From the NCBI GenBank assembly GCA_030647905.1, contig JAUSJA010000007.1, positions 1 through 64,000 of the forward strand: a DNA stretch of 64,000 nucleotides, in the 5' to 3' direction. Positions 1-64,000 of the stretch are shown here, piece after piece. A program made the translations under genes and the position numbers. Numbering within the stretch: the first letter of the stretch is position 1; the number at the start of each line of letters is the position of its first letter. The notes under the pieces are model-generated. The model was not told the DNA's origin and ran no database searches. It was given only the letters and a program-made list of their open reading frames with translations. Source of the stretch: Gemmatimonadaceae bacterium. GTDB lineage: Bacteria > Gemmatimonadota > Gemmatimonadetes > Gemmatimonadales > Gemmatimonadaceae.

Positions 1-31
1 ATCAGACCTTCCAATAACAACATGAACCCAA

Positions 32-75
32 GGGGACATTTCTACTTTGTTAAGAGGGGGGACATTTCTACTTTG
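32..75. mobile_element. Two 18-bp direct repeats, probable end of an insertion sequence
   Basis: The 18-mer ggggacatttctactttg occurs at 32-49 and again, identical, at 58-75. Short repeats of this GGGACATTTnnACTTTG type are, from memory, clustered at the ends of IS21/IS481-like elements, so the rest of such an element may lie to the left of the window. A TTGACA hexamer follows directly at 78-83. No transposase is visible here. The link to a named IS family is recollection and was not searched. Confidence 0.4.
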
Positions 76-89
76 GTTTGACACCAGAC

Positions 90-118
90 TTTACAGGAAC
101 GCCTAAGTCGGGTAATTT
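90..118 (+). promoter_or_regulatory. Candidate rpsO promoter
   Basis: TTTACA at 90-95, a 17-base spacer and TAATTT at 113-118 give a plausible sigma-70-type promoter. The start of rpsO lies about 60 bases downstream. The -10 box matches the consensus only moderately. A TTGACA at 78-83, inside or beside the repeat end, has no good partner. Confidence 0.35.
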
Positions 119-179
119 TAGGGGCTTACGACGATTTCAAAGCAAACCAGCGCGCAAAGCGCGCGGAGATCACAGCAAC

Positions 180-440
180 ATGGCATTTCAGAAGACCGCA
201 ACAGTCGAGAAGTACCGCACGCACGGCACCGATACCGGGTCGGCGCAGGTCCAGGTCGCGATTCTCACCGAGAACATCAACTACTTGACCGACCACTTCC
301 GCACCCACGCCAAGGATCATCACAGCCGGCAGGGCCTGCTGAAGATGGTCGGCAAGCGCCGTCGCCTGCTCGACTATCTCAAGCGGACCAATCTCGAAGG
401 CTACCGCAAGATCATTGCGGATCTTGGCCTCCGCCATTAA
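180..440 (+). CDS. rpsO: 30S ribosomal protein S15
   Basis: Small primary rRNA-binding protein of the 30S subunit platform. The 86-residue product has the S15 features: an N-terminal helix, the [15 protein letters not shown] stretch, the [25 protein letters not shown] core and a C-terminal DLGLRH. The reading frame is open upstream, but the ATG at 180 gives the family start ([12 protein letters not shown]) and has GGAG at 165-168. S15 is normally 88-89 residues, so this is full length. A strong hairpin follows and pnp is next, the classic rpsO-pnp order. Confidence 0.97.
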
Positions 441-459
441 TCGGCTCTTCTGACGATGT

Positions 460-497
460 CCCGCGCGCGGGTGCACTCTCGTGCCCGCGCGCGTTTT
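460..497 (+). terminator. Rho-independent terminator or attenuator between rpsO and pnp
   Basis: A GC-rich inverted repeat (left arm about 461-475, loop TCTC, right arm about 481-493) is followed by TTTT at 494-497. The stem pairs with two bulged bases. It would end rpsO transcripts or act as a partial terminator or processing site before pnp. Confidence 0.7.
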
Positions 498-531
498 GTG
501 TTCTCTAGAAAAAAGAAAAGGCAAAAGAAAG

Positions 532-2790
532 ATGGAACGCATTGAACGCGATTTCGCCGGCCGGAAGCTCATTATCGAGACCGGCCGCATGGCAAAGCAG
601 GCTTCAGGCTCTGCGGTAGTACAGTACGGCGACACGATGGTGCTGGCGGCAGTGACGGTGAGCGAGACGGAAAGCCCGCTCTCCTTCTTCCCCCTCCTCG
701 TCGAATACAGGGACAAGGCCTACGCCGCGGGCAAGATCCCCGGCGGATTCATCAAGCGCGAAGGCCGTCCGCACGACTCCGAGATCGTCAAGGCGCGAAT
801 CATCGATCGCTCGATTCGCCCGCTCTTCCCCGAAGGATTCAAGAACGAGGTCCAGGTCTTCATCTACGTCATCTCCGCCGATCAGGAAAATGACGCCGAT
901 GTGCTCGCCCTCCTTGCCGCCTCGTACGCCATCAACTCGTCGAAAATCCCGTTCATGGGACCGATAGCCGCTGTCCGCGTCGGACGCGTGCAGGAGAACT
1001 GGATTCTCAATCCGACCTTCCAGCAGCTCCCGTACAGCGACATGGATATTGTCGTCGCCGGCTCACAGGACTCGATCATGATGGTCGAAGGCGGCGCGAT
1101 CGAAATCAGCGAGGCCGATACGCTGGCAGCGCTGAACGTCGCGCAGGGCGGCATCCGCGAGCTCGTCGCGATTCAGGAGGAGATGCTCTCCCGCGGCCGC
1201 ACCCCGAAAATGACGTGGACCAAAGCCGAGCCGGCCGAGGCGCTCGTCGCCCGCGTCAAGGCGCTCGCCGAGGGCAAGATCAACGAGGCCATCAACCAGC
1301 CCGACAAGCACGGCCGCATCGCCGCCGTCGAAGCGGTAAAGAAGGCGGTCGCAGCGGAGCTCCTCGTCGAGTTCCCCGACAACGGCAAGGACATCTCCAC
1401 TCTCGTCGCCGACGCCGAGTACGACAGTCTTCGCGCCCAGGTGCTCGCCACCGGCAAGCGCGTGGACGGTCGCGGTCCCACCGAAGTCCGCACAATCACC
1501 ATCGACACGCCGGTTCTGCCCCGCGCCCACGGCTCGGCGCTCTTCACGCGCGGACAGACGCAGGCGCTCGTCGCGGTGACGCTCGGTACGGCGCAGGATG
1601 TCCAGCGCCTCGACTCGATCGACGACAAGGGCGAGACGACGAAGTCGTTCATGCTCCACTACAACTTCCCGCCGTTCTCCACCGGTGAAGTCCGCCCGAT
1701 GCGCGGCACCAGCCGCCGCGAGATCGGACACGGCAACCTCGCGGAGCGCGCGCTGCAGAGCGTCCTGCCGCCGTTCGAGGAGTTCCCGTACACCATCCGC
1801 ATCGTCTCCGACGTGCTCGAGTCGAACGGATCGTCGTCAATGGCTTCGGTCTGCGGCGGCTCGCTCGCCCTGTTCGACGGTGGCGTTCCGATCCGCGGCG
1901 CTGTCGCCGGCGTGGCGATGGGCCTGATCAAGGAAGGGAAGAAGTATGCGATCCTCACCGATATCCTCGGTACCGAAGACCACCTCGGCGACATGGACTT
2001 CAAGGTCGCTGGAACCGAGAACGGGATCACGTCCATCCAGATGGACATCAAGGTTCAGGGCCTGTCGCTCGACATCATGAAGGAAGCGCTCGACCAGGCG
2101 CGCGAGGGACGTCTCCACATCCTTGGCGAAATGATGAAGGCGCTGCCCGCTCCGCGCTCCGACCTCTCGGCGTATGCACCGCGCATCGTGACGATCAACA
2201 TCAACCCCGAGAAGATCGGTGAGCTGATCGGACCGAAGGGCAAGACCATCCGCGGCATCCAGGAAGAAACCGGGGCCGAGCTGACGGTTGACGATTCGGG
2301 TCTCGTGACGATCGCCGCTGTCGGCGGCGAGGCGATGGAGCGGGCACGCCAGATGGTTCAGGCGCTGACCGCCGAGCCGATCATCGGCGACACGTACGAA
2401 GGCACAGTCAAGAGCACGACCGCTTTCGGCGCGTTCGTCGAGATCATGCCGGGCACCGAAGGACTGGTCCACATCTCCGAGCTCAAGCACGGCCGCACTG
2501 AAAAGACCGAGGACGTCGTCAGCAAGGGCGATCGTGTGAAGGTCAAGCTGCTCGAGCGCGACGAGCGCGGACGCCTGCGTCTGTCCATGAAGGCACTGGT
2601 GCCGAAGCCCGAAGCCGGCGACGGCGGCTCACCGTTCGAAAGCTCCGAGTCGAGCGGTGCGTCTGGTGCGTCGAGCGGCGCGTCCGAGGAAAGCGAAGCC
2701 GGAAGCGAGACGGGCTCGGCCCGCGAGGAACGCCCTCGGCGTCCGCGCAGCCGTTCACCTCGTAGCGGCGGAGGTCGCACCCGGGAGTGA
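532..2790 (+). CDS. pnp: Polyribonucleotide nucleotidyltransferase (PNPase)
   Basis: 3'-5' phosphorolytic exoribonuclease of the RNA decay machinery. The 752 residues show the full family order: a first RNase PH domain ([17 protein letters not shown] near the N-terminus), a helical linker, a second RNase PH domain opening with GKRVDGRG near residue 310, a KH domain with the GPKG loop at about 553-602, and an S1 domain at about 618-690. The tail is Ser/Gly-rich and then Arg-rich, and may bind RNA. The ATG at 532 was chosen over the open frame from 481 because it gives the usual [13 protein letters not shown] start. Confidence 0.97.
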
Positions 2791-4055
2791 GTGCATTCGC
2801 GACGAAGGATGAAGCAGGACTTCGCCGCACCGTACTTTCCAACGGCCTGACCGTACTCTCGGAGCACATGCCGGGAGTGCGGTCGGTTGCTTTGGGGGCC
2901 TGGGTGCGCGCAGCGTCGCTGAACGAGACGCCGGAGGTGATGGGGGTCTCGCATATGCTCGAGCACATGGTCTTCAAGGGCACGCCGACACGTTCGGCGA
3001 AGGACCTGGCGCTTGCCCTCGAGACTCTGGGTGGATCGCTCGACGCATACACATCGCGCGAGCACACGGCCTATCAGGCGCGCGTGCTGGACGAGCATGT
3101 CGAGATCGCAGCGGAAGTGGTGGCCGATCTCATATTCCGGCCGCTGCTGAAGCAGTCCGACCTCGACCTCGAGCGAAAGGTCGTGCTCGAGGAGATCAAT
3201 ACGGTGGATGATACACCGGATGATCTCGTTTTCGAGCTGCATGGCTCCGAGCTGTGGGGCTCGCATCCGTACGGATATCCCATACTTGGGACGAGGGAGA
3301 CTGTCACCTCGCTCACGCCCGGCGATCTCAGGTCCCTTCACGACCGTGCCTATCATCCGGGGAACATCGTCGTGGCGGCGTCGGGCAATATCGGGCACGA
3401 CGAGTTGTTGAGGATCCTGAATGTCACGGGCTGGGCCGACATTCCGGCGCATTCGACGCGTCCGGCCGGTCCGCCGCCGCCGACGCCGCGGCCGCCGTCA
3501 ATGCAGCACTTCGACCGCAACAGCGCCCAGACTCATATAGTGTTCGGCTCCGCGACCATACCTCACGGCGATCCGCGGCGGCATGCTCTCAGCCTGGTTG
3601 GGATGCTTCTGGGCGGAGGGATGAGCTCGCGGCTGTTCCAGAGGATCCGTGAGGATCTGGGGCTGGCCTACACCGTCTATTCCTTCCAGTCGTTCCACCG
3701 CGACTCCGGAAACCACGGCATCTACGTCGGTACCGCGCCCGATACGGCGGCCGAGGCGGCAGAGGCGATTCGCGCGGAGCTCCAGCTGGTATCCACGAAA
3801 GGCATTCCCGAAGACGAGCTGGCCGCTGGAAAAAGCCAGCTAAAGGGGCAGATTACACTGTCGCTCGAGAGTGTCTCTTCCCGGATGTACAGGGCCGCCG
3901 GTGTCGAGCTCTACAGCGAAGAGTATCGGACGCTGGATGAGCTGCTTGCGCTGATCGACGGAATAACCGTAAAGACAGTCATGAATGTATGCGGCGAGTT
4001 CTTCTCGCCGGATTCGCAGACAATTGTAAGTCTCGGGCCGCACGCGGCGTTCTGA
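2787..4055 (+). CDS. M16 family zinc metallopeptidase
   Basis: Processing-peptidase-like (pitrilysin/MPP family) enzyme of 422 residues. The inverted zinc motif HMLEH lies at residues 56-60, with an acidic region (EEINTVDD) in the position expected for the third zinc ligand. The R/Y-rich C-terminal half typical of M16 subunits ([20 protein letters not shown]) is also present. It starts with a GTG that overlaps the pnp stop by four bases (GTGA), so it is probably translationally coupled. pnp-M16 adjacency is common in bacteria, where the peptidase is called YmxG or PqqL-like. The substrate is unknown. Confidence 0.9.
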
Positions 4056-4095
4056 GCGCGCGGCAATATTTCAAATTCAACACGAAATCAAGAAA

Positions 4096-5211
4096 ATGAA
4101 GATTGGCGTTCCGAAGGAGATCAAGACGAATGAGAATCGCGTTGCGCTGGTTCCGGCAGGCGCCGAAGCTCTCGTCTCCGCAGGCCACAGCGTCGTTGTG
4201 CAGCAGGGAGCAGGAGAGGGAAGCGGGTTCACCGACAGGTACTACACGGACGCAGGCGCGAAGATCGCACCGGATGCTGCGATGGTGTGGGGCGACTCCG
4301 AGATGATCATGAAAGTGAAGGAACCGATCGCCCCGGAGTGGCCGATGATGAGAAAGGGCCAGACGATCTTCACGTATTTCCATTTCGCGGCCGACGAGAA
4401 GCTGACGAAGGCGCACATGGACAGCGGCGCGATCTGCATCGCGTACGAAACCGTCGAGCTTCCGACGCGCGAGCTTCCGCTGCTCACTCCGATGTCCGAG
4501 GTCGCAGGACGCATGGCGGTGCAGGAAGGCGCCAAGTATCTCGAGAAGCTCTACGGCGGACGCGGCGTTCTGCTTGGCGGCGTCCCTGGCGTTCCTCCCG
4601 GAAAGGTGGTGATTCTCGGCGGCGGCGTAGTTGGAATCAATGCGGCAAAGATGGCCGCCGGACTCGGCGCCAAGGTCACCGTTCTCGACCTCTCGCTCGA
4701 GCGTCTGCGGTACCTCTCCGACGTCATGCCGGCGAATGTGACGCTCATCTATTCCAATCGTCACAATATTCTGGAACAGATATCAACCGCGGACCTGGTC
4801 ATCGGCGCTGTGCTGATACCGGGCGCGGTCGCTCCGCGCCTCATCCGCCGCGAGGACCTGAAGACAATGCAACCGGGATCCGTCATCGTGGACGTGGCCA
4901 TTGACCAGGGCGGATGCGTCGAGACAATTCATGCGACCACGCATGAGAACCCCACGTATGTAGTTGACGGGGTGATCCATTACGGCGTCGCCAACATGCC
5001 TGGCGGCGTTTCACGCACATCCACGCTCGCACTCACCAACGCGACGTTCCCGTACGCGCTTCGCCTAGCCAATCTCGGCTGGAAGCGGGCGTGCACGGAA
5101 AGCCTTGCCCTCAGGAAGGGACTGAATGTCATCGAAGGCAACGTGGTCTATCCCGCAGTCGCCGAGGCATTCGGCTTGCCACTGAAAGACGTCGATTCTT
5201 TCCTGAACTAA
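4096..5211 (+). CDS. ald: Alanine dehydrogenase
   Basis: NAD-dependent oxidative deamination of L-alanine to pyruvate and ammonia, or the reverse. The 371 residues match the family throughout: N-terminal [18 protein letters not shown], the catalytic pair K75 (MKVKEP) and H96 (YFHFA), and the Rossmann loop ILGGGVVG in the middle. The C-terminal region has [18 protein letters not shown]. It lies 40 bases after the M16 gene and 12 bases before mreB. The leader is A/T-rich for this region, so a local promoter is possible but no clear boxes were seen. Confidence 0.96.
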
Positions 5212-5223
5212 GACAGAGACATC

Positions 5224-6258
5224 ATGCGCTGGCCCTTCAAGGCAGGTTCACTGTTCCCCGCGAACACGATCGCAGTCGATCTCGGCACCGCGAACACGCT
5301 CATCTATGTGAAGGGCCAGGGAATCGTGCTGAATGAGCCCTCTGTCGTCGCTCTCGATCGTGAGACGAAGAAGATCAAGGGAGTCGGGCTCGAGGCCAAG
5401 CGCATGCTGGGTCGCACGCCTGAAAACGTGATCGCCATCCGTCCGATGAAGGATGGCGTCATCGCCGACTTCGACGTGACGGAGAAAATGCTGCGCTACT
5501 TCCTCGCGCTCATCATCGAAAACCACGTGTTCAAAATCAAGCCGCGCGTCATCGTCTGCGTACCATCGGGCATCACCGAGGTGGAGAGGCGCGCGGTGCG
5601 CGACTCCGCTCTCGGCGCTGGCGCCAAGGAAGTGTTTATGGTTGCCGAGCCGATGGCGGCGGCGATCGGCGTCGGTCTGCCGGTAGAGATGCCGACCGGC
5701 AACATGGTGATCGACATCGGCGGTGGCACGACCGAGATCGCGGTCATCGCGCTGTCGGGAATCGTGAGCGATACTTCCATCCGCACCGGCGGAGACGAGC
5801 TCGACATGGCGATTCTCCAGTCCATGAGAAAGAACTACAACCTGCTCATCGGCGAATCCACTGCCGAGCAGGTGAAGATCCAGATCGGATCGGCGTATCC
5901 GATCGGCGAGGAGCGCGAGATGGAAGTAAGGGGGCGCGACCTCGTGTCCGGAATTCCGAAGAGTGTGCGGATTCATTCCGCCGAGATCCGCGACGCTGTG
6001 CAGGAGCCGATTCAGCAGATCGTCGGCGCGGTGAGGCGCGCACTGGAAATCACGCCGCCTGAGCTCGCCGCCGATATCGTCGAGCGCGGCATCGTCATGA
6101 CCGGCGGCGGGGCTTTGATCCGCGGTCTCGACGTCCTGCTTTCGCAGGAGACCGGTCTGCCGATCCACGTGGACGAAGATCCCCTGACCTGTGTGGTACG
6201 CGGCACCGGGCGCATCCTCGACGACGAGGAGAAGTACTGGTCCGTGCTCACCACCTGA
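5224..6258 (+). CDS. mreB: Rod shape-determining protein MreB
   Basis: Bacterial actin that forms membrane-bound filaments guiding lateral wall synthesis. The 344 residues carry the actin-fold nucleotide loops: [13 protein letters not shown] near residue 20, [16 protein letters not shown] in the middle, and [14 protein letters not shown] near the C-terminus. The N-terminal MRWPFKAG is a probable membrane-binding segment. It is the first gene of a full elongasome set (mreB, mreC, mreD, mrdA, rodA) in the canonical order. Confidence 0.97.
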
Positions 6259-6268
6259 GGAGCCAGGA

Positions 6269-7462
6269 GTGGCGCACGCAGTCCGGAGCAGCAATCGCCG
6301 TGACCTGATCGTACTCGTCGCCGCGGCGCTGCTGGCGCTGGTGGCACGCGGTCTTCCGCAGAACCTCCGCGACCCCGTTGCGAGCTCGATGCGAAGAACT
6401 TTCCTGGCGCCGCTCGTGATGCTGCAGGAGCGCGCCGAGGCGAGCAGGAGATCGCTGCTTCTCGACAACGAGCGGACCGCTATTCGCGACAGCGTCGCTT
6501 TGCGCGCGATGACCGTGGACGCGCTGGTGAGCGAGAACGACCGGTTGCGACAGATCATTGGACTCGGCGCGCGACTCAGGTGGGGCTTCGTTCCCGCTGA
6601 AGCGATTCACGGGCGCGGCGTGCGCGACGTGACCACGATGACCCTCACGGCGGGATCGAACGCCGGCGTGCGGCGTCTCAGTCCGGTGGTTTCGCCGGAA
6701 GGCGTCGTCGGGATGGTGTCCAACGTCGATCCGACGATGAGCGAGGCGCTGATCTGGACGCACCCGGACTTCCGCGTGAGCGCGATGTCGCAGGATGGCA
6801 GCGCGTTCGGGATCGTCCAGGCCCATGCGGCAAGCGCGACCACCGGATACCTCATGGAGCTCCGCGGGATTCCGTTCCGCAGCACACTCAAGCCGGGCGC
6901 CCTCGTCGTGAGCTCCGGGCTCGGCGGAGTGTGGCCTCGTGGCATTCCTATCGGGACAGTGCTTTCGGAGATCAGCACGGCTGAGGGGTGGGCGCGGACC
7001 TATCTGCTCAAGCCGGTTGTCTCTCCGGCGGATGTAGGCGCGGTGATGATTCTTCGCAACGACCGCGCCAGCAAGGGCTTCGAAAACGTGTGGAGCAGCG
7101 TCGCCGCGGCGGACGCCGCCGCACAGCGGATAGTGATTGCCGGCGATTCCGCAGCGAAGAGCGCGGCGCTGGCCGAAGCGGCCGCGAGGCGCGCGGCTCT
7201 CGACACGATGGCCCGCGACTCGACCGCGAGCGGTCAGATTCCCGGCGGACTGCCTCCCGAACTGATGCCCGATACTGTAACTCGCCAGCCGGTCGCGGCG
7301 CCGCCCATGGATTCGGCGGCAGCAGCGGCAGCCGCCGCGAGGCGTGAAGCAGCTCGGCGCGCGGTGGCACGCCGGGATTCGGCACGCCGGGATTCGGCGC
7401 GCCGGGACTCGATCGCTCGCGATTCGACCAAGCGGTCTCCAAGCCCCACCAGAGGCGACTGA
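6269..7462 (+). CDS. mreC: Rod shape-determining protein MreC
   Basis: Periplasmic scaffold of the elongasome that binds MreB, MreD and PBP2. After a GTG start (AGGAG-rich leader just upstream) there is a membrane segment at about residues 13-28, a short coiled coil, then the two-lobed beta domain (VPAEAIHGRGVRDVTT, SSGLGGVWPRGIPIG). The family core ends near residue 275. About 120 residues of Ala/Arg/Asp/Ser-rich low-complexity tail follow, including three perfect ARRDS repeats. The frame is open back to 6191, but that would overlap mreB by 68 bases. Confidence 0.93.
   Translation: MAHAVRSSNRRDLIVLVAAALLALVARGLPQNLRDPVASSMRRTFLAPLVMLQERAEASRRSLLLDNERTAIRDSVALRAMTVDALVSENDRLRQIIGLGARLRWGFVPAEAIHGRGVRDVTTMTLTAGSNAGVRRLSPVVSPEGVVGMVSNVDPTMSEALIWTHPDFRVSAMSQDGSAFGIVQAHAASATTGYLMELRGIPFRSTLKPGALVVSSGLGGVWPRGIPIGTVLSEISTAEGWARTYLLKPVVSPADVGAVMILRNDRASKGFENVWSSVAAADAAAQRIVIAGDSAAKSAALAEAAARRAALDTMARDSTASGQIPGGLPPELMPDTVTRQPVAAPPMDSAAAAAAAARREAARRAVARRDSARRDSARRDSIARDSTKRSPSPTRGD
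7367..7411 (+). repeat. Three 15-bp tandem repeats in the 3' end of mreC
   Basis: Units at 7367-7381, 7382-7396 and 7397-7411 each encode ARRDS. The first two are identical in sequence and the third differs at two bases. They sit in a low-complexity tail and look like slippage-prone coding repeats. Confidence 0.85.
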
Positions 7463-7950
7463 TGAATCTGGGCAGCATCGGCAAAGCTCTCGCGACGTTT
7501 CTGATCCTCGTGCTTCTGCATTACACGCTCCGCCCGCTGCTCGGATGGCGCGCCCCGATGGACTTTCTCGTGCTGGCGCTCCTGCTGTCGGCGATTCGGG
7601 TACGTCCCGCCGCGGGCGCGATCATCGGATTTGCTCTTGGTATAGTGTCCGACTCGCTGACGCCCGATGCGCTCGGCGCGGGGGCGGTCGCGATGACCAT
7701 CGTCGGGTATCTCGCGTCGTGGCTCAAGGCCGTGTTCTTCGCCGAAAACCTCGCCCTCAACGCGTTCTTCTTCTTCCTCGGCAAGTGGGTTTTCGACCTG
7801 ATCTATTTCAGCGTCGAGCAACGCCTTGGGGGTATCGAGCTCATCCAGCAGCTGCTGTTGTGGTCTCCTCTTTCGGCGGCTGCGACTTCGATCGCCGGCG
7901 TGCTGCTATTATTCATCATGAGGCCGCTGCTGGAACCGGCTAAGTCATGA
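7462..7950 (+). CDS. mreD: Rod shape-determining protein MreD
   Basis: Small integral membrane partner of MreC. The 162 residues form about five hydrophobic segments with few charges. The IIGFALGIVSDSLTPDALG stretch matches the conserved GF.LGL..D...G region of MreD. The start overlaps the mreC stop by one base (TGATG) and the end overlaps mrdA by four (ATGA). Assignment rests on topology, size and strict position. Confidence 0.9.
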   Translation: MNLGSIGKALATFLILVLLHYTLRPLLGWRAPMDFLVLALLLSAIRVRPAAGAIIGFALGIVSDSLTPDALGAGAVAMTIVGYLASWLKAVFFAENLALNAFFFFLGKWVFDLIYFSVEQRLGGIELIQQLLLWSPLSAAATSIAGVLLLFIMRPLLEPAKS

Positions 7951-9725
7951 GCTTTCATCCGAACGACATCGCGCGTCGAACCCGGGTCATCTCGTACGCG
8001 CTGGGAATCGGGTTCGTACTGCTTCTGAGCGCGTTCTTTCGGGCGCAGGTCCTCCAGACCGAGTCCTATAAGAAACAGTCCGAGGACAACCGTCTTCGCG
8101 AGATTCCGCTTCCGGCGCCCCGCGGTATCATCTACGATCGCAAGGGCGAGATCATCGCGGAGAATCTTCCCGCGTATTCCGTCTCGCTCACGGCGACGAA
8201 TCTCGATTCGCTGCGGGCATCGCTCAAGGTGCTGCAGCCGACGCTCCAGCTCACCGAGTACGACATCACCGCGGCGATACGGCGGTACAAGCGTGCTCCG
8301 ACGCGCCCGACGGTGATCCTGCCAGACGCGTCCATAGACGTCATCTCGGTGCTCGAGGAGCATCGCATTGATTTTCCGCGCCTCATCATCCAGTCGGTTC
8401 CGAAGCGATTCTACCCGGACGGTCCGATCGTCGCGGCATTCGTCGGATATACGGGTGAAATCACGGAGGGCGAGCTCAACCTTCCGCAGTTCGCCGGCTA
8501 CAAGCCCGGGCAGACGATCGGGAAGGGCGGGCTGGAGAAGCAGTATGAGAGCGTGCTCCGGGGCCAGGAGGGCCAGCGGTTCGACGAGGTGGATGCGCGC
8601 GGCCGTCCGGTGCGCGACATCGGCCCGCGACCCGAGAAGAATGCGGTCGGGGCTCCTCCGCTCAAGACCAACATTGATCTCGATCTGCAGAAGTTCGCGG
8701 CGAGCGTCTTCGGTGATTCGCTTCAGGGCGGAGTGATCGCACTCGATCCGAAGAACGGCGCCGTGCTCGCACTTTACAGCAATCCGAGCTACGACCCGAA
8801 TCGCTTTACCGGCGGCATTCCGGTGGATTACTGGAAGGAGCTCAACACCGATCCGCGCAAGCCTCTTTTCAACAAGGTGATTCAGGGCACGTATCCGCCG
8901 GCATCCACGTGGAAGCTTGCGACATCGGTTGTGGGACTCGAGAACGGGATCGTCACGTTGGACTCGCACATGCCGATTGCATGCACGGGTGGCTTGCAGT
9001 ACGGCCGGCGCTATTTCAGGTGCTGGGAAAAGCGGGGGCACGGCAGCCTGAATCTTGCCGGAGCCATCACCCATTCGTGCGACGTCTATTTCTATCAGCT
9101 CGGGCTCAAGATCGGGTTGTCGAAGCTCGTCGCCGGCGGAATAGACCTCATGTTCGGCGAGAAGTCTGGGATTGATCTGCCTGCCGAGTACAAGCCGCGC
9201 TTCCCGACACGCGATGTTCGCGCGTACTACAACCGGCTGTTCGGGGCAAACTGGAGCAACTCCGAAACGCTGAATCTCGCGATAGGCCAGGGCGCGAATT
9301 CACAGACCGTCGTGAACATGGCGAAGTTCTACGCCGCACTGGCAACAGAAGGAACCTCCTCGACTCCGGAGCTCGTCGCCAGGACGCCGGATCAGAAGAA
9401 GATCATCAACCTGACCCCCGAGCAGTTCGCCGGACTCAGGAGGGCAATGGCCGGCGTGACGTCGGCAGGCGGCACGGCCGCATCCGCGAACATCCAGGGA
9501 CTCGTCATCGCCGGCAAGACGGGCTCGGCTCAGAACACGTCCGATCCGAACAAGGATCACGCGTGGTTCGTCGGCTTCGCTCCAGCCGAGAATCCGAAGA
9601 TCGTGGTGGCGGTATTTCTCGAGTTCGGAATCCACGGTTATTTAGCGGCGCGAGTCACGTCGAAGATCATCGGACACTATCTCCGTATTGGTGGTGAGGC
9701 CGTCGTGAATACAGAGGGCGGCTGA
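7947..9725 (+). CDS. mrdA: Penicillin-binding protein 2 (elongation transpeptidase)
   Basis: Cell-wall DD-transpeptidase of the elongasome. The 592 residues begin with a membrane anchor (about 15-30), followed by the class B PBP pedestal (PAPRGIIYDRKGEIIAEN, GGLEKQYESVL) and the catalytic domain. The active serine is S320 in STWK, the second motif is SCD (in THSCDVYFYQ) and the third is KTGS beginning at K524. It overlaps mreD and rodA by four bases and one base. PBP2 and RodA form the polymerase-crosslinker pair. Confidence 0.97.
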   Translation: MSFHPNDIARRTRVISYALGIGFVLLLSAFFRAQVLQTESYKKQSEDNRLREIPLPAPRGIIYDRKGEIIAENLPAYSVSLTATNLDSLRASLKVLQPTLQLTEYDITAAIRRYKRAPTRPTVILPDASIDVISVLEEHRIDFPRLIIQSVPKRFYPDGPIVAAFVGYTGEITEGELNLPQFAGYKPGQTIGKGGLEKQYESVLRGQEGQRFDEVDARGRPVRDIGPRPEKNAVGAPPLKTNIDLDLQKFAASVFGDSLQGGVIALDPKNGAVLALYSNPSYDPNRFTGGIPVDYWKELNTDPRKPLFNKVIQGTYPPASTWKLATSVVGLENGIVTLDSHMPIACTGGLQYGRRYFRCWEKRGHGSLNLAGAITHSCDVYFYQLGLKIGLSKLVAGGIDLMFGEKSGIDLPAEYKPRFPTRDVRAYYNRLFGANWSNSETLNLAIGQGANSQTVVNMAKFYAALATEGTSSTPELVARTPDQKKIINLTPEQFAGLRRAMAGVTSAGGTAASANIQGLVIAGKTGSAQNTSDPNKDHAWFVGFAPAENPKIVVAVFLEFGIHGYLAARVTSKIIGHYLRIGGEAVVNTEGG

Positions 9726-10969
9726 TGCGGCGCATTGTCGCGGATTATCCGCTCGTCATCACCGCGCTGCTGCTGTCAATCTTCGGAGTAGCGATGGTTT
9801 ACTCCGCCGGGCAGACGGACACGCCGACAGCTGTCGCGCGCGTCTACAAGTCGCAGATCGTCTGGTTGGGCATCGGAATGCTCGGCGCGTACGGAATCAG
9901 CCGTTCGTCGGTGCGATTCATTGAGTGGGTGACGCTGCCGGCGTACATTTTGTCCATCCTGCTGCTCGCGGCGACGCTGGTCATTGGGTCTGGAGCGGGC
10001 ACGGCCGCATCCACCAAAAGCTGGCTGGCGATCGGCGGCGTGCGCATCGGTCAGCCCTCGGAGCTGGCGAAGCTCACGGTAGTGCTGATGCTCGCCCACA
10101 TCCTCGCGGCGCGCAAGGAGCCGCCGAGGTCTCTGCTCGATCTATGGAAGCCGGCGCTCGCGGTTGGCTTGCCATGGCTCATCATCATGCTGCAGCCGGA
10201 CCTCGGCACCGGCATCGTGTTCATTGGCATTTTCTTTGGGATGCTGTACTGGTCCGGCGTGGCGTGGCCGCTTCTTCTTCTGCTTGGAAGCCCGGTGGTC
10301 AGTCTCATTCTGTCGTTCAGCACAGGAATGTGGGGAGCGTGGTTTCTCGTCCTGCTCGCACTCATACTGTACTACAGGCCATATCTCATAGAAGGAATCG
10401 TGCTGCTGGCGGCGAACATCGCAACCGGCGTGGTCGCGCCGATTCTCTGGGAGAAGCTCGCGCCGTACCAGCAGAACCGGCTCAAGGTCTTTCTCGATCC
10501 CGCCGCCGACCCGCGCGCGTCGGGATATCACGTGATCCAGTCGAAGATCGCGATCGGATCGGGAGGACTCTTCGGTCAGGGCTTTACCCTCGGAACGCAG
10601 AAGCGACTGGCATTCCTGCCTGAACAGCACACCGACTTCATCTTCGCCGTCCTTGGCGAGGAGATGGGGTTCCTCGGCGTCACGGTGGCGCTGACGCTCT
10701 TTCTCGTGCTGTTTCTTCGCATCACCCAGATCGCCGGCCGCGCCAACGATTCGTACAGCTCGCTCGTTGCGTTCGGACTCATGGCGAGCTGGTTCGTGCA
10801 CGTCCTGGTGAACGTCGGCATGACGCTCAACCTGATGCCGATCACAGGCATCCCGCTGCCGTTCTTCAGCTACGGCGGGTCATTCATGCTCGCAAGCTGG
10901 TTAGCCATAGGAGTGCTCATGCGCATCTCCGGCGAAGGCCGGGGCAAGGCCGCCTTCCGCACCAGCTGA
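9725..10969 (+). CDS. rodA: Rod shape-determining protein RodA (SEDS glycosyltransferase)
   Basis: Lipid II polymerase of the lateral wall. The 414-residue protein is polytopic (about ten hydrophobic segments) with SEDS landmarks: KSWLAIGGVRIGQPSELAKL early, YQQNRLKVFLDP in the large loop, GSGGLFGQGFTLGTQ, LPEQHTDFIFAVLGEEMGF and the C-terminal TGIPLPFFSYGGSFMLA. It starts one base into the mrdA stop (TGATG). The elongasome set ends here, with 119 noncoding bases before accD. Confidence 0.97.
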   Translation: MRRIVADYPLVITALLLSIFGVAMVYSAGQTDTPTAVARVYKSQIVWLGIGMLGAYGISRSSVRFIEWVTLPAYILSILLLAATLVIGSGAGTAASTKSWLAIGGVRIGQPSELAKLTVVLMLAHILAARKEPPRSLLDLWKPALAVGLPWLIIMLQPDLGTGIVFIGIFFGMLYWSGVAWPLLLLLGSPVVSLILSFSTGMWGAWFLVLLALILYYRPYLIEGIVLLAANIATGVVAPILWEKLAPYQQNRLKVFLDPAADPRASGYHVIQSKIAIGSGGLFGQGFTLGTQKRLAFLPEQHTDFIFAVLGEEMGFLGVTVALTLFLVLFLRITQIAGRANDSYSSLVAFGLMASWFVHVLVNVGMTLNLMPITGIPLPFFSYGGSFMLASWLAIGVLMRISGEGRGKAAFRTS

Positions 10970-11014
10970 GAGTCAATTGTCTGCGAGGTACGAGCGTCGG
11001 CCTGTCTCGCCTGA

Positions 11015-11047
11015 ATCCTCGCGGGATCCTCGCGGGATCCTCGCGGA
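11015..11047. repeat. Three 11-bp tandem repeats between rodA and accD
   Basis: The unit atcctcgcggg occurs at 11015-11025 and 11026-11036, then once more with a final-base change at 11037-11047. No hairpin with a T-run was seen, so it is not an obvious terminator. It sits in the accD leader. Confidence 0.8.
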
Positions 11048-11088
11048 AAACCTTGCCTGTCTCGCACCTCCCGGTCACATTTCTACGA

Positions 11089-11952
11089 ATGGCCTGGTTC
11101 CGCAAAGAAAAGAAGCCCCGACAACCGCGGCGTGAGAAACACGAGATACCCGCGGATGCGTGGGAGAAATGCGAGCGATGCGGACACACCGACATCCGCG
11201 AGAATTTCGTCCGCAACCTGAACGTATGCCCGGGGTGCGACTATCACCGCCGCATACGGGCCATCGAGTACGTCAATCTCCTCCTCGATGAGGGCACCAC
11301 CGAAGAGACCGAAACCGATATTCGATCCACGGATCCCCTCGGTTTCCCCGAGTATCCCGGGCGCCTCGCCAAGGCCATCGCCAAGTCGGGCGAGGGCGAC
11401 GCCATCCTCACGTTCACCGGACAGCTCCTCGAGCTGCCGGTGTGCCTCGGCGTGATGGACTTCGCCTTCATGGGTGGCTCCATGGGATCCGTCGTCGGTG
11501 AGAAGATCGCACGGCTCGGACAGAAGGCGCTGGAGAGAAAGTTCGCGTTCATTCTCGTCTCCTCATCCGGCGGCGCCCGAATGCAGGAGGGAGTGCTCAG
11601 CCTGATGCAGATGGCGAAGGCCGCGGCCATCCTGTCGCAGCTTGCCGAACGTCGTATTCCATACGTTTCGATTCTCACGAACCCGACGACCGGCGGAGTC
11701 AGTGCGAGCTTCGCCATGCTCGGTGACGCCATCCTCGCCGAGCCGGGCGCTGTCATCGGGTTCGCCGGGCCTCGCGTCATCAAGCAGACGATCGGGCAGG
11801 ATCTCCCCGAAGGATTCCAGACGTCAGAATTCCTCCTCGAGCACGGAATGGTTGACGCAGTCGTGCAGCGCAAGGATCTCAAGCAGACGGTGGGACAACT
11901 CCTGCGGCACATGAGTGGCAAGCCCGCGGCAGCGGGGTGGACAGCGGCCTGA
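11089..11952 (+). CDS. accD: Acetyl-CoA carboxylase carboxyltransferase subunit beta
   Basis: Carboxyltransferase half-subunit that, with AccA, moves CO2 from biotin to acetyl-CoA in fatty acid synthesis. An N-terminal zinc ribbon is visible at C28, C31, C47 and C50. The crotonase-type core follows, with MGGSMGSVVGEKI and SSSGGARMQEG oxyanion-region motifs. The 287-residue length is normal. The ATG at 11089 (MAWFRKEKK) is the family-like start; the open frame from a TTG at 11053 adds 12 unlikely residues. accA is not in the window. Confidence 0.95.
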   Translation: MAWFRKEKKPRQPRREKHEIPADAWEKCERCGHTDIRENFVRNLNVCPGCDYHRRIRAIEYVNLLLDEGTTEETETDIRSTDPLGFPEYPGRLAKAIAKSGEGDAILTFTGQLLELPVCLGVMDFAFMGGSMGSVVGEKIARLGQKALERKFAFILVSSSGGARMQEGVLSLMQMAKAAAILSQLAERRIPYVSILTNPTTGGVSASFAMLGDAILAEPGAVIGFAGPRVIKQTIGQDLPEGFQTSEFLLEHGMVDAVVQRKDLKQTVGQLLRHMSGKPAAAGWTAA

Positions 11953-13220
11953 CCTCATATCGCTCCGCGCTCGACGCGCTCTTTGCGCGGACGGGCGCGA
12001 CTTCGAAGTACGGGCTCGAGCGCACATTCGAATTCCTGCGGTTGCTCGGGAATCCGCAGCAGAGAATCAAGACCTTCCATGTGGCCGGCACCAACGGGAA
12101 GGGAAGCGTCGTCGCCACGCTTTACGCCCTGCTCAGGTCCAGGGGAATAAGGGTCGGACGCTACATGTCGCCGCATCTCATCGACTTTCGCGAACGGATC
12201 GTCGTGGACGATAATGCGATCGGCGAGCAATACGTGCTCGGGTTTCTCGATCGCTGGGGCCCGTCGGCGGAACGGCTTGGCGCGACGTTCTTCGAGATAA
12301 CGACGTGCATGGCTCTGGACTACTTCGCGTCGTACGAAGTGGATGTCGCGGTCATCGAGACGGGACTCGGCGGGCGTCTCGATTCCACAAACGTGATTCA
12401 ACCGCTCGTAGCCGGCATCACATCCATCGCGCTCGACCACCAGGAATACCTCGGCGACACCGAGGAGCTGATCGCGCGGGAGAAAGCCGGGATATTCAAG
12501 CCAGGCGTGCCGTCGGTGATCGGAGCGATGTTCACCGAAGCGCGGGTGGCGATCTGTCGCACCGCCGCGGATGCGGGCGTGGCCGCGGTAATAGATGCGA
12601 CACGGCTATATCAGACGAGCAACGTCACGCTGACGGCGAATGGCACGAGCTTCACGGTGACACACGGCGCCGAATCAGCGGACTTGACCATCGGTCTCAC
12701 AGGAATGGCGCAGGCGGATAATGCTGCCGTCGCGCTGTCAATGTTGCACGCCGCCGGGAGTCCCTGGGCGGTGAGTCTCGAGGAAGCGCGTGACGTGCTG
12801 CCGTCCGTTCTGCTGCCGGGCCGGTTTCAGCGTGTCGGCCCTTACATTCTCGACGTCGCGCACAACCCCAACGGGATGAAGTCTTTCGTCGCGACGTTGG
12901 CCGCGGTTGGCGTCAGTCATCCCGCGACCGCTGTGGTGGGCGTGCTGAACGACAAGGATTGGCGGCAGATGCTCTCCATTCTTGCAACCGCGGCTGATTC
13001 GATCGTTCTGGTCGCGCCGCCGAGCGCGCCGCCACAGCGCGCGTGGCACCCTGAAGAAGCGCTCGCGTTCGCGGAGTCGCAGGGCATATCCGCATCGGTG
13101 GATCCGGATTTTGCTCATGCCGTACAGACAGCGCCGGCAGCCGCCGAGTCCGTTCTCGTCACCGGATCGTTCCACACGGTTGGCGACGCGCTCCTGACAC
13201 TCGGGGAAACCACGCTCTAG
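11937..13220 (+). CDS. folC: Folylpolyglutamate synthase / dihydrofolate synthase
   Basis: Mur-ligase-family enzyme that adds glutamate to dihydropteroate and folates. The P-loop FHVAGTNGKGSV lies near residue 48, followed by YMSPHLIDFRERI and the ATP/Mg motif ETGLGGRLDSTN. The C-terminal Rossmann domain has LDVAHNPNGMKSF. The GTG start at 11937 overlaps accD by 16 bases; accD-folC order is widespread. folB and folK lie about 40 kb away in the trp-pan block. Confidence 0.94.
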   Translation: MDSGLTSYRSALDALFARTGATSKYGLERTFEFLRLLGNPQQRIKTFHVAGTNGKGSVVATLYALLRSRGIRVGRYMSPHLIDFRERIVVDDNAIGEQYVLGFLDRWGPSAERLGATFFEITTCMALDYFASYEVDVAVIETGLGGRLDSTNVIQPLVAGITSIALDHQEYLGDTEELIAREKAGIFKPGVPSVIGAMFTEARVAICRTAADAGVAAVIDATRLYQTSNVTLTANGTSFTVTHGAESADLTIGLTGMAQADNAAVALSMLHAAGSPWAVSLEEARDVLPSVLLPGRFQRVGPYILDVAHNPNGMKSFVATLAAVGVSHPATAVVGVLNDKDWRQMLSILATAADSIVLVAPPSAPPQRAWHPEEALAFAESQGISASVDPDFAHAVQTAPAAAESVLVTGSFHTVGDALLTLGETTL

Positions 13221-13238
13221 AATGCCTCATATGCTTGC

Positions 13239-13263
13239 AGCTAAGTCCATGTAGGACGTAGCT
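13239..13263 (+). other. Small hairpin in the hisS leader
   Basis: AGCTAAGTCC at 13239-13248 pairs with GGACGTAGCT at 13254-13263 around the loop ATGTA, with one internal mismatch. It ends seven bases before the hisS ATG and is not followed by a T-run, so it could mask the start region rather than terminate. Function is unknown. Confidence 0.45.
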
Positions 13264-13270
13264 TTGTGCA

Positions 13271-14581
13271 ATGGCGCAGGGAGCTTTACCCGGGTTCAGA
13301 GACTTCTATCCAGAGCAATTCGCGGAGCGCGCTTACATCATGAGCGTATGGCGCCGCGTACTGCGGCGCTATGCATTTATGGAGTACGACGGCCCGCCGC
13401 TCGAGCATCTCGACCTGTATCGCAAGAAGAGCGGTGACGAGCTCGTCGGTCAGCTTTACTCGTTCACGGACAAAGGTGACCGAGAGGTCGCGTTGAGACC
13501 GGAGATGACTCCGACTCTCGCGCGAATGGTTGCGGCTCGCGCCAATTCCCTCCGGAAGCCGGTGCGCTGGTTCTCCATTCCACAGCTGTTCCGGTACGAG
13601 CGCCAGCAGAAGGGAAGGTTGCGCGAGCACTTTCAGCTCAACGCCGACATCGTCGGCGAGCCTGGCGTAACCGCCGACGCGGAGCTCCTCGCGCTCGCGC
13701 TCGACGTCATGCGCGAGTTCGGGCTCAGCAGCGGCGACGTCAACGCGCGCGTTTCGGACAGGCGGCTTCTTCAGTCGCTGCTCGCTCACGCCGGCGTTGC
13801 CGACGAATCGCTGGCCTCCGTCTACGCGGTGATCGACAAGCGCGGGCGTGAGCCGGCGGATGTCTCGCGCAAGAAGCTCATCAAGGCAACCGGGGGCGAG
13901 AGAATCGCCGACACTGTGGAAGAGATTCTCTCCTGCCGCGACGTTGAGTCGCTGACCGCACGCTACAGTGCAGTGTCTGCCGCCGCCGGGCATATCCAGC
14001 GAATGCGGGATTATCTGGATCATCTGGGCTCGCTTGGCTTTGCGGGATGGGTGCGGCTGGATCTGTCCGTCGTACGCGGGCTCGCGTACTACACGGGTAT
14101 TGTATTCGAGCTTTTTGATACGGCTGGCGAGTATCGCGCGATCTGCGGTGGAGGCAGGTATGACACGCTGCTTCAGACGCTCGGTGGAGTGGATCTTCCC
14201 GCGCTCGGATTCGGAATGGGCGACGTGGTGCTCGGTGAGCTGCTTCACGGCCGGGGACTGATGCCAACCATCGAACAGCGGACCGATTATTGGGTGGCCG
14301 GAGAGGACGAGTCCATGATCGGCGACGTCATGCGCGTCGCGGCCGAGCTTCGACGGAGGGATCGCAGCGCGGAGTACGCGCTCAAGCCGCAACAGCTCTC
14401 CCGCCAGTTGAAAGCGGCGTCGGCGGCCGGCGCCGACAACGCAGTACTGCTCAAGCGCGAGGCATTCGCGCGCGGTGAAATCACCGTGAAGGACATGAAG
14501 GCCGGCACGGAGCAATCGCTCTCGCTCGACGACTTCTTTAATTCACTGAAACAGGACCGATGGCCGACGACAAGAAGCTGA
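13271..14581 (+). CDS. hisS: Histidine--tRNA ligase
   Basis: Class II aminoacyl-tRNA synthetase of 436 residues. Motif 2 region ALRPEMTPTLARM and RYERQQKGRLREHFQLN are visible. The histidine-specific loop reads RGLAYYTGIVFE, the variant with Ala where many bacteria have Asp, and is followed by ICGGGRYDTL. The C-terminal anticodon-binding domain (DYWVAGEDE to the end) is present, which argues against the shorter HisZ paralogue. It overlaps proS by 22 bases. Confidence 0.92.
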   Translation: MAQGALPGFRDFYPEQFAERAYIMSVWRRVLRRYAFMEYDGPPLEHLDLYRKKSGDELVGQLYSFTDKGDREVALRPEMTPTLARMVAARANSLRKPVRWFSIPQLFRYERQQKGRLREHFQLNADIVGEPGVTADAELLALALDVMREFGLSSGDVNARVSDRRLLQSLLAHAGVADESLASVYAVIDKRGREPADVSRKKLIKATGGERIADTVEEILSCRDVESLTARYSAVSAAAGHIQRMRDYLDHLGSLGFAGWVRLDLSVVRGLAYYTGIVFELFDTAGEYRAICGGGRYDTLLQTLGGVDLPALGFGMGDVVLGELLHGRGLMPTIEQRTDYWVAGEDESMIGDVMRVAAELRRRDRSAEYALKPQQLSRQLKAASAAGADNAVLLKREAFARGEITVKDMKAGTEQSLSLDDFFNSLKQDRWPTTRS

Positions 14582-16029
14582 CCGCACGCGCCCAGGATTT
14601 CAGCGCCTGGTATAACGAAACCGTACTGCGCGCCGAGCTGGCGGATTACTCACCGGTGCGTGGCTGCATGGTCATTCGCCCGCGCGGGTACGGCATCTGG
14701 GAACGGATGCAGCGCCAGCTCGATACGGTCTTCAAGGACACCGGTCACGAGAACGCGTACTTCCCGCTGCTCATTCCGGAAAGCTTCATGCACAAGGAAG
14801 CCGAGCACATCGAAGGCTTCGCGCCGGAGACGGCGGTAGTCACGCACGGCGGCGGCAAGAAGCTGGATGAGCCGCTCGTGATACGGCCCACCTCCGAGAC
14901 GATCATCTACGCGATGTTCGCCAAGTGGGTGCAGAGCTATCGCGATCTTCCCCTGCTCATCAACCAGTGGGCGAACGTCGTGCGGTGGGAGATGCGCACG
15001 CGCCTTTTCCTGCGAACGCTCGAGTTCCTCTGGCAGGAGGGACACACGGCGCACGCGACCGAAGCCGAGGCCGAGGAAGAGACGCGCAAGATGCTGAACG
15101 TCTATCGCGATTTCATGGAAGGGTGGATGGCGATGCCTGTCATCACCGGCATCAAGACGGATTGGGAGAAGTTCGCCGGCGCGCTGCGCACGTATTCGTG
15201 CGAGGCGATGATGCAGGACAACAAGGCGTTGCAGGCCGGCACTTCGCACAATCTCGGGCAGAACTTCGCGAAGGCGTTCGAGCTCAAGTTCCAGACCGAG
15301 TCTGGCGGCACCGAGTTCGCGTGGAACACGAGCTGGGGAGTCTCGACGCGGCTGATCGGCGGGCTGGTGATGACGCATGGCGACGACTTCGGCCTGCGGG
15401 TCCCGCCACTGCTTGCGCCGATCGAGCTGGTGATCGTTCCCATCTGGCGTACGGACGAGGACAAGGCGAGAGTGCTCGAGGCGGCGCGAAACATCACCGC
15501 GACGCTCAACGGCTGGGAGCGCCGCAAGACCGGCAAGCTTCGCGTCCATCTCGATGACCGCGAAGGAATGACGCCGGGCGCCAAGTACTACGAGTGGGAG
15601 CTCCGCGGCATTCCGCTCCGCCTCGAGTTCGGTCCGCGCGATCTCGACGCCAGTCAGTGCGTGCTTGTCCGTCGCGACAACCGTGTCAAGCGCACCGTCA
15701 CGCTCGACTCGATCGGCGAGGACGTGGCCGATCTGCTGAGCATGATGCAGACCGACATGCGCGTCGAAGCGTTCGAGCGCCGCGAGGCCAACAGCTATCG
15801 CGGCGACATGACGTACGATCGCTTTCGCGGGATCATGGAGGGTGCGGGCGGCTTCGTCTATGCCGGCTTCTGCGGAAATCCCGCGTGCGAACAGGCGATC
15901 AAGGAGGAGACAAAGGCCACCATACGAGTTCTTCCCGACGAGGAGTTCAGGTCGGCTGACGCGCCCACGCATTGTCTCAAGTGCGGGGCGGCCTCGGTCG
16001 TCGAGGCCCTCTGGGCGAAGGCGTATTGA
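14560..16029 (+). CDS. proS: Proline--tRNA ligase, archaeal/eukaryotic type
   Basis: Class II synthetase of 489 residues. It is of the short ProS type 3 without the bacterial editing insertion: after RPTSETIIYAMFAKW the sequence passes directly to NQWANVVRWEMRTRLFLRT. The C-terminal zinc-binding region typical of this type is present, with C438, C443, C472 and C475. The ATG at 14560 lies inside the hisS end, giving a 22-base overlap. Bacteria with this form usually acquired it early from archaea; no recent transfer signal is evident. Confidence 0.95.
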   Translation: MADDKKLTARAQDFSAWYNETVLRAELADYSPVRGCMVIRPRGYGIWERMQRQLDTVFKDTGHENAYFPLLIPESFMHKEAEHIEGFAPETAVVTHGGGKKLDEPLVIRPTSETIIYAMFAKWVQSYRDLPLLINQWANVVRWEMRTRLFLRTLEFLWQEGHTAHATEAEAEEETRKMLNVYRDFMEGWMAMPVITGIKTDWEKFAGALRTYSCEAMMQDNKALQAGTSHNLGQNFAKAFELKFQTESGGTEFAWNTSWGVSTRLIGGLVMTHGDDFGLRVPPLLAPIELVIVPIWRTDEDKARVLEAARNITATLNGWERRKTGKLRVHLDDREGMTPGAKYYEWELRGIPLRLEFGPRDLDASQCVLVRRDNRVKRTVTLDSIGEDVADLLSMMQTDMRVEAFERREANSYRGDMTYDRFRGIMEGAGGFVYAGFCGNPACEQAIKEETKATIRVLPDEEFRSADAPTHCLKCGAASVVEALWAKAY

Positions 16030-17363
16030 CTCCCGCCCGGACGGCAGCCGTTTCAGCCGCCGCCGCAAAGGCAAAAGATCCCGGCGTGCCCAGTGAAGTG
16101 GGCTTCGTGCGCCGAGACGGTGTTCTCGAATGCGATGGCGTTTCCCTCGATGCGATCGCCGACGCGGTGGGCACGCCGGCGTACGTGTACAGCGTAGCCG
16201 CCATCGAGGCGCAGTACGCCAGCCTGTCCGGCGCGCTCGCGCGGGTGCCCCATCGCCTGCACTACAGCGTCAAGGCAAACTCGAACCTCGCCATACTCGG
16301 CATCCTCAAGCGGCTCGGCTCCGGCGTGGACATTGTCTCGGGCGGTGAGATGTATCGCGCGCAGTCGGCCGGCTTTTCGGGAAAGGACATAGTCTTCAGC
16401 GGAGTTGGGAAGACGAAGCGCGAGATGAAGGAAGCTCTCACGCTCGGCGTGCTGATGATCAACGTCGAGTCGGAGGAGGAGCTCGAGCTGTGGGATGAGG
16501 TAGCCGGCAGAATGGGAAAGCAGGTGCCCGTCGCTCTCCGCGTGAACCCCGAGGTCATGGTGGACACTCCACACCCGTACACGCGGACTGGAGTGAAGGG
16601 GATGAAATTCGGAATCCCCTTTGACGAGACGCTGATCGTCGCGAAGCGCGCGCTCGCCATGAAGAACGTCTCGCTCGTGGGTCTCGACATGCACGTCGGC
16701 TCGCAAATCTCGCAGTTCGAGCCGTACGAGATCGGCCTCGGACGGCTGCGCCAGCTGAAGACGGAGATCGAAGCGGCCGGAGCGACGGAGCTTCGGTATC
16801 TCGACATCGGCGGCGGGCTCGCTGTCTCGTACGACGCCGAGCACCCGATCGACGTGAATGCGTTCGCCGAGGTGGTCGAGCGGATGGTCGGCCCCACCGG
16901 CCTCAGCGTGATCGTCGAGCCGGGACGTTACCTCGTCGGAAACGCGGGCGTCCTGCTCACTCGCGTGTTGTACCGGAAGCGCAGCGGAGGAAAGCAGTTC
17001 ATGATCGTGGACGCGGGGATGAACGATCTGATCCGGCCTTCGCACTACAACGCGTATCATCGCATCGAGGCGGTCAACCCGACCGGCGCAAGGACCATCG
17101 CGGACGTCGTCGGTCCCGTGTGCGAGAGTGGCGACTTCCTTGGCCTGCACCGCGACGTGGACGACGCCCAGCCCGGAGATCTCGTTGCGGTTCTTTCCGC
17201 AGGGGCGTACGGATTCGTGATGGCGTCGAACTACAACTCACGCCCGCGTGTCGCCGAGGTTCTGGTCGAGCGCGGCCGCATCGGCGTCGTGACCGAGAGA
17301 GAGCAGTACACCGATCTCGTGCGAAAGGAACGACTCGAGCCAGAATGGAGAATCGTCCAGTGA
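16026..17363 (+). CDS. lysA: Diaminopimelate decarboxylase
   Basis: PLP-dependent last step of lysine synthesis. Fold-type III motifs are clear: HYSVKANSN with the Schiff-base lysine, GSGVDIVSGGEM, the glycine-rich phosphate loop LDIGGGLAVSYD, and the C-terminal CESGDFLG and GAYGFVMASNYN. The start is uncertain. The frame is open back to 15972, but a TTG at 16026 overlaps the proS stop (TTGA) with GAAGG just upstream, matching the coupling style of this region. GTG at 16086 is another option. Confidence 0.92.
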   Translation: MTPARTAAVSAAAAKAKDPGVPSEVGFVRRDGVLECDGVSLDAIADAVGTPAYVYSVAAIEAQYASLSGALARVPHRLHYSVKANSNLAILGILKRLGSGVDIVSGGEMYRAQSAGFSGKDIVFSGVGKTKREMKEALTLGVLMINVESEEELELWDEVAGRMGKQVPVALRVNPEVMVDTPHPYTRTGVKGMKFGIPFDETLIVAKRALAMKNVSLVGLDMHVGSQISQFEPYEIGLGRLRQLKTEIEAAGATELRYLDIGGGLAVSYDAEHPIDVNAFAEVVERMVGPTGLSVIVEPGRYLVGNAGVLLTRVLYRKRSGGKQFMIVDAGMNDLIRPSHYNAYHRIEAVNPTGARTIADVVGPVCESGDFLGLHRDVDDAQPGDLVAVLSAGAYGFVMASNYNSRPRVAEVLVERGRIGVVTEREQYTDLVRKERLEPEWRIVQ

Positions 17364-17848
17364 AGATCGGACTGCTTGCCGATACGCACGACCGCGTGCC
17401 CGCGATCGAGGAGCTGCTGCAGGTGATGCTCTCGAAGGGGGTCTCGCTGGTGATGCACGCCGGCGACTATTGCTCGCCATTCGCGCTCGATCCGTTCAAC
17501 GACTCGAACATTGCGTTGCTCGGAATCTTCGGGCGTAACGACGGCGATCCCGAGGCGCTCAGGGCAACGGCCGCGCGCGGCGTGGGAATGGAGCTGTACG
17601 AGTCGCCGCACAGCTTCGAGGTGTCGGGGCACCGGATTCTGATCGTCCACGACATTGGCGAGGTGAACCGGCGCTCCATCAGCGCACACAACTTCGTCGT
17701 GCACGGATCGACTCACCGGCAGGAGACCGTGACGCGCGACGCGACGCTCATCGTGAACCCGGGCGAGGCGTGCGGGTGGCTCACCGGAGTCTGTAGCGGC
17801 GCGATACTGGATCTCGAGACGAGGGAAGTGGAAGTCGTGACAATATGA
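17360..17848 (+). CDS. YfcE/MJ0936-like metallophosphoesterase
   Basis: Calcineurin-like phosphodiesterase of 162 residues. Metal-binding motifs in order are [28 protein letters not shown] and VHGSTHRQ, i.e. the D-H, GD, GNxD-like, H and GHTH-like sites of the family. GRND replaces GNCD and GSTH replaces GHTH. The GTG at 17360 overlaps the lysA stop (GTGA), and [11 protein letters not shown] aligns with the family start. The in vivo substrate is unknown. It lies between lysA and guaA. Confidence 0.85.
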
Positions 17849-19389
17849 GCAGCCGGATTCTCATCCTCGATTACGGGTCGCAGTACACGCAGCTGATCGC
17901 ACGACGAGTGAGGGAAGCGCGTGTCTATTCCGAGATCCATCCGCCAACGAAAAGCGTCGAATGGATCAGGGACTGGAAGCCAACGGGAATCATACTCAGC
18001 GGAGGGCCGAGCTCGGTCTACGGGGAGAACGCGCCGACGATTGACCCGGCCGTGCTGGATGTCGCACCGATGCTCGGCATCTGCTACGGGATGCAGCTGA
18101 TTGCGTACGTGCTTGGAGCGGACGTGAAGCGTGCCGGCCGTCGCGAGTACGGACGGGCCGAGATCCAGGTCGCCGAATCAGGCGGGCTGTTCGAGGGGTT
18201 CGAAGCTGGCGAAGAGTTCTCGGCGTGGATGAGCCACGGCGATCACATCGAGTCACCCCCCGGCGGCTACGTCACGATTGCTGCGAGCAGTGGCAATCCG
18301 GTGACCGCGTTCAGACATGAGTCGAAGCCGGTGTACGGTGTCCAGTTTCATCCGGAAGTGGCGCACACGCCGCGCGGCGGCGAGATCATATCGAACTTTC
18401 TCTTCGGCATCTGCGGCGCCAAAGCCGACTGGACTACCGGCGCATTCGTGGCAACCGAGATCGCGCGGATCAAGGCGATGGTTGGCGACGCCAACGTCAT
18501 CTGCGGCTTGTCCGGCGGAGTGGATTCGGCGGTTGCGGCGGCTCTCGTGCATCGCGCGGTGGGCGACCGGTTGACTTGCATATTCGTGGACACGGGATTG
18601 CTCCGGATGCGCGAGCGCGAGCAGGTCGAGCGCACGTTCAGCCAGCACATGGGGATGAAGCTCGTCACCGCGGACGCGTCCGACAGATTCCTTGGCGCGC
18701 TAGCGGGTGTCGAGGATCCCGAACAGAAGCGAACGGTAATCGGTCACACTTTCATAGACGTATTCGAGGACGCGACGGCGAAAGCGGGAAGCGACGCGAA
18801 ATTCCTGGTGCAGGGAACTCTTTACCCCGACGTCATCGAGTCGTCGTCGCCCACCGGTGGTCCGTCGGTGACGATCAAGACGCATCACAACGTCGGAGGG
18901 CTCAAGCCGGGAATGCGCTTCGGCCTCATCGAGCCGCTGCGCGAGCTATTCAAGGACGAAGTGCGGAACGTCGGCCGGGAGCTCGGCCTTCCCGAAGAGA
19001 TGGTCGGTCGGCATCCATTCCCCGGGCCCGGCCTGGCGATCCGGATCCTCAGCGACGTCACTCGCGCCAAGCTCGACGTGCTCCGCGCGGCGGATGCGAT
19101 CTACCTGGAGGAGATCCGCGCTGCCGGCCTCTACGACAGTATCTGGCAGGCGTTCGCGGTCCTGCTGCCGGTGCGGAGCGTAGGCGTCATGGGAGACGAG
19201 CGTACCTACGAGAACGTGCTCGGCCTGCGAGCGGTGAACAGCACTGACGGAATGACGGCCGACTGGTTCCCGTTCCCGCACGATATCCTCGCGCGCATCT
19301 CGAACCGGATAATCAACGAGGTGGGCGGGATCAATCGTGTTGTCTACGATATCAGCTCCAAGCCGCCGTCGACCATCGAGTGGGAGTAG
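17845..19389 (+). CDS. guaA: GMP synthase (glutamine-hydrolysing)
   Basis: Amination of XMP to GMP. The 514-residue two-domain enzyme has a class I amidotransferase domain with nucleophile C80 in GICYGMQ and FHPEVAHT supplying the catalytic His/Glu. The ATP-pyrophosphatase domain has the loop [12 protein letters not shown]. The C-terminal dimerisation region ([22 protein letters not shown]) is intact. It overlaps the phosphoesterase by ATGA. It ends the first plus-strand run. Confidence 0.97.
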
Positions 19390-19408
19390 GGCAAGAGCGA
19401 AAAGCGAG

Positions 19409-19570
19409 AACACAGATGGCACCGATGGGCACAGACGGCGCAGGCGGATCCCTGTCTCCCATGCCCGAAAGGTCGCCTGGAGGCCGGGCCAGCAAGGAAT
19501 CATGTCGATCCGCTCACCCCCAAATCCCTTCATCTGTGCTCATCTGTGCCCATCTGCGCCATCTGTGGTT
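19409..19570. repeat. Imperfect long inverted repeat, REP-like element
   Basis: The left arm (19409-19448, about aacacagatggcaccgatgg) is matched in reverse complement by the right arm (19531-19570). Both arms are built from short CACAGATG and GGGCACAGA-type units, with about 80 bases between them. It lies in the 208-base gap between convergent guaA and ptsN, the usual place for dispersed palindromic repeats. It could also end transcription from both sides. Copy number in the genome is unknown. Confidence 0.6.
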
Positions 19571-19597
19571 CACCGCACTTCGCTGGCAGCTACTGAT

Positions 19598-20050
19598 CTA
19601 AACGCCTTTCTCCTCGAGCAGTGCCATGAACTGCGACGGCTCGGTCAACTTCAACAGCCGGTCCGGAACGTCGGGCTCCTTGCTGAACTGTGCGATCTTG
19701 CCGAGCACCGGCAGATACTGATTGGACACCTCGAGCGGTGGTGCGACAATCAGGAAGAAGAAATTCACCGGCTTCTCGTCGATCGCCTTGAAGTCGAGCC
19801 CGCCGCTCTTCCGGCCGAAAGCGACACGGAGTTTGTTGACCACGAGTGAGCGGCAATGCGGAATGGCGATGCCGCGGCCGATGCCAGTCGAGCCGAGGTT
19901 CTCCCGCCGCTTCAGCATCTTGAACAGCATGCCCTCAGCCTTCTCATCGAGGCCCAGAAGGCCGATCAGCTCTTTGAGGACATCGTCCTTCGTCGTCCCC
20001 TTGAGCTCGAGCTTGATTGCGTCTTCGGAGAAAAACTCGCGCAGCTCCAT
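19598..20050 (-). CDS. ptsN: PTS EIIA-type (PtsN-like) protein
   Basis: Fructose/nitrogen-class EIIA domain (about 150 residues, single domain). The phospho-accepting histidine is H65 in GIGRGIAIPHCR. The later part (FFFLIVAPPLEVSNQYLPVL) matches the EIIA-2 core. The ATG at 20050 is preferred to the open frame from 20188. No other PTS gene lies nearby, which suggests a regulatory phosphorelay role rather than sugar uptake. The ptsN name is by similarity of domain only. Confidence 0.85.
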   Translation of the reverse strand: MELREFFSEDAIKLELKGTTKDDVLKELIGLLGLDEKAEGMLFKMLKRRENLGSTGIGRGIAIPHCRSLVVNKLRVAFGRKSGGLDFKAIDEKPVNFFFLIVAPPLEVSNQYLPVLGKIAQFSKEPDVPDRLLKLTEPSQFMALLEEKGV

Positions 20051-20131
20051 CAATTGCCTCTTCTGTGTGGTTGATACCGGGCGCGGCTGACGCAAGTTAC
20101 AGTTGGCTGAAGTGAGTGGCAACCCAAGATG

Positions 20132-20160
20132 TTGCAAGCACTTGTACGCTCCGTTACCTT
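20132..20160 (+). promoter_or_regulatory. Candidate dusB promoter, possibly leaderless
   Basis: TTGCAA at 20132-20137, a 17-base spacer and TACCTT at 20155-20160. The dusB ATG begins at 20168, only seven bases after the -10 box, and no Shine-Dalgarno sequence precedes it. Together these suggest transcription starting at or next to the start codon. Confidence 0.4.
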
Positions 20161-20167
20161 CGAAATC

Positions 20168-21166
20168 ATGCCTTTTCCGTTCGCCCACGACTTCGACGTG
20201 CCTCTATACCTCGCGCCAATGGCGGGGGTATCGGAGTCTCCGTTCCGTCGCATATGCAGGCGGTTCGGTGCGGACGTCGTCGTGACCGAGTTTCTCTCGG
20301 CGGAAGGAATCCGGCGTGAGAACCCTGCGACATTGTCGAAGCTCGAGTTTGGTCCGGATGAGCGTCCCATCGGGGTGCAGATCTTCGGCGCCGAGCCGGA
20401 CGCGATGGGCGATGCGGCAGCACTCGTCACCGATGTGTTCCAGCCGGAGTTCATAGACATCAACTTCGGCTGTCCGGTAAAGAAAGTCGTGCGGCGGAAT
20501 GGCGGATCGGGCTGTTTGCGGGATCTCGATCTCGTGCAGCAGGTCATTCGTGCCGTATCGTCGCACACGCATCTGCCGGTGACGGTGAAGATCCGCAGCG
20601 GATGGAACGAGGAGATGCGGGACCCGGTGACGATCGCGCTGAGGTGTCAGGACGCGGGCGCGCGGGCGCTGGCTCTTCATCCGCGAACCCGCACGCAGAT
20701 GTACACGGGTGCGGCGCGCTGGGAGGAGATTGCGGCAGTGTCGGCTGCGCTGGAGATTCCGGTGATCGGCAATGGCGACATCAGGACCGCCGAGGATGCA
20801 GTCCGCCTGCAGCGCGAAACTGGCTGCGCGGGGGTCATGATTGCGCGCGGTGCGTTCGGTCAGCCATGGATCTTCGGCCAGGTGAGGGAGCTGATGGCGG
20901 GGCGGCCCAAGCCTTCGGCGCCGCCGGTGAAGGAGCGCTTCGCGATCGCGCTGGATCATGCCCGACTCGTGCAGGAGTACGAGCCGGATCCGCGCGGGGC
21001 GGCGATTGAGTTTCGGAAGCACCTCGGATGGTATGTGAAGGGCCTGCCGGACTCGGCCGAGATGCGGAAGCGGTTGTATGCGGTGGAGTCGTTCTCGGAG
21101 ATCGAGGGCATCTTCGGTGACTATCTCGAGCGGCATTCCGACGAACTGGCAGAAGTCGCTGCCTGA
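20168..21166 (+). CDS. dusB: tRNA-dihydrouridine synthase
   Basis: FMN-dependent reduction of uridine in the tRNA D-loop. TIM-barrel motifs include YLAPMAGVSESPFRRI, the catalytic cysteine in INFGCPVKKVVRRNGGSG, and the phosphate site GNGDIRTAEDA. The 332-residue length and the C-terminal helical domain (FRKHLGWYVKGLP) fit the DusB subgroup. The ATG at 20168 is favoured because the 13 extra residues from 20129 are not family-like. Confidence 0.92.
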   Translation: MPFPFAHDFDVPLYLAPMAGVSESPFRRICRRFGADVVVTEFLSAEGIRRENPATLSKLEFGPDERPIGVQIFGAEPDAMGDAAALVTDVFQPEFIDINFGCPVKKVVRRNGGSGCLRDLDLVQQVIRAVSSHTHLPVTVKIRSGWNEEMRDPVTIALRCQDAGARALALHPRTRTQMYTGAARWEEIAAVSAALEIPVIGNGDIRTAEDAVRLQRETGCAGVMIARGAFGQPWIFGQVRELMAGRPKPSAPPVKERFAIALDHARLVQEYEPDPRGAAIEFRKHLGWYVKGLPDSAEMRKRLYAVESFSEIEGIFGDYLERHSDELAEVAA

Positions 21167-21215
21167 CAAGCGATTAGGCATTGCCGTCTGAGGTAGATTA
21201 GCAGGCCGGTTTTGA

Positions 21216-21244
21216 TTGACTATTGGGCCGTTTTCGGTTAGATT
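21216..21244 (+). promoter_or_regulatory. ssrA promoter
   Basis: TTGACT at 21216-21221, a 17-base spacer and TAGATT at 21239-21244. The mature 5' end of the tmRNA at 21254 is ten bases downstream of the -10 box, as expected for a stable-RNA promoter with little or no 5' trimming. Confidence 0.7.
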
Positions 21245-21253
21245 TAATGCTTA

Positions 21254-21610
21254 GGGGGCGACTGGCTTCGACGGGGTTGGTGAAGCTGTGGCCGCGTGCC
21301 CAGGTCCTCGGATCCTGGTAAAACATTCGGGAAAATCTTCAACTGCCAACGATAACCTGGCACTGGCTGCGTAACTCTTAGGAGTTGCTGCACCTGCCCT
21401 TGAGAAAGCTCGCCTGAGGCGGTTTCAAGGGTATCGCAAATTCGGGATAGTCGGGCGTCGCGCCTTCAGGCGACCGGCGAAAGTTTAGAAGGCTTGTTCA
21501 GCCGTGGGCCGCCCACTGGCCAGCGTCTGGAGACCTCAATCGGTGGGATACGCACGTAGACGCTGTGGTGAATCTAGTCTCGGACCGGGGTTCGAATCCC
21601 CGCGCCTCCA
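21254..21610 (+). ncRNA. ssrA: tmRNA (transfer-messenger RNA)
   Basis: Rescues stalled ribosomes by trans-translation. The 5' end GGGGGCGACTGGCTTCGACG carries the tmRNA hallmark and pairs over seven bases with CGCCTCC at 21603-21609 to form the acceptor stem. The 3' end has the T-arm GGTTCGAATCCCC. The tag frame is inside at 21345-21374. The genome does not encode the CCA end (ACTA follows), so CCA must be added. The one-piece form is about 357 bases. Confidence 0.97.
21345..21374 (+). other. tmRNA proteolysis tag reading frame (ANDNLALAA)
   Basis: GCC at 21345 starts nine codons reading ANDNLALAA, then TAA at 21372-21374. The terminal LAA is the degron recognised by ClpXP-type proteases. 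Confidence 0.9.
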
Positions 21611-21624
21611 CTAGGGTGAACACA

Positions 21625-21658
21625 AGAGAGCGGACCGAAAGGTCCGCTCTCTCTTTTT
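21625..21658 (+). terminator. ssrA rho-independent terminator
   Basis: A perfect 12-bp stem (21625-21636 with 21641-21652) is closed by a GAAA tetraloop and followed by TTTTT at 21654-21658. Confidence 0.93.
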
Positions 21659-21712
21659 GTCTCAGGGAGGCAGGGTCCAATGGCGTTCGACGGGGTATAT
21701 TTCACGCTGCTG

Positions 21713-22216
21713 ATGCGAAACCTCGTGTTCCTCTCGATTCTCGGCCTATCGGCGGCCTGTACCTCACCTCGTGAAGCGCCCACCCGCGCCGAGCAGCAGG
21801 TGGTGGAATGGTCGGCTATCGCCGGAGAGCTTAGACCCGGCCCTGACAGCGGCTTCGTGGTGGACGTGGAAATACAGGCCGCGATCGTAGATGGATGGCA
21901 CATCTATTCGCTGACGCAGGCGACAGGAGGTCTGACGCCGATGACGGTAAAGGTCGCTCCTTCGCCTCCGTACTCCCTGGCCGGACCGGTCACCGGTCCG
22001 CAAGCGGTAAAGGCGCGGGACCCCAACTTCAACATCGAGACCGAGACCTACTCCGGTGAAGCAATATTCCGGGTGCCGGTGAAGCTCATGTCCGCGTCAA
22101 CGATATCTGTTCCCCCGCTCGAGATAAGGGTCAGATCTCAGGCATGCAGCGACAGGCTATGCCTCCCCGCGCGCACCACCACGCTCACGCTGCAACCGAA
22201 GCAAGGCAAGGCATGA
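21713..22216 (+). CDS. DsbD-alpha-like periplasmic lipoprotein
   Basis: Resembles the N-terminal (alpha) domain of DsbD, which passes electrons from the membrane domain to periplasmic partners. Here it is a separate 167-residue protein. From the ATG at 21713 it has a signal peptide ending LGLSAAC, probably lipidated on that cysteine although Ser, not Leu, is at -3. A conserved pair lies near the end in QACSDRLCLPAR (CxxxxC). It overlaps dsbD by ATGA. The open frame from 21680 would spoil the signal peptide. Confidence 0.75.
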   Translation: MRNLVFLSILGLSAACTSPREAPTRAEQQVVEWSAIAGELRPGPDSGFVVDVEIQAAIVDGWHIYSLTQATGGLTPMTVKVAPSPPYSLAGPVTGPQAVKARDPNFNIETETYSGEAIFRVPVKLMSASTISVPPLEIRVRSQACSDRLCLPARTTTLTLQPKQGKA

Positions 22217-23523
22217 CGCCGTCGTTCTTCTGGCTGGCGGCAATCACCGGCGCGCTGTCGCTGCTCACGCCGTGCGTGTTCCCGATGATCCCGATCACCG
22301 TGGCGTATTTCAATAAGAGATCCGATCGCGGTAATGCCCATGTGCTGACACATGCGCTGCTCTTCGCCATCGGCATCGTCGCCACGTTCACCGCGCTCGG
22401 ATTGGGTCTCGCAGTCGTCGTAGGTGCGGCCGGCCTCGCACGCTTCGCCGCGGATCCGTGGGTCAACATCGCGATCGGCGTGGCCTTCGTCGCCTTCGCG
22501 CTGAGCCTTCTTGGCGTGTACGACCTGCCGCTTCCATTCTCCAATCGGTTCGTGAACCGCGTTGACGCATCAGCACGCAATCGCTCGGGCCACGCGGCCG
22601 GCTCCGTGCTGATGGGCTTCGCGTTCACGCTGGCGTCATTCACATGCACTGCGCCTTTCGTCGGCCCGCTCCTTGTTTCTGCTGCACGCGGCGACTGGGT
22701 TCGCCCGCTCGCCGGAATGGTCGTGTTCTCGTCTGTATTCGCGGCTCCATTCTTTCTTCTCGCCCTCGTACCGCGTTGGGCGGCGGCGTTGCCGCGCGCC
22801 GGCGTGTGGCTCAAGGATATCAAGGTCATCGTCGGCCTCTTCGAGATCGCCGCGGCGCTCAAGTTCTTTTCGAACGCCGATCTGGTATGGGGCACGGGAC
22901 TCATCCCGCGGCAGAGCGCTCTTCTCGCGTGGGTTGCGCTCGCGATAATTGCAGCCGGCTATCTCGCCTACGCCGCAAGCAGGAGCGGCAACACGAGGAC
23001 CATTGCGCGCTGGATCGCGCCGGCGGCGGCTGCAGGTGTGGCCGTGTGGCTGATCATGGGGCTGCGCGGCAGATCGCTCGGCGAAGTCGAAGCATTTCTG
23101 CCGCCAGATGACATTGCCGCTTCAGCACGCCTCGCTTCCGTCGGCGCCGACGGACGACCGATCGAGCTGCAGTGGATTCTGAACGATCACCGCAAGGCGC
23201 TCGAAACGGCCTCCGGGACGGGCCGGCTGGTTTTAATAGACTTCACCGGATACACGTGCACCAACTGCCGGTGGATGGAAGCCAACATGTTCGCGCGACC
23301 TGAAGTCGCCGCGTCCATGTCGCGCTACGTCTTGAGCCGCCTCTATACCGACGGCGAAGGCGAGCTTTACGAGAACCAGCAGAAATTCCAGGAGGACCGC
23401 TTCGGCACCGTTGCGCTGCCGCTTTACGCCATCGTGGACAGCCGCGGGCGGACGGTCCGCACTTTCTCAGGGCTTACCCGCAATCCCGCCGAGTTTCTCG
23501 CCTTCCTTCGGGACGCTTCCTAG
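22213..23523 (+). CDS. dsbD: Thiol:disulfide interchange protein DsbD (membrane and thioredoxin domains)
   Basis: Carries reducing power from cytoplasmic thioredoxin across the inner membrane. The 436 residues hold an eight-helix beta domain with the redox cysteines C21 (TPCVFP) and C145 (SFTCTAPF). A C-terminal thioredoxin-like gamma domain has C349-T-N-C352 (GYTCTNCRWME). The alpha domain is supplied by the preceding overlapping gene, so the two together equal a complete DsbD. It ends 13 bases before the convergent large hydrolase gene. Confidence 0.92.
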   Translation: MTPSFFWLAAITGALSLLTPCVFPMIPITVAYFNKRSDRGNAHVLTHALLFAIGIVATFTALGLGLAVVVGAAGLARFAADPWVNIAIGVAFVAFALSLLGVYDLPLPFSNRFVNRVDASARNRSGHAAGSVLMGFAFTLASFTCTAPFVGPLLVSAARGDWVRPLAGMVVFSSVFAAPFFLLALVPRWAAALPRAGVWLKDIKVIVGLFEIAAALKFFSNADLVWGTGLIPRQSALLAWVALAIIAAGYLAYAASRSGNTRTIARWIAPAAAAGVAVWLIMGLRGRSLGEVEAFLPPDDIAASARLASVGADGRPIELQWILNDHRKALETASGTGRLVLIDFTGYTCTNCRWMEANMFARPEVAASMSRYVLSRLYTDGEGELYENQQKFQEDRFGTVALPLYAIVDSRGRTVRTFSGLTRNPAEFLAFLRDAS

Positions 23524-23536
23524 CATCCCGGGAACG

Positions 23537-26476
23537 TCACCCTGACTTCCCGGACCGACCAGCGCCGTCTTCGGCGCCCTCTTGTACATGTTGAAGTGAA
23601 TGTTCAGCGGCTTCGCTCCCCGCACCGCGCTGAGCACGCGGCCGAAGGCTCATGGACTCGAGGAAGACTTCCGTTTCGCCTCGCGACTCGTCAGAATCGG
23701 ACTGGAGGGTGATGCCCATCACCTTGAGGGCGTCGGCGGGGATTCGCGGATAGGCCCGTCGTATGTCCGCGGCGATGTCTCTCTCGACATTCTGCCATCG
23801 GTCCCGTTCGGCCGGCTTCCCGATGCCCATCAGCCAGGCTTCGGGGAGCGTCGAGACGACGACGTTTCTTCTCGACGACAACGCTTCGACCAACGAGTCG
23901 CCCGCGGGCGCCACTCCGGATGCGTCCCTTGCCGTCCACCAGTAGCCGAACATCACGGGCCCGGTGTCCGCTCCCGGCCGGGTGTCCTGGAGCAGCAGCC
24001 ACACCTTGAACGCTGCGTCGTTTTTTCCGCGGCGCGTTTTTCCCGGATCCACCCCATCCGCGTTGCGCGCGACGCGCAGCCGGATACTCAGCAACGGGAA
24101 ATCTGACGGGCGGAACTGGAACGACACGGTCGTCATCTTGATCGCCGTCTGGCGCGTGGCGAAGCGACATGCGCGGCCGGTCGCGGATCCGGCGGAAGGA
24201 ATCATCGAGAACCCGTTTCCGAAATCGTCCTCGCTGCCGCCGTTGCCCGAGTCGTAGTAGAACTCGTACTCGCGCCTGAACTCGAGCATGTCGCGTTGGT
24301 CACACCGGAATACAACTCCGCCCGGGCTGGCCAGCGGCGACATCTGTCGGACCGGATTGACTCCAGCGCGCTCGACGTGAGCACTATTGAACATCCGGTC
24401 CGGCGTCCAGCCACTGCTTCCCCCGGGGAGCGCACCGCCGGGGCGCAGCGACGCGGAAAACGGCGAAACGCGCTCTTCAGCGGGTTTCGAGAAACGACTC
24501 AGCAATTTCCACCGCGGGGCGTCGCTCTTCGCCACCGCCGCAAGCCACCGCGCATTCACATCCGGGCGTAGAGCGCCCAGCTCGGCGACGGTGATCACGA
24601 CAGCTTCGAGAAAGGCGTCCTGCGGAAATGACGATGCGAGCCGCCCTGCGATGTGATCGGCGTGTATCGTCCCGAGGTCAATGGCATGAACGCGCGGGGG
24701 AAAGCGCGACGACGTGAGCGCGACGACTCCGTCGTTGGGCTCCTGAAACTCAGCCGCGCGCTTCGTGAGCTTCATCCACGGGTGCGCGTCGGCCATGTCG
24801 GTCTCGAACGAGAACGAGAAGTAGCGCGTCAGTCCGGCGGTCTCACCAGCGTGCTCGCTCCAGAATGCGGCGCGACTGGATGGCCAGAGGGTTCTCGCGG
24901 CGTCAGTGCTGTCGCACGCCGCGGGACGCGGAGCATCGACGCCCCACTCCATCGCGCCCGAAGGAATGCCGGCGCGCTCGGCCACTGGCGTCCCCCCGTG
25001 TGGAGACGCGATGGACACCAGCGCCGCGATCTGCGAGCGCGCAAGGTGCGGCGCGACGAGGAGCGCTTCGGTGGCGTCAACACCACCCTTCGAGTATCCG
25101 AGAATGAGGTACCTGGGGCGCGTGTATCCCCGGAGGCGGCGTCTCTCCGTATCCTCTCGCAACGCCGTCACGATCTGCGCCGAGTTGACGCGCGCGCCGC
25201 AGCGACCGTCAACGGGAATGGTTAGAGTGCGGACGCCAAGCCTATCGCGAACGGCTCTCAGTCCCCGCGACCAGATCTCCTGATCGAAGAGCTCGGTGTA
25301 GATGCCGGGGACGTACACGACAGTGACGTCGCCAAGGTCGGGGTCGTAGAGCAGCGGCATCCGCGCCGGGTCGGCGGCGAGACGGAGCTTGCGTTCCGCG
25401 TAGACCTCACCGAACAGCCGGCGCGGTGTGACACTGTCCTCGAGAAGCGCGCCCGGGCTGGATGCGATCTCCTGCCGAAGCTTCGTGTGCCATTCCAGCG
25501 CAAAGCTTGCATCTCGCGTATCGGGTATGCTGTCTTCTTCGGGAGCAGCGAGAGCGTCGTCGAGATAGTAGGGCAGGGTCCAAAGCGCCATCGCGAGCTT
25601 GCGCGTCGCAGATCCGTCGCCCCCGCGCGGTTTCCCGGTGCCGAGCTGCGCGCGGAGGTCCGCCAGAGGCGAGAGCTCTCTTATTCCGCGCATTCGCAAC
25701 TCCGCCTCCCTGACACGCTCGTCGGCGCGCTTCGTGTCCAGCGAATCCATCAGCGCGACAAGCGTGTCAACGTTTCCTGCCACGCCGCCCAGAATGTCTG
25801 CGCGCCTGAACGCCGACCGGGCGCGTGCCACCGAGCGACCGCTCGCATCGCCGACTCTCTCCGACGACATCGCGCTGAGGAGCCGCCGCATCACGTCGTA
25901 GTCAAAGTAGTCCATCGAGACTGCCATGGGCCTCGCGCGCCGCAGGAAAGACACAGCGTACGAATCGTCTTCCCGGCCCGTCGAAACCTTGTGGCCGCCG
26001 GACAGCAGGCCGCGGGCAAGAGCAACTGGATCGTGAGGAGCAAGGGCGGCGACGCGCGAGAGAACCGAATCCGCCGGGATTCCGATGACGTCGAGCACCT
26101 CGTTTCCGCGGACGAATGCCGGCACCGGCCCGGTCGTGCCGGCAACTACTCCCAGCGATGCGCGCGCGCCGAACATCCGCCTGGTTCCGATGATCTCCGT
26201 CCACGACGGGTGGCTCATCGAAGGGTAGGGCGCCACGCTGCGTCCGGCGTAGCGAAAGCGGCGGAACATGCCCCGCCGGCGTGCTTCCGTGAACGCTTCC
26301 CAGCTCAACCCGTCAACGGCGAGAAGGAGCTGCCGTGCGTGCGGTGCAATGGGCGCTGTGTCGGCCTTGTGATCAACCCATGCCCGCCGGCCGGCAACGC
26401 CGAGCGTAGCAGCCACGATTGCGGCCGCTGCGCCAAATATCACGAGTTGTTTTCCAGCGCGCCGACTCGGGGGCAT
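23537..26476 (-). CDS. Three-part membrane-anchored hydrolase (phosphodiesterase-like, alpha/beta-hydrolase, DUF3047-like)
   Basis: A 979-residue protein not recognised as any described fusion. Residues 11-28 form a membrane anchor. Residues 48-120 resemble the start of alkaline-phosphatase-superfamily phosphodiesterases (AVDG at 53-56; YPSMSHPSW at 84-92), but no DHG-type downstream metal motif was seen, so this part may be inactive. Residues about 385-625 look like a lipase-type alpha/beta-hydrolase: GYSKGG with S462, then NDGVV (D582) and HADH (H608) as possible triad members, plus SPHGGTP. Residues about 735-945 resemble DUF3047 (RNVVVSTLPEAWL, WQNVERDIAADIRRAYP, LQSDSDESRGETEVF). It lies 136 bases downstream of an envelope-type cassette. 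Substrate is unknown. Confidence 0.65.
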   Translation of the reverse strand: MPPSRRAGKQLVIFGAAAAIVAATLGVAGRRAWVDHKADTAPIAPHARQLLLAVDGLSWEAFTEARRRGMFRRFRYAGRSVAPYPSMSHPSWTEIIGTRRMFGARASLGVVAGTTGPVPAFVRGNEVLDVIGIPADSVLSRVAALAPHDPVALARGLLSGGHKVSTGREDDSYAVSFLRRARPMAVSMDYFDYDVMRRLLSAMSSERVGDASGRSVARARSAFRRADILGGVAGNVDTLVALMDSLDTKRADERVREAELRMRGIRELSPLADLRAQLGTGKPRGGDGSATRKLAMALWTLPYYLDDALAAPEEDSIPDTRDASFALEWHTKLRQEIASSPGALLEDSVTPRRLFGEVYAERKLRLAADPARMPLLYDPDLGDVTVVYVPGIYTELFDQEIWSRGLRAVRDRLGVRTLTIPVDGRCGARVNSAQIVTALREDTERRRLRGYTRPRYLILGYSKGGVDATEALLVAPHLARSQIAALVSIASPHGGTPVAERAGIPSGAMEWGVDAPRPAACDSTDAARTLWPSSRAAFWSEHAGETAGLTRYFSFSFETDMADAHPWMKLTKRAAEFQEPNDGVVALTSSRFPPRVHAIDLGTIHADHIAGRLASSFPQDAFLEAVVITVAELGALRPDVNARWLAAVAKSDAPRWKLLSRFSKPAEERVSPFSASLRPGGALPGGSSGWTPDRMFNSAHVERAGVNPVRQMSPLASPGGVVFRCDQRDMLEFRREYEFYYDSGNGGSEDDFGNGFSMIPSAGSATGRACRFATRQTAIKMTTVSFQFRPSDFPLLSIRLRVARNADGVDPGKTRRGKNDAAFKVWLLLQDTRPGADTGPVMFGYWWTARDASGVAPAGDSLVEALSSRRNVVVSTLPEAWLMGIGKPAERDRWQNVERDIAADIRRAYPRIPADALKVMGITLQSDSDESRGETEVFLESMSLRPRAQRGAGSEAAEHSLQHVQEGAEDGAGRSGKSG

Positions 26477-26558
26477 GAATGCAATGGTTCGGGTTCTTCG
26501 CCGGAGGTCCTCTCAAGCCGGCGGGACAAGAATAAGTGCGCGACGGCTCTGGGGACAT

Positions 26559-26593
26559 ACGTATCCTTACGTATCCTTACGTATCCTTACGTA
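26559..26593. repeat. 10-bp tandem repeat, 3.5 copies
   Basis: The unit acgtatcctt repeats perfectly at 26559-26568, 26569-26578 and 26579-26588, then acgta at 26589-26593. Each junction makes the palindrome TACGTA. It lies in the 136-base gap between the UPF0104-like gene and the large hydrolase gene, so it falls in the leader of the latter. Confidence 0.9.
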
Positions 26594-26612
26594 GCGGCTG
26601 CTTCCGTGGCCT

Positions 26613-27584
26613 TTACCCGCGGCTGCGCCGGAAAATGAATTCGGGCGCGAGAGCGACGCCTACCAGCGTCAACGGGATTATCTGCAGCGTTTGAATCAGC
26701 AGCGAAACCGCAATGGCGTCAGTCCGCGCCACCCCGAACTGCTCCGCGGTAAGCGCATAAACGAACTGAAAGAACCCGACATTTCCGGGCGTCGCCCGGA
26801 TGACGAGACCCAGGTTGATGGCGAGCAGCGTGGCGAGGCTGCCCGCAACCGGGATTGACACGTGAGCAGCCGAGGCGGCCAGAGCGAAGGTTGCGAGCTG
26901 TCCGGCCCAGGCAAGCATCGAAAGAACGAGCGCTGCGCCAAACCGGCCGCCGGAGGTGAGCGACCGCGTGCTGGCGGCGAAGCCGGACACGTACCGCTTG
27001 ATTCGCGATCCCGCGCCGAGGTCACGCGCAACGACGCCTTCGTCCGTAACCGGTCCGGTGCGGCGCGATGAAAAGACGAGGAGTGCGAGCAGGACAGCGA
27101 TCACGGCGAGGAGCAGCTCGGCCGGATATCTCCATTTCTCGAGCGAGGGCGGCAGATCGAAGACGAGTGTCCCAACGACAATCAGGATCACGAATCCGAC
27201 CGGATCGAACAGGCGTTCGAGGGCAAGCGTCGCGAGAACGCGCTCGCTTGGAATGCCGCTCGCGCGAGAGACGAAGACGACCCGGGCAGCGTCTCCACCA
27301 TTGGCCACGAGCACGTTGTTGAGGCCGGCTCCCGCCACAGTGGCGCGCATCGCCAGCGACAGCGAGGAGGATCCCGCCGGCCTCAGGAACACCCACCACC
27401 TGAAGCCCTTCGCCGCCAGCGAGAGCAGGTTGACCGTTAGCGCTCCCAGAAGAAGCGGCGGCGACGCGCTCCGGATCGAATGCCACGCCTGGCTCCAGGC
27501 AATGGACCGGGCGAACAGGATCAGGAACACCACAATGACCGCGGATACTCCCCAGCGGAGAACCCGCGATGTGTTGCGGCTCAT
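26613..27584 (-). CDS. UPF0104 / LPG-synthase transmembrane-domain-like protein
   Basis: Polytopic membrane protein of 323 residues with about eight hydrophobic segments. Family landmarks are the KGFRWWVFLRP stretch after TM2, NNVLVANGGDAARVVFVSRASG, LERLFDPVGF, and RATPGNVGFFQFVYALT near the C-terminus. This family (PF03706-type) covers the flippase-like part of lysylphosphatidylglycerol synthase and many proteins beside glycosyltransferases. No cytosolic aminoacyl-transferase domain is present, so a role in lipid or glycolipid movement is inferred. It overlaps the deacetylase by one base. Confidence 0.8.
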   Translation of the reverse strand: MSRNTSRVLRWGVSAVIVVFLILFARSIAWSQAWHSIRSASPPLLLGALTVNLLSLAAKGFRWWVFLRPAGSSSLSLAMRATVAGAGLNNVLVANGGDAARVVFVSRASGIPSERVLATLALERLFDPVGFVILIVVGTLVFDLPPSLEKWRYPAELLLAVIAVLLALLVFSSRRTGPVTDEGVVARDLGAGSRIKRYVSGFAASTRSLTSGGRFGAALVLSMLAWAGQLATFALAASAAHVSIPVAGSLATLLAINLGLVIRATPGNVGFFQFVYALTAEQFGVARTDAIAVSLLIQTLQIIPLTLVGVALAPEFIFRRSRG

Positions 27585-28288
27585 CAGGATGGCAGCGTCA
27601 CGAAACTGTAGCCGCGCGCACGGAGCTCATCCACGATGCGGGGGACCGCGGCGGCCGTCTGGGCGCGATCGCCGTCGGGATTGTAGCCGTCTCCATCGTG
27701 GAGCAGGATGATCGAGCCTGGTCGCGCTCCCTCGACGGTCCGGGCGACGATCTCGGCAACTCCCGGATTGTCGCTGTCCCAGACACCGAGCGTCCATCCG
27801 ACGACGCTCTCTCCCAGCGAACGCGCAATCGGGGACACCCACGGATTCCTGAATCCATGCGGCGCCCTGAAAATTGTCGGCGCCCTGAAAATTGTCGGCG
27901 AGTGGGCGCCGGTGCGCTCGATCGCGCGCTTGCCGAGCTTGATGTCCTGGCGGATGTAGAACGGCGACTTGAAGTGGAGCTTCCGGTGGAAATAGCCGTG
28001 ATTGCCGATCTGGTGCCCTTTCAGGGTGGCGCGAGCGACGATCTCCGGCCACCGCTCGGCGTGTCGGCCGAGGACGAAGAACGTCGCCTTCACGTCTTTC
28101 GCGGCCAGGGCATCGAGAATCGCCGGGGTCGCGTTGGGGTTCGGGCCGTCGTCGAACGTCAGAGCGACAACCTGCTCGCTGGTATCGAGCCTGCCGAGAA
28201 CGCTGCCGAAGACGGGGCTGTTACGGTAGAACGCTCCGTGAGCAGCGGCGCCGAGGACCGACAGGGCCGCTGCGGCAGCCCCGATCAT
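27584..28288 (-). CDS. NodB-type polysaccharide deacetylase
   Basis: Carbohydrate esterase family 4 protein of 234 residues. Motif 1 is ALTFDDGPNP, motif 2 is GNHGYFHRK (H-x3-H metal ligands), motif 3 is FRAPHG, motif 4 is DSDNPG and motif 5 is ILLHDG, so the catalytic set is complete. The N-terminus is hydrophobic and may be a membrane anchor. An 18-bp tandem duplication puts a second TIFRAP directly before motif 3. Position after a GT4 gene suggests N-deacetylation of an envelope glycan or lipid-linked sugar. Confidence 0.88.
   Translation of the reverse strand: MIGAAAAALSVLGAAAHGAFYRNSPVFGSVLGRLDTSEQVVALTFDDGPNPNATPAILDALAAKDVKATFFVLGRHAERWPEIVARATLKGHQIGNHGYFHRKLHFKSPFYIRQDIKLGKRAIERTGAHSPTIFRAPTIFRAPHGFRNPWVSPIARSLGESVVGWTLGVWDSDNPGVAEIVARTVEGARPGSIILLHDGDGYNPDGDRAQTAAAVPRIVDELRARGYSFVTLPS
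27861..27900 (-). repeat. In-frame 18-bp tandem duplication inside the deacetylase gene
   Basis: Positions 27861-27878 and 27879-27896 are identical, and four more bases of the unit follow. On the coding strand the duplication yields TIFRAPTIFRAPHG, inserting six residues beside catalytic motif 3. Confidence 0.9.
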
Positions 28289-29490
28289 GCGTCTCCAGGC
28301 ACCCGCCCGAGCACGGCCGCGTACACGTCGAGCACGGCGGCGGTCACGGCTGTCCAGCTGTACAGCTCAGCGCGCTCGCGTCCGGTCGTCGCCAGCCGGG
28401 TTCGCAGCGACTCGTCATCGAGAAGCCGGACGAACGCGTCGGCAAGCGCTTCCCGATCGCCGGAGGGAGTCATCAGCGCCTCGCGCTCGTGCTTCACCAC
28501 GTCACGGAATCCGAGAATGTCGGAGCAGACAATCGGCGTCTCGCACGCCATTGACTCGAGCAGCGTGATTCCAAACGATGCCTTCGTCGTGGGACACGCG
28601 TAGATGTCGCTGTGCGCGTAGTAGCCAGGGCGCCCGTCGAGAACAGCGCCGACGAAGGAGATGTCGGGATCGTTGCCCGCCGCTCGGAAATAGCGGTTGC
28701 GCAACGGTCCGTCGCCGACCACCACCAGCTGAGCCTCGCGGTTCCTGCCTCGAATGCGCTTGAAGGAGTCAATCAGCGTCGTGAGCCCGTTGCGCGGATC
28801 AAACCTTCCGAGAAAGAGAATTGTCGGGACATCATCGCGGATCTCCGCCGGGCGCGGGACGTCGGCATTGAATACATCGAGGTCAATGCCATTGGGAATG
28901 ATCGTCCAGTTGGCCTCGAAGTACCGGTTCATGGCGATCGTCGTCGAGCGCGATACGGCGATCACGGCCTGCATTTCGTCGAGCCAGCGCTGAAGCGGCT
29001 TCCGCGCTATCGCAAAGCCGAAAGAGCTGTCGAAATAGGTATGGAAAGTGCCGACGACAGGGCACTGCGCTTCCATGAGCGCGACAAGTGGCAGCACCGG
29101 ATGCAGCGGCGAGTGCACGTGAACGATGTCATAGTCGCCCCGCGCAAGGGTCCTCCGCATCTCCCTTCGAATGTCCCAACCGAGCGTGATCCGCGCCTGC
29201 GAGCCGTTGGCGTAGATGGTCTGGCTGCGGCCGAGCCTGATCACATGCGGACGCGGAGTGGCTCCGGCGATGTTGGACGTGATGATGTCCACGTGATGCC
29301 CGAGCTTGCGCGCTTCCTGCGCAAAATAATGGACGTGCTCGCAGACGCCGCCAAGATGCGGATAGTAATACTCGGTGACGAGCGCGATCCGCAGGCGCTT
29401 GCCAGGCGTCTCGGCCAGGCGAAGCCTGGGCGGCACTGGAGCGATGTCGAACGCGCGGGCAACATTGGTTCTAGTGGTCAAGAGCGGCAT
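28285..29490 (-). CDS. GT4-family glycosyltransferase (PimA-like)
   Basis: GT-B glycosyltransferase of 401 residues. The N-terminal half has the acceptor-domain start IALVTEYYYPHLGGVCEHVHYF, VHVHSPLHP and GTFHTYFDSS. The C-terminal half has IPNGIDLDVF, FLGRFDPRNGLTTLI and the nucleotide-sugar motif SFGITLLESMACETP (E-x7-E type). The overall pattern resembles phosphatidylinositol mannosyltransferases, but donor and acceptor cannot be read from sequence. It overlaps ppdK by 20 bases and the deacetylase by ATGA. Confidence 0.88.
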   Translation of the reverse strand: MPLLTTRTNVARAFDIAPVPPRLRLAETPGKRLRIALVTEYYYPHLGGVCEHVHYFAQEARKLGHHVDIITSNIAGATPRPHVIRLGRSQTIYANGSQARITLGWDIRREMRRTLARGDYDIVHVHSPLHPVLPLVALMEAQCPVVGTFHTYFDSSFGFAIARKPLQRWLDEMQAVIAVSRSTTIAMNRYFEANWTIIPNGIDLDVFNADVPRPAEIRDDVPTILFLGRFDPRNGLTTLIDSFKRIRGRNREAQLVVVGDGPLRNRYFRAAGNDPDISFVGAVLDGRPGYYAHSDIYACPTTKASFGITLLESMACETPIVCSDILGFRDVVKHEREALMTPSGDREALADAFVRLLDDESLRTRLATTGRERAELYSWTAVTAAVLDVYAAVLGRVPGDA

Positions 29491-32134
29491 GAGCTGCGGC
29501 TAGTCGTGCAATCGGAACGCGGAATGGCGAGCACGAAACGTAATCAAGTCCCATTGAATGGCAGAGTCTTACGGAGGCTGGCTCGCCTCCGTGTTCTCCG
29601 CATAAACCCAGCTTCAGGGCGGGCCGTTCCTTCCTTCCGTCCTCGATCGCGATTCTCATGAGCCTGCCGACCCCGTCCGCGTCCAGCACCTGGAACGGGT
29701 CGTCGGCAAAGATACCGCGTTCCACATAAGACGGAAGAAACCGCCCCGCGTCGTCGCGGCTCAGGCCGAACGTGGTCTGAGTGAGGTCGTTGGTCCCGAA
29801 TGAGAAGAACTCCGCGCTTCGGGCGATCGCGCCGGCGGTGAGCGCCGCACGCGGCAGCTCTATCATCGTGCCGATCATGTAGCTGACCGATTCGCCCATT
29901 ACCCCCAGCACCTGTTGCGCGGCGTTTTCGAGAATGGCGCGCTGGTTGTCGAATTCCTTTACTGAGGATACGAGCGGCACCATGATCTCCGGCCGGACGT
30001 CGATTCCGCGTCGCATTGCCCGCACCGCGGCCTCGAAGATGGCACGGCCCTGCATCTCGGTGATCTCGGGGAAGGTGATGCCGAGTCGGCAGCCGCGGTG
30101 GCCGAGCATGGGATTGGTTTCGCGGAGCGACTCGACGATTCGCGACAGGTCGTGCCTCTCCAGGCCGAGCGTGCGTGCGAGCAGCTTGCTCTCCTCGCCG
30201 CCGTGCGGGAGGAACTCGTGGAGGGGCGGATCGAGGAGGCGGATGGTGACGGGCAGTCCGTTCATCGCCTCGAAGATTCCCTCGAAGTCGGCCCGCTGCA
30301 TCGGAAGCAGTTTCGCGAGCGCGCGCCGGCGTCCCCCTTCGTCACGAGCGACGATCATCTCGCGCATCGCGGTGATGCGGTCGCCCTCGAAGAACATGTG
30401 CTCAGTTCGGCACAGCCCGATTCCTTCCGCACCGAAGTTGCGCGCGAGACGGGCATCGCGCGGCGTGTCGGCATTCGCCCTGACCCCGAGCCTTCGGCAG
30501 TCGTCCGCCCAGCTGAGCAGTTCGGAATATGAGCGGTAGAGCGGAGCGGCGGATGATGAAAGGGTTCCGTTCGTCACCTGCACCACTTCACTCGGGACGG
30601 TCGGAAGGTTCCCGCTGAACACCCGGCCGGCAGCCCCGTCCACGGTCAGCCAGTCTCCTTCGCTGATGGTGGTGCCATTGGCGGAGAAGCTGCGGTGCTG
30701 GACGTCCACGTGCATCTCCTTGCATCCCACGACCGCGCACTTGCCCATGCCGCGGGCGACGACCGCGGCATGACTCGTCATTCCTCCGCGGGCGGTGACA
30801 ATTGCTCGGGCCGCGACCATCCCGTGGAAGTCCTCGGGCGTGGTTTCGTCCCGCACAAGGATCACGGCGTCGCCCGCCGCCGCTCTCGATTCGGCGCTGT
30901 CCGGATCGAATACGGCGATGCCGCTCACGGCGCCGGGGCTCGCGGGAAGTCCGGTGAACAGCGCCAGCGCACGCACCGAAGGGTCAATGATCGGATGCAG
31001 GAGCTGATCGAGCTGCGATGGGGGAACACGTTTTACCGCCTCAGTACGATCGATCAATCCCTCCATGACCATGTCACGAGCTATGCGCACGGCCGCAGCC
31101 GCGGTGCGCTTACCGGTACGCGTCTGGAGAAGAAACAGTTTCCCGCGCTCGACGGTGAACTCGAGGTCCTGCATGTCGGCGTAGTGGCGCTCGAGCCGAT
31201 CCTGAATCTGGAGCAGCTCGCTGTAGGCCCCGGGGAGCAACGTCTTCATCTCGTCGATGTGCAGCGGCGTGCGGATGCCCGCAACGACGTCCTCGCCCTG
31301 CGCGTTCACCAGAAACTCGCCGTAGAACTTCTTCTCGCCGGTCGAAGGATCACGCGTGAATGCCACTCCGGTTCCCGAATCATCACCGAGATTGCCGAAT
31401 ACCATCGCGACCACGCTCACAGCCGTGCCAAGATCTTCGGCAATGCCGTTCACCTTCCGGTAATCGCGCGCCTTCTTCAGCGTCCACGATTTCCAGACGG
31501 CTTCGATTGCGCCCCATAGCTGCACGACCGGATCGGTGGGGAAGTCGCTGCCGGTGGCATTACGGACGCGCGACTTGTACTCCTCGACGAGATTGCGGAG
31601 TGCCTCCTCGTTCAGCTCCGCATCCGAGTGCGCTGCCGTCGTGAGACGGCGCGCACGGAGGAGGTGCTCGAAGTCGCCGATGGGGACACCCAGCACCACG
31701 TCGGAGTACATCTGGATGAAGCGACGATACGAATCGTACGCGAAGCGCGAATTGTTGCTCTGCTTCGCCAGGCCGAGCGCGGTGCGGTCGTTGAGCCCGA
31801 GATTGAGAATGGTCTCCATCATACCCGGCATGGACACGGGAGCACCGGAACGCACCGAGACGAGCAGTGGATTCCCGGGATCGCCGAGCTTCCTGCCCGT
31901 CGCCTGCTCCAGACGCGCGATGTTGCCTTCGACTTCGGCGCGAAGCCGATCGGCGTACTTGCCATCCCGCAGGTAGGCGATGCACTCGCTGCAGGCGATG
32001 GTGAAACCCTGCGGCACTGGCACGCCAAGGTTCGTCATCTCGGCGAGATCTGCCCCCTTTCCGCCGAGCACGGCTTTCATTGCGCGCGTTCCTTCGGCCT
32101 CGCCGTTTCCGAAGAAGAAGACGGACTGGGGCAT
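29471..32134 (-). CDS. ppdK: Pyruvate, phosphate dikinase
   Basis: Interconverts pyruvate, ATP and phosphate with PEP, AMP and pyrophosphate. The 887 residues show the N-terminal nucleotide-binding domain (FFFGNGEAEG, LGGKGADLAEMT, VSVRSGAPVSMPGMMETILNLG), the phospho-histidine domain with GGMTSHAAVVARGMGKCAVVG, and the C-terminal PEP-binding barrel ending KLGLCGEHGGEP with the catalytic cysteine. The ATG at 32134 matches the family start and leaves four bases after purF; an open frame to 32227 is ignored. It sits in the purine run although it is a carbon-metabolism enzyme. Confidence 0.96.
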   Translation of the reverse strand: MPQSVFFFGNGEAEGTRAMKAVLGGKGADLAEMTNLGVPVPQGFTIACSECIAYLRDGKYADRLRAEVEGNIARLEQATGRKLGDPGNPLLVSVRSGAPVSMPGMMETILNLGLNDRTALGLAKQSNNSRFAYDSYRRFIQMYSDVVLGVPIGDFEHLLRARRLTTAAHSDAELNEEALRNLVEEYKSRVRNATGSDFPTDPVVQLWGAIEAVWKSWTLKKARDYRKVNGIAEDLGTAVSVVAMVFGNLGDDSGTGVAFTRDPSTGEKKFYGEFLVNAQGEDVVAGIRTPLHIDEMKTLLPGAYSELLQIQDRLERHYADMQDLEFTVERGKLFLLQTRTGKRTAAAAVRIARDMVMEGLIDRTEAVKRVPPSQLDQLLHPIIDPSVRALALFTGLPASPGAVSGIAVFDPDSAESRAAAGDAVILVRDETTPEDFHGMVAARAIVTARGGMTSHAAVVARGMGKCAVVGCKEMHVDVQHRSFSANGTTISEGDWLTVDGAAGRVFSGNLPTVPSEVVQVTNGTLSSSAAPLYRSYSELLSWADDCRRLGVRANADTPRDARLARNFGAEGIGLCRTEHMFFEGDRITAMREMIVARDEGGRRRALAKLLPMQRADFEGIFEAMNGLPVTIRLLDPPLHEFLPHGGEESKLLARTLGLERHDLSRIVESLRETNPMLGHRGCRLGITFPEITEMQGRAIFEAAVRAMRRGIDVRPEIMVPLVSSVKEFDNQRAILENAAQQVLGVMGESVSYMIGTMIELPRAALTAGAIARSAEFFSFGTNDLTQTTFGLSRDDAGRFLPSYVERGIFADDPFQVLDADGVGRLMRIAIEDGRKERPALKLGLCGEHGGEPASVRLCHSMGLDYVSCSPFRVPIARLAAAHAALDH

Positions 32135-32138
32135 CAGA

Positions 32139-33521
32139 CTAGCAGCCACAACCGAAACGAAGCTTTTCCGGGTCTGTGGGCGGGGGAGTCGGATAGTCTC
32201 CCGAGAAGCATGCGTGGCAGAAGCCATCGGGGCCTCCGGGCACGGATTCGAGCATGCCGTCGAGCGACAGATAGCCGAGCGAGTCTACGCCGAGCGCGAC
32301 TGCGATCTCGTCAACTCCGAGATTTGCGGCGATCAGCTCTTCGCGATTCGGCGTGTCTATGCCGTAGTAGCACGGACCCGTGATCGGGGAAGAGCTGACG
32401 CGCATGTGCACCTCGCGCGCGCCGGCGGCGCGAACCATCGCCACCAGACCTCGAGTCGTTGTGCCGCGCACGATCGAATCGTCAACCATCACAACGCTGC
32501 GACCATCGAGCACCTCGCGAACCGCGTTGTACTTGATCTTCACCTTCGCGTCACGGCCAGCCTGAGTGGGCTGAATGAATGTCCGGCCGATGTAGTGATT
32601 ACGGATGAGAGCCAGCTCGAATGGCAACTTTGATTCCTCGGCAAATCCCAGCGCGGCGGAGTTCGAGGAATCGGGAACGCTGAACACGAGCTCTGCGCCA
32701 GGTGCGGGGCATTCGCGCGCAAGGCGCCGGCCAAGGTGCCGGCGCGCGCGGTCCACCGAGCCGCCAAACACGCGGCTGTCGGGGCGCGCGAAGTAAACGT
32801 ACTCGAACACGCATTGTCGGCCTTCGCGGGCGGGAAGGGGATGCGACGACCGCATTCCCTCGCGGTCCACCGCGACGATCTCGCCACGCTCGACTTCACG
32901 GATGACCGTCGCTCCGACGATATCGAGCGCACAAGTCTCCGATGCGAACACATACGAATCCCCGAGCTTGCCCATGACAAGCGGCCTCCAGCCCCTCGGA
33001 TCGCGCGCCGCGAGCAGCGTGTCGCCGATCGTGACGACGAGTGAGTAGGCGCCTTCCACGTCGCGAAGCGCGTCGGCGAGCTTCCCCTCGGGCGTCTCGG
33101 CGCTGGAGCGCGCGATACGGTGAACGAGCACCTCGGAGTCCATCGTCGAAGTGAATATCGAGCCCATCGCCTCGAGATCGCGCCGCATCTCCGTAGCGTT
33201 TATGAGATTGCCGTTATGAGCGAGTGCGATATGTCCGTCGCGGAATCGCGCCAGCACCGGCTGGGCGTTCTCGATCGTGGAGGAGCCGGCGGTGCTGTAG
33301 CGCGTGTGGCCGATGGCTACGTCGCCCTCCATGCCGCGCACGTCGGCGAACTTCAGTCCGTCCGACACGAGACCCATCGTTTTCATCGCCCGTGCATTTC
33401 CTTCCCGGTTCGACGTCACGATCCCGGCCGATTCCTGTCCGCGGTGCTGCAGCGAGTAGAGGCCGAGATGGGAGATCTCAGCCGCGTTGGGATGTCCGTG
33501 AATTCCAAATATTCCGCACAT
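32139..33521 (-). CDS. purF: Amidophosphoribosyltransferase
   Basis: First committed step of purine synthesis. It has the N-terminal nucleophile cysteine (MCGIFGIHG; Met is removed), HRGQESAG, and the PRPP-binding loop VVMVDDSIVRGTT. Cysteines placed as in the Bacillus-type enzyme (one in ITGPCYYG, the pair in CHACFSG) suggest the oxygen-sensitive [4Fe-4S] form. Length is 460 residues. Three bases separate it from purL. Confidence 0.96.
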   Translation of the reverse strand: MCGIFGIHGHPNAAEISHLGLYSLQHRGQESAGIVTSNREGNARAMKTMGLVSDGLKFADVRGMEGDVAIGHTRYSTAGSSTIENAQPVLARFRDGHIALAHNGNLINATEMRRDLEAMGSIFTSTMDSEVLVHRIARSSAETPEGKLADALRDVEGAYSLVVTIGDTLLAARDPRGWRPLVMGKLGDSYVFASETCALDIVGATVIREVERGEIVAVDREGMRSSHPLPAREGRQCVFEYVYFARPDSRVFGGSVDRARRHLGRRLARECPAPGAELVFSVPDSSNSAALGFAEESKLPFELALIRNHYIGRTFIQPTQAGRDAKVKIKYNAVREVLDGRSVVMVDDSIVRGTTTRGLVAMVRAAGAREVHMRVSSSPITGPCYYGIDTPNREELIAANLGVDEIAVALGVDSLGYLSLDGMLESVPGGPDGFCHACFSGDYPTPPPTDPEKLRFGCGC

Positions 33522-33524
33522 GGC

Positions 33525-35825
33525 TCAAACCACCGTCATTGCAGCTTCCGGCGCGGCCACGACTGCCGGCGCCGACATGATCCCGGCAATGGATTCGTGC
33601 CATGCCGAGGAGAGTGTTGCGATCTCCGTTCGGATGACGCGGTCATTGGCGCGCATCGTGAATCCACCCTCGCGCGGCTTCACGACGCCGATCCGTCGCA
33701 CCGGAACTCCGTGCTGCCGCGCAATCCGCTCGAGCGTGTCCGCCGAGTCGGAGCTCACGACGTAACGGCCCTGCGTCTCGCCGAACAGCGCGGCCCTCGC
33801 CGGCACGCCCGATAGGTCGCCAAGATCGATGTCGGCGCCTGTCTGCGCCCGGAGATCGGCAATGCACGATTCAGCGAGAGCGACTGCGAGACCCCCGTCG
33901 CTGCAGTCGTGCGCCGAATGAACTGCGCCGGCGGCGATTGACTCGAGCAGAGCATCTATCGCCCTGCGCTCGTGATCCAGGTCGCAGGCGGGAGGGGTGC
34001 CTGCGACGACGCCGTGTATCGTCGCCATGTACTCGCTGCCGCCAAGCTCGTCGCGTGAATCGCCCATGAGTAGAATGATATCGCCCGCAGCTCTGAAGGT
34101 GGCGGGTGTGACGTGATCGAGCGAAGCGACGAGCCCGACCATGCCGACAACAGGAGTCGGATAGACGGCTCCCATCGGGCTCTCATTGTATAGCGAGACG
34201 TTCCCGCCGGTGACCGGAGTGGAGAGCGCTGTACACGCCTCGGCCATGCCCTTGATGGCCTCACGGAGCTGATGGTACACGGCCGGCTTGCGGGGATTGC
34301 CAAAGTTGAGGCAGTTGGTGATGGCCATCGGACGCGCGCCGGTGCATGCGACGTTGCGCGCCGCTTCGGCGACGGCGATACGGCCTCCCGACAGCGGATC
34401 CAGATAGGTATAGCGACCGTTGCAGTCCGTCTTGAGCGAGATGGCCTTGTTGGTTCCGCGGATGCGCAACACTGCGGCATCGCCTCCGGGACCGATCACG
34501 GTGTTGGTGCGAACCGTCGAATCGTACTGCCGGTACGCCCACGCCTTGCTGGCGATGGTCGGCGAGGCGAGAAGGCGTGCGAGCGTCCACGCTGGATCGC
34601 TCTCTTCGGGTAATTCCGCGATCGCCGATACGTCCTGCGCGCGCAGGACGGCGATGACGGGATCTTCCCTCGCCTCGGGCGAATAGCGCGGGCAGTCAGT
34701 GACCAGCCTCGACCCGGGAAACTCGGCTACGACCCGGTCGCCCTCCGTCACTCTGTACACCGGCTCGGCAATCACTTCACCTATGACTTCCGCTGTCAGA
34801 TCCCACTTCGTCAGGATCGCTTTCACTTCCTCTTCGCGGCCACGGTACGCCACGACGAGCATCCGCTCCTGAGACTCGCTGAGCAGAATCTCGTATGGCG
34901 TCATGCCCGTTTCGCGCACCGGCACCTTGGATACATCTATGGTCACGCCTACATCGCCGCGCTCCGCCATTTCAGCCGACGACGAAGTGAGGCCGGCCGC
35001 GCCCATGTCCTGGATGGCGACGATGTGGCCGCTGCGTATCAGCTCGAGACTCGCCTCGAGAAGCAGCTTCTCGGTAAACGGATCCCCGACCTGTACTCTC
35101 GGACGCCGGGAGCCACTTGCTTCTGAAAGATCCTCGGACGCGAATGACGCCCCGTGAATGCCATCGCGTCCCGTTCGCGCGCCTACCGCAATGATGGGAT
35201 TGCCCACACCCTCGGCCTTTGCGCGAATCAGATCGTCCTCGTGCATGAGCCCCACGCACATCGCGTTGACAAGCGGGTTTCCCTCGTACGCGGAATCGAA
35301 CACGATCTCGCCGGCGACCGTCGGAATCCCGACGCAGTTGCCGTAGTCCCCGATGCCCTTCACGACCCCGGCGAACAGGTAGCGCACGCGAGCGCTGTCG
35401 AGCGATCCGAAGCGGAGCGAGTTGAGCATCGCTATTGGACGCGCGCCCATGGTGAATACGTCGCGGAGAATTCCTCCCACTCCTGTTGCCGCTCCCTGAT
35501 ACGGCTCGACCGCTGACGGATGGTTGTGCGATTCGATCTTGAACGCCACGGCGAGCCCGTCGCCGATCGAGATCACACCGGCATTCTCGCCCGGACCCTG
35601 CAGGACCCACGGCGCGGAGGTCGGAAGCGTGCGCAGAAGGTTGCGCGAATGCTTGTATGAGCAGTGCTCGCTCCAGAGAGCGCTGATCACCCCGAGCTCG
35701 GTGAACGTCGGACTGCGGCCGAGCATCGCGACGAGGCGATCGTATTCGCCGCCCGTGAGTCCGTGTTCCGCCACGAGCTCCGGAGTGATTTTCGGATCGC
35801 CAGGGCGGGGAAGTACTTCGCTCAT
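33525..35825 (-). CDS. purL: Phosphoribosylformylglycinamidine synthase subunit PurL
   Basis: ATP-dependent conversion of FGAR to FGAM using ammonia from PurQ. At 766 residues it is the small PurL that needs PurS and PurQ, both encoded immediately upstream. Visible motifs are [15 protein letters not shown], the [21 protein letters not shown] site, and a second PurM-like half with [10 protein letters not shown] and [11 protein letters not shown]. The C-terminal AIRS domain has [14 protein letters not shown]. Confidence 0.97.
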
Positions 35826-35827
35826 GC

Positions 35828-36520
35828 TCAGGCCGCAACCCGCGCCAGCACGGACTCGAACAATGGAAGCCCGTCACGCGATCCGAGGAGCGTGTCGAGC
35901 GCGCGCTCCGGATGGGGCATCATGCCAAGAACGTTGCCCTCGGAGCTGACGATTCCGGCGATGCCGTTCGCCGAACCGTTGGGGTTGCCGGTATCCGTGG
36001 GATTCCCTGAATCATCCACGTACCGGAAGACCACCCGGTTGGTGCCCTCGAGCTCATCGAGCGTGGACGCGTCGGCAGTGTAGCGGCCGTCGCTGTGTGC
36101 GATCGGCAGCCGGATGAGCTGGTCGCGAGCGTACGCGGCCGTGAACATGGTGTCGGCGTTCTCCACCCGCAGCGTAACCATCGCGGATATGAACTGAAGA
36201 GAAGCGTTTCGCAGCAGCGCTCCGGGAAGGAGTCCTGCCTCACACGCAATCTGGAAACCGTTGCAGATGCCGATGACTGGCCCGCCCTTTCGCGCGTGAG
36301 CGGCGACCTCCCGCATCACGGGACTGAACCGGGCGATGGCTCCCGCGCGGAGATAGTCGCCATAGCTGAATCCACCGGGCAGGATGATGACATCGGCGCC
36401 CTGAAGATCGTGGTCCTTGTGCCAGATGTAGACGGCTTCCTCGCCAAGCGAATCAACGACAGCGTGATACGCGTCGTAATCGCAGTTGGATCCGGGAAAG
36501 GTGACGACGCCGAACTTCAT
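35828..36520 (-). CDS. purQ: Phosphoribosylformylglycinamidine synthase subunit PurQ
   Basis: Class I glutaminase that feeds ammonia to PurL. The 230 residues have the start [16 protein letters not shown], the nucleophile in [19 protein letters not shown], and MMPHPERA supplying the catalytic His/Glu. The true ATG is at 36520; the frame is open to 36790 but that would run through purS. It overlaps purS by ATGA. Confidence 0.96.
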
Positions 36521-36774
36521 CTTTCGGCTGCCGATTCGATCTCGAAGTCTTCCGTGACGGGGTTGCCGAGCAGCCGCTCGCACATTGCGCGAACAGAAGA
36601 GGCCGCATCCTCCGCGCTCGCAGCCTCGGTCTCGATCACAATATGTCGGCCGACGTGCACCTCGCGGACACCTTCGAATCCGAGCGAATGGAGTGCGCCT
36701 TCGACAGCTTTGCCCTGTGGATCGAGGATGCCGCGGCGAGGTGTGACGTGAACTGAAACCTTGTAGGCTTTCAC
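36517..36774 (-). CDS. purS: Phosphoribosylformylglycinamidine synthase subunit PurS
   Basis: Small 85-residue subunit that bridges PurQ and PurL. Family features are [20 protein letters not shown], the [15 protein letters not shown] core and the conserved [17 protein letters not shown] end. It overlaps pssA and purQ by four bases on either side. Confidence 0.95.
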
Positions 36775-37727
36775 TTGTCTCCGTCTCCACCGGGCCGCGG
36801 TGGGAGTCCGTGCGATGGGTTGTTACGGGGATAGGGCCGCCGGCGTCTCCGGCGTCGGTGCTCCTGTTCCTGATCGGGGGTGATGTCGGCGGCGGCGATC
36901 CGAACGTCGGGCTCGAGCTCCTCGTCGGAATCCGAGATCACTGCCACATCACCGCGTGGTTTGCGCCCGATCAGGCCGAAATAAACCGTTTTTGCGACGC
37001 CGTAGACGACATAGACCACGAGCGCCGGAAAGTAGAACTGCTTTCGGAGCACGATCATCCCGATGACCGTGCCGATGACGACGAGCGATCCCATGATCTC
37101 GCTGATCTTCCTGAATCCGACCGTGGGGACTGCGGGATACGAGACGTTGCTGATCATCAGGAAAGCGAGCGCGAGCATCAGGAAGCGAAGCCAGAAGTGC
37201 CATGGCAGGTCGCCGAGCACGGTCTCGTTGTACAGCGTGCTCTGGCTGAACCAGTAGTACGTCGCCAGAGTCATTCCGGCGGCGGGGCTTGGCAGCCCAT
37301 GGAAATACCGCTTGGCGCGCCCGGCCTGCTCGACGTTGAATCGCGCGAGGCGGATCGCCGCGCACAGGACGTAAAGGAAGGGAATCAGCCACTCCCATCC
37401 CTCACGATTCAGGACGGCGAAGTACATGATCATCGCCGGCGCGAGGCCGAACGTGATCACGTCCACGAGCGAATCGAGCTCCGATCCGAAGCGCGTACCG
37501 CTCCCGGTCGCTCTCGCAATGCGTCCATCGAGCGCGTCGGCCACGCCGCCGAGGACGATCAGCAATCCGGCGAAATCGAACTGGCCTCGCGACGCCGACA
37601 CGATCGCGAAAACGCCGCAGAACAGGTTGGCAAGCGTGAGCCCGTTCGGCAGCACCACGACTGCGCGCCTCAAGCGGCGTGGCGGCCCGACATCCCGTCG
37701 TGCAAGCCGGTCGTCGGTAGCGCTCAT
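36771..37727 (-). CDS. pssA: CDP-diacylglycerol--serine O-phosphatidyltransferase
   Basis: Integral membrane enzyme making phosphatidylserine. The CDP-alcohol phosphotransferase signature is perfect: D64-x2-D67-G68-x2-A71-R72-x8-G81-x3-D85-x3-D89. About seven to eight membrane segments follow. The 318-residue protein is longer than typical because of a C-terminal tail that is acidic, then rich in Arg and Pro. It overlaps psd by four bases, so phosphatidylserine synthesis and decarboxylation are coupled. Confidence 0.94.
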
Positions 37728-38377
37728 GGCGACGGGAACTCGGCCAGCACGGTCGTGCCGGCGGTGGTCAGCTCTCCGAGCCGCGCGCGAAGCTTCGCGT
37801 CCGTCGGAATGAACACGTCAACGCGCGATCCAAACCGGATGATGCCCATCCGCTCGCCCTGTCTCACCTGCTGTCCGTCACGGCTGTAGGTAACGATGCG
37901 CCGGGCGATGAGCCCGGCGATCTGGCGCACGAGGATGCGGTACTGGCCCGATTCGATGCCGACTGAACTCTGTTCGTTCTCGAGACTCGATTTCTCGGCG
38001 GCGGCGTTCAGGAACTTGCCCTTGTTGTAATGGACGTACCGGACGACGCCGTCCACCGGATAACGGTTCACGTGAACGTTGAACACGTTCATGAAGATTG
38101 ACAGGCGTGTCGCGCGGCCTCCGATGAAAGCCGGCTCCTCCAGCTCCGTGATCATTATCAGCCTTCCGTCGGCGGGTGCGACGACGATGTTCGCGCCGCG
38201 CTCCCCGGTCCGTTCGGGATCGCGGAAGAAGTAGGCGACGCACAGCGCTATCACGGTCACGATGAGGGCCAGAAGCCACAACGCCCATGACCGCCGCGCC
38301 AGCGCGAGCGCGAATACCGCCACGGCGGCAGCGACGGCGATACCGATGAAAGGATATCCTTCGCGGGCGAAGTTCAA
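37724..38377 (-). CDS. psd: Phosphatidylserine decarboxylase proenzyme (short type)
   Basis: Makes phosphatidylethanolamine from phosphatidylserine, using a pyruvoyl group formed by self-cleavage. The 217 residues start with two membrane segments, then VVAPADGRL and [16 protein letters not shown]. The cleavage site is in FGSRVD, between G183 and S184, giving a short alpha chain. It forms a pair with pssA within the purine run. Confidence 0.94.
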
Positions 38378-39333
38378 TTGAATGCTCCGGGAGCGAGCGG
38401 CGCGAGGGTGAGACGGCGGAAAATCTCCAGATAGCGCTCGCTGGTGGCGTTTACGACATCTGGCGGAAGAGGTGGAGGAGGGCTCTCGCCGTCCCAGCGG
38501 CCGGCGCGCCTCTCGCCATCGAGATAATCACGCAGCGGCTGCTTGTCGAAGCTGGGCTGTGGCCGGCCGGGCCGGTAGAGATCGGCGGGCCAGAAACGGG
38601 AGCTGTCCGGTGTCAGCACTTCGTCCACTAATATAACACGCGACGAATCGAACTCGTCTCCACGCCTGGCGTCTTCGGCAGGCGGAAGATACCCGAATTC
38701 CAGCTTGGTATCGGCAATGATGATGCCCCGTTCAGCCGCCACCGCGTTTCCGAATTCGTAAACGGAGCGTGTCAGCCGCTCCAGCTCGGCGGTTTCGCTC
38801 CGGCCGATCGCGGACTCCATGCGGAAAATCGAGATGTTTTCGTCGTGTCCCGCTTCGGCCTTGGTCGCCGGGCTGAAGATCGGCGAGGGTAACCGCTCGG
38901 ATTCAGTGAGACCTTCCGGCAGCGGCTCGCCGGCGAGTGTCCCGCGTTCCGCGTATTCTTTCCAGGCCGAGCCCGAGATGTATCCCCGGATGACGCACTC
39001 GACGGGGAATACGTCGGCCCGGCGACACAGCATTGATCGTTGGTCCAGCTCAGGGGCGAACAGGGCGAGCGAAGGAACCTGATGCAGAATATCGGCAAGA
39101 GTCGCGCTGATCATGTGATGTGAGAGGCGGCTCTCGAGTTGCCGGAGCCACCACGCGGTGATCTGAGTGAGGACCGCGCCTTTTCGGGGAATCGGCTCCG
39201 CCATCACGACGTCGAACGCGCTCACTCTGTCGGTCGCGACGAGCAGAACCCTCTCGCGGTCAACCTCGTAGACGTCGCGGACTTTGCCCCGGCGAAGGAG
39301 ACGGAGGGGCAGGTCGGTCCGCGTGACAGTCAT
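38374..39333 (-). CDS. purC: Phosphoribosylaminoimidazole-succinocarboxamide synthase
   Basis: ATP-dependent joining of aspartate to CAIR. Motifs include [27 protein letters not shown], the [16 protein letters not shown] stretch, [16 protein letters not shown] and [13 protein letters not shown]. The 319 residues correspond to the longer PurC form. It overlaps purB by one base and psd by four. Confidence 0.96.
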
Positions 39334-40760
39334 TAGACCCGTATCTCTTCTTCGGCGGGCAAGGCCGGCGCACCGGCGAGCACGGGCTCGATGACCCCAG
39401 CGAGAAACTCGTCCACCTGTTCAGCGGCTCGACCGGTGTACTGCGAAGGATCGGCGAGAAGACCAAGATCCTCCCGCGAAAGCCCGAGCTCGGGATCCTG
39501 TGCGAGACGGTCGAGCAGGTCGTTGGTCGGCGCGCCGTCCTTGAGCGCGCGTGCCGCGGCGATCGAGTGGCGCCGGATCACCTCATGAGCCGCCTGCCTG
39601 TCGCCGCCGCCTTCCACCGCCCGGACGATCATCTTCTCCGTCGCCATGAAAGGCAGCTCGGCGTCAATGCGCTGGCGAATGCGCGACGGGTGCACCTCGA
39701 GGCCCGCTGCGACATTGGACATCAGGATCAGGATGGCATCCGCTGCAAGAAACGATTCCGGTATGACGAGGCGCCGGTTCGCGCTGTCGTCGAGCGTGCG
39801 CTCGAAGTACTGCACGCTGTGCGTCTGATTCGCGTTCCCCTCGACGGAAAGCACGAAACGCGACAACGCGTTGATGCGCTCGGAGCGCATCGGATTCCGC
39901 TTGTATGCCATCGCTGATGAGCCCACCTGCTCCTGCTCGAACGGCTCTTCGATCTCGCCGAATGACTGCAGCATACGCACGTCGCCCGCGAATTTGGCCG
40001 CGCTCGCGGCAATGCCGCTCACCGCGGAAAGAACGCCGGCGTCGATTTTTCTCGTATAAGTCTGACCGGTCACCGCCAGCGAGGCGGAGAAATCCATCCG
40101 CGAAGTGACCATGCGATCGAGATGTAACACCGCGGCGTGGTCGCCGCGGAGAAGCTCGAGGAAAGTCGCCTGCGTTCCCGTCGTGCCCTTCACGCCGCGG
40201 AATGGCATCGCGGCGCGACGATAATCCACGTCTCTCAGGTCCAGAACGAGGTCCTGCATCCACAGCGTCGCCCGCTTTCCGACCGTCGTCAGCTGTGCGG
40301 GCTGGAGGTGGGTGTAGCCGAGGGTCGGCTCGGCACGCCATTCGCGCGCGAAGGCGGACAGGGAGCGGAGCACGCCGAGCAGCCGGCCGCGCAGGAGCTC
40401 GAGCCCCCGACGCATCAGGATCAGGTCGGCGTTGTCCGTGACGTAGGCACTTGTCGCCCCGAGATGAATGAACGGCTTGGCGGCAGGCGCGACGTCGCCG
40501 AAAGCGTGGACGTGAGCCATGACGTCGTGACGGAATCGCCTCTCGTATGCGGCAACCGCGTCGAAATCAATGTCGTCGAGATGCTGGCGCATCTGCTCGA
40601 TCGCTTCGGCGGGAATATCAACGCCGAGCTCGCGCTCAGCCTCGGCGAGAGTGAGCCATAGTCTGCGCCACAGCCCGTAGCGGGTGCGCGCCGACCACAG
40701 CTCGAGCATCGCTCGCGACGCGTAACGGCCGGCGAGAGGGGACGTCCAGGTATCGTGCAT
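39333..40760 (-). CDS. purB: Adenylosuccinate lyase
   Basis: Acts twice in purine synthesis, on SAICAR and on adenylosuccinate. The 475-residue fumarase-superfamily protein has [34 protein letters not shown] and the signature [15 protein letters not shown] with the catalytic serine loop. It begins directly after the htrA stop, with no gap, and overlaps purC by one base. Confidence 0.96.
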
Positions 40761-42146
40761 CTATTGAATCACGAACTCAGTGGTGTACACCCGGCCCTGC
40801 CGCTCGATGTACATGACGATGCCGCCCCGGCCGGCGTAGTAGTCGAGCGCCCGGGCAGCCGATTCGGCGTCCGCGACGGGCACGCGGTTGATTTGGAGAA
40901 TTACGTCGCCGGCCTGAATTCCGAGCTGGTCGGCGACGCGCGGCGATACCGCCTGGACGAGCGCTCCGTTGGCGCGCCTGATATTGCGCTCGGCGCGAAT
41001 GGCGGGAGTGAGCGTCACGAGCTGAATCTCGCGAAGGACAGTGACCTTCGGAGCGTTGAGCTCGGGCAGATCGGCAACGCGCACATTGACCCTTACTTCG
41101 CGATCGCCCCGTCGCAGGATGAGGGGCACGTCGTCGGTGACGCGCAGCTCGAGCCGCTCCGCTTCCCAGTCATATGCGCTGTGAATGGCTCTGTCACGCG
41201 ATTGAACGAGTATGTCGCCCGGCTGTATCCCCCCGCGCGCCGCCGGTGAACCCGGCACTACCGAGCTGATCGCAACGCCGCGCGTCTGCACATTCGATCC
41301 TCCGGCCGGCGGAGTCACGAGCTTGATTCCCACCCACGGGCGGCGGATCACGCCGTGCGCGAGAAGGTCTTCGGTCACGCGCTTGGCGCGATTGATGGGA
41401 ATCGCGAATCCGAGCCCGATCGACCCGCCGCTCGGAGAATAGATGGAGCTGTTGACTCCGATCACCTCGCCCAGCGCGTTGACAAGCGGCCCTCCGGAAT
41501 TGCCAGGGTTGATGGAGGCGTCCGTCTGGATCATGTCCACGTAGACGCCGGCGCCGCCGCTTTCCGCGGCAAGGTTGCGTCCCGTCCCGCTCACCACGCC
41601 GGCGGTGACGCTCGGCTCGGTGTTGGCAAGAAGGAATCCAAAGGGACTTCCAATCGCGATCGCCCATTCGCCAATGAGAAGATTGGATGAGCTTCCAAGC
41701 GGGGCGACGGGCAGGTTCTTCGCGTCGATCTTGATGACGGCGAGGTCGTTGGTCTCGTCCGCTCCGAGCAGCCGGGCCGTATACCGCGTGCCGTCGCGCA
41801 GCGCGACGGAGATCCTGGTGGCACCGCTGATTACGTGAGCGTTGGTGACGATGACACCGTCTTCGCGGACGATGAATCCTGACCCGAGTCCCGACGATGC
41901 GCGGCGTCCCGATCTGCCGCCGAAGAACTGCTCGTAGAAATCGGCTGGCACCGCTTCCACCATCTCTGTTTGAACGGTCACGACCGCTGGGGACACTCGC
42001 GCCACCGCGGACGTGATGGCTGTCCGGCGCTGGCCGGATATCTGTGCCGTCTGATCCGGGGGAAGCTGGGTCGCCTGGGCGGAGGGCAGCGAATCGCCCT
42101 TGCACGCCGCTGCTGCGACCGTGGCGATGACGAATGCGAATCTCAT
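40761..42146 (-). CDS. htrA: HtrA/DegP-type serine protease, probable lipoprotein
   Basis: Envelope quality-control protease of 461 residues. The signal peptide ends VAAAAC-KGD, with C15 a possible lipidation site (Ala at -3). The trypsin-like triad is H104 (TNAHV), D134 (TNDLAVIK) and S217 (GNSGGP). Two PDZ domains follow (VPGSPAARGGIQPGDILVQ and the C-terminal LGIQAGDVILQINRVPVAD). The ATG at 42146 was chosen because it creates the signal peptide; the frame is open to 42338. Confidence 0.92.
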   Translation of the reverse strand: MRFAFVIATVAAAACKGDSLPSAQATQLPPDQTAQISGQRRTAITSAVARVSPAVVTVQTEMVEAVPADFYEQFFGGRSGRRASSGLGSGFIVREDGVIVTNAHVISGATRISVALRDGTRYTARLLGADETNDLAVIKIDAKNLPVAPLGSSSNLLIGEWAIAIGSPFGFLLANTEPSVTAGVVSGTGRNLAAESGGAGVYVDMIQTDASINPGNSGGPLVNALGEVIGVNSSIYSPSGGSIGLGFAIPINRAKRVTEDLLAHGVIRRPWVGIKLVTPPAGGSNVQTRGVAISSVVPGSPAARGGIQPGDILVQSRDRAIHSAYDWEAERLELRVTDDVPLILRRGDREVRVNVRVADLPELNAPKVTVLREIQLVTLTPAIRAERNIRRANGALVQAVSPRVADQLGIQAGDVILQINRVPVADAESAARALDYYAGRGGIVMYIERQGRVYTTEFVIQ

Positions 42147-42805
42147 CTGTCGGTAGTCGGCCTCGGGCGCCTGCTCAGGCTGTTGAGAAAACGATCGAGG
42201 CTGCGGTCGGTGAGCGGGTGCAAGAGCAGCGACTGAAGCACATCCGGGCGCATCGAGATGATCTGTGCTCCGGCGGAGATGCATTCCGTGAACTGGGCGC
42301 TCGTCTGCGGTGACGCGACCATCACGTCGCACTCGCACTCGCTTGCTTCCAGAAGCGAGCGGATCTCGGAGACGGCATCGGCGCTCGTCTGCCCCTGCGC
42401 CTCGAGATCGTGGAGCGAGACGCGGACCATGGACGCGCCGGCTTTCGCGGCGAGGACAGCCTGCGCTCCGTTGAACACGAAATTGGCGCAGATGCCGACG
42501 CCCTCGAGACTCAGCCGATGCATCGGCACGATGGCGTCCTCGACGAGCGGCAGCTGAACGATAATGTGGTCGGAGATCTTCGCCAGCTCGCGAGCCTCGC
42601 GGTACATGTCGGCACCGTTTACCGCCGCAACCTCGATGCAGATCGGGATGGCGAACTCCTGCGCTACGGCTTCGATCAGCGCACGGCCATCGGCGGATTC
42701 GCTGCCGGCGTACGCCGAATCAGACATGACAACGCCGTCCGCCAAGCCAGCCTCGACGGAACGCCGGATTTCCTGTAATGAAACGCTTTCAATAAAAATG
42801 TTCAT
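42143..42805 (-). CDS. Transaldolase/FSA-fold protein lacking the Schiff-base lysine
   Basis: The 220 residues align end to end with small transaldolases (TalC/FSA). The shared parts are REARELAKISDHIIV, GAQAVLAAKAGAS and LLLHPLTDRSLDRFLNSL. The catalytic positions differ: the lysine of the VVKIP motif is Gln (Q84 in IIVQLP), FIDTAN is FIESVS, TTNPS is VMSDS and the SIR motif is SPQ. It is therefore probably not an aldolase. It could be a pseudoenzyme or bind a sugar phosphate without Schiff-base chemistry. It overlaps htrA and truA by four bases each. Confidence 0.8.
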   Translation of the reverse strand: MNIFIESVSLQEIRRSVEAGLADGVVMSDSAYAGSESADGRALIEAVAQEFAIPICIEVAAVNGADMYREARELAKISDHIIVQLPLVEDAIVPMHRLSLEGVGICANFVFNGAQAVLAAKAGASMVRVSLHDLEAQGQTSADAVSEIRSLLEASECECDVMVASPQTSAQFTECISAGAQIISMRPDVLQSLLLHPLTDRSLDRFLNSLSRRPRPTTDR

Positions 42806-43578
42806 GCGTCCGCCAGATAGAGTGCCTGAGGGTATTCTACGCTTTCCAGATACAGGCCGTGCGACGGTGCCGGCGGAGAAACTTCCCGGTTGTCATCCGC
42901 CGCGAGAAGCCTGCTCATGACCGCGAGCTCTCTGCGACCCGCGGCGATGTCGAGCATCGTGCCCACCAGGAATCTCACCATGTGGTGCAGAAAACGGTTC
43001 GCGCGAACAACGAAGGTGAGCCCGCCCTCCCGCTCGACCCACATCGCTTCAGTCACGACGCAGCGGTGATCGTCGGTGGCAGGCGCCGTGCCCTTTACCG
43101 CGAATCCCCGAAAACAATGATCGCCCGTCACGAGCGCCGCGGCCGCGTCGAGCATCGCCCGGTCGATCGGCCGTCTCCACACCAGCTCGCGCCGGCTTCT
43201 GAAAGGACTTTCGGCATCAGTATCGGTCCCCACGAGGTACCTGTACGATCGGGACAGCGCGCTGTATCGCGCGTGGAAGTCGTCGCGCATCGCCATCGCT
43301 CTCGCCACTCTCACGTCCGGCGGAAGAACTGCGTTCAGCGCCCGCCTCAGCTCCGGTGGGGTCCATTTCGCTGGAACGCGAACTCCCGCTGCCTGGCCAA
43401 GGGCATGAACTCCGGCGTCGGTTCGACCGGCTCCGAGCACCGCGATGTGGCTTCCGCAAAGGCGCTCCATCGCGTCCTCGATCACTCCCTGAACCGTCCT
43501 CGCATCGGGTTGCCTCTGCCAGCCAGCGAACAGCGCGCCATCGTACTGTAGAACGAGCTGCACCGTCCGCGATTCCAT
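42802..43578 (-). CDS. truA: tRNA pseudouridine synthase A
   Basis: Forms pseudouridine at positions 38-40 of tRNA anticodon arms. The catalytic aspartate is D54 in AGRTDAGVHA. Other family features are QYDGALFAGWQRQP, YRYLVG and the C-terminal FLHHMVRFLVGTMLDIAAGR. Length is 258 residues. It is the first gene of the long minus-strand operon. The start has no Shine-Dalgarno sequence and a -10-like box lies seven bases before it. Confidence 0.95.
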   Translation of the reverse strand: MESRTVQLVLQYDGALFAGWQRQPDARTVQGVIEDAMERLCGSHIAVLGAGRTDAGVHALGQAAGVRVPAKWTPPELRRALNAVLPPDVRVARAMAMRDDFHARYSALSRSYRYLVGTDTDAESPFRSRRELVWRRPIDRAMLDAAAALVTGDHCFRGFAVKGTAPATDDHRCVVTEAMWVEREGGLTFVVRANRFLHHMVRFLVGTMLDIAAGRRELAVMSRLLAADDNREVSPPAPSHGLYLESVEYPQALYLADA

Positions 43579-43585
43579 TGTTCAA

Positions 43586-43613
43586 GTTATCGCTGTCCGG
43601 TACTCGCGGCAAA
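43586..43613 (-). promoter_or_regulatory. Candidate promoter of the truA-to-ppdK operon, possibly leaderless
   Basis: On the minus strand GATAAC occupies 43591-43586, only seven bases before the truA ATG, and a weak TTTGCC lies 16 bases upstream. No other promoter candidate stands out in the 168-base divergent gap. The -35 match is poor. Confidence 0.3.
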
Positions 43614-43681
43614 CGACCACCCGGCGCATCTGCTGGGCGCTCGTCTTCGCGTCAGGGCGCGCGCGAGAACGTCGGCCGGCG

Positions 43682-43710
43682 TTGACATTGATATCGGCAC
43701 AGGTGAAACT
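43682..43710 (+). promoter_or_regulatory. Candidate promoter for the GAF-like gene and trpD
   Basis: A consensus TTGACA at 43682-43687 is followed by a 17-base spacer and GAAACT at 43705-43710, a weak -10 box. The next gene begins 36 bases later. Confidence 0.4.
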
Positions 43711-43746
43711 CGATGACGTACCGATCCGTACCCGAAGCTCTCCTCA

Positions 43747-44646
43747 ATGGCCCCTCGAACTCTCGCTACGCTCGCAACAGTGCTTTCTGCAGCCCGTGAC
43801 GCGGACGCGGCGCTTACGCTGATTCAGCACGAAGCGACTGATATCGAGCGCGCAGCGCAGTTGGTGCTCTTCATCTGCGATTCGCGACGCCAGCTCATCA
43901 CCGAGCGCCTGAGCCCGGTCGGCGACGTCGTGGCGCGCACGCCGCTCAATGTTTCGATCGACCAGCTGCCGGCACCGATTCGCAGAGCGCTGAGCTCGGG
44001 CGCGTCGCTCGTCGATTTCGGCGCCGAATCCGATGACTACATGAAGCTCCTCGGAGTGAATCCGCAGCAGCAGGGAGGGATTCTCTCCGTTCGCGGTCTG
44101 TCGCTCGACGGAGAGCTCTCCGGCTTCATGGCACTCTACGAGCCGCGGCGGCGATTCGGTCCGCGCATCGTCGAGCGACTCGCTCCGGCGCTCGATCTCT
44201 TCGCACTCGCCTTCGAGCGCATCGCGGAGCATGAAGCCCGCTTCGAAGCGGTCCGCACGCTCGAGGAACTGACGCGCAACATCCACTCGGAATACAACCG
44301 GGCGCTGAAGCAGCTCAAAGCGGAGCTGGAAGACGCGAAGAGCGCATGCGCAAATCCGGGAGCTCGAGAGGCCGCGCGCATCGCCGAGCTCGAGCGCCTC
44401 GTCGCCGACGCGAACGATGAGATCCAGAGGCGCGCCGAGCGACTGCACGCCGTCGAAGACCAGGTGTCGCAGGCGGTGGGGCGCCTCGAACAGGCGCACG
44501 TGGATCTGCACACGCAGACAGAGCTGGTGCGGGCGCACGCCAACGTCATCTATCAGATCGAGCGTGCGCTGGACGAGACCGACGGTGCACCTGCCCCGAC
44601 GGAGGCGCTGAAGAAAGTCAGGGCCTCGCTCGCCTCGCGGCAGTAG
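43747..44646 (+). CDS. GAF-like domain and coiled-coil protein of unknown function
   Basis: A 299-residue soluble protein. Residues about 20-160 read like a GAF-type sensory fold (VLFICDSRRQLITERLSP, GGILSVRGLSLDGELSGFMALYEPRRRF), although binding residues cannot be identified. Residues about 155-275 are charged and heptad-rich, consistent with a long coiled coil. No catalytic output domain is present. It precedes trpD by 17 bases on the same strand. A signalling or scaffold role is possible, but nothing in the sequence settles it. Confidence 0.7.
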   Translation: MAPRTLATLATVLSAARDADAALTLIQHEATDIERAAQLVLFICDSRRQLITERLSPVGDVVARTPLNVSIDQLPAPIRRALSSGASLVDFGAESDDYMKLLGVNPQQQGGILSVRGLSLDGELSGFMALYEPRRRFGPRIVERLAPALDLFALAFERIAEHEARFEAVRTLEELTRNIHSEYNRALKQLKAELEDAKSACANPGAREAARIAELERLVADANDEIQRRAERLHAVEDQVSQAVGRLEQAHVDLHTQTELVRAHANVIYQIERALDETDGAPAPTEALKKVRASLASRQ

Positions 44647-44663
44647 CCCGCTCGCGACACCGC

Positions 44664-45710
44664 GTGACGAGTCCTCTGCCCGAGTCGGCGCTGCAAGCCG
44701 CAATCACCAGGCTCGCGCACCATCAGCCAATCTCCGCCGATGATGCGTTCGAAGCGTTCGGAGTGGTGATGCGCGGCGAGGCTTCGGCGATTCAGATAGC
44801 TGCCCTGCTCGCCGGACTTCGCGTCAGGGGGGAGACATCGGACATCGTGGCGGGCGTCGTGCGCGCGCTCCGGGAAGTCATGGTGCGACTGCCGTCCGCT
44901 CACCCGGAAGAGCTCGTGGACACCTGCGGAACTGGTGGCGGTGCGGTCGCGACTTTCAACATCTCCACCGCCGCGGCCCTGCTCGCAGCCGGGGCGGGGG
45001 TGCGGATCGCCAAGCACGGCAACCGCTCCTTCACGTCGCGCTGCGGCAGCGCGGACGTCCTCGAGGCGCTCGGTGTCGCCATGGATGCGCCATTGTCCAC
45101 GATGGAGTCGGCGCTGGAAAAGGCCGGCATCGTTTTCATGTATGCGCCGATGATGCATCCCGCCATGCGGCACGTGGGACCGATAAGACGCGAGCTCGGA
45201 ATTCCAACCGTGATGAACGTCGTGGGACCGCTGGCGAACCCGGCCGGCGCTGCGCGCCAGGTCGTCGGTGTCGCCGATGCCCACCGCGTGCCAATCCTCG
45301 CCGGCGCGCTGGCCGCCTTGGGCTCCCATCACGCGATGGTCGTGCACGGCGAGCCGGGTCTCGACGAGATATCGCCGCTCGGCATCACGCGCGTCGTCGA
45401 GATCCGGAACGGGGCAACGCAGGAATGGAGCATTGACCCGTCGGAATACGGCCTCGAATCCGGCGATCCGTCGGAGCTGGCGGGGGGTGATCCAGCCGAC
45501 AACGCGCGCATCGTGCGTGACGTGCTCGGCGGCGGCGGAACCCGCGCCGCCCGCGCGGCGGTGATGCTGAACGCGGCGGCCGCCATCTACGTCAGCGGCC
45601 GTGTAAAGGACTATGCGGATGGAATCGCTTCTGCGCGAGCTGCGCTGGAAGCAGGGAAGGGCCTCGAAGCCCTCGAGCGGCTCCGTGCCGCCTATTCAGT
45701 TGCGACCTAG
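44664..45710 (+). CDS. trpD: Anthranilate phosphoribosyltransferase
   Basis: Second step of tryptophan synthesis from chorismate. The PRPP-binding loop DTCGTGGGAVATFNIST is present, followed by KHGNRSFTSRCGSADVLEALG and the metal-binding HHAMVVHGEPGLDE region. The GTG start at 44664 gives 348 residues. The stop lies in CTAG at 45707-45710, which also holds the lexA stop on the other strand. Anthranilate synthase genes (trpE, trpG) are not in the window. Confidence 0.95.
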   Translation: MTSPLPESALQAAITRLAHHQPISADDAFEAFGVVMRGEASAIQIAALLAGLRVRGETSDIVAGVVRALREVMVRLPSAHPEELVDTCGTGGGAVATFNISTAAALLAAGAGVRIAKHGNRSFTSRCGSADVLEALGVAMDAPLSTMESALEKAGIVFMYAPMMHPAMRHVGPIRRELGIPTVMNVVGPLANPAGAARQVVGVADAHRVPILAGALAALGSHHAMVVHGEPGLDEISPLGITRVVEIRNGATQEWSIDPSEYGLESGDPSELAGGDPADNARIVRDVLGGGGTRAARAAVMLNAAAAIYVSGRVKDYADGIASARAALEAGKGLEALERLRAAYSVAT

Positions 45711-46315
45711 CAGCGCCTCAGCACGCCGACGACGATCCCCTGAATCGAGATGTCGTTTTCGTGCACGTAGATCGGCGCCATCGCTTCGTTCGCGGGCTGC
45801 AGCCTGATCCTTCCATCCTTCTCGCGGTAGAGCTTCTTCACCGTCGCCGACGTTCCGTCAATCAGCGCGATGACCATCTCGCCGTTGTCGGCGCTCTGCC
45901 GCTCGTTGACGATGACAAAATCCCCATCGCGGATCTGCTCGTCGATCATCGAGTTGCCGCGGACACGGAGTACATAATGATTCCCGCCGCGGCGCACGAA
46001 ATCGTCGGGAACCGAGATCATCTCCTGCGACTGGATCGCCTCGATCGGCATGCCCGCCGCAACCGAACCCATCAGCGGTAGCTGAAGCGCGCGCGGATAA
46101 ATATCCGATGGAAGCACTTCGATCGCGCGGCTCTCATTGTATTCGCGCTTGATGTAGCCCTTGCGCTCCAGGTTGCTCAAGTGCTCGTGGACAGTCGCCA
46201 GCGAGCTGTAGTTGAAGCGCGCGGCAATCTCCTCGAAGCTGGGGGCGTAGCCGTTCTCGCCCGAATACTCTGTGAGGTAAGTAAGTATCTCACGCTGGCG
46301 CTTGGTGACCGACAT
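45707..46315 (-). CDS. lexA: LexA repressor
   Basis: SOS-response repressor. The N-terminal winged helix (RQREILTYLTEYSGENGYAPS, then VHEHLSNLERKGYIKRE) is joined to the S24 self-cleavage domain. The cleavage pair is A87-G88 in SVAAGMPIEA, and the catalytic dyad is S122 (GNSMID) and K160 (ATVKKL). At 202 residues it is full length. The ATG at 46315 was chosen; the frame is open far upstream but that would overlap trpC. Two candidate operator boxes lie upstream. Confidence 0.95.
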   Translation of the reverse strand: MSVTKRQREILTYLTEYSGENGYAPSFEEIAARFNYSSLATVHEHLSNLERKGYIKREYNESRAIEVLPSDIYPRALQLPLMGSVAAGMPIEAIQSQEMISVPDDFVRRGGNHYVLRVRGNSMIDEQIRDGDFVIVNERQSADNGEMVIALIDGTSATVKKLYREKDGRIRLQPANEAMAPIYVHENDISIQGIVVGVLRRC

Positions 46316-46361
46316 ATCTTTCCCGTGATGAAGGGTCCTGAGTAAGCCCGGCAGCCAAACC

Positions 46362-46393
46362 GAACATTTGCCGAATTCGAAGATTATCCGAAC
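46362..46393 (-). promoter_or_regulatory. Candidate LexA operator (two GTTC-N7-GTTC-like boxes)
   Basis: On the lexA coding strand, GTTCGGATAATCTTC (46393-46379) and ATTCGGCAAATGTTC (46376-46362) each match GTTC-N7-GTTC, the alphaproteobacterial SOS box, at seven of eight positions. They share 11 of 15 bases with each other. The first box contains GATAAT (46388-46383), a likely -10 box of lexA. The second spans the trpC TTG start at 46368. Autoregulation is inferred from this layout. Confidence 0.5.
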
Positions 46394-47225
46394 AACTCCC
46401 GAAGCGCAAGGAGATTCGGCGTGGAAGCCTCCCGCCGGAACCCTCGGCGAACTCGTACGCCTGGCATGGCAGCGGGTCGCCCGTCTGGAGAGCGGCGCCG
46501 GCGCGATAGACAGCGAGGCCACGGTACACCTTGCCAGGCCTTCCCTGCGCCATGCCCTCACTGGAGCACACGTCGGCGTGATCGCCGAGATCAAGCGCAG
46601 CTCGCCGTCGAGGGGAGCGATCAATCCCGGGCTCGACAGCGCGCGGCAAGCGCGCGCGTATTCCGATGGCGGTGCGGTGGCGATATCGGTTCTCACCGAG
46701 CCTTCGGCTTTCGGTGGAAGCGACGAAGACCTCGGTATCGTGCGCTCGGCCGTCGGTGTGCCGCTTCTCAGGAAAGACTTTCACGTCAGCGAATCACAAC
46801 TCGTCGAGGCGCGTCGGCTCGGCGCGTCGGCGGCGCTCGTGATCGTCAGAGCCATCGAACCATCCCGGCTTCGATCGCTTGCGCAAGCCGCGCGTGATGT
46901 GTCGCTCGAGCTTGTCTTCGAGATTCGCGATGAGATTGAGCTCGATCGGGCGCTCGGCGCCGGCGCCGAAATCATCGGCGTGAACAATCGCAATCTCGAG
47001 ACGCTCGAGATTGATCCGCACACGGTGAAGAGGATCGTGCCGCTGATCCCGCCCGAATGTGTGGCAATCGCGGAAAGCGGGTATTCGACGCGCGATCAGG
47101 TCGTGGAGGCGGCGCGGGCCGGCGCCGACGCGGTCCTCGTCGGGTCGTCGGTATCCGCATCGCCCGATCCGGCTGCGGCCGTGGGGGCACTTGCCGACGT
47201 GCCAAGACGTCCGCGTACCCGGTGA
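46368..47225 (+). CDS. trpC: Indole-3-glycerol phosphate synthase
   Basis: Closes the indole ring in tryptophan synthesis. Barrel motifs include VIAEIKRSSPSRGAI, SVLTEPSAFGGSDEDL, LLRKDFHVSESQLVEARRLGA, GVNNRNLETLEID and AESGYSTRDQV. Length is 285 residues. The only usable in-frame start is the TTG at 46368, since no ATG or GTG lies between it and the conserved core. It has no Shine-Dalgarno sequence and lies within the candidate LexA operator. It is divergent from lexA with 52 bases between. Confidence 0.92.
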   Translation: MPNSKIIRTTPEAQGDSAWKPPAGTLGELVRLAWQRVARLESGAGAIDSEATVHLARPSLRHALTGAHVGVIAEIKRSSPSRGAINPGLDSARQARAYSDGGAVAISVLTEPSAFGGSDEDLGIVRSAVGVPLLRKDFHVSESQLVEARRLGASAALVIVRAIEPSRLRSLAQAARDVSLELVFEIRDEIELDRALGAGAEIIGVNNRNLETLEIDPHTVKRIVPLIPPECVAIAESGYSTRDQVVEAARAGADAVLVGSSVSASPDPAAAVGALADVPRRPRTR

Positions 47226-47247
47226 GCCCGACACCCACAGCGCCACA

Positions 47248-47898
47248 ATGACGAAGATCAAGTTCTGCGGGATCACCCGCCCTGTAGATGCCGAGGTCGC
47301 GGCGTCGCTCGGCGCTTCACACGCCGGTGTGATCTTCGCCGAGAGTCCGAGGCGCGTGACTCCGCTCCGTGCACGGGAGATCTTTGCATCAGCCGGACAG
47401 CTGAAGCGGGTTGGCGTCTTCGGCCACGCCAACGCTGGAGAAGCTCTACGGGCAGCGCGCGATGCCGAGCTGGACGTGATGCAGTTGCACGGGTCGTTCG
47501 GGCCGGATGACCTCGCGCGGATGCGCGACGATTTCGAGGGCGAGCTATGGCCCGTGGTCGCGATCGACGAATCGCACGGAGCTCTGCCGCCCGGGTGGGA
47601 CGAACTTGTGGATGTCGCCGACGCGATCCTGCTCGATACGAGGGTGCGGGGCGCGAGCGGCGGCACAGGCCGCACCTTCGACTGGATGGCGATCGCGCCG
47701 AAGATCCGCGACGCGGGACTCCTCGTTCCAACCGTCCTCGCCGGCGGATTGACCCCTCTGAACGTGGGCGCCGCAATAGCCGCCCTGGCCCCGGCGATAG
47801 TGGACGTCTCATCGGGCGTGGAAGCGGCACCGGGGATAAAGGATGCCGCTCTGATGCGCGCTTTTGCCGATGCGGTACGTTCCGCGTCTATAGTATGA
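47248..47898 (+). CDS. trpF: Phosphoribosylanthranilate isomerase
   Basis: Third step of the tryptophan branch. The 216-residue barrel has [14 protein letters not shown] with the catalytic cysteine, [20 protein letters not shown] and, near the end, [10 protein letters not shown] plus [14 protein letters not shown] with the catalytic aspartate region. The ATG at 47248 follows trpC by 22 bases. Confidence 0.95.
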
Positions 47899-47917
47899 CA
47901 GGCTTTGCCGGCCAGCC

Positions 47918-49114
47918 ATGAATTCAATGACCTCGATGCGATCAAACGACAGATTCGGAGAGTACGGGGGACGTTATGTCCCCGAGACGCTCATTCCCGC
48001 TCTCGACGAGCTGGACGCGGCGTTCGACAGCGCCATGGCGGATCCATCCTTCGTCCGGTCCGTGGACGAAATGCTGTCCACCTATGTCGGGCGACCGTCG
48101 CCTCTCAGCAGCGCGCCGCGTTTCTCGGAGAAGATCGGAGCCGAGGTCTACCTGAAGCGCGAGGATCTGAATCACACCGGCGCGCACAAGATCAACAACA
48201 CCGTCGGGCAGGCGCTGCTCGCGATGCGCATGGGAAAGCGGCGGATCATCGCCGAAACCGGCGCCGGCCAGCATGGCGTCGCCACCGCTACGGTCTGCGC
48301 GCGTTTCGGGCTCGATTGCACGGTTTACATGGGCGAGGAGGACATGAGGCGTCAGGCCCTCAATGTCTATCGCATGCAGCTGATGGGCGCGCGTGTCGTT
48401 CCCGTCACGTCGGGAACGCGGACGCTCAAGGACGCGACCAGCGAGGCGATCCGGGACTGGGTGACGAACGTCAACGACAGCTATTACATCATCGGCTCTG
48501 TCGTCGGCCCTGCTCCGTATCCGCGCATGGTCCGCGAGTTCCAGGCGGTGATCGGCCGGGAGGCGCGCGAGCAGATGCTCGCGACGGCCGGACGCCTGCC
48601 GAATACTGTCGTGGCCTGCGTCGGTGGCGGTTCGAACGCCATGGGGATCTTCCATCCGTTCGAAAGCGATGTCGCGGTCGAACTGGTGGGAGTCGAAGCC
48701 GCGGGACATGGTCTCGAGACTGGTGAGCATTCCGCGTCTCTGCTGAGAGGCCGGCCCGGTGTTCTGCATGGCACTCTCAGCTATCTCCTTCAGGACGAAG
48801 GCGGCCAGGTGCACCCGGCTCACTCCATTTCGGCGGGTCTCGATTATCCGGGAGTGGGGCCGGAGCACGCGTTCCTCAAGGATTCCGGCCGCGCGACGTA
48901 TGTAGCCGTCACCGACGAGGACGCACTCCGCGGGTTCGCCATGCTCAGCCGCCTCGAGGGAATAATCCCCGCGCTCGAGACGTCGCACGCTGTCGCGTGG
49001 GTTGCCGATAACGCGTCCCGCTGGAGCCGCGATGACGCGGTTCTCATCTGCGTCAGCGGTCGCGGAGACAAGGACATGGCGCAAGTCGCCGAGCTGGGGT
49101 TCCTGGACAAGTGA
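47918..49114 (+). CDS. trpB: Tryptophan synthase beta chain
   Basis: PLP enzyme joining indole and serine. The 398 residues carry [14 protein letters not shown], the PLP lysine in [26 protein letters not shown], the phosphate loop [10 protein letters not shown] and [16 protein letters not shown]. TrpA, the partner, is encoded two genes downstream rather than directly next. It overlaps the HEAT-protein gene by GTGA. Confidence 0.97.
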
Positions 49115-50799
49115 CGGGATCGCCTGCTCTGGAGAACGATCTCGAGCTGCCGGAGCCGCCATTTCCGCCGGCGCTCGTCGGCGATCTGTTGCGCGCGTTC
49201 AGCAGGGCGGTGCGCGCGCATCAGCTGTATCTGCCCAATAACCCGATGCATGCGCGCGCCCTCGACGCCATGAAGGACGCGTTCCTGACTGTGTGGCGTG
49301 AGACCGATTCGGTGAGTCTTCAGATCACGGAAGCCGATCTGCGCTGGTTCGGCAGGCCGCTTCTTGAAGAGCCGGATCGGACGTCCGACAGCATTCCGTG
49401 GCTGTTCTACAAGGACGGCGTGCGCGAGCTGGTGTTCCGGAGCGGCTTCGAAGCGGAGGAGCTCCTCATCCTCCTGACGCTGATGCAGAGGGCCCGTCTC
49501 GCCTCGGCCGACGACGACGATCTGCTCACTCTCCTGTGGGAGCACGACTTCACGTTTCTCGAGTACAGGTACGTGGAACTGGGACTGCTCAGCGGCACGC
49601 CGCTCGATTCGGTTCGCGGAGAGATTCCAGAGAAGATCGTGTCGCCGGGTGAGGTCGAGAACGAGGCGCATGTGCTCGCGTCGTCGTCCATAACGAGGAT
49701 GGACGATTACGATTCCACTCTGTATTTCCTCGACGATCACGAGATCGAGTATCTGCGAGACGAAGTGCGCCGCGACTTCGGAATGGATCTTCGGGCGGAG
49801 GTCGTCGCGTCTCTTCTCGACACCTACGAGCAGGAGACCGATCCCACCGTCCGCGAGGAGATCGCGGGAATCCTCGACGACCTTTTCCTGCTGTTCCTGT
49901 CGCTGGCGCAGTTCCGGAGTGCGGCGTACCTGATTCGCGAGGCGGCGGTGACGGCGAATCGCGGGCGTGACATTCTGCTGGGACAGCGCCAGCGCCTCAT
50001 GCAGCTCGCCGACCGGCTGAGCGACGGGAAAGTCCTCGAGCAGCTCCTCGAGGCGCTCGAACAGACAACGCTTCGCCCGCCGCAGAACGACCTCCACGAG
50101 CTTTTCGGCCAGCTCAAGTCCGACTCGCTCGAGACAGTGCTTGCATGGATCGGACGCAGCCGCAACGCCGAGCTGCGCGCGCTGCTCGAGAGTGCCGGGT
50201 CGAAGATGGCCGCGGCACACACGGCGGAGCTCGTCCGGCTCATATCGTCGGACGACGATGTCGTCGCATTCGAAGCGATCCGGCGTGCCGGCGCGATGAA
50301 GGCAAGCGCCGCGGTATCCGCTCTGGCCGGAACCATCGAGCACGGGAGTCCGGAAATGCGGCTCGCTGGTGTCGCCGCGCTCTCGGATATCGGCTCGCCG
50401 GGCGCGATGCAGGTTCTCGAGCGTGCGCTTCAGGATGAAGATCGCGACATCCGCATCGCGACGGTCAAGGTGCTGGGTGCGCGGAATCACTCCGCTGCAG
50501 CGCGTGGCATCGAAAGCCATCTGCGAACGAAGATGCTTCGCGAGAGCACCCTTGCCGAGAAGATGGCGTTCTTCGAGACCTACGGAACGCTGTCCGGTGA
50601 CGCCGGAGTTCCGCTTCTTGCAGACATTCTCAACAAACGCCGCCTCCTCGGCGGGCGCGAGGACGGAGAGTTGCGTGCGTGCGCAGCGATGGCGCTTGGG
50701 AAGATCGGCACCGACATGGCGATGAAGGCGCTGCAGAAGGCGCTCGCCGACAGGGACGTCATAGTGCGCAACGCGGTCAGTCGAGCGGTCCGTGGCTAG
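49111..50799 (+). CDS. HEAT-repeat protein of unknown function
   Basis: A 562-residue soluble protein without signal peptide. The N-terminal ~340 residues are acidic and helical, with no recognised fold ([21 protein letters not shown] is a notable stretch). From about 343 to the end, helical pairs such as [40 protein letters not shown] and [20 protein letters not shown] are HEAT repeats, a protein-protein interaction solenoid. The GTG start overlaps trpB, and the end overlaps the HD-GYP gene by eight bases. The pair is inserted between trpB and trpA. Confidence 0.8.
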
Positions 50800-52258
50800 C
50801 CCGCTTCGTGCCGAGCCGCGCGTCCCAGCGCAGGATCCCGCGAGCGCGGCGTATCTCCGCAAGCGCGGGAGCGATTTCATCATTTCGCTCTACGGGACTC
50901 TTCGCGCGATCAGGCTGTACCCGGTCGAGCACACCGCCGTTAAGAAGACGCTGGCGGAGCTGGCGCAGATCAGCCGCGAGATACAGGAGCATGAGCGCGA
51001 GCTCGAGCTGCGGATCTCGGGCGAGTTCCTGTTCATCAATGCTACGCGGCTGCGGCTCGACCTCACGAATTACGTGACCTTTGGATACCTGGTGCGCGTG
51101 TGCCGCGCTGCCGGAGTCGGCGCGATCCGCGTGCATCACGCCGTGGCCCGCGACTGGCTGGTGCTGCTGTCTGTTCTCGACGCGCAAACGTCGCTCGATC
51201 CAGCCGACCGGCTGGCGGAGATAACCACCCACCTCGGGCAGACGGGCGTGAAGGAGCTCGAGCTCGGTCATCTGGTGGATAACGACGACCGGGATTATTC
51301 GGAAGAGGCGAAACAGGCTGCGAGCCGCACGTACAACCAGTCGGTAGCCGTCACACGCGAGGTCATCAATTCTGTTCGCATGGGACGCACTCCGAGTATC
51401 CGGCGAATCAAGCGCGTCGTTCAGGGCATCGTGGACCAGATCCTGAACGAGGAGACCTCGCTGATCGGTCTGACGGCGATTCGCGACTACGACGAGTACA
51501 CGTTCACGCACAGCGTCAACGTGTGCATCTTCGCAGTTGCCCTCGGACGCCGGCTCGGCCTCACGAAGCTGCAGCTATTCGACCTCGGACTGTCGGCGCT
51601 GATGCACGACATCGGAAAATCGCGCGTGCCCCTCGGGTTGACGCACAAGTCCGAGCAGCTCTCGGAGGACGAGTGGCACCAGATCGCGGCGCATCCGTGG
51701 TTGGGAGTTCTCGTGCTCTTCCAGCTTCGCGGCCAGCAGGAGGACGTATCATATCGCGCGATGACTGTCGCATACGAGCACCACATGCGCACCGATCTGA
51801 GCGGCTACCCGAAGCCGGTGCGGCCGCGCGCAATGAGCATGACGAGCAAGATCGTCGCTGTCGTGGATGCGTACGATGCGGCGACGACGAGGCGCGTCTA
51901 CCAGACGATACCGTACGCTCCGTCGGCGGTCCTGCAGGAGATGCGTGACAATCCGAGACGCGGAATGGACCAGATAGTGGTGAAGGCGTTCATCAACCTT
52001 CTCGGCATCTATCCGGTCGGTACGCTCCTGGTTCTCGACACGTTCGAGCTGGCCATCGTCACGGCGGCAAATCCGCGTCCTGAAGCGCTGTCGCGGCCGC
52101 TGGTTCGAATCGTCAGCGACGCGAATGGAAATACACTGCATCCGGCACCCGAAATTGACCTTGCGCAGCAGGACGTCAACGGCGAGTATCCCCGCACGAT
52201 CATCAAGACGGCGGATCCGGGCAGGTATGGCATCATCGTTGGCGACTATCTCGTCTAA
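50792..52258 (+). CDS. Atypical HD-GYP domain protein
   Basis: A 488-residue cytosolic protein. The N-terminal ~190 residues are unassigned and helical. The HD domain at about 215-400 has H240 (FTHSVN), H272-D273 (MHDIGKSRVP), H301, H330-H331 and a GYP-like loop DLSGYP in place of DGxGYP, then VVDAYDA. HD-GYP proteins usually hydrolyse cyclic di-GMP; the altered loop leaves activity open. A beta-rich tail (about 405-488) ends the protein. The GTG start overlaps the HEAT gene, so the two are probably co-made. Confidence 0.82.
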   Translation: MASPLRAEPRVPAQDPASAAYLRKRGSDFIISLYGTLRAIRLYPVEHTAVKKTLAELAQISREIQEHERELELRISGEFLFINATRLRLDLTNYVTFGYLVRVCRAAGVGAIRVHHAVARDWLVLLSVLDAQTSLDPADRLAEITTHLGQTGVKELELGHLVDNDDRDYSEEAKQAASRTYNQSVAVTREVINSVRMGRTPSIRRIKRVVQGIVDQILNEETSLIGLTAIRDYDEYTFTHSVNVCIFAVALGRRLGLTKLQLFDLGLSALMHDIGKSRVPLGLTHKSEQLSEDEWHQIAAHPWLGVLVLFQLRGQQEDVSYRAMTVAYEHHMRTDLSGYPKPVRPRAMSMTSKIVAVVDAYDAATTRRVYQTIPYAPSAVLQEMRDNPRRGMDQIVVKAFINLLGIYPVGTLLVLDTFELAIVTAANPRPEALSRPLVRIVSDANGNTLHPAPEIDLAQQDVNGEYPRTIIKTADPGRYGIIVGDYLV

Positions 52259-53024
52259 CAGAATCGGTAGAAAGTTCGAGCGCCTGCGCGCGGAAAAGCG
52301 CAAGGCGCTCGTCTGCTACGTCACGGCTGGCCACCCCGATTTCGAGAGGTCGCTGGATCTGATGCGCGGTCTGGAACAGGAAGGCGTAGACGTCATGGAG
52401 GTCGGCGTGCCGTTCTCCGACCCCATAGCCGACGGGCCCGTGATCCAGCAGAGCTCCCAGCAGGCGCTTGCCCTCGGCATGAGCCTCGAGCGGACACTGG
52501 ACCTGATCGAGCGAGCGCGCCTCGAGATTCCGGTCGTGCTTTTCACATACCTGAATCCGCTCCTCGCGTCTGGCCCCGACGTTCTGACACGGGCCCGCGA
52601 TGCGGGCGTGGACGGAATCCTGCTGACCGACCTGCCCGTCGGAGCAGATCCCGCGAGAGAGCACTGGCTCGGCTCGAGCGACCTGGCCTACATCCGGCTG
52701 GTGGCGCCCACGACGCCCGTCGAGCGGATGCGCGAGATCGCACGCAACGGCTCAGGGTTCGTCTATCTGATAAGCCGTCTTGGTGTCACCGGCGCGCGAA
52801 CCGATGTACCGCCGGAGCTCCCGGAGACCGCTGCGCGCCTCCGTTCGGCGACGGATCTTCCCATCTGCATCGGATTCGGAGTATCCGGCCCGGAGCAGGC
52901 CCGGACGGTTGCCGGGATCGCCGACGGAGTCATCGTTGGAAGCGCCCTCGTGAAAGCGGCCGGAGAGAGTATTGACCGCGCCCTCGAACTGACGCGCACG
53001 CTTCGGCACGCACTGGACAACTAG
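52227..53024 (+). CDS. trpA: Tryptophan synthase alpha chain
   Basis: Cleaves indole-glycerol phosphate and passes indole to TrpB. The 265-residue barrel has the catalytic glutamate in MEVGVPFSDPIADGPVIQ, LLTDLPVGAD with the catalytic aspartate, YLISRLGVTGAR and GFGVSGPEQAR. The ATG at 52227 overlaps the HD-GYP gene by 32 bases and has GGCAGG just upstream. Confidence 0.95.
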   Translation: MASSLATISSNRIGRKFERLRAEKRKALVCYVTAGHPDFERSLDLMRGLEQEGVDVMEVGVPFSDPIADGPVIQQSSQQALALGMSLERTLDLIERARLEIPVVLFTYLNPLLASGPDVLTRARDAGVDGILLTDLPVGADPAREHWLGSSDLAYIRLVAPTTPVERMREIARNGSGFVYLISRLGVTGARTDVPPELPETAARLRSATDLPICIGFGVSGPEQARTVAGIADGVIVGSALVKAAGESIDRALELTRTLRHALDN

Positions 53025-53028
53025 GCCG

Positions 53029-53391
53029 ATGGATCTGCAACACATAGTGACGCTCCAGGCGATGCGCTTTCACACGCACATCGGCGTCCTCCCACACGAG
53101 GCGGAGATCGCGCAATCCATAGAGGTGGACGCCTCGGTATGGGTCACTCGCGCGGACACCGCACACGGCTTCGAAGGGATTCTCGATTATCGGCAGCTCT
53201 ACGATCTCGTTGCCGGAGTCGTCGGAACCGGCCACATTCGTTATCTCGAGGATCTCGTCGAGGGCGTGGCCGCGAAGGCGCTCGAGATGAACGGGGTCAC
53301 GCGGGTGAAGGTGAGTGTGAGAAAGCCGCACGTGGCGCTGCCGGGACCGGTGATGTACGCGGAAGTAAGCCTGGAACGCACGCGAGGATGA
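53029..53391 (+). CDS. folB: Dihydroneopterin aldolase
   Basis: Folate-pathway aldolase. The 120 residues have RFHTHIGVLPHEAEIAQ, the DTAHGFEGILDYRQLYDL stretch with the substrate tyrosine, LEDLVEGVAAKAL with the conserved glutamate, and VRKPHVALPGPV with the catalytic lysine. It starts four bases after trpA and overlaps folK by ATGA. Confidence 0.94.
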   Translation: MDLQHIVTLQAMRFHTHIGVLPHEAEIAQSIEVDASVWVTRADTAHGFEGILDYRQLYDLVAGVVGTGHIRYLEDLVEGVAAKALEMNGVTRVKVSVRKPHVALPGPVMYAEVSLERTRG

Positions 53392-53804
53392 CGGACGTGG
53401 CCTACATCGCGCTGGGATCGAATCTCGGAAACAGGGAGCTGGCGCTGTCCAAGGCTCGAGCCGCGATCGCGGCGATTCGTGACACACGCCTCATCGTGGC
53501 AACGGAGATAGAGGAGACCGAGCCGATCGGACCCATTCCACAGGGGAAGTATCTGAACCAGATGGTCGCGGTATCCACGACGCTTCCGCCGAGAACACTG
53601 CTCGCCGCGCTGCACCGCATAGAGCGCGCGGCCGGACGTGTGCGGGCCATTCGATGGGCTCCGCGTACGCTCGATCTCGACATCGTGATGATCGAGGGAA
53701 AGGAGTATGCCGACGAAGCGCTCGTCGTTCCCCATCAGGAGCTTCCAAGTCGCGAATTCTGGCAGCGGCAGCTCGCGCAGCTGCGGGAACTCACCAATGA
53801 CTGA
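53388..53804 (+). CDS. folK: 2-amino-4-hydroxy-6-hydroxymethyldihydropteridine diphosphokinase
   Basis: Pyrophosphorylates the pterin before condensation with p-aminobenzoate. The 138 residues show YIALGSNLGNRE, the EETEPIGPIPQGKYLNQ region, and the signature RWAPRTLDLDIVMI with the two metal-binding aspartates. It overlaps folB by four bases and panB by eight. No folP is present in the window. Confidence 0.94.
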   Translation: MTDVAYIALGSNLGNRELALSKARAAIAAIRDTRLIVATEIEETEPIGPIPQGKYLNQMVAVSTTLPPRTLLAALHRIERAAGRVRAIRWAPRTLDLDIVMIEGKEYADEALVVPHQELPSREFWQRQLAQLRELTND

Positions 53805-54615
53805 TGCGCCGGACGCGGGACGCAAGGTGACGATCCGGGACGTCGTCCGGATGAAGCGCGACGGCCGGAAGCTCGTCGTCGTGACGGCCTACGATGTTCT
53901 CTTCGCAAAGCTCGTGGACTCGGCCGGTGTCGACATCGTGCTCGTCGGAGATTCGCTCGGCAACGTCGTCGCCGGATTTGACACCACGCTGCCGGTGACC
54001 ATGGACCAGATGATCTATCACGGCGCCGCGGTGAGACGGGGAGTGAAGCGCGCGCTGCTTGTGGTGGACATGCCGTTTCTCAGCTACCAGTCGAGCGAGG
54101 AGGCTGCGGTCCTCAATTGCGGTCGTGTGCTTCAGCAGACGGAAGCCGATGCGGTGAAGGTGGAAGGCGGAAGCGAGCAGATGGTGAAGACCGTGCGGCG
54201 TCTCACTGACATCGGCATTCCAATCGTCGCGCACCTCGGCTTTACACCGCAATCGGTACGTACGCTGGGCATGAGGGTGCAGGGACGGGAAGCAACCGAT
54301 GCGGACCGGATGGTCGAACAGGCTCACTCGCTCGAGGACGCAGGAGCATTCGCCATCGTGCTCGAGCTGATTCCCTCGGATCTCGCGCAGCGTATCACCG
54401 AGTCGGTGGCGATCCCGACGATCGGCATCGGCGCCGGGCCGCATTGCGACGGACAGGTGCTCGTGCTGCCGGACCTGCTCGGACTGAACGACGGCTTCGC
54501 GCCGAAGTTCCTCAAGAAATACGCGGATCTCGCGGGGTCGGTGAGAGACGCCGTGCAGCGATACGGGGAAGAAGTCAGATCAGGTCAGTACCCCGATGCA
54601 GAGCACAGCAATTAG
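53797..54615 (+). CDS. panB: 3-methyl-2-oxobutanoate hydroxymethyltransferase
   Basis: First step of pantothenate synthesis. The 272 residues have VVTAYDVLFAKLVD, LVGDSLGNVVAGFDTTLPVT, DMPFLSYQ, VKVEGGSEQM, GHLGF-like AHLGFTPQSV and IGIGAGPHCDGQVLV. The ATG at 53797 overlaps the folK stop. The frame is open to 53707 but that would run deep into folK. Confidence 0.95.
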   Translation: MTDAPDAGRKVTIRDVVRMKRDGRKLVVVTAYDVLFAKLVDSAGVDIVLVGDSLGNVVAGFDTTLPVTMDQMIYHGAAVRRGVKRALLVVDMPFLSYQSSEEAAVLNCGRVLQQTEADAVKVEGGSEQMVKTVRRLTDIGIPIVAHLGFTPQSVRTLGMRVQGREATDADRMVEQAHSLEDAGAFAIVLELIPSDLAQRITESVAIPTIGIGAGPHCDGQVLVLPDLLGLNDGFAPKFLKKYADLAGSVRDAVQRYGEEVRSGQYPDAEHSN

Positions 54616-54616
54616 C

Positions 54617-55474
54617 ATGGTGGTTGTCACGGCGATCGCGGATGTTCGGAACGCGGTCGCGAAAGCCCGCGAGAGCGGCGCCCGCGTCGGCTTCGTGCCG
54701 ACCATGGGTGCGCTGCACGACGGACACGTAAGTCTCGTCGAGCGCGCAAAGCGGGAAGCGGATCTGACGGTGATGAGCATCTTCGTGAATCCCCTGCAGT
54801 TCGCCCCCACGGAGGATCTCTCCCGCTACCCGCGTCCGGTGCAGGAAGACGAGCGGCTCGCGGCAGACGCGGGCGTGGATATTCTCTTCAGGCCGGATGT
54901 GGCGGACATGTATCCGCCGGGCCGCGTCATCCTGGTGACTGCTGGAGATCTGGGGAGCGACTGGGAAGGCAAGAGCAGACCCGGACATTTCGACGGCGTT
55001 CTGACTGTCGTGACGAAGCTGTTCAACATCGTGCAACCGGATTTTGCCGTTTTCGGACGCAAGGATCTGCAACAGGCGGCGCTCGTGCAGGCGCTCGTGC
55101 GCGACCTCGACATGCCCATCTCGATAGTCGTGTCGCCCATCGTGCGCGAGAGCGATGGCCTCGCGATGTCGAGCCGTAACCGCTACCTGAGCGTCGCGGA
55201 GCGGAACCAGGCGACGATACTCAGCACGGCCCTGCACTCGGTGAAGCAGGCTTTCGCCGATGGCGAACGTGACACTCCCACACTCGAGGCCATTTGCCGG
55301 AGGGTTCTCGCTTCTGCAAGCGAGGTGCGACCGGACTACGTGGCGGTGGTGGACCCTGCGACCTTTCGCCGGTCGCCCCGCGCCGAGCCGGGATTCGGCG
55401 CCATCTTGGCCGCCCGCGTCGGCGGAACACGGCTCATAGATAACGTGACACTCGGATCGAATGATCAGGACTGA
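54617..55474 (+). CDS. panC: Pantothenate synthetase
   Basis: ATP-dependent joining of pantoate and beta-alanine. The 285 residues have the HIGH-type motif PTMGALHDGHVSLV, FVNPLQFAPTEDLSRYPR, GHFDGVLTVVTKLFNIVQP, FGRKDLQQ and the KMSKS-like MSSRNRYLS. The ATG at 54617, one base after the panB stop, was chosen. An ATG at 54596 would add seven residues and overlap panB by 20 bases. Confidence 0.93.
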   Translation: MVVVTAIADVRNAVAKARESGARVGFVPTMGALHDGHVSLVERAKREADLTVMSIFVNPLQFAPTEDLSRYPRPVQEDERLAADAGVDILFRPDVADMYPPGRVILVTAGDLGSDWEGKSRPGHFDGVLTVVTKLFNIVQPDFAVFGRKDLQQAALVQALVRDLDMPISIVVSPIVRESDGLAMSSRNRYLSVAERNQATILSTALHSVKQAFADGERDTPTLEAICRRVLASASEVRPDYVAVVDPATFRRSPRAEPGFGAILAARVGGTRLIDNVTLGSNDQD

Positions 55475-56006
55475 CTCGAACGGGCTCCCGCTCTGGGCCT
55501 GCGTCGGCAACAAGCGGCTGGCGCACATCGAGCGCGCGACGTCACTGCTGCGCGCGTGGGGCGCGGCGATGCGGCTCAGCGCAGACGAGGCGAATGCGTG
55601 GATCGATGCCGGGTCATGGCATGACTCGCTTCGTGACGCCCCGGAGGATCGGTTGCGCCAGATCACTGGCGACTACGAGACGCCGGCAGCGCTCCTTCAC
55701 GGGCCCGCCGCGGCCGTTCAGCTCGAGGCTGACGGAGAGAAACGGCGCGGCGTTCTGGGCGCAATACGATATCACACCATCGGCTCCCCGGACTGGGATC
55801 GCACCGGAAAGGCACTGTACATGGCCGACTACCTGGAGCCGGGCAGGAAGTTCTCCAGGGAGGACCGGTTTTTCCTGGCGGCGCAGGTGCCCCATTCGTT
55901 CGACGCGGTATTTCGTCAGGTCGTGCGCTTCCGTCTCGACTGGTCCGTGCGCGAGGGCAATCACATCTTCCCCGAGACAGTCGCCCTCTGGAATAGCCTG
56001 AGGTGA
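55461..56006 (+). CDS. YqeK-like HD-domain hydrolase
   Basis: Resembles YqeK, a diadenosine-tetraphosphate hydrolase. The 181 residues contain H22 (RLAHIERATSLL), H54-D55 (SWHDSLRD), H80 (LLHGPAAA), H105 in AIRYHTIGSPDWDRTGKALY, and D123 in MADYLEPGRKF. These are the HD metal ligands in order. In many bacteria YqeK genes lie next to a LytR_C gene and rsfS; here the LytR_C gene follows with a GTGA overlap, but rsfS is not seen. It overlaps panC by 14 bases. Confidence 0.82.
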   Translation: MIRTDSNGLPLWACVGNKRLAHIERATSLLRAWGAAMRLSADEANAWIDAGSWHDSLRDAPEDRLRQITGDYETPAALLHGPAAAVQLEADGEKRRGVLGAIRYHTIGSPDWDRTGKALYMADYLEPGRKFSREDRFFLAAQVPHSFDAVFRQVVRFRLDWSVREGNHIFPETVALWNSLR

Positions 56007-56431
56007 AAATCGGCAGGTGGATCCTCCTCGCCCTCGTTCTCGCGGGTGCGGGGGTCTTCGCGTGGCGCCGCTATGAGCGCGTGGCAATCTCTCCGACGCT
56101 CACGAAGCAGGAATCGCCGGAAGTGCTGGTGCCGCCCGGCGTTCGCATCAAGGTCGAAGTGCTGAACGCCACCAGGGTGCGCGGCCTCGCGCGCAAAGCG
56201 ACGATGTATCTCCGCGATCGCGGCTTCGATGTGGTAGCCGTCGGGACTGCCCCGGAGCAGCGGACCGCCACGCTCGTTCTCGACCGATCGGGCCATCCGG
56301 AGTGGGCCAGGCTCGTCGCGCTGGCGTTCAACGCGCGCGCGGAAGCCCGGCCCGACAGCTCACGCTACCTGGATGTCACTGTTCTCGTCGGCGGTGACTG
56401 GCGTCCGCCGCTTCTGCCTTTCTACCCGTAG
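56003..56431 (+). CDS. LytR_C domain membrane-anchored protein
   Basis: A 142-residue protein with a membrane anchor at about residues 5-21 and one extracytoplasmic domain of the LytR cell-envelope C-terminal type (KVEVLNATRVRGLARKATMYLRDRGFDVV, then ATLVLDRSGHPEWARLVA). The catalytic LytR/CpsA domain is absent. The GTG start overlaps the YqeK-like gene by four bases. Its last 72 bases overlap the convergent rlmN. Confidence 0.78.
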   Translation: MKIGRWILLALVLAGAGVFAWRRYERVAISPTLTKQESPEVLVPPGVRIKVEVLNATRVRGLARKATMYLRDRGFDVVAVGTAPEQRTATLVLDRSGHPEWARLVALAFNARAEARPDSSRYLDVTVLVGGDWRPPLLPFYP

Positions 56432-57460
56432 CTGGCCACACGCCGCGGCGATGTCCTTGCCGCGGCTTTTTCTTATCGCGACTTCGACGCCCTTCGATCT
56501 GATCGCGCGGGCAAAAGCCGCGATTCCCTGCGGAGTGGTCGGGACGAAATCGCCCGCGCCGCCAGCGTGCAGTGGGATGAGGTTCACGAATGCCTTGCAT
56601 CGGCGCGCGAGCTCGGCCAGCTGCACGGCGTGGGACGGCTCGTCGTTCACGCCGTGAAGCATCACGTACTCGAACGTCACGCGGCGGTCGAACACCCGCG
56701 CCGCCTCGATCACCTGCGCCAGCGGGTACTTGGTGTTGATCGGCATCAGCGTGCGCCGCACGGCGTCGGATGGAGCGTGGATTGATATGGCGAGCCGGAA
56801 TTGTTCGCGCCGCTCGCCCAGCGCGACGATTCCGGGAAGCACGCCGACAGTGGACACCGTGATGTGCCTCGCTCCGATGCCGAATCCCTTCGCGTCGTTG
56901 AGTATGGTCAGCACAGGATCCACCGCTTTCCAATTCATCAGCGGCTCGCCCATTCCCATGAAAACGATGTTCGTCGGCTGGCGTCCGGTGAGAAGCGTCA
57001 CTTCGCGAACCTGTCCCGCGATTTCGGAAACGCGCAGGTTGCGCGAGAAGCCCATCGCGCCAGTCGCGCAGAATGAACATTGCAGCGCGCATCCGGCCTG
57101 CGATGAGATGCATAGCGTGAGTCGGGTTCCTTCCGGAATCGCGACGGTCTCGATGTGCTCCCCGTCCGAGAGGCGAAAAAGAAACTTCTCCGTGCCATCG
57201 GTCGAGAGCTGGCGCGCGGCAAGACCGAGTCGCGGAATTTCGAACTCCTCCTCGAGCTGGTCGCGCATTCCACGCGGCAATTGCGCCATCGCCTGAAAGC
57301 TCTCCCGGGGATCTCTCCACAGGTGTTGGAGGACCTGCTCGGCGCGGTATGCTGGCTCGCCATGGCGCGCGGCGAACGACCGCAGGGCGTCATCCGCATC
57401 GCCCGGCAGCATGTCCAGCAGATTGATCCGGCTTTTCGCGGGTGCCGAGGCGTTTGTCAC
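56360..57460 (-). CDS. rlmN: 23S rRNA (adenine2503-C2)/tRNA (adenine37-C2) methyltransferase
   Basis: Radical-SAM methyltransferase. The cluster cysteines are C124, C128 and C131 in CALQCSFCATG. Also present are FMGMGEPLMNW, the STVGVLPGI loop and the methylated-cysteine region DIAAACGQL near the C-terminus. The GTG at 57460 is preferred because AAGGAG lies at a good distance upstream; the frame also opens at a TTG at 57481. The C-terminal ~20 residues lie in the overlap with the LytR_C gene. Confidence 0.93.
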   Translation of the reverse strand: MTNASAPAKSRINLLDMLPGDADDALRSFAARHGEPAYRAEQVLQHLWRDPRESFQAMAQLPRGMRDQLEEEFEIPRLGLAARQLSTDGTEKFLFRLSDGEHIETVAIPEGTRLTLCISSQAGCALQCSFCATGAMGFSRNLRVSEIAGQVREVTLLTGRQPTNIVFMGMGEPLMNWKAVDPVLTILNDAKGFGIGARHITVSTVGVLPGIVALGERREQFRLAISIHAPSDAVRRTLMPINTKYPLAQVIEAARVFDRRVTFEYVMLHGVNDEPSHAVQLAELARRCKAFVNLIPLHAGGAGDFVPTTPQGIAAFARAIRSKGVEVAIRKSRGKDIAAACGQLRVERQKRRTPVTADENSDIQVA

Positions 57461-57537
57461 GGGTCCCGCTCCTTCCACCAAATGTATGTCACTACTAAGT
57501 TTAACCCCTTACGACCTCTTCCAGGTAACCCATCGAA

Positions 57538-59337
57538 TTGGTGACCCAACCGGATGTATTCGCGACCCAGCTGAGGCCGGGAGGACTGGCCGGAGCCCTG
57601 AGGGCGAGCGGCGCGGGTGAGCTGGTGACGGTCGCGGGCTGGGTACACCGCGTGAGAAATCTCGGCGGACTCGTATTCGTAGATCTCCGCGATCGCGCCG
57701 GATTGCTCCAGGTATCGTTCAATCCCGAGTGGACCGGCGAGGCCGCGATCTCCGCGGCGACATCGCTTGGCCAGGAGTACGTGATCCAGGTCAGTGGAAG
57801 GATCGCTCTCCGTCCGGAAGAGATGCGCAACGCCGACATGCTGACGGGTGATATCGAGCTCCAGGCGACGGATCTCACCGTGCTTGCGACTGCGGCAACA
57901 CCGGCGATACCGGTCGCGCGGGGAAAGGGCGAGAAGCTGGCCGCAGAGGATCTTCGACTGCGCCATCGCCATCTGGATCTGCGCAGGCCGGAGCTCCAGC
58001 AGAATCTTCTGCTGCGGCATCGCCTTCAGCAGACTACGCGGCGTTTTCTGGATGAGCGCGGGTATCTCGAGATCGAGACGCCCATTCTCACCAAGCCGAC
58101 GCCCGAAGGCGCGCGCGACTATCTCGTTCCGAGCCGCGTGCACGCGGGCGAATTCTACGCCTTGCCGCAGTCTCCTCAACTGTACAAGCAGCTGCTCATG
58201 GTGTCCGGATTCGACCGGTACTTCCAGATCGCGCGCTGTTTCCGCGACGAGGATCTTCGTGCCGACAGGCAGCCCGAGTTCACGCAGATAGATATTGAGG
58301 CGTCCTTCGTTGGGCCGGAAGACATTTTTGCGCTGACCGAAGGACTCCTTGCGGCGCTCTTCCGTGATGCCGGCGTCGAGATTCCAGCGAAGTTTCCGCG
58401 AATGACGTACGCCGACGCGATGGAGAGCTACGGCTGCGATCGCCCCGATCTGCGATACGATCTCCGCATCTTCGACGCGACGGAAGCGTTTCACGGTGCG
58501 GATTTTGGAATCACGCGAGGCGCCATCGAAGCGGGCGGACGGGTCCGCGGAATCCGCATTCCCGGAGGAGCGGCGCTGTCGCGCAAGCAGGTGGACGAGA
58601 TCGAGCAGGTTGCAAAATCCGGCGGCGCGTCCGGGCTGCTTCGGGTGAAGAACGCCGGAGGCGTTCTGGAAGGCCCGGCCGCCAGGTTCCTGACAGAAGC
58701 GGGCGCGGCTGTGCTCGGTATCGCGGACGGCGAGCTGTGCCTGATGGTCGCCGGACCCGATGAGATCTCGAGCGTTGCGCTCGATCGGGTCAGACAGGAC
58801 GTCGCCCGCCGCCTCGGTATGATTCCCGCCGATCGCGTCGAGCTCCTGTGGGTGACCGAGTTCCCGCTCTTCGGCGTTGACGCTGGTACCGGCGCGCTGT
58901 CGGCCGTCCACCATCCATTCACAGCCCCCAACCCCGCCGATCTCGACCGTCTCGATTCGGACCCGCGTTCCGTCCGCGCACTGGCGTATGACGTCGTGAT
59001 GAACGGCACGGAGCTCGGCGGCGGCAGCATTCGCATTCACGATACCGGGATGCAGCAGCGCATACTCGGCAAGCTCGGCATAGGCGGCGACGAGGCGCGG
59101 TCGCGATTTGGATTCCTGCTCGAGGCGCTCGCGTCGGGCGCGCCGCCGCATGGCGGGATCGCGTTGGGATTCGACCGCATCGCCATGCTTCTCGCCGGCG
59201 CGCAATCGCTGCGCGAAGTGATCGCGTTCCCCAAGACGACTGCGGCGCGCGCCTTGTTCGAGGGCGCGCCGACTCCGGTGAGCCCGGAGGACCTCTCTGA
59301 CCTGCACCTGGAGCTCCGCTCTGCCACAAGTGACTGA
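57538..59337 (+). CDS. aspS: Aspartate--tRNA ligase
   Basis: Class II synthetase of 599 residues, the bacterial type with a GAD insertion. The N-terminal OB fold (VAGWVHRVRNLGGLVFVDLRD) is followed by RHRHLDLRRP, QSPQLYKQLLMVSGFDRYF, FRDEDLRADRQPEFTQIDIE and the C-terminal GIALGFDRIAMLLAG. The start is TTG at 57538 or the adjacent GTG at 57541; AGG at 57523 favours neither strongly. Whether it also charges tRNA-Asn cannot be decided from what is seen here. Confidence 0.95.
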   Translation: MVTQPDVFATQLRPGGLAGALRASGAGELVTVAGWVHRVRNLGGLVFVDLRDRAGLLQVSFNPEWTGEAAISAATSLGQEYVIQVSGRIALRPEEMRNADMLTGDIELQATDLTVLATAATPAIPVARGKGEKLAAEDLRLRHRHLDLRRPELQQNLLLRHRLQQTTRRFLDERGYLEIETPILTKPTPEGARDYLVPSRVHAGEFYALPQSPQLYKQLLMVSGFDRYFQIARCFRDEDLRADRQPEFTQIDIEASFVGPEDIFALTEGLLAALFRDAGVEIPAKFPRMTYADAMESYGCDRPDLRYDLRIFDATEAFHGADFGITRGAIEAGGRVRGIRIPGGAALSRKQVDEIEQVAKSGGASGLLRVKNAGGVLEGPAARFLTEAGAAVLGIADGELCLMVAGPDEISSVALDRVRQDVARRLGMIPADRVELLWVTEFPLFGVDAGTGALSAVHHPFTAPNPADLDRLDSDPRSVRALAYDVVMNGTELGGGSIRIHDTGMQQRILGKLGIGGDEARSRFGFLLEALASGAPPHGGIALGFDRIAMLLAGAQSLREVIAFPKTTAARALFEGAPTPVSPEDLSDLHLELRSATSD

Positions 59338-60283
59338 AGAACCGATCGTCCAGCGTCTCTCCACCGAAGGCGCCGACATGCTCACTCTCGCCGGTGTCAA
59401 CGACGCCAACCTGATCGAGCTGTCGAAGCAGAGCGGAGCGAAGATCGCGCTCCGCGGTGACACGCTGACCATCTCCGGCTCCCACGACGCCGTGAATCGC
59501 GCGCGGCCGATCGCCAAGCGGATGATCGAGACGGCGCGGCAGCAGATGGAGCTCACCGCCGACGACGTGCTGCGGATGAGCATAGACACTCCGCGCGATG
59601 GAAACGGCGTGGAGGACCTGCAGCGCATCGTGCTGCCGGGCATTCGCAAGGTCATCCAGCCCAAGACGAGCGGGCAGCGCGAGTATCTCAAGCTCATCGC
59701 GGAAAACGACATCGTCGTCGGAATCGGCCCGGCGGGAACGGGCAAGACCTATCTCGCGGTCGCGGCGGCGGTGGATGCGCTGTCGCGAAAGCGCGTACGG
59801 CGGATCGTGCTGGCGCGACCGGCCGTCGAAGCGGGAGAGAGTCTGGGGTTCCTTCCCGGCGACCTGCAGGCGAAGGTGGATCCGTACCTTCGGCCGCTCT
59901 ACGACGCGCTCGAGGACATGATGCCGCCGGAGCGCGTGCAGAAGGCGCTCGAAACGCGCACCATCGAAATCGCACCGCTCGCCTATATGCGCGGGCGCAC
60001 GCTCGACGACGCGTTCGTCATTCTCGACGAGGCGCAGAACGCCACCAACGCGCAGATGAAGATGTTCCTCACCCGACTTGGGGTTAACTCGCGCACCGTC
60101 ATTACCGGTGACAAGACGCAGATAGACCTTCCGCGCCGCGAGGACTCGGGTCTCGTCCAGATCGAGCGCATTCTCCCCGGAATTGACGGCATCGGCTTCC
60201 ACTACCTGACCGATTCCGACGTCGTGCGTCACCGCCTCGTTCGCAAGATCATCAAGGCGTACGCCGACGACGCCGGTAACTGA
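59330..60283 (+). CDS. phoH: PhoH-like ATPase
   Basis: Predicted RNA-linked P-loop ATPase. The N-terminal KH-like part (DANLIELSKQSGAKIALRGD) precedes the Walker A GPAGTGKTYLA, RPAVEAGESLGFLPGDLQ and the Walker B VILDEAQNA. Length is 317 residues. The GTG start overlaps aspS by eight bases. phoH-ybeY adjacency is a common arrangement linked to ribosome quality control. Confidence 0.94.
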   Translation: MTEEPIVQRLSTEGADMLTLAGVNDANLIELSKQSGAKIALRGDTLTISGSHDAVNRARPIAKRMIETARQQMELTADDVLRMSIDTPRDGNGVEDLQRIVLPGIRKVIQPKTSGQREYLKLIAENDIVVGIGPAGTGKTYLAVAAAVDALSRKRVRRIVLARPAVEAGESLGFLPGDLQAKVDPYLRPLYDALEDMMPPERVQKALETRTIEIAPLAYMRGRTLDDAFVILDEAQNATNAQMKMFLTRLGVNSRTVITGDKTQIDLPRREDSGLVQIERILPGIDGIGFHYLTDSDVVRHRLVRKIIKAYADDAGN

Positions 60284-60289
60284 CCGGCG

Positions 60290-60733
60290 ATGAATCCGGC
60301 GCGAGTCGTCACAGAGGTCTCATCCACCGTCCGGCGGCTCGCGATCCGTCCGGCAAGAGTGCGTGAGCTCGTCGAGGCGACTCTTGCCGCGGAGAAGATC
60401 CGTGACGCCATGGTCTCCGTCGCGTTCGTGGGGCGCGCGACCATTGCACGAATCAATCATGAATATCTCGGGCACGATGGTGCGACGGATGTGATTTCCT
60501 TCGGGATGGGTCGCGAAGCGCCGGGTATGCCGGCCGTTGGCGACGTCTACATCTGTCCCGAAGTGGCGTCGCGCAACGCCAGGCGACTCGGTATTTCCGA
60601 GAGGGAGGAGCTGTCGCGCCTCGTCGTTCACGGCACGCTACATGTCGTCGGACACGACCATCCGGATGACGAGTCGCGCACCCGTTCGAAGATGTGGAAG
60701 AAACAGGAAAGGATTCTTGCAGCCCGCGACTGA
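60290..60733 (+). CDS. ybeY: Endoribonuclease YbeY (rRNA maturation factor)
   Basis: Single-strand endoribonuclease needed for 16S rRNA 3'-end maturation. The 147 residues carry the zinc motif HGTLHVVGHDH (family HGxLHLxGYDH) and the upstream GATDVISFGMG. The ATG lies six bases after phoH. The tail overlaps the next gene by 17 bases. Confidence 0.95.
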   Translation: MNPARVVTEVSSTVRRLAIRPARVRELVEATLAAEKIRDAMVSVAFVGRATIARINHEYLGHDGATDVISFGMGREAPGMPAVGDVYICPEVASRNARRLGISEREELSRLVVHGTLHVVGHDHPDDESRTRSKMWKKQERILAARD

Positions 60734-61784
60734 GCGTCTGCTCGCAAACTTCGCCGCGCGAAAGAGCTCCGCGCTCGCGCGCGTGGTGAGCATCGTCGAG
60801 AACCAGCGGTCCGGCGTGGACGACGTCCTCGCACACCTGCATCCGAAGCTCGGAAATGCGCGCCGCATCGGCATCACCGGTCCGCCGGGAGCAGGCAAGA
60901 GCACCATCATATCGCTCGTCACGCGCGAGTTCCGGGGCGCCGGACTCACCGTCGGCATCGTATGCGTGGATCCCACCTCTCCGTTCACCGGCGGCGCGCT
61001 GCTGGGTGACAGGGTGCGAATGGACAGTGTCGCGCTCGACGAGGGAGTGTTCATCCGCTCGATGGCTACGCGCGGCTCGCTCGGCGGTCTCGCTGCGGCG
61101 ACGCGCGAAGTTGCCGACGTGCTCGATGGATATGGCTTCGATCGGGTGATCATCGAGACCGTCGGCGTTGGACAGTCCGAGCTGGATGTCGCGCGAACGG
61201 CGGACACGACGATGGTCGTGCTCGTGCCCGAATCGGGGGATTCGATTCAGACCCTCAAGGCGGGGGTGATGGAGATCGCCGATGTGTTCGTCATCAACAA
61301 GTCGGATCGCCCTGGCGCCGACAGGCTTCGCAACGACGTAGAGCTGATGCTCGGGCTGAGAAAAGGGAGCAGCTACCCGAACATGCCCGCGCACCATGGC
61401 GTTGATCTCAAGCGCATAATGAATCCTGCCCGCGTCGCGAGAGAGGAAGCGGCGGCGAGGAATGCGGATGTCTGGACACCGCCCGTGCTCCGGTCCGTTG
61501 CCGCGAAAGGCGAAGGCATTCAGGAAATCGTCGAGTCTCTGGACCGCCACTTCAGTTATCTTGAGCGGACCGGCGCGCTCCGCGCGCGGCGGCGCGAGCG
61601 CATGGTCGAGCGCGTGGTCGAGGTCGCCGAGCGGAAGATGCGACGCCGCCTGTGGGGCGTTCCGGCGACAATGGAATGGCTCCATGGCCGGGTGGATGAG
61701 CTGGAAGCGGGAGCGGTTACGCCGTACGCGGTTGCGGACGATCTCCTCGCTGCATACGGAGACCTCGTGAAAGGGGTGACATAA
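60717..61784 (+). CDS. meaB: MeaB-family GTPase, chaperone of B12-dependent acyl-CoA mutase
   Basis: G3E-family GTPase that guards adenosylcobalamin loading of mutases. The P-loop GPPGAGKS lies at residues 55-62, followed by the switch region DPTSPFTGGALLGDRVRM, ETVGVGQSE and the specificity motif NKSD. The TTG at 60717 gives the family-like N-terminus (LANFAARKSSALARVVSIVE) and has AGGAAAGGA upstream; the frame is open further up but in ybeY. The stop touches the mutase ATG. Confidence 0.92.
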   Translation: MQPATERLLANFAARKSSALARVVSIVENQRSGVDDVLAHLHPKLGNARRIGITGPPGAGKSTIISLVTREFRGAGLTVGIVCVDPTSPFTGGALLGDRVRMDSVALDEGVFIRSMATRGSLGGLAAATREVADVLDGYGFDRVIIETVGVGQSELDVARTADTTMVVLVPESGDSIQTLKAGVMEIADVFVINKSDRPGADRLRNDVELMLGLRKGSSYPNMPAHHGVDLKRIMNPARVAREEAAARNADVWTPPVLRSVAAKGEGIQEIVESLDRHFSYLERTGALRARRRERMVERVVEVAERKMRRRLWGVPATMEWLHGRVDELEAGAVTPYAVADDLLAAYGDLVKGVT

Positions 61785-63337
<1,553 letters not shown>

Positions 63338-63341
<4 letters not shown>

Positions 63342-64000
63342 AGAAGAAACCGGAATGGTGGGAGTCGTACTTCGACGCCCACTACCTTCTCGAGTACGAG
63401 CCCATCTTCACTCCCGAGCGTGATCGCTCGGAGGTGGCGCGGGTGATGGATGTGCTGGGCCTTCCGTCCGATTCGCGCATCCTCGATGTGCCATGCGGAC
63501 AGGGCCGGCATACTCATCTCCTTGCCGAAGCCGGTTATCGCGTCGAAGGTCTCGATTTCTCCGAGACGCTTCTGCGGCTGGCCAGACGCCGCGGCACCGG
63601 GCCTGCTTTGCACTACACACGCGGGGACATGCGCCGCATGCCGGGCAGGTGGACCGGCCGGTTCGACGCCGTGCTCAACCTCTTTACGTCGTTCGGGTTT
63701 TTCGCCGATCCGTCCGATGACGCAGCCGTGATCCGCGAGTTCGCTCGCGTGCTAAAGCCCGGGGGCGTTCTCCTGTGGCATGGCGGCAGCCGCGATGGCG
63801 TGATGGCGCGCTTTCTTTCGCGCGACTGGTGGGAGACGAGCGACAAGACGATCGTCGCTCACGAAAGGTCCTTCGACCCGCTCTCGGGAGTCCTCACGAT
63901 CGAATCGACGTGGCGCGGCGCGGCGAAGCGTCCCGGGCGCCGGACGCACCGCATCCGTCTCTACACCGCCACGCGGCTCGCCGAGCTGTGCGCTGCGGCA
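63338..64000 (+). CDS. Class I SAM-dependent methyltransferase, truncated by the window end
   Basis: An open frame runs to the edge and translates as [16 protein letters not shown], then the SAM-binding motif [47 protein letters not shown] and LKPGGVLLW. These are motifs I to post-II of a small-molecule methyltransferase of unknown substrate. No ATG, GTG or TTG lies near the conserved N-terminus. The CTG at 63338 overlaps the mutase stop as CTGA, like the other coupled starts here. GTG at 63434 would remove the conserved WWESYF part. Confidence 0.7.

Follow-up and report, generated by a model that had tools for sequence, protein, structure and literature searches.

An open reading frame of 979 codons at positions 23537–26476 of the window (the 64,000-nt stretch of Gemmatimonadaceae DNA analysed here), on the minus strand, quite probably encodes a protein that was acquired horizontally, carries a deletion in its head and belongs to a family of giant, conserved enzymes that act outside the cytoplasm and pair a phosphodiesterase with a lipase. 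Alignments and structural models reveal a common architecture with both sets of catalytic residues in 29 relatives; in the window copy they reveal an in-frame deletion of ~333 head residues, an intact lipase triad and an insertion site that is empty in sister genomes. The predicted order of the family is a signal or anchor segment, an NPP-type metal phosphodiesterase with the ENPP6/autotaxin fold, a helical linker, an MGS0156-type serine lipase and a DUF3047 domain. For the window protein itself we predict a plain extracytoplasmic lipase/esterase role, which is likely.

The frame contains no stop codon or frameshift and has coding GC3 in every part, and its GC and GC3 match those of the neighbouring genes. 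Against Pfam, the window protein gives weak matches only (DUF3047, E 5e-4; PGAP1, 0.1), all below cutoff; a comparison with NCBIfam yields no family match and a single-sequence PDB search nothing significant. Full-length homologues align with it at 46–50% identity (E 1e-212 or better), so the match is not due to chance. The original prediction, made from the DNA letters, had proposed three independent parts, and the same domain order is found in the 29 relatives, proteins of about 1240–1330 aa from two phyla (Gemmatimonadaceae and Bdellovibrionota). Its description as a giant hydrolase holds as an observation but not as a complete protein, as ~333 head residues present in every relative are absent. 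The proposed membrane anchor corresponds to a hydrophobic segment at residues 11–29 (26390–26446, minus strand; mean Kyte-Doolittle 2.25), an uncleaved anchor or signal peptide with comparable N-terminal segments in relatives, and the suggested extracytoplasmic location is likewise probable. Residues 146–375 (25352–26041, minus strand) form a helical linker with no assigned family or fold in models of both the window protein and an intact relative; ferritin-like (YciF) matches to this linker (E 0.07–0.25) were dismissed as a helical coincidence.

The lipase core comprises residues 376–640 (24557–25351, minus strand) and has an α/β hydrolase fold by profile and model. Among solved structures, the lipase/polyesterase MGS0156 (PDB 5D8M) comes closest to it: the family profile matches this structure with E 6e-14 and an aligned triad, and the window model superimposes on it with Z 28.7 and an rmsd of 3.2 over 272 residues (Foldseek E 7.5e-13). 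Both lipase and polyesterase activity are on record for MGS0156 (PMC5341072), which has a Ser232/Asp350/His373 triad and a lid held by a disulfide (PMC11236915). In the window protein, the triad consists of the nucleophile Ser462 in GYSKGG (codon at 25091–25093), Asp582 in NDGVV (24731–24733) and His608 in HADH (24653–24655), all on the minus strand. These residues had been predicted with exact numbers, and each is invariant in 30/30 members of an alignment of the window protein with 29 proteins from other genomes. Cys426 and Cys521 are also invariant in 30/30 members and probably form a disulfide, as would be expected outside the cytoplasm. A PGAP1-like identity (PF07819), suggested for this part, did not hold up: the score of 12.8 bits falls short of the gathering score of 24.3, and MGS0156 is nearer.

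The heads of the relatives contain a complete NPP-type two-metal active site, with all seven residues (D, S/T, DxxxH, DH, H) present in 29/29. The motifs follow the order of the ENPP6 ligands D32, S71, D193, H197, H241 and H354, where the nucleophile is a serine (PMC4757880). The Gemmatimonadaceae sequences inspected have Ser at this position, and half of all rows have Thr. The model of an intact relative from Gemmatimonas (L031; 1200 aa, mean pLDDT 82.6, head mostly above 85) matches ENPP6 with Z 22.9 and an rmsd of 3.9 over 313 residues at 15% identity, and autotaxin with Z 21.6; a modelled likeness at 15% identity does not give specificity. PF01663 is matched by 20/31 family members, one of them shown above its cutoff.

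The window copy alone lacks the last five of the seven head residues, along with ~333 residues of the head in all, so that it has neither the complete NPP-type metal site nor the complete fold, and the original suspicion of a catalytically dead head is borne out for this copy. The remnant before the deletion, residues 46–105 (26162–26341, minus strand), shows 57–76% local identity to Gemmatimonadaceae relatives and keeps the metal-binding Asp and the nucleophile Ser in the two motifs that had been pointed out, AVDG (residues 53–56) and YPSMSHPSW (residues 84–92). Relatives match in two stretches, query 24–112 and then query 95–950, with ~1 kb between them; their extra ~333 residues all lie at one place, after FGAR (query residues 102–105), and this segment holds DAxAHTH, SDHG and RTHG. 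Residues 106–145 (26042–26161, minus strand) are the last piece of the head fold, as the match of the intact relative to ENPP6 extends to its residue 439, about query residue 145.

The β-rich tail, residues 720–945 (23642–24319, minus strand), resembles DUF3047 (PF11249). The window protein reaches 20 bits (E 5e-4) and misses the cutoff, a gathering score of 27; by profile-profile comparison (hhalign) with stand-alone DUF3047, represented by four proteins obtained by a family search, the tail nevertheless matches with 96.6% probability and E 6e-10, versus 0.1% for the reversed tail. The predicted DUF3047-like tail thus stands on its similarity to true members and not on the Pfam score. Among the 31 family members, 25 match DUF3047 at E ≤ 0.01. 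The fold-search lists for the window model contained no PDB match to the tail, but core matches filled them, so that this absence carries no weight; the paper library searched contained no DUF3047 function.

Relatives are ~50% identical to the window protein at best. Among 395 genomes searched across the phylum, full-length relatives turned up within the same family, in genera coded g22 and g24, several of whose public records are named Gemmatimonas. A genome-contig scan with the single window protein gave no match, the query being too diverged; a scan with the alignment gave eight loci, and an alignment search of the class to which a Bacteriovoracaceae genome belongs identified two members. 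Full-length members are widespread in Bdellovibrionota (L116, L112–L129), with 24 carriers among 369 genomes. One carrier (L116) has a chromosome of 3,782,950 bases, the same size as that of the model predator strain Bdellovibrio bacteriovorus HD100. Another member, from a genome of the Bdellovibrionota sample (L119, G787), falls in the tree between the groups of Bdellovibrio and Gemmatimonadaceae, a position that suggests transfer between phyla. Neither the viral contigs nor the plasmids searched contained family relatives. Both modules also have stand-alone relatives, those of the head (~600 aa) in Gemmatimonas and those of the core (~400 aa) commonly in the class that includes the Bacteriovoracaceae genome; the protein is therefore a real fusion of modules that exist separately. 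In that class, 62/129 genomes match the core-lipase profile at E ≤ 1e-15. Stand-alone lipases of ~400 aa with the same core type were observed at L101–L103, and one stand-alone core lipase of this size had no name when compared with NCBIfam.

Where a relative has both active sites intact, they may attack one kind of substrate one after the other; the simplest candidate is a phospholipid or another phosphodiester-linked lipid, either of the envelope or of external origin. The lipase would take off the acyl chains, the phosphodiesterase would then cut the head group or the glycerophosphodiester, and the DUF3047 tail could help in binding or positioning; only the ester-cleaving step would be left to the window copy. 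We put forward such a sequential attack on a lipid phosphodiester tentatively, giving it somewhat less than an even chance. That intact members act on non-phospholipids instead, e.g. nucleotide sugars, polyesters or teichoic-type phosphodiester polymers, is a real possibility that stops short of being probable: Xanthomonas NPP and phosphonoacetate hydrolase lie near ENPP6 in the fold ranking, MGS0156 degrades synthetic polyesters and a GT2/deacetylase/GH18 protein adjoins a Gemmatimonas copy, but with a lipase coupled to the head, a substrate shared by the two is most simply a lipid phosphodiester, and the neighbours vary among carriers. A far-reaching version of the lipid reading, which we regard as speculative and rather unlikely, would make the intact family a single-chain phospholipid-dismantling machine (lipase, head-group phosphodiesterase and binding domain) that is used by Bdellovibrio on prey membranes, was transferred to Gemmatimonadaceae and was pared to its lipase in the window lineage.

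The window gene is the sole gene of a 3.1-kb insertion (23524–26612), delimited by comparison with sister loci, between convergent genes for dsbD (ends at 23523) and an LPG_synthase_TM flippase (ends at 26613). These two genes are adjacent and convergent in 14/14 sister loci, their stops lying −108 to +160 bases from each other; in one of these loci dsbD is incomplete, and in one the flippase gene is. The window gene was matched in 0/18 other genomes of the genus, and no transposase gene was seen beside it. Positions 26558–26593, in the part of the insertion that separates the flippase stop from the start codon of the window gene, hold 3.6 perfect copies of TACGTATCCT, possibly its promoter region or an insertion edge. 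The original prediction had read the position after an envelope-glycan cassette as a clue to function. Because the gene is alone in an insertion between genes that adjoin each other in every sister locus, this context says little, and its neighbours and those of its relatives are unrelated: LPG_synthase_TM, deacetylase and GT genes in the window, one GT2-deacetylase-GH18 protein at L031, Tgt at L032 and an NhaA-type antiporter at L030, while the L116 gene is flanked by those for polyphosphate kinase and Ppx/GppA and has an IS200-like transposase match beside it. An argument from operon logic was rejected since neighbours differ among carriers. The neighbouring frame at L031 (Gemmatimonas), positions 9590–13090, is open over 1167 codons and joins domains of three kinds: GH18, polysaccharide deacetylase and GT2.

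A new arrival with a truncated head might be a decaying gene on its way to loss; it is carried only by the window genome among 18–19 of the genus, its site is empty in the 14 sister loci and one of its two enzyme halves is lost. We consider decay unlikely, given an uninterrupted frame, an intact lipase triad, intact cysteines and GC3 bias, and a query branch for the rest of the protein that is only moderately longer than the branches of intact relatives.

Alignment against the 29 relatives places the deletion junction at codons 104–106 (26161–26167, minus strand), in frame, at a GCGCGCG stretch closely matched by relatives on both sides. With the ancestral sequence inferred, a 7-base in-frame register is likelier than an 11-base repeat, because the latter would not have preserved the frame. 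With the tree fixed, the terminal branch of the query measures 0.13 for the head remnant and 0.51 for the remaining protein. The remnant is thus not accelerated, and either the loss is recent or the remnant is still constrained; recent loss is the simpler reading. The loss indeed looks recent, the alternative being an error of assembly or binning in an organism that has the intact gene. Such an error would fit a draft genome of 37 contigs, the GC-rich junction, the lack of decay in the remnant and the intactness of all relatives. However, the junction repeats, inferred at ~7–11 bases, are too short to mislead an assembler working with the usual word sizes, the frame is exactly kept and the missing head piece is found nowhere else in the assembly, where the only two family matches both fall on the window gene, so we hold an artefact to be rather improbable. 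The original idea that the missing metal motif marks a dead head retained to recognise substrate for the lipase, or as a structural module, could appeal to the kept AVDG and PSMSHPSW, the undecayed remnant and the open, coding-biased frame, but it is very unlikely, as ~333 of ~430 head residues including the middle of the fold are gone, the nucleophile loop (residues 83–107) falls below pLDDT 50 in the window model and is well ordered in that of the intact relative, every other member has the full active site, and a recent deletion explains the undecayed remnant equally well.

The family brings two complete, conserved active sites together in one exported chain in many Bdellovibrionota genomes; it has no name in the libraries searched, NCBIfam included, and literature searches found no paper reporting the three-part fusion. 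From it follows a testable prediction, the degradation of lipids by a predator, and the window copy offers a natural experiment in which one enzyme was lost and the other retained after transfer to a new genus.

The enzyme kinds are known; judged by the libraries and papers searched, their combination is new. The window core shares fold, triad order and spacing, and lid-region Cys with MGS0156, which stands alone (332 residues in the structure), has neither phosphodiesterase head nor DUF3047 tail and is 26% identical to the core. PGAP1, LCAT and DUF676 lipases share the region of the nucleophile elbow, all below the Pfam cutoff and more weakly than MGS0156. The heads of the relatives share fold, metal and nucleophile positions with the NPP family (ENPP6, 5EGE/5EGH; autotaxin; Xanthomonas NPP), from which they differ by the lipase fusion and the low identity (15%); of these positions, the first Asp and the Ser alone are retained in the window copy. 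ENPP6 has the Ser nucleophile of the Gemmatimonadaceae rows inspected, whereas other ENPPs have Thr, as does the protein of the L116 genome. Finally, DUF3047 shares the DD...V, Y.W, W..veRD..aD and sDsD motifs with the window tail; known as a stand-alone protein, it is fused here C-terminally to two enzymes.
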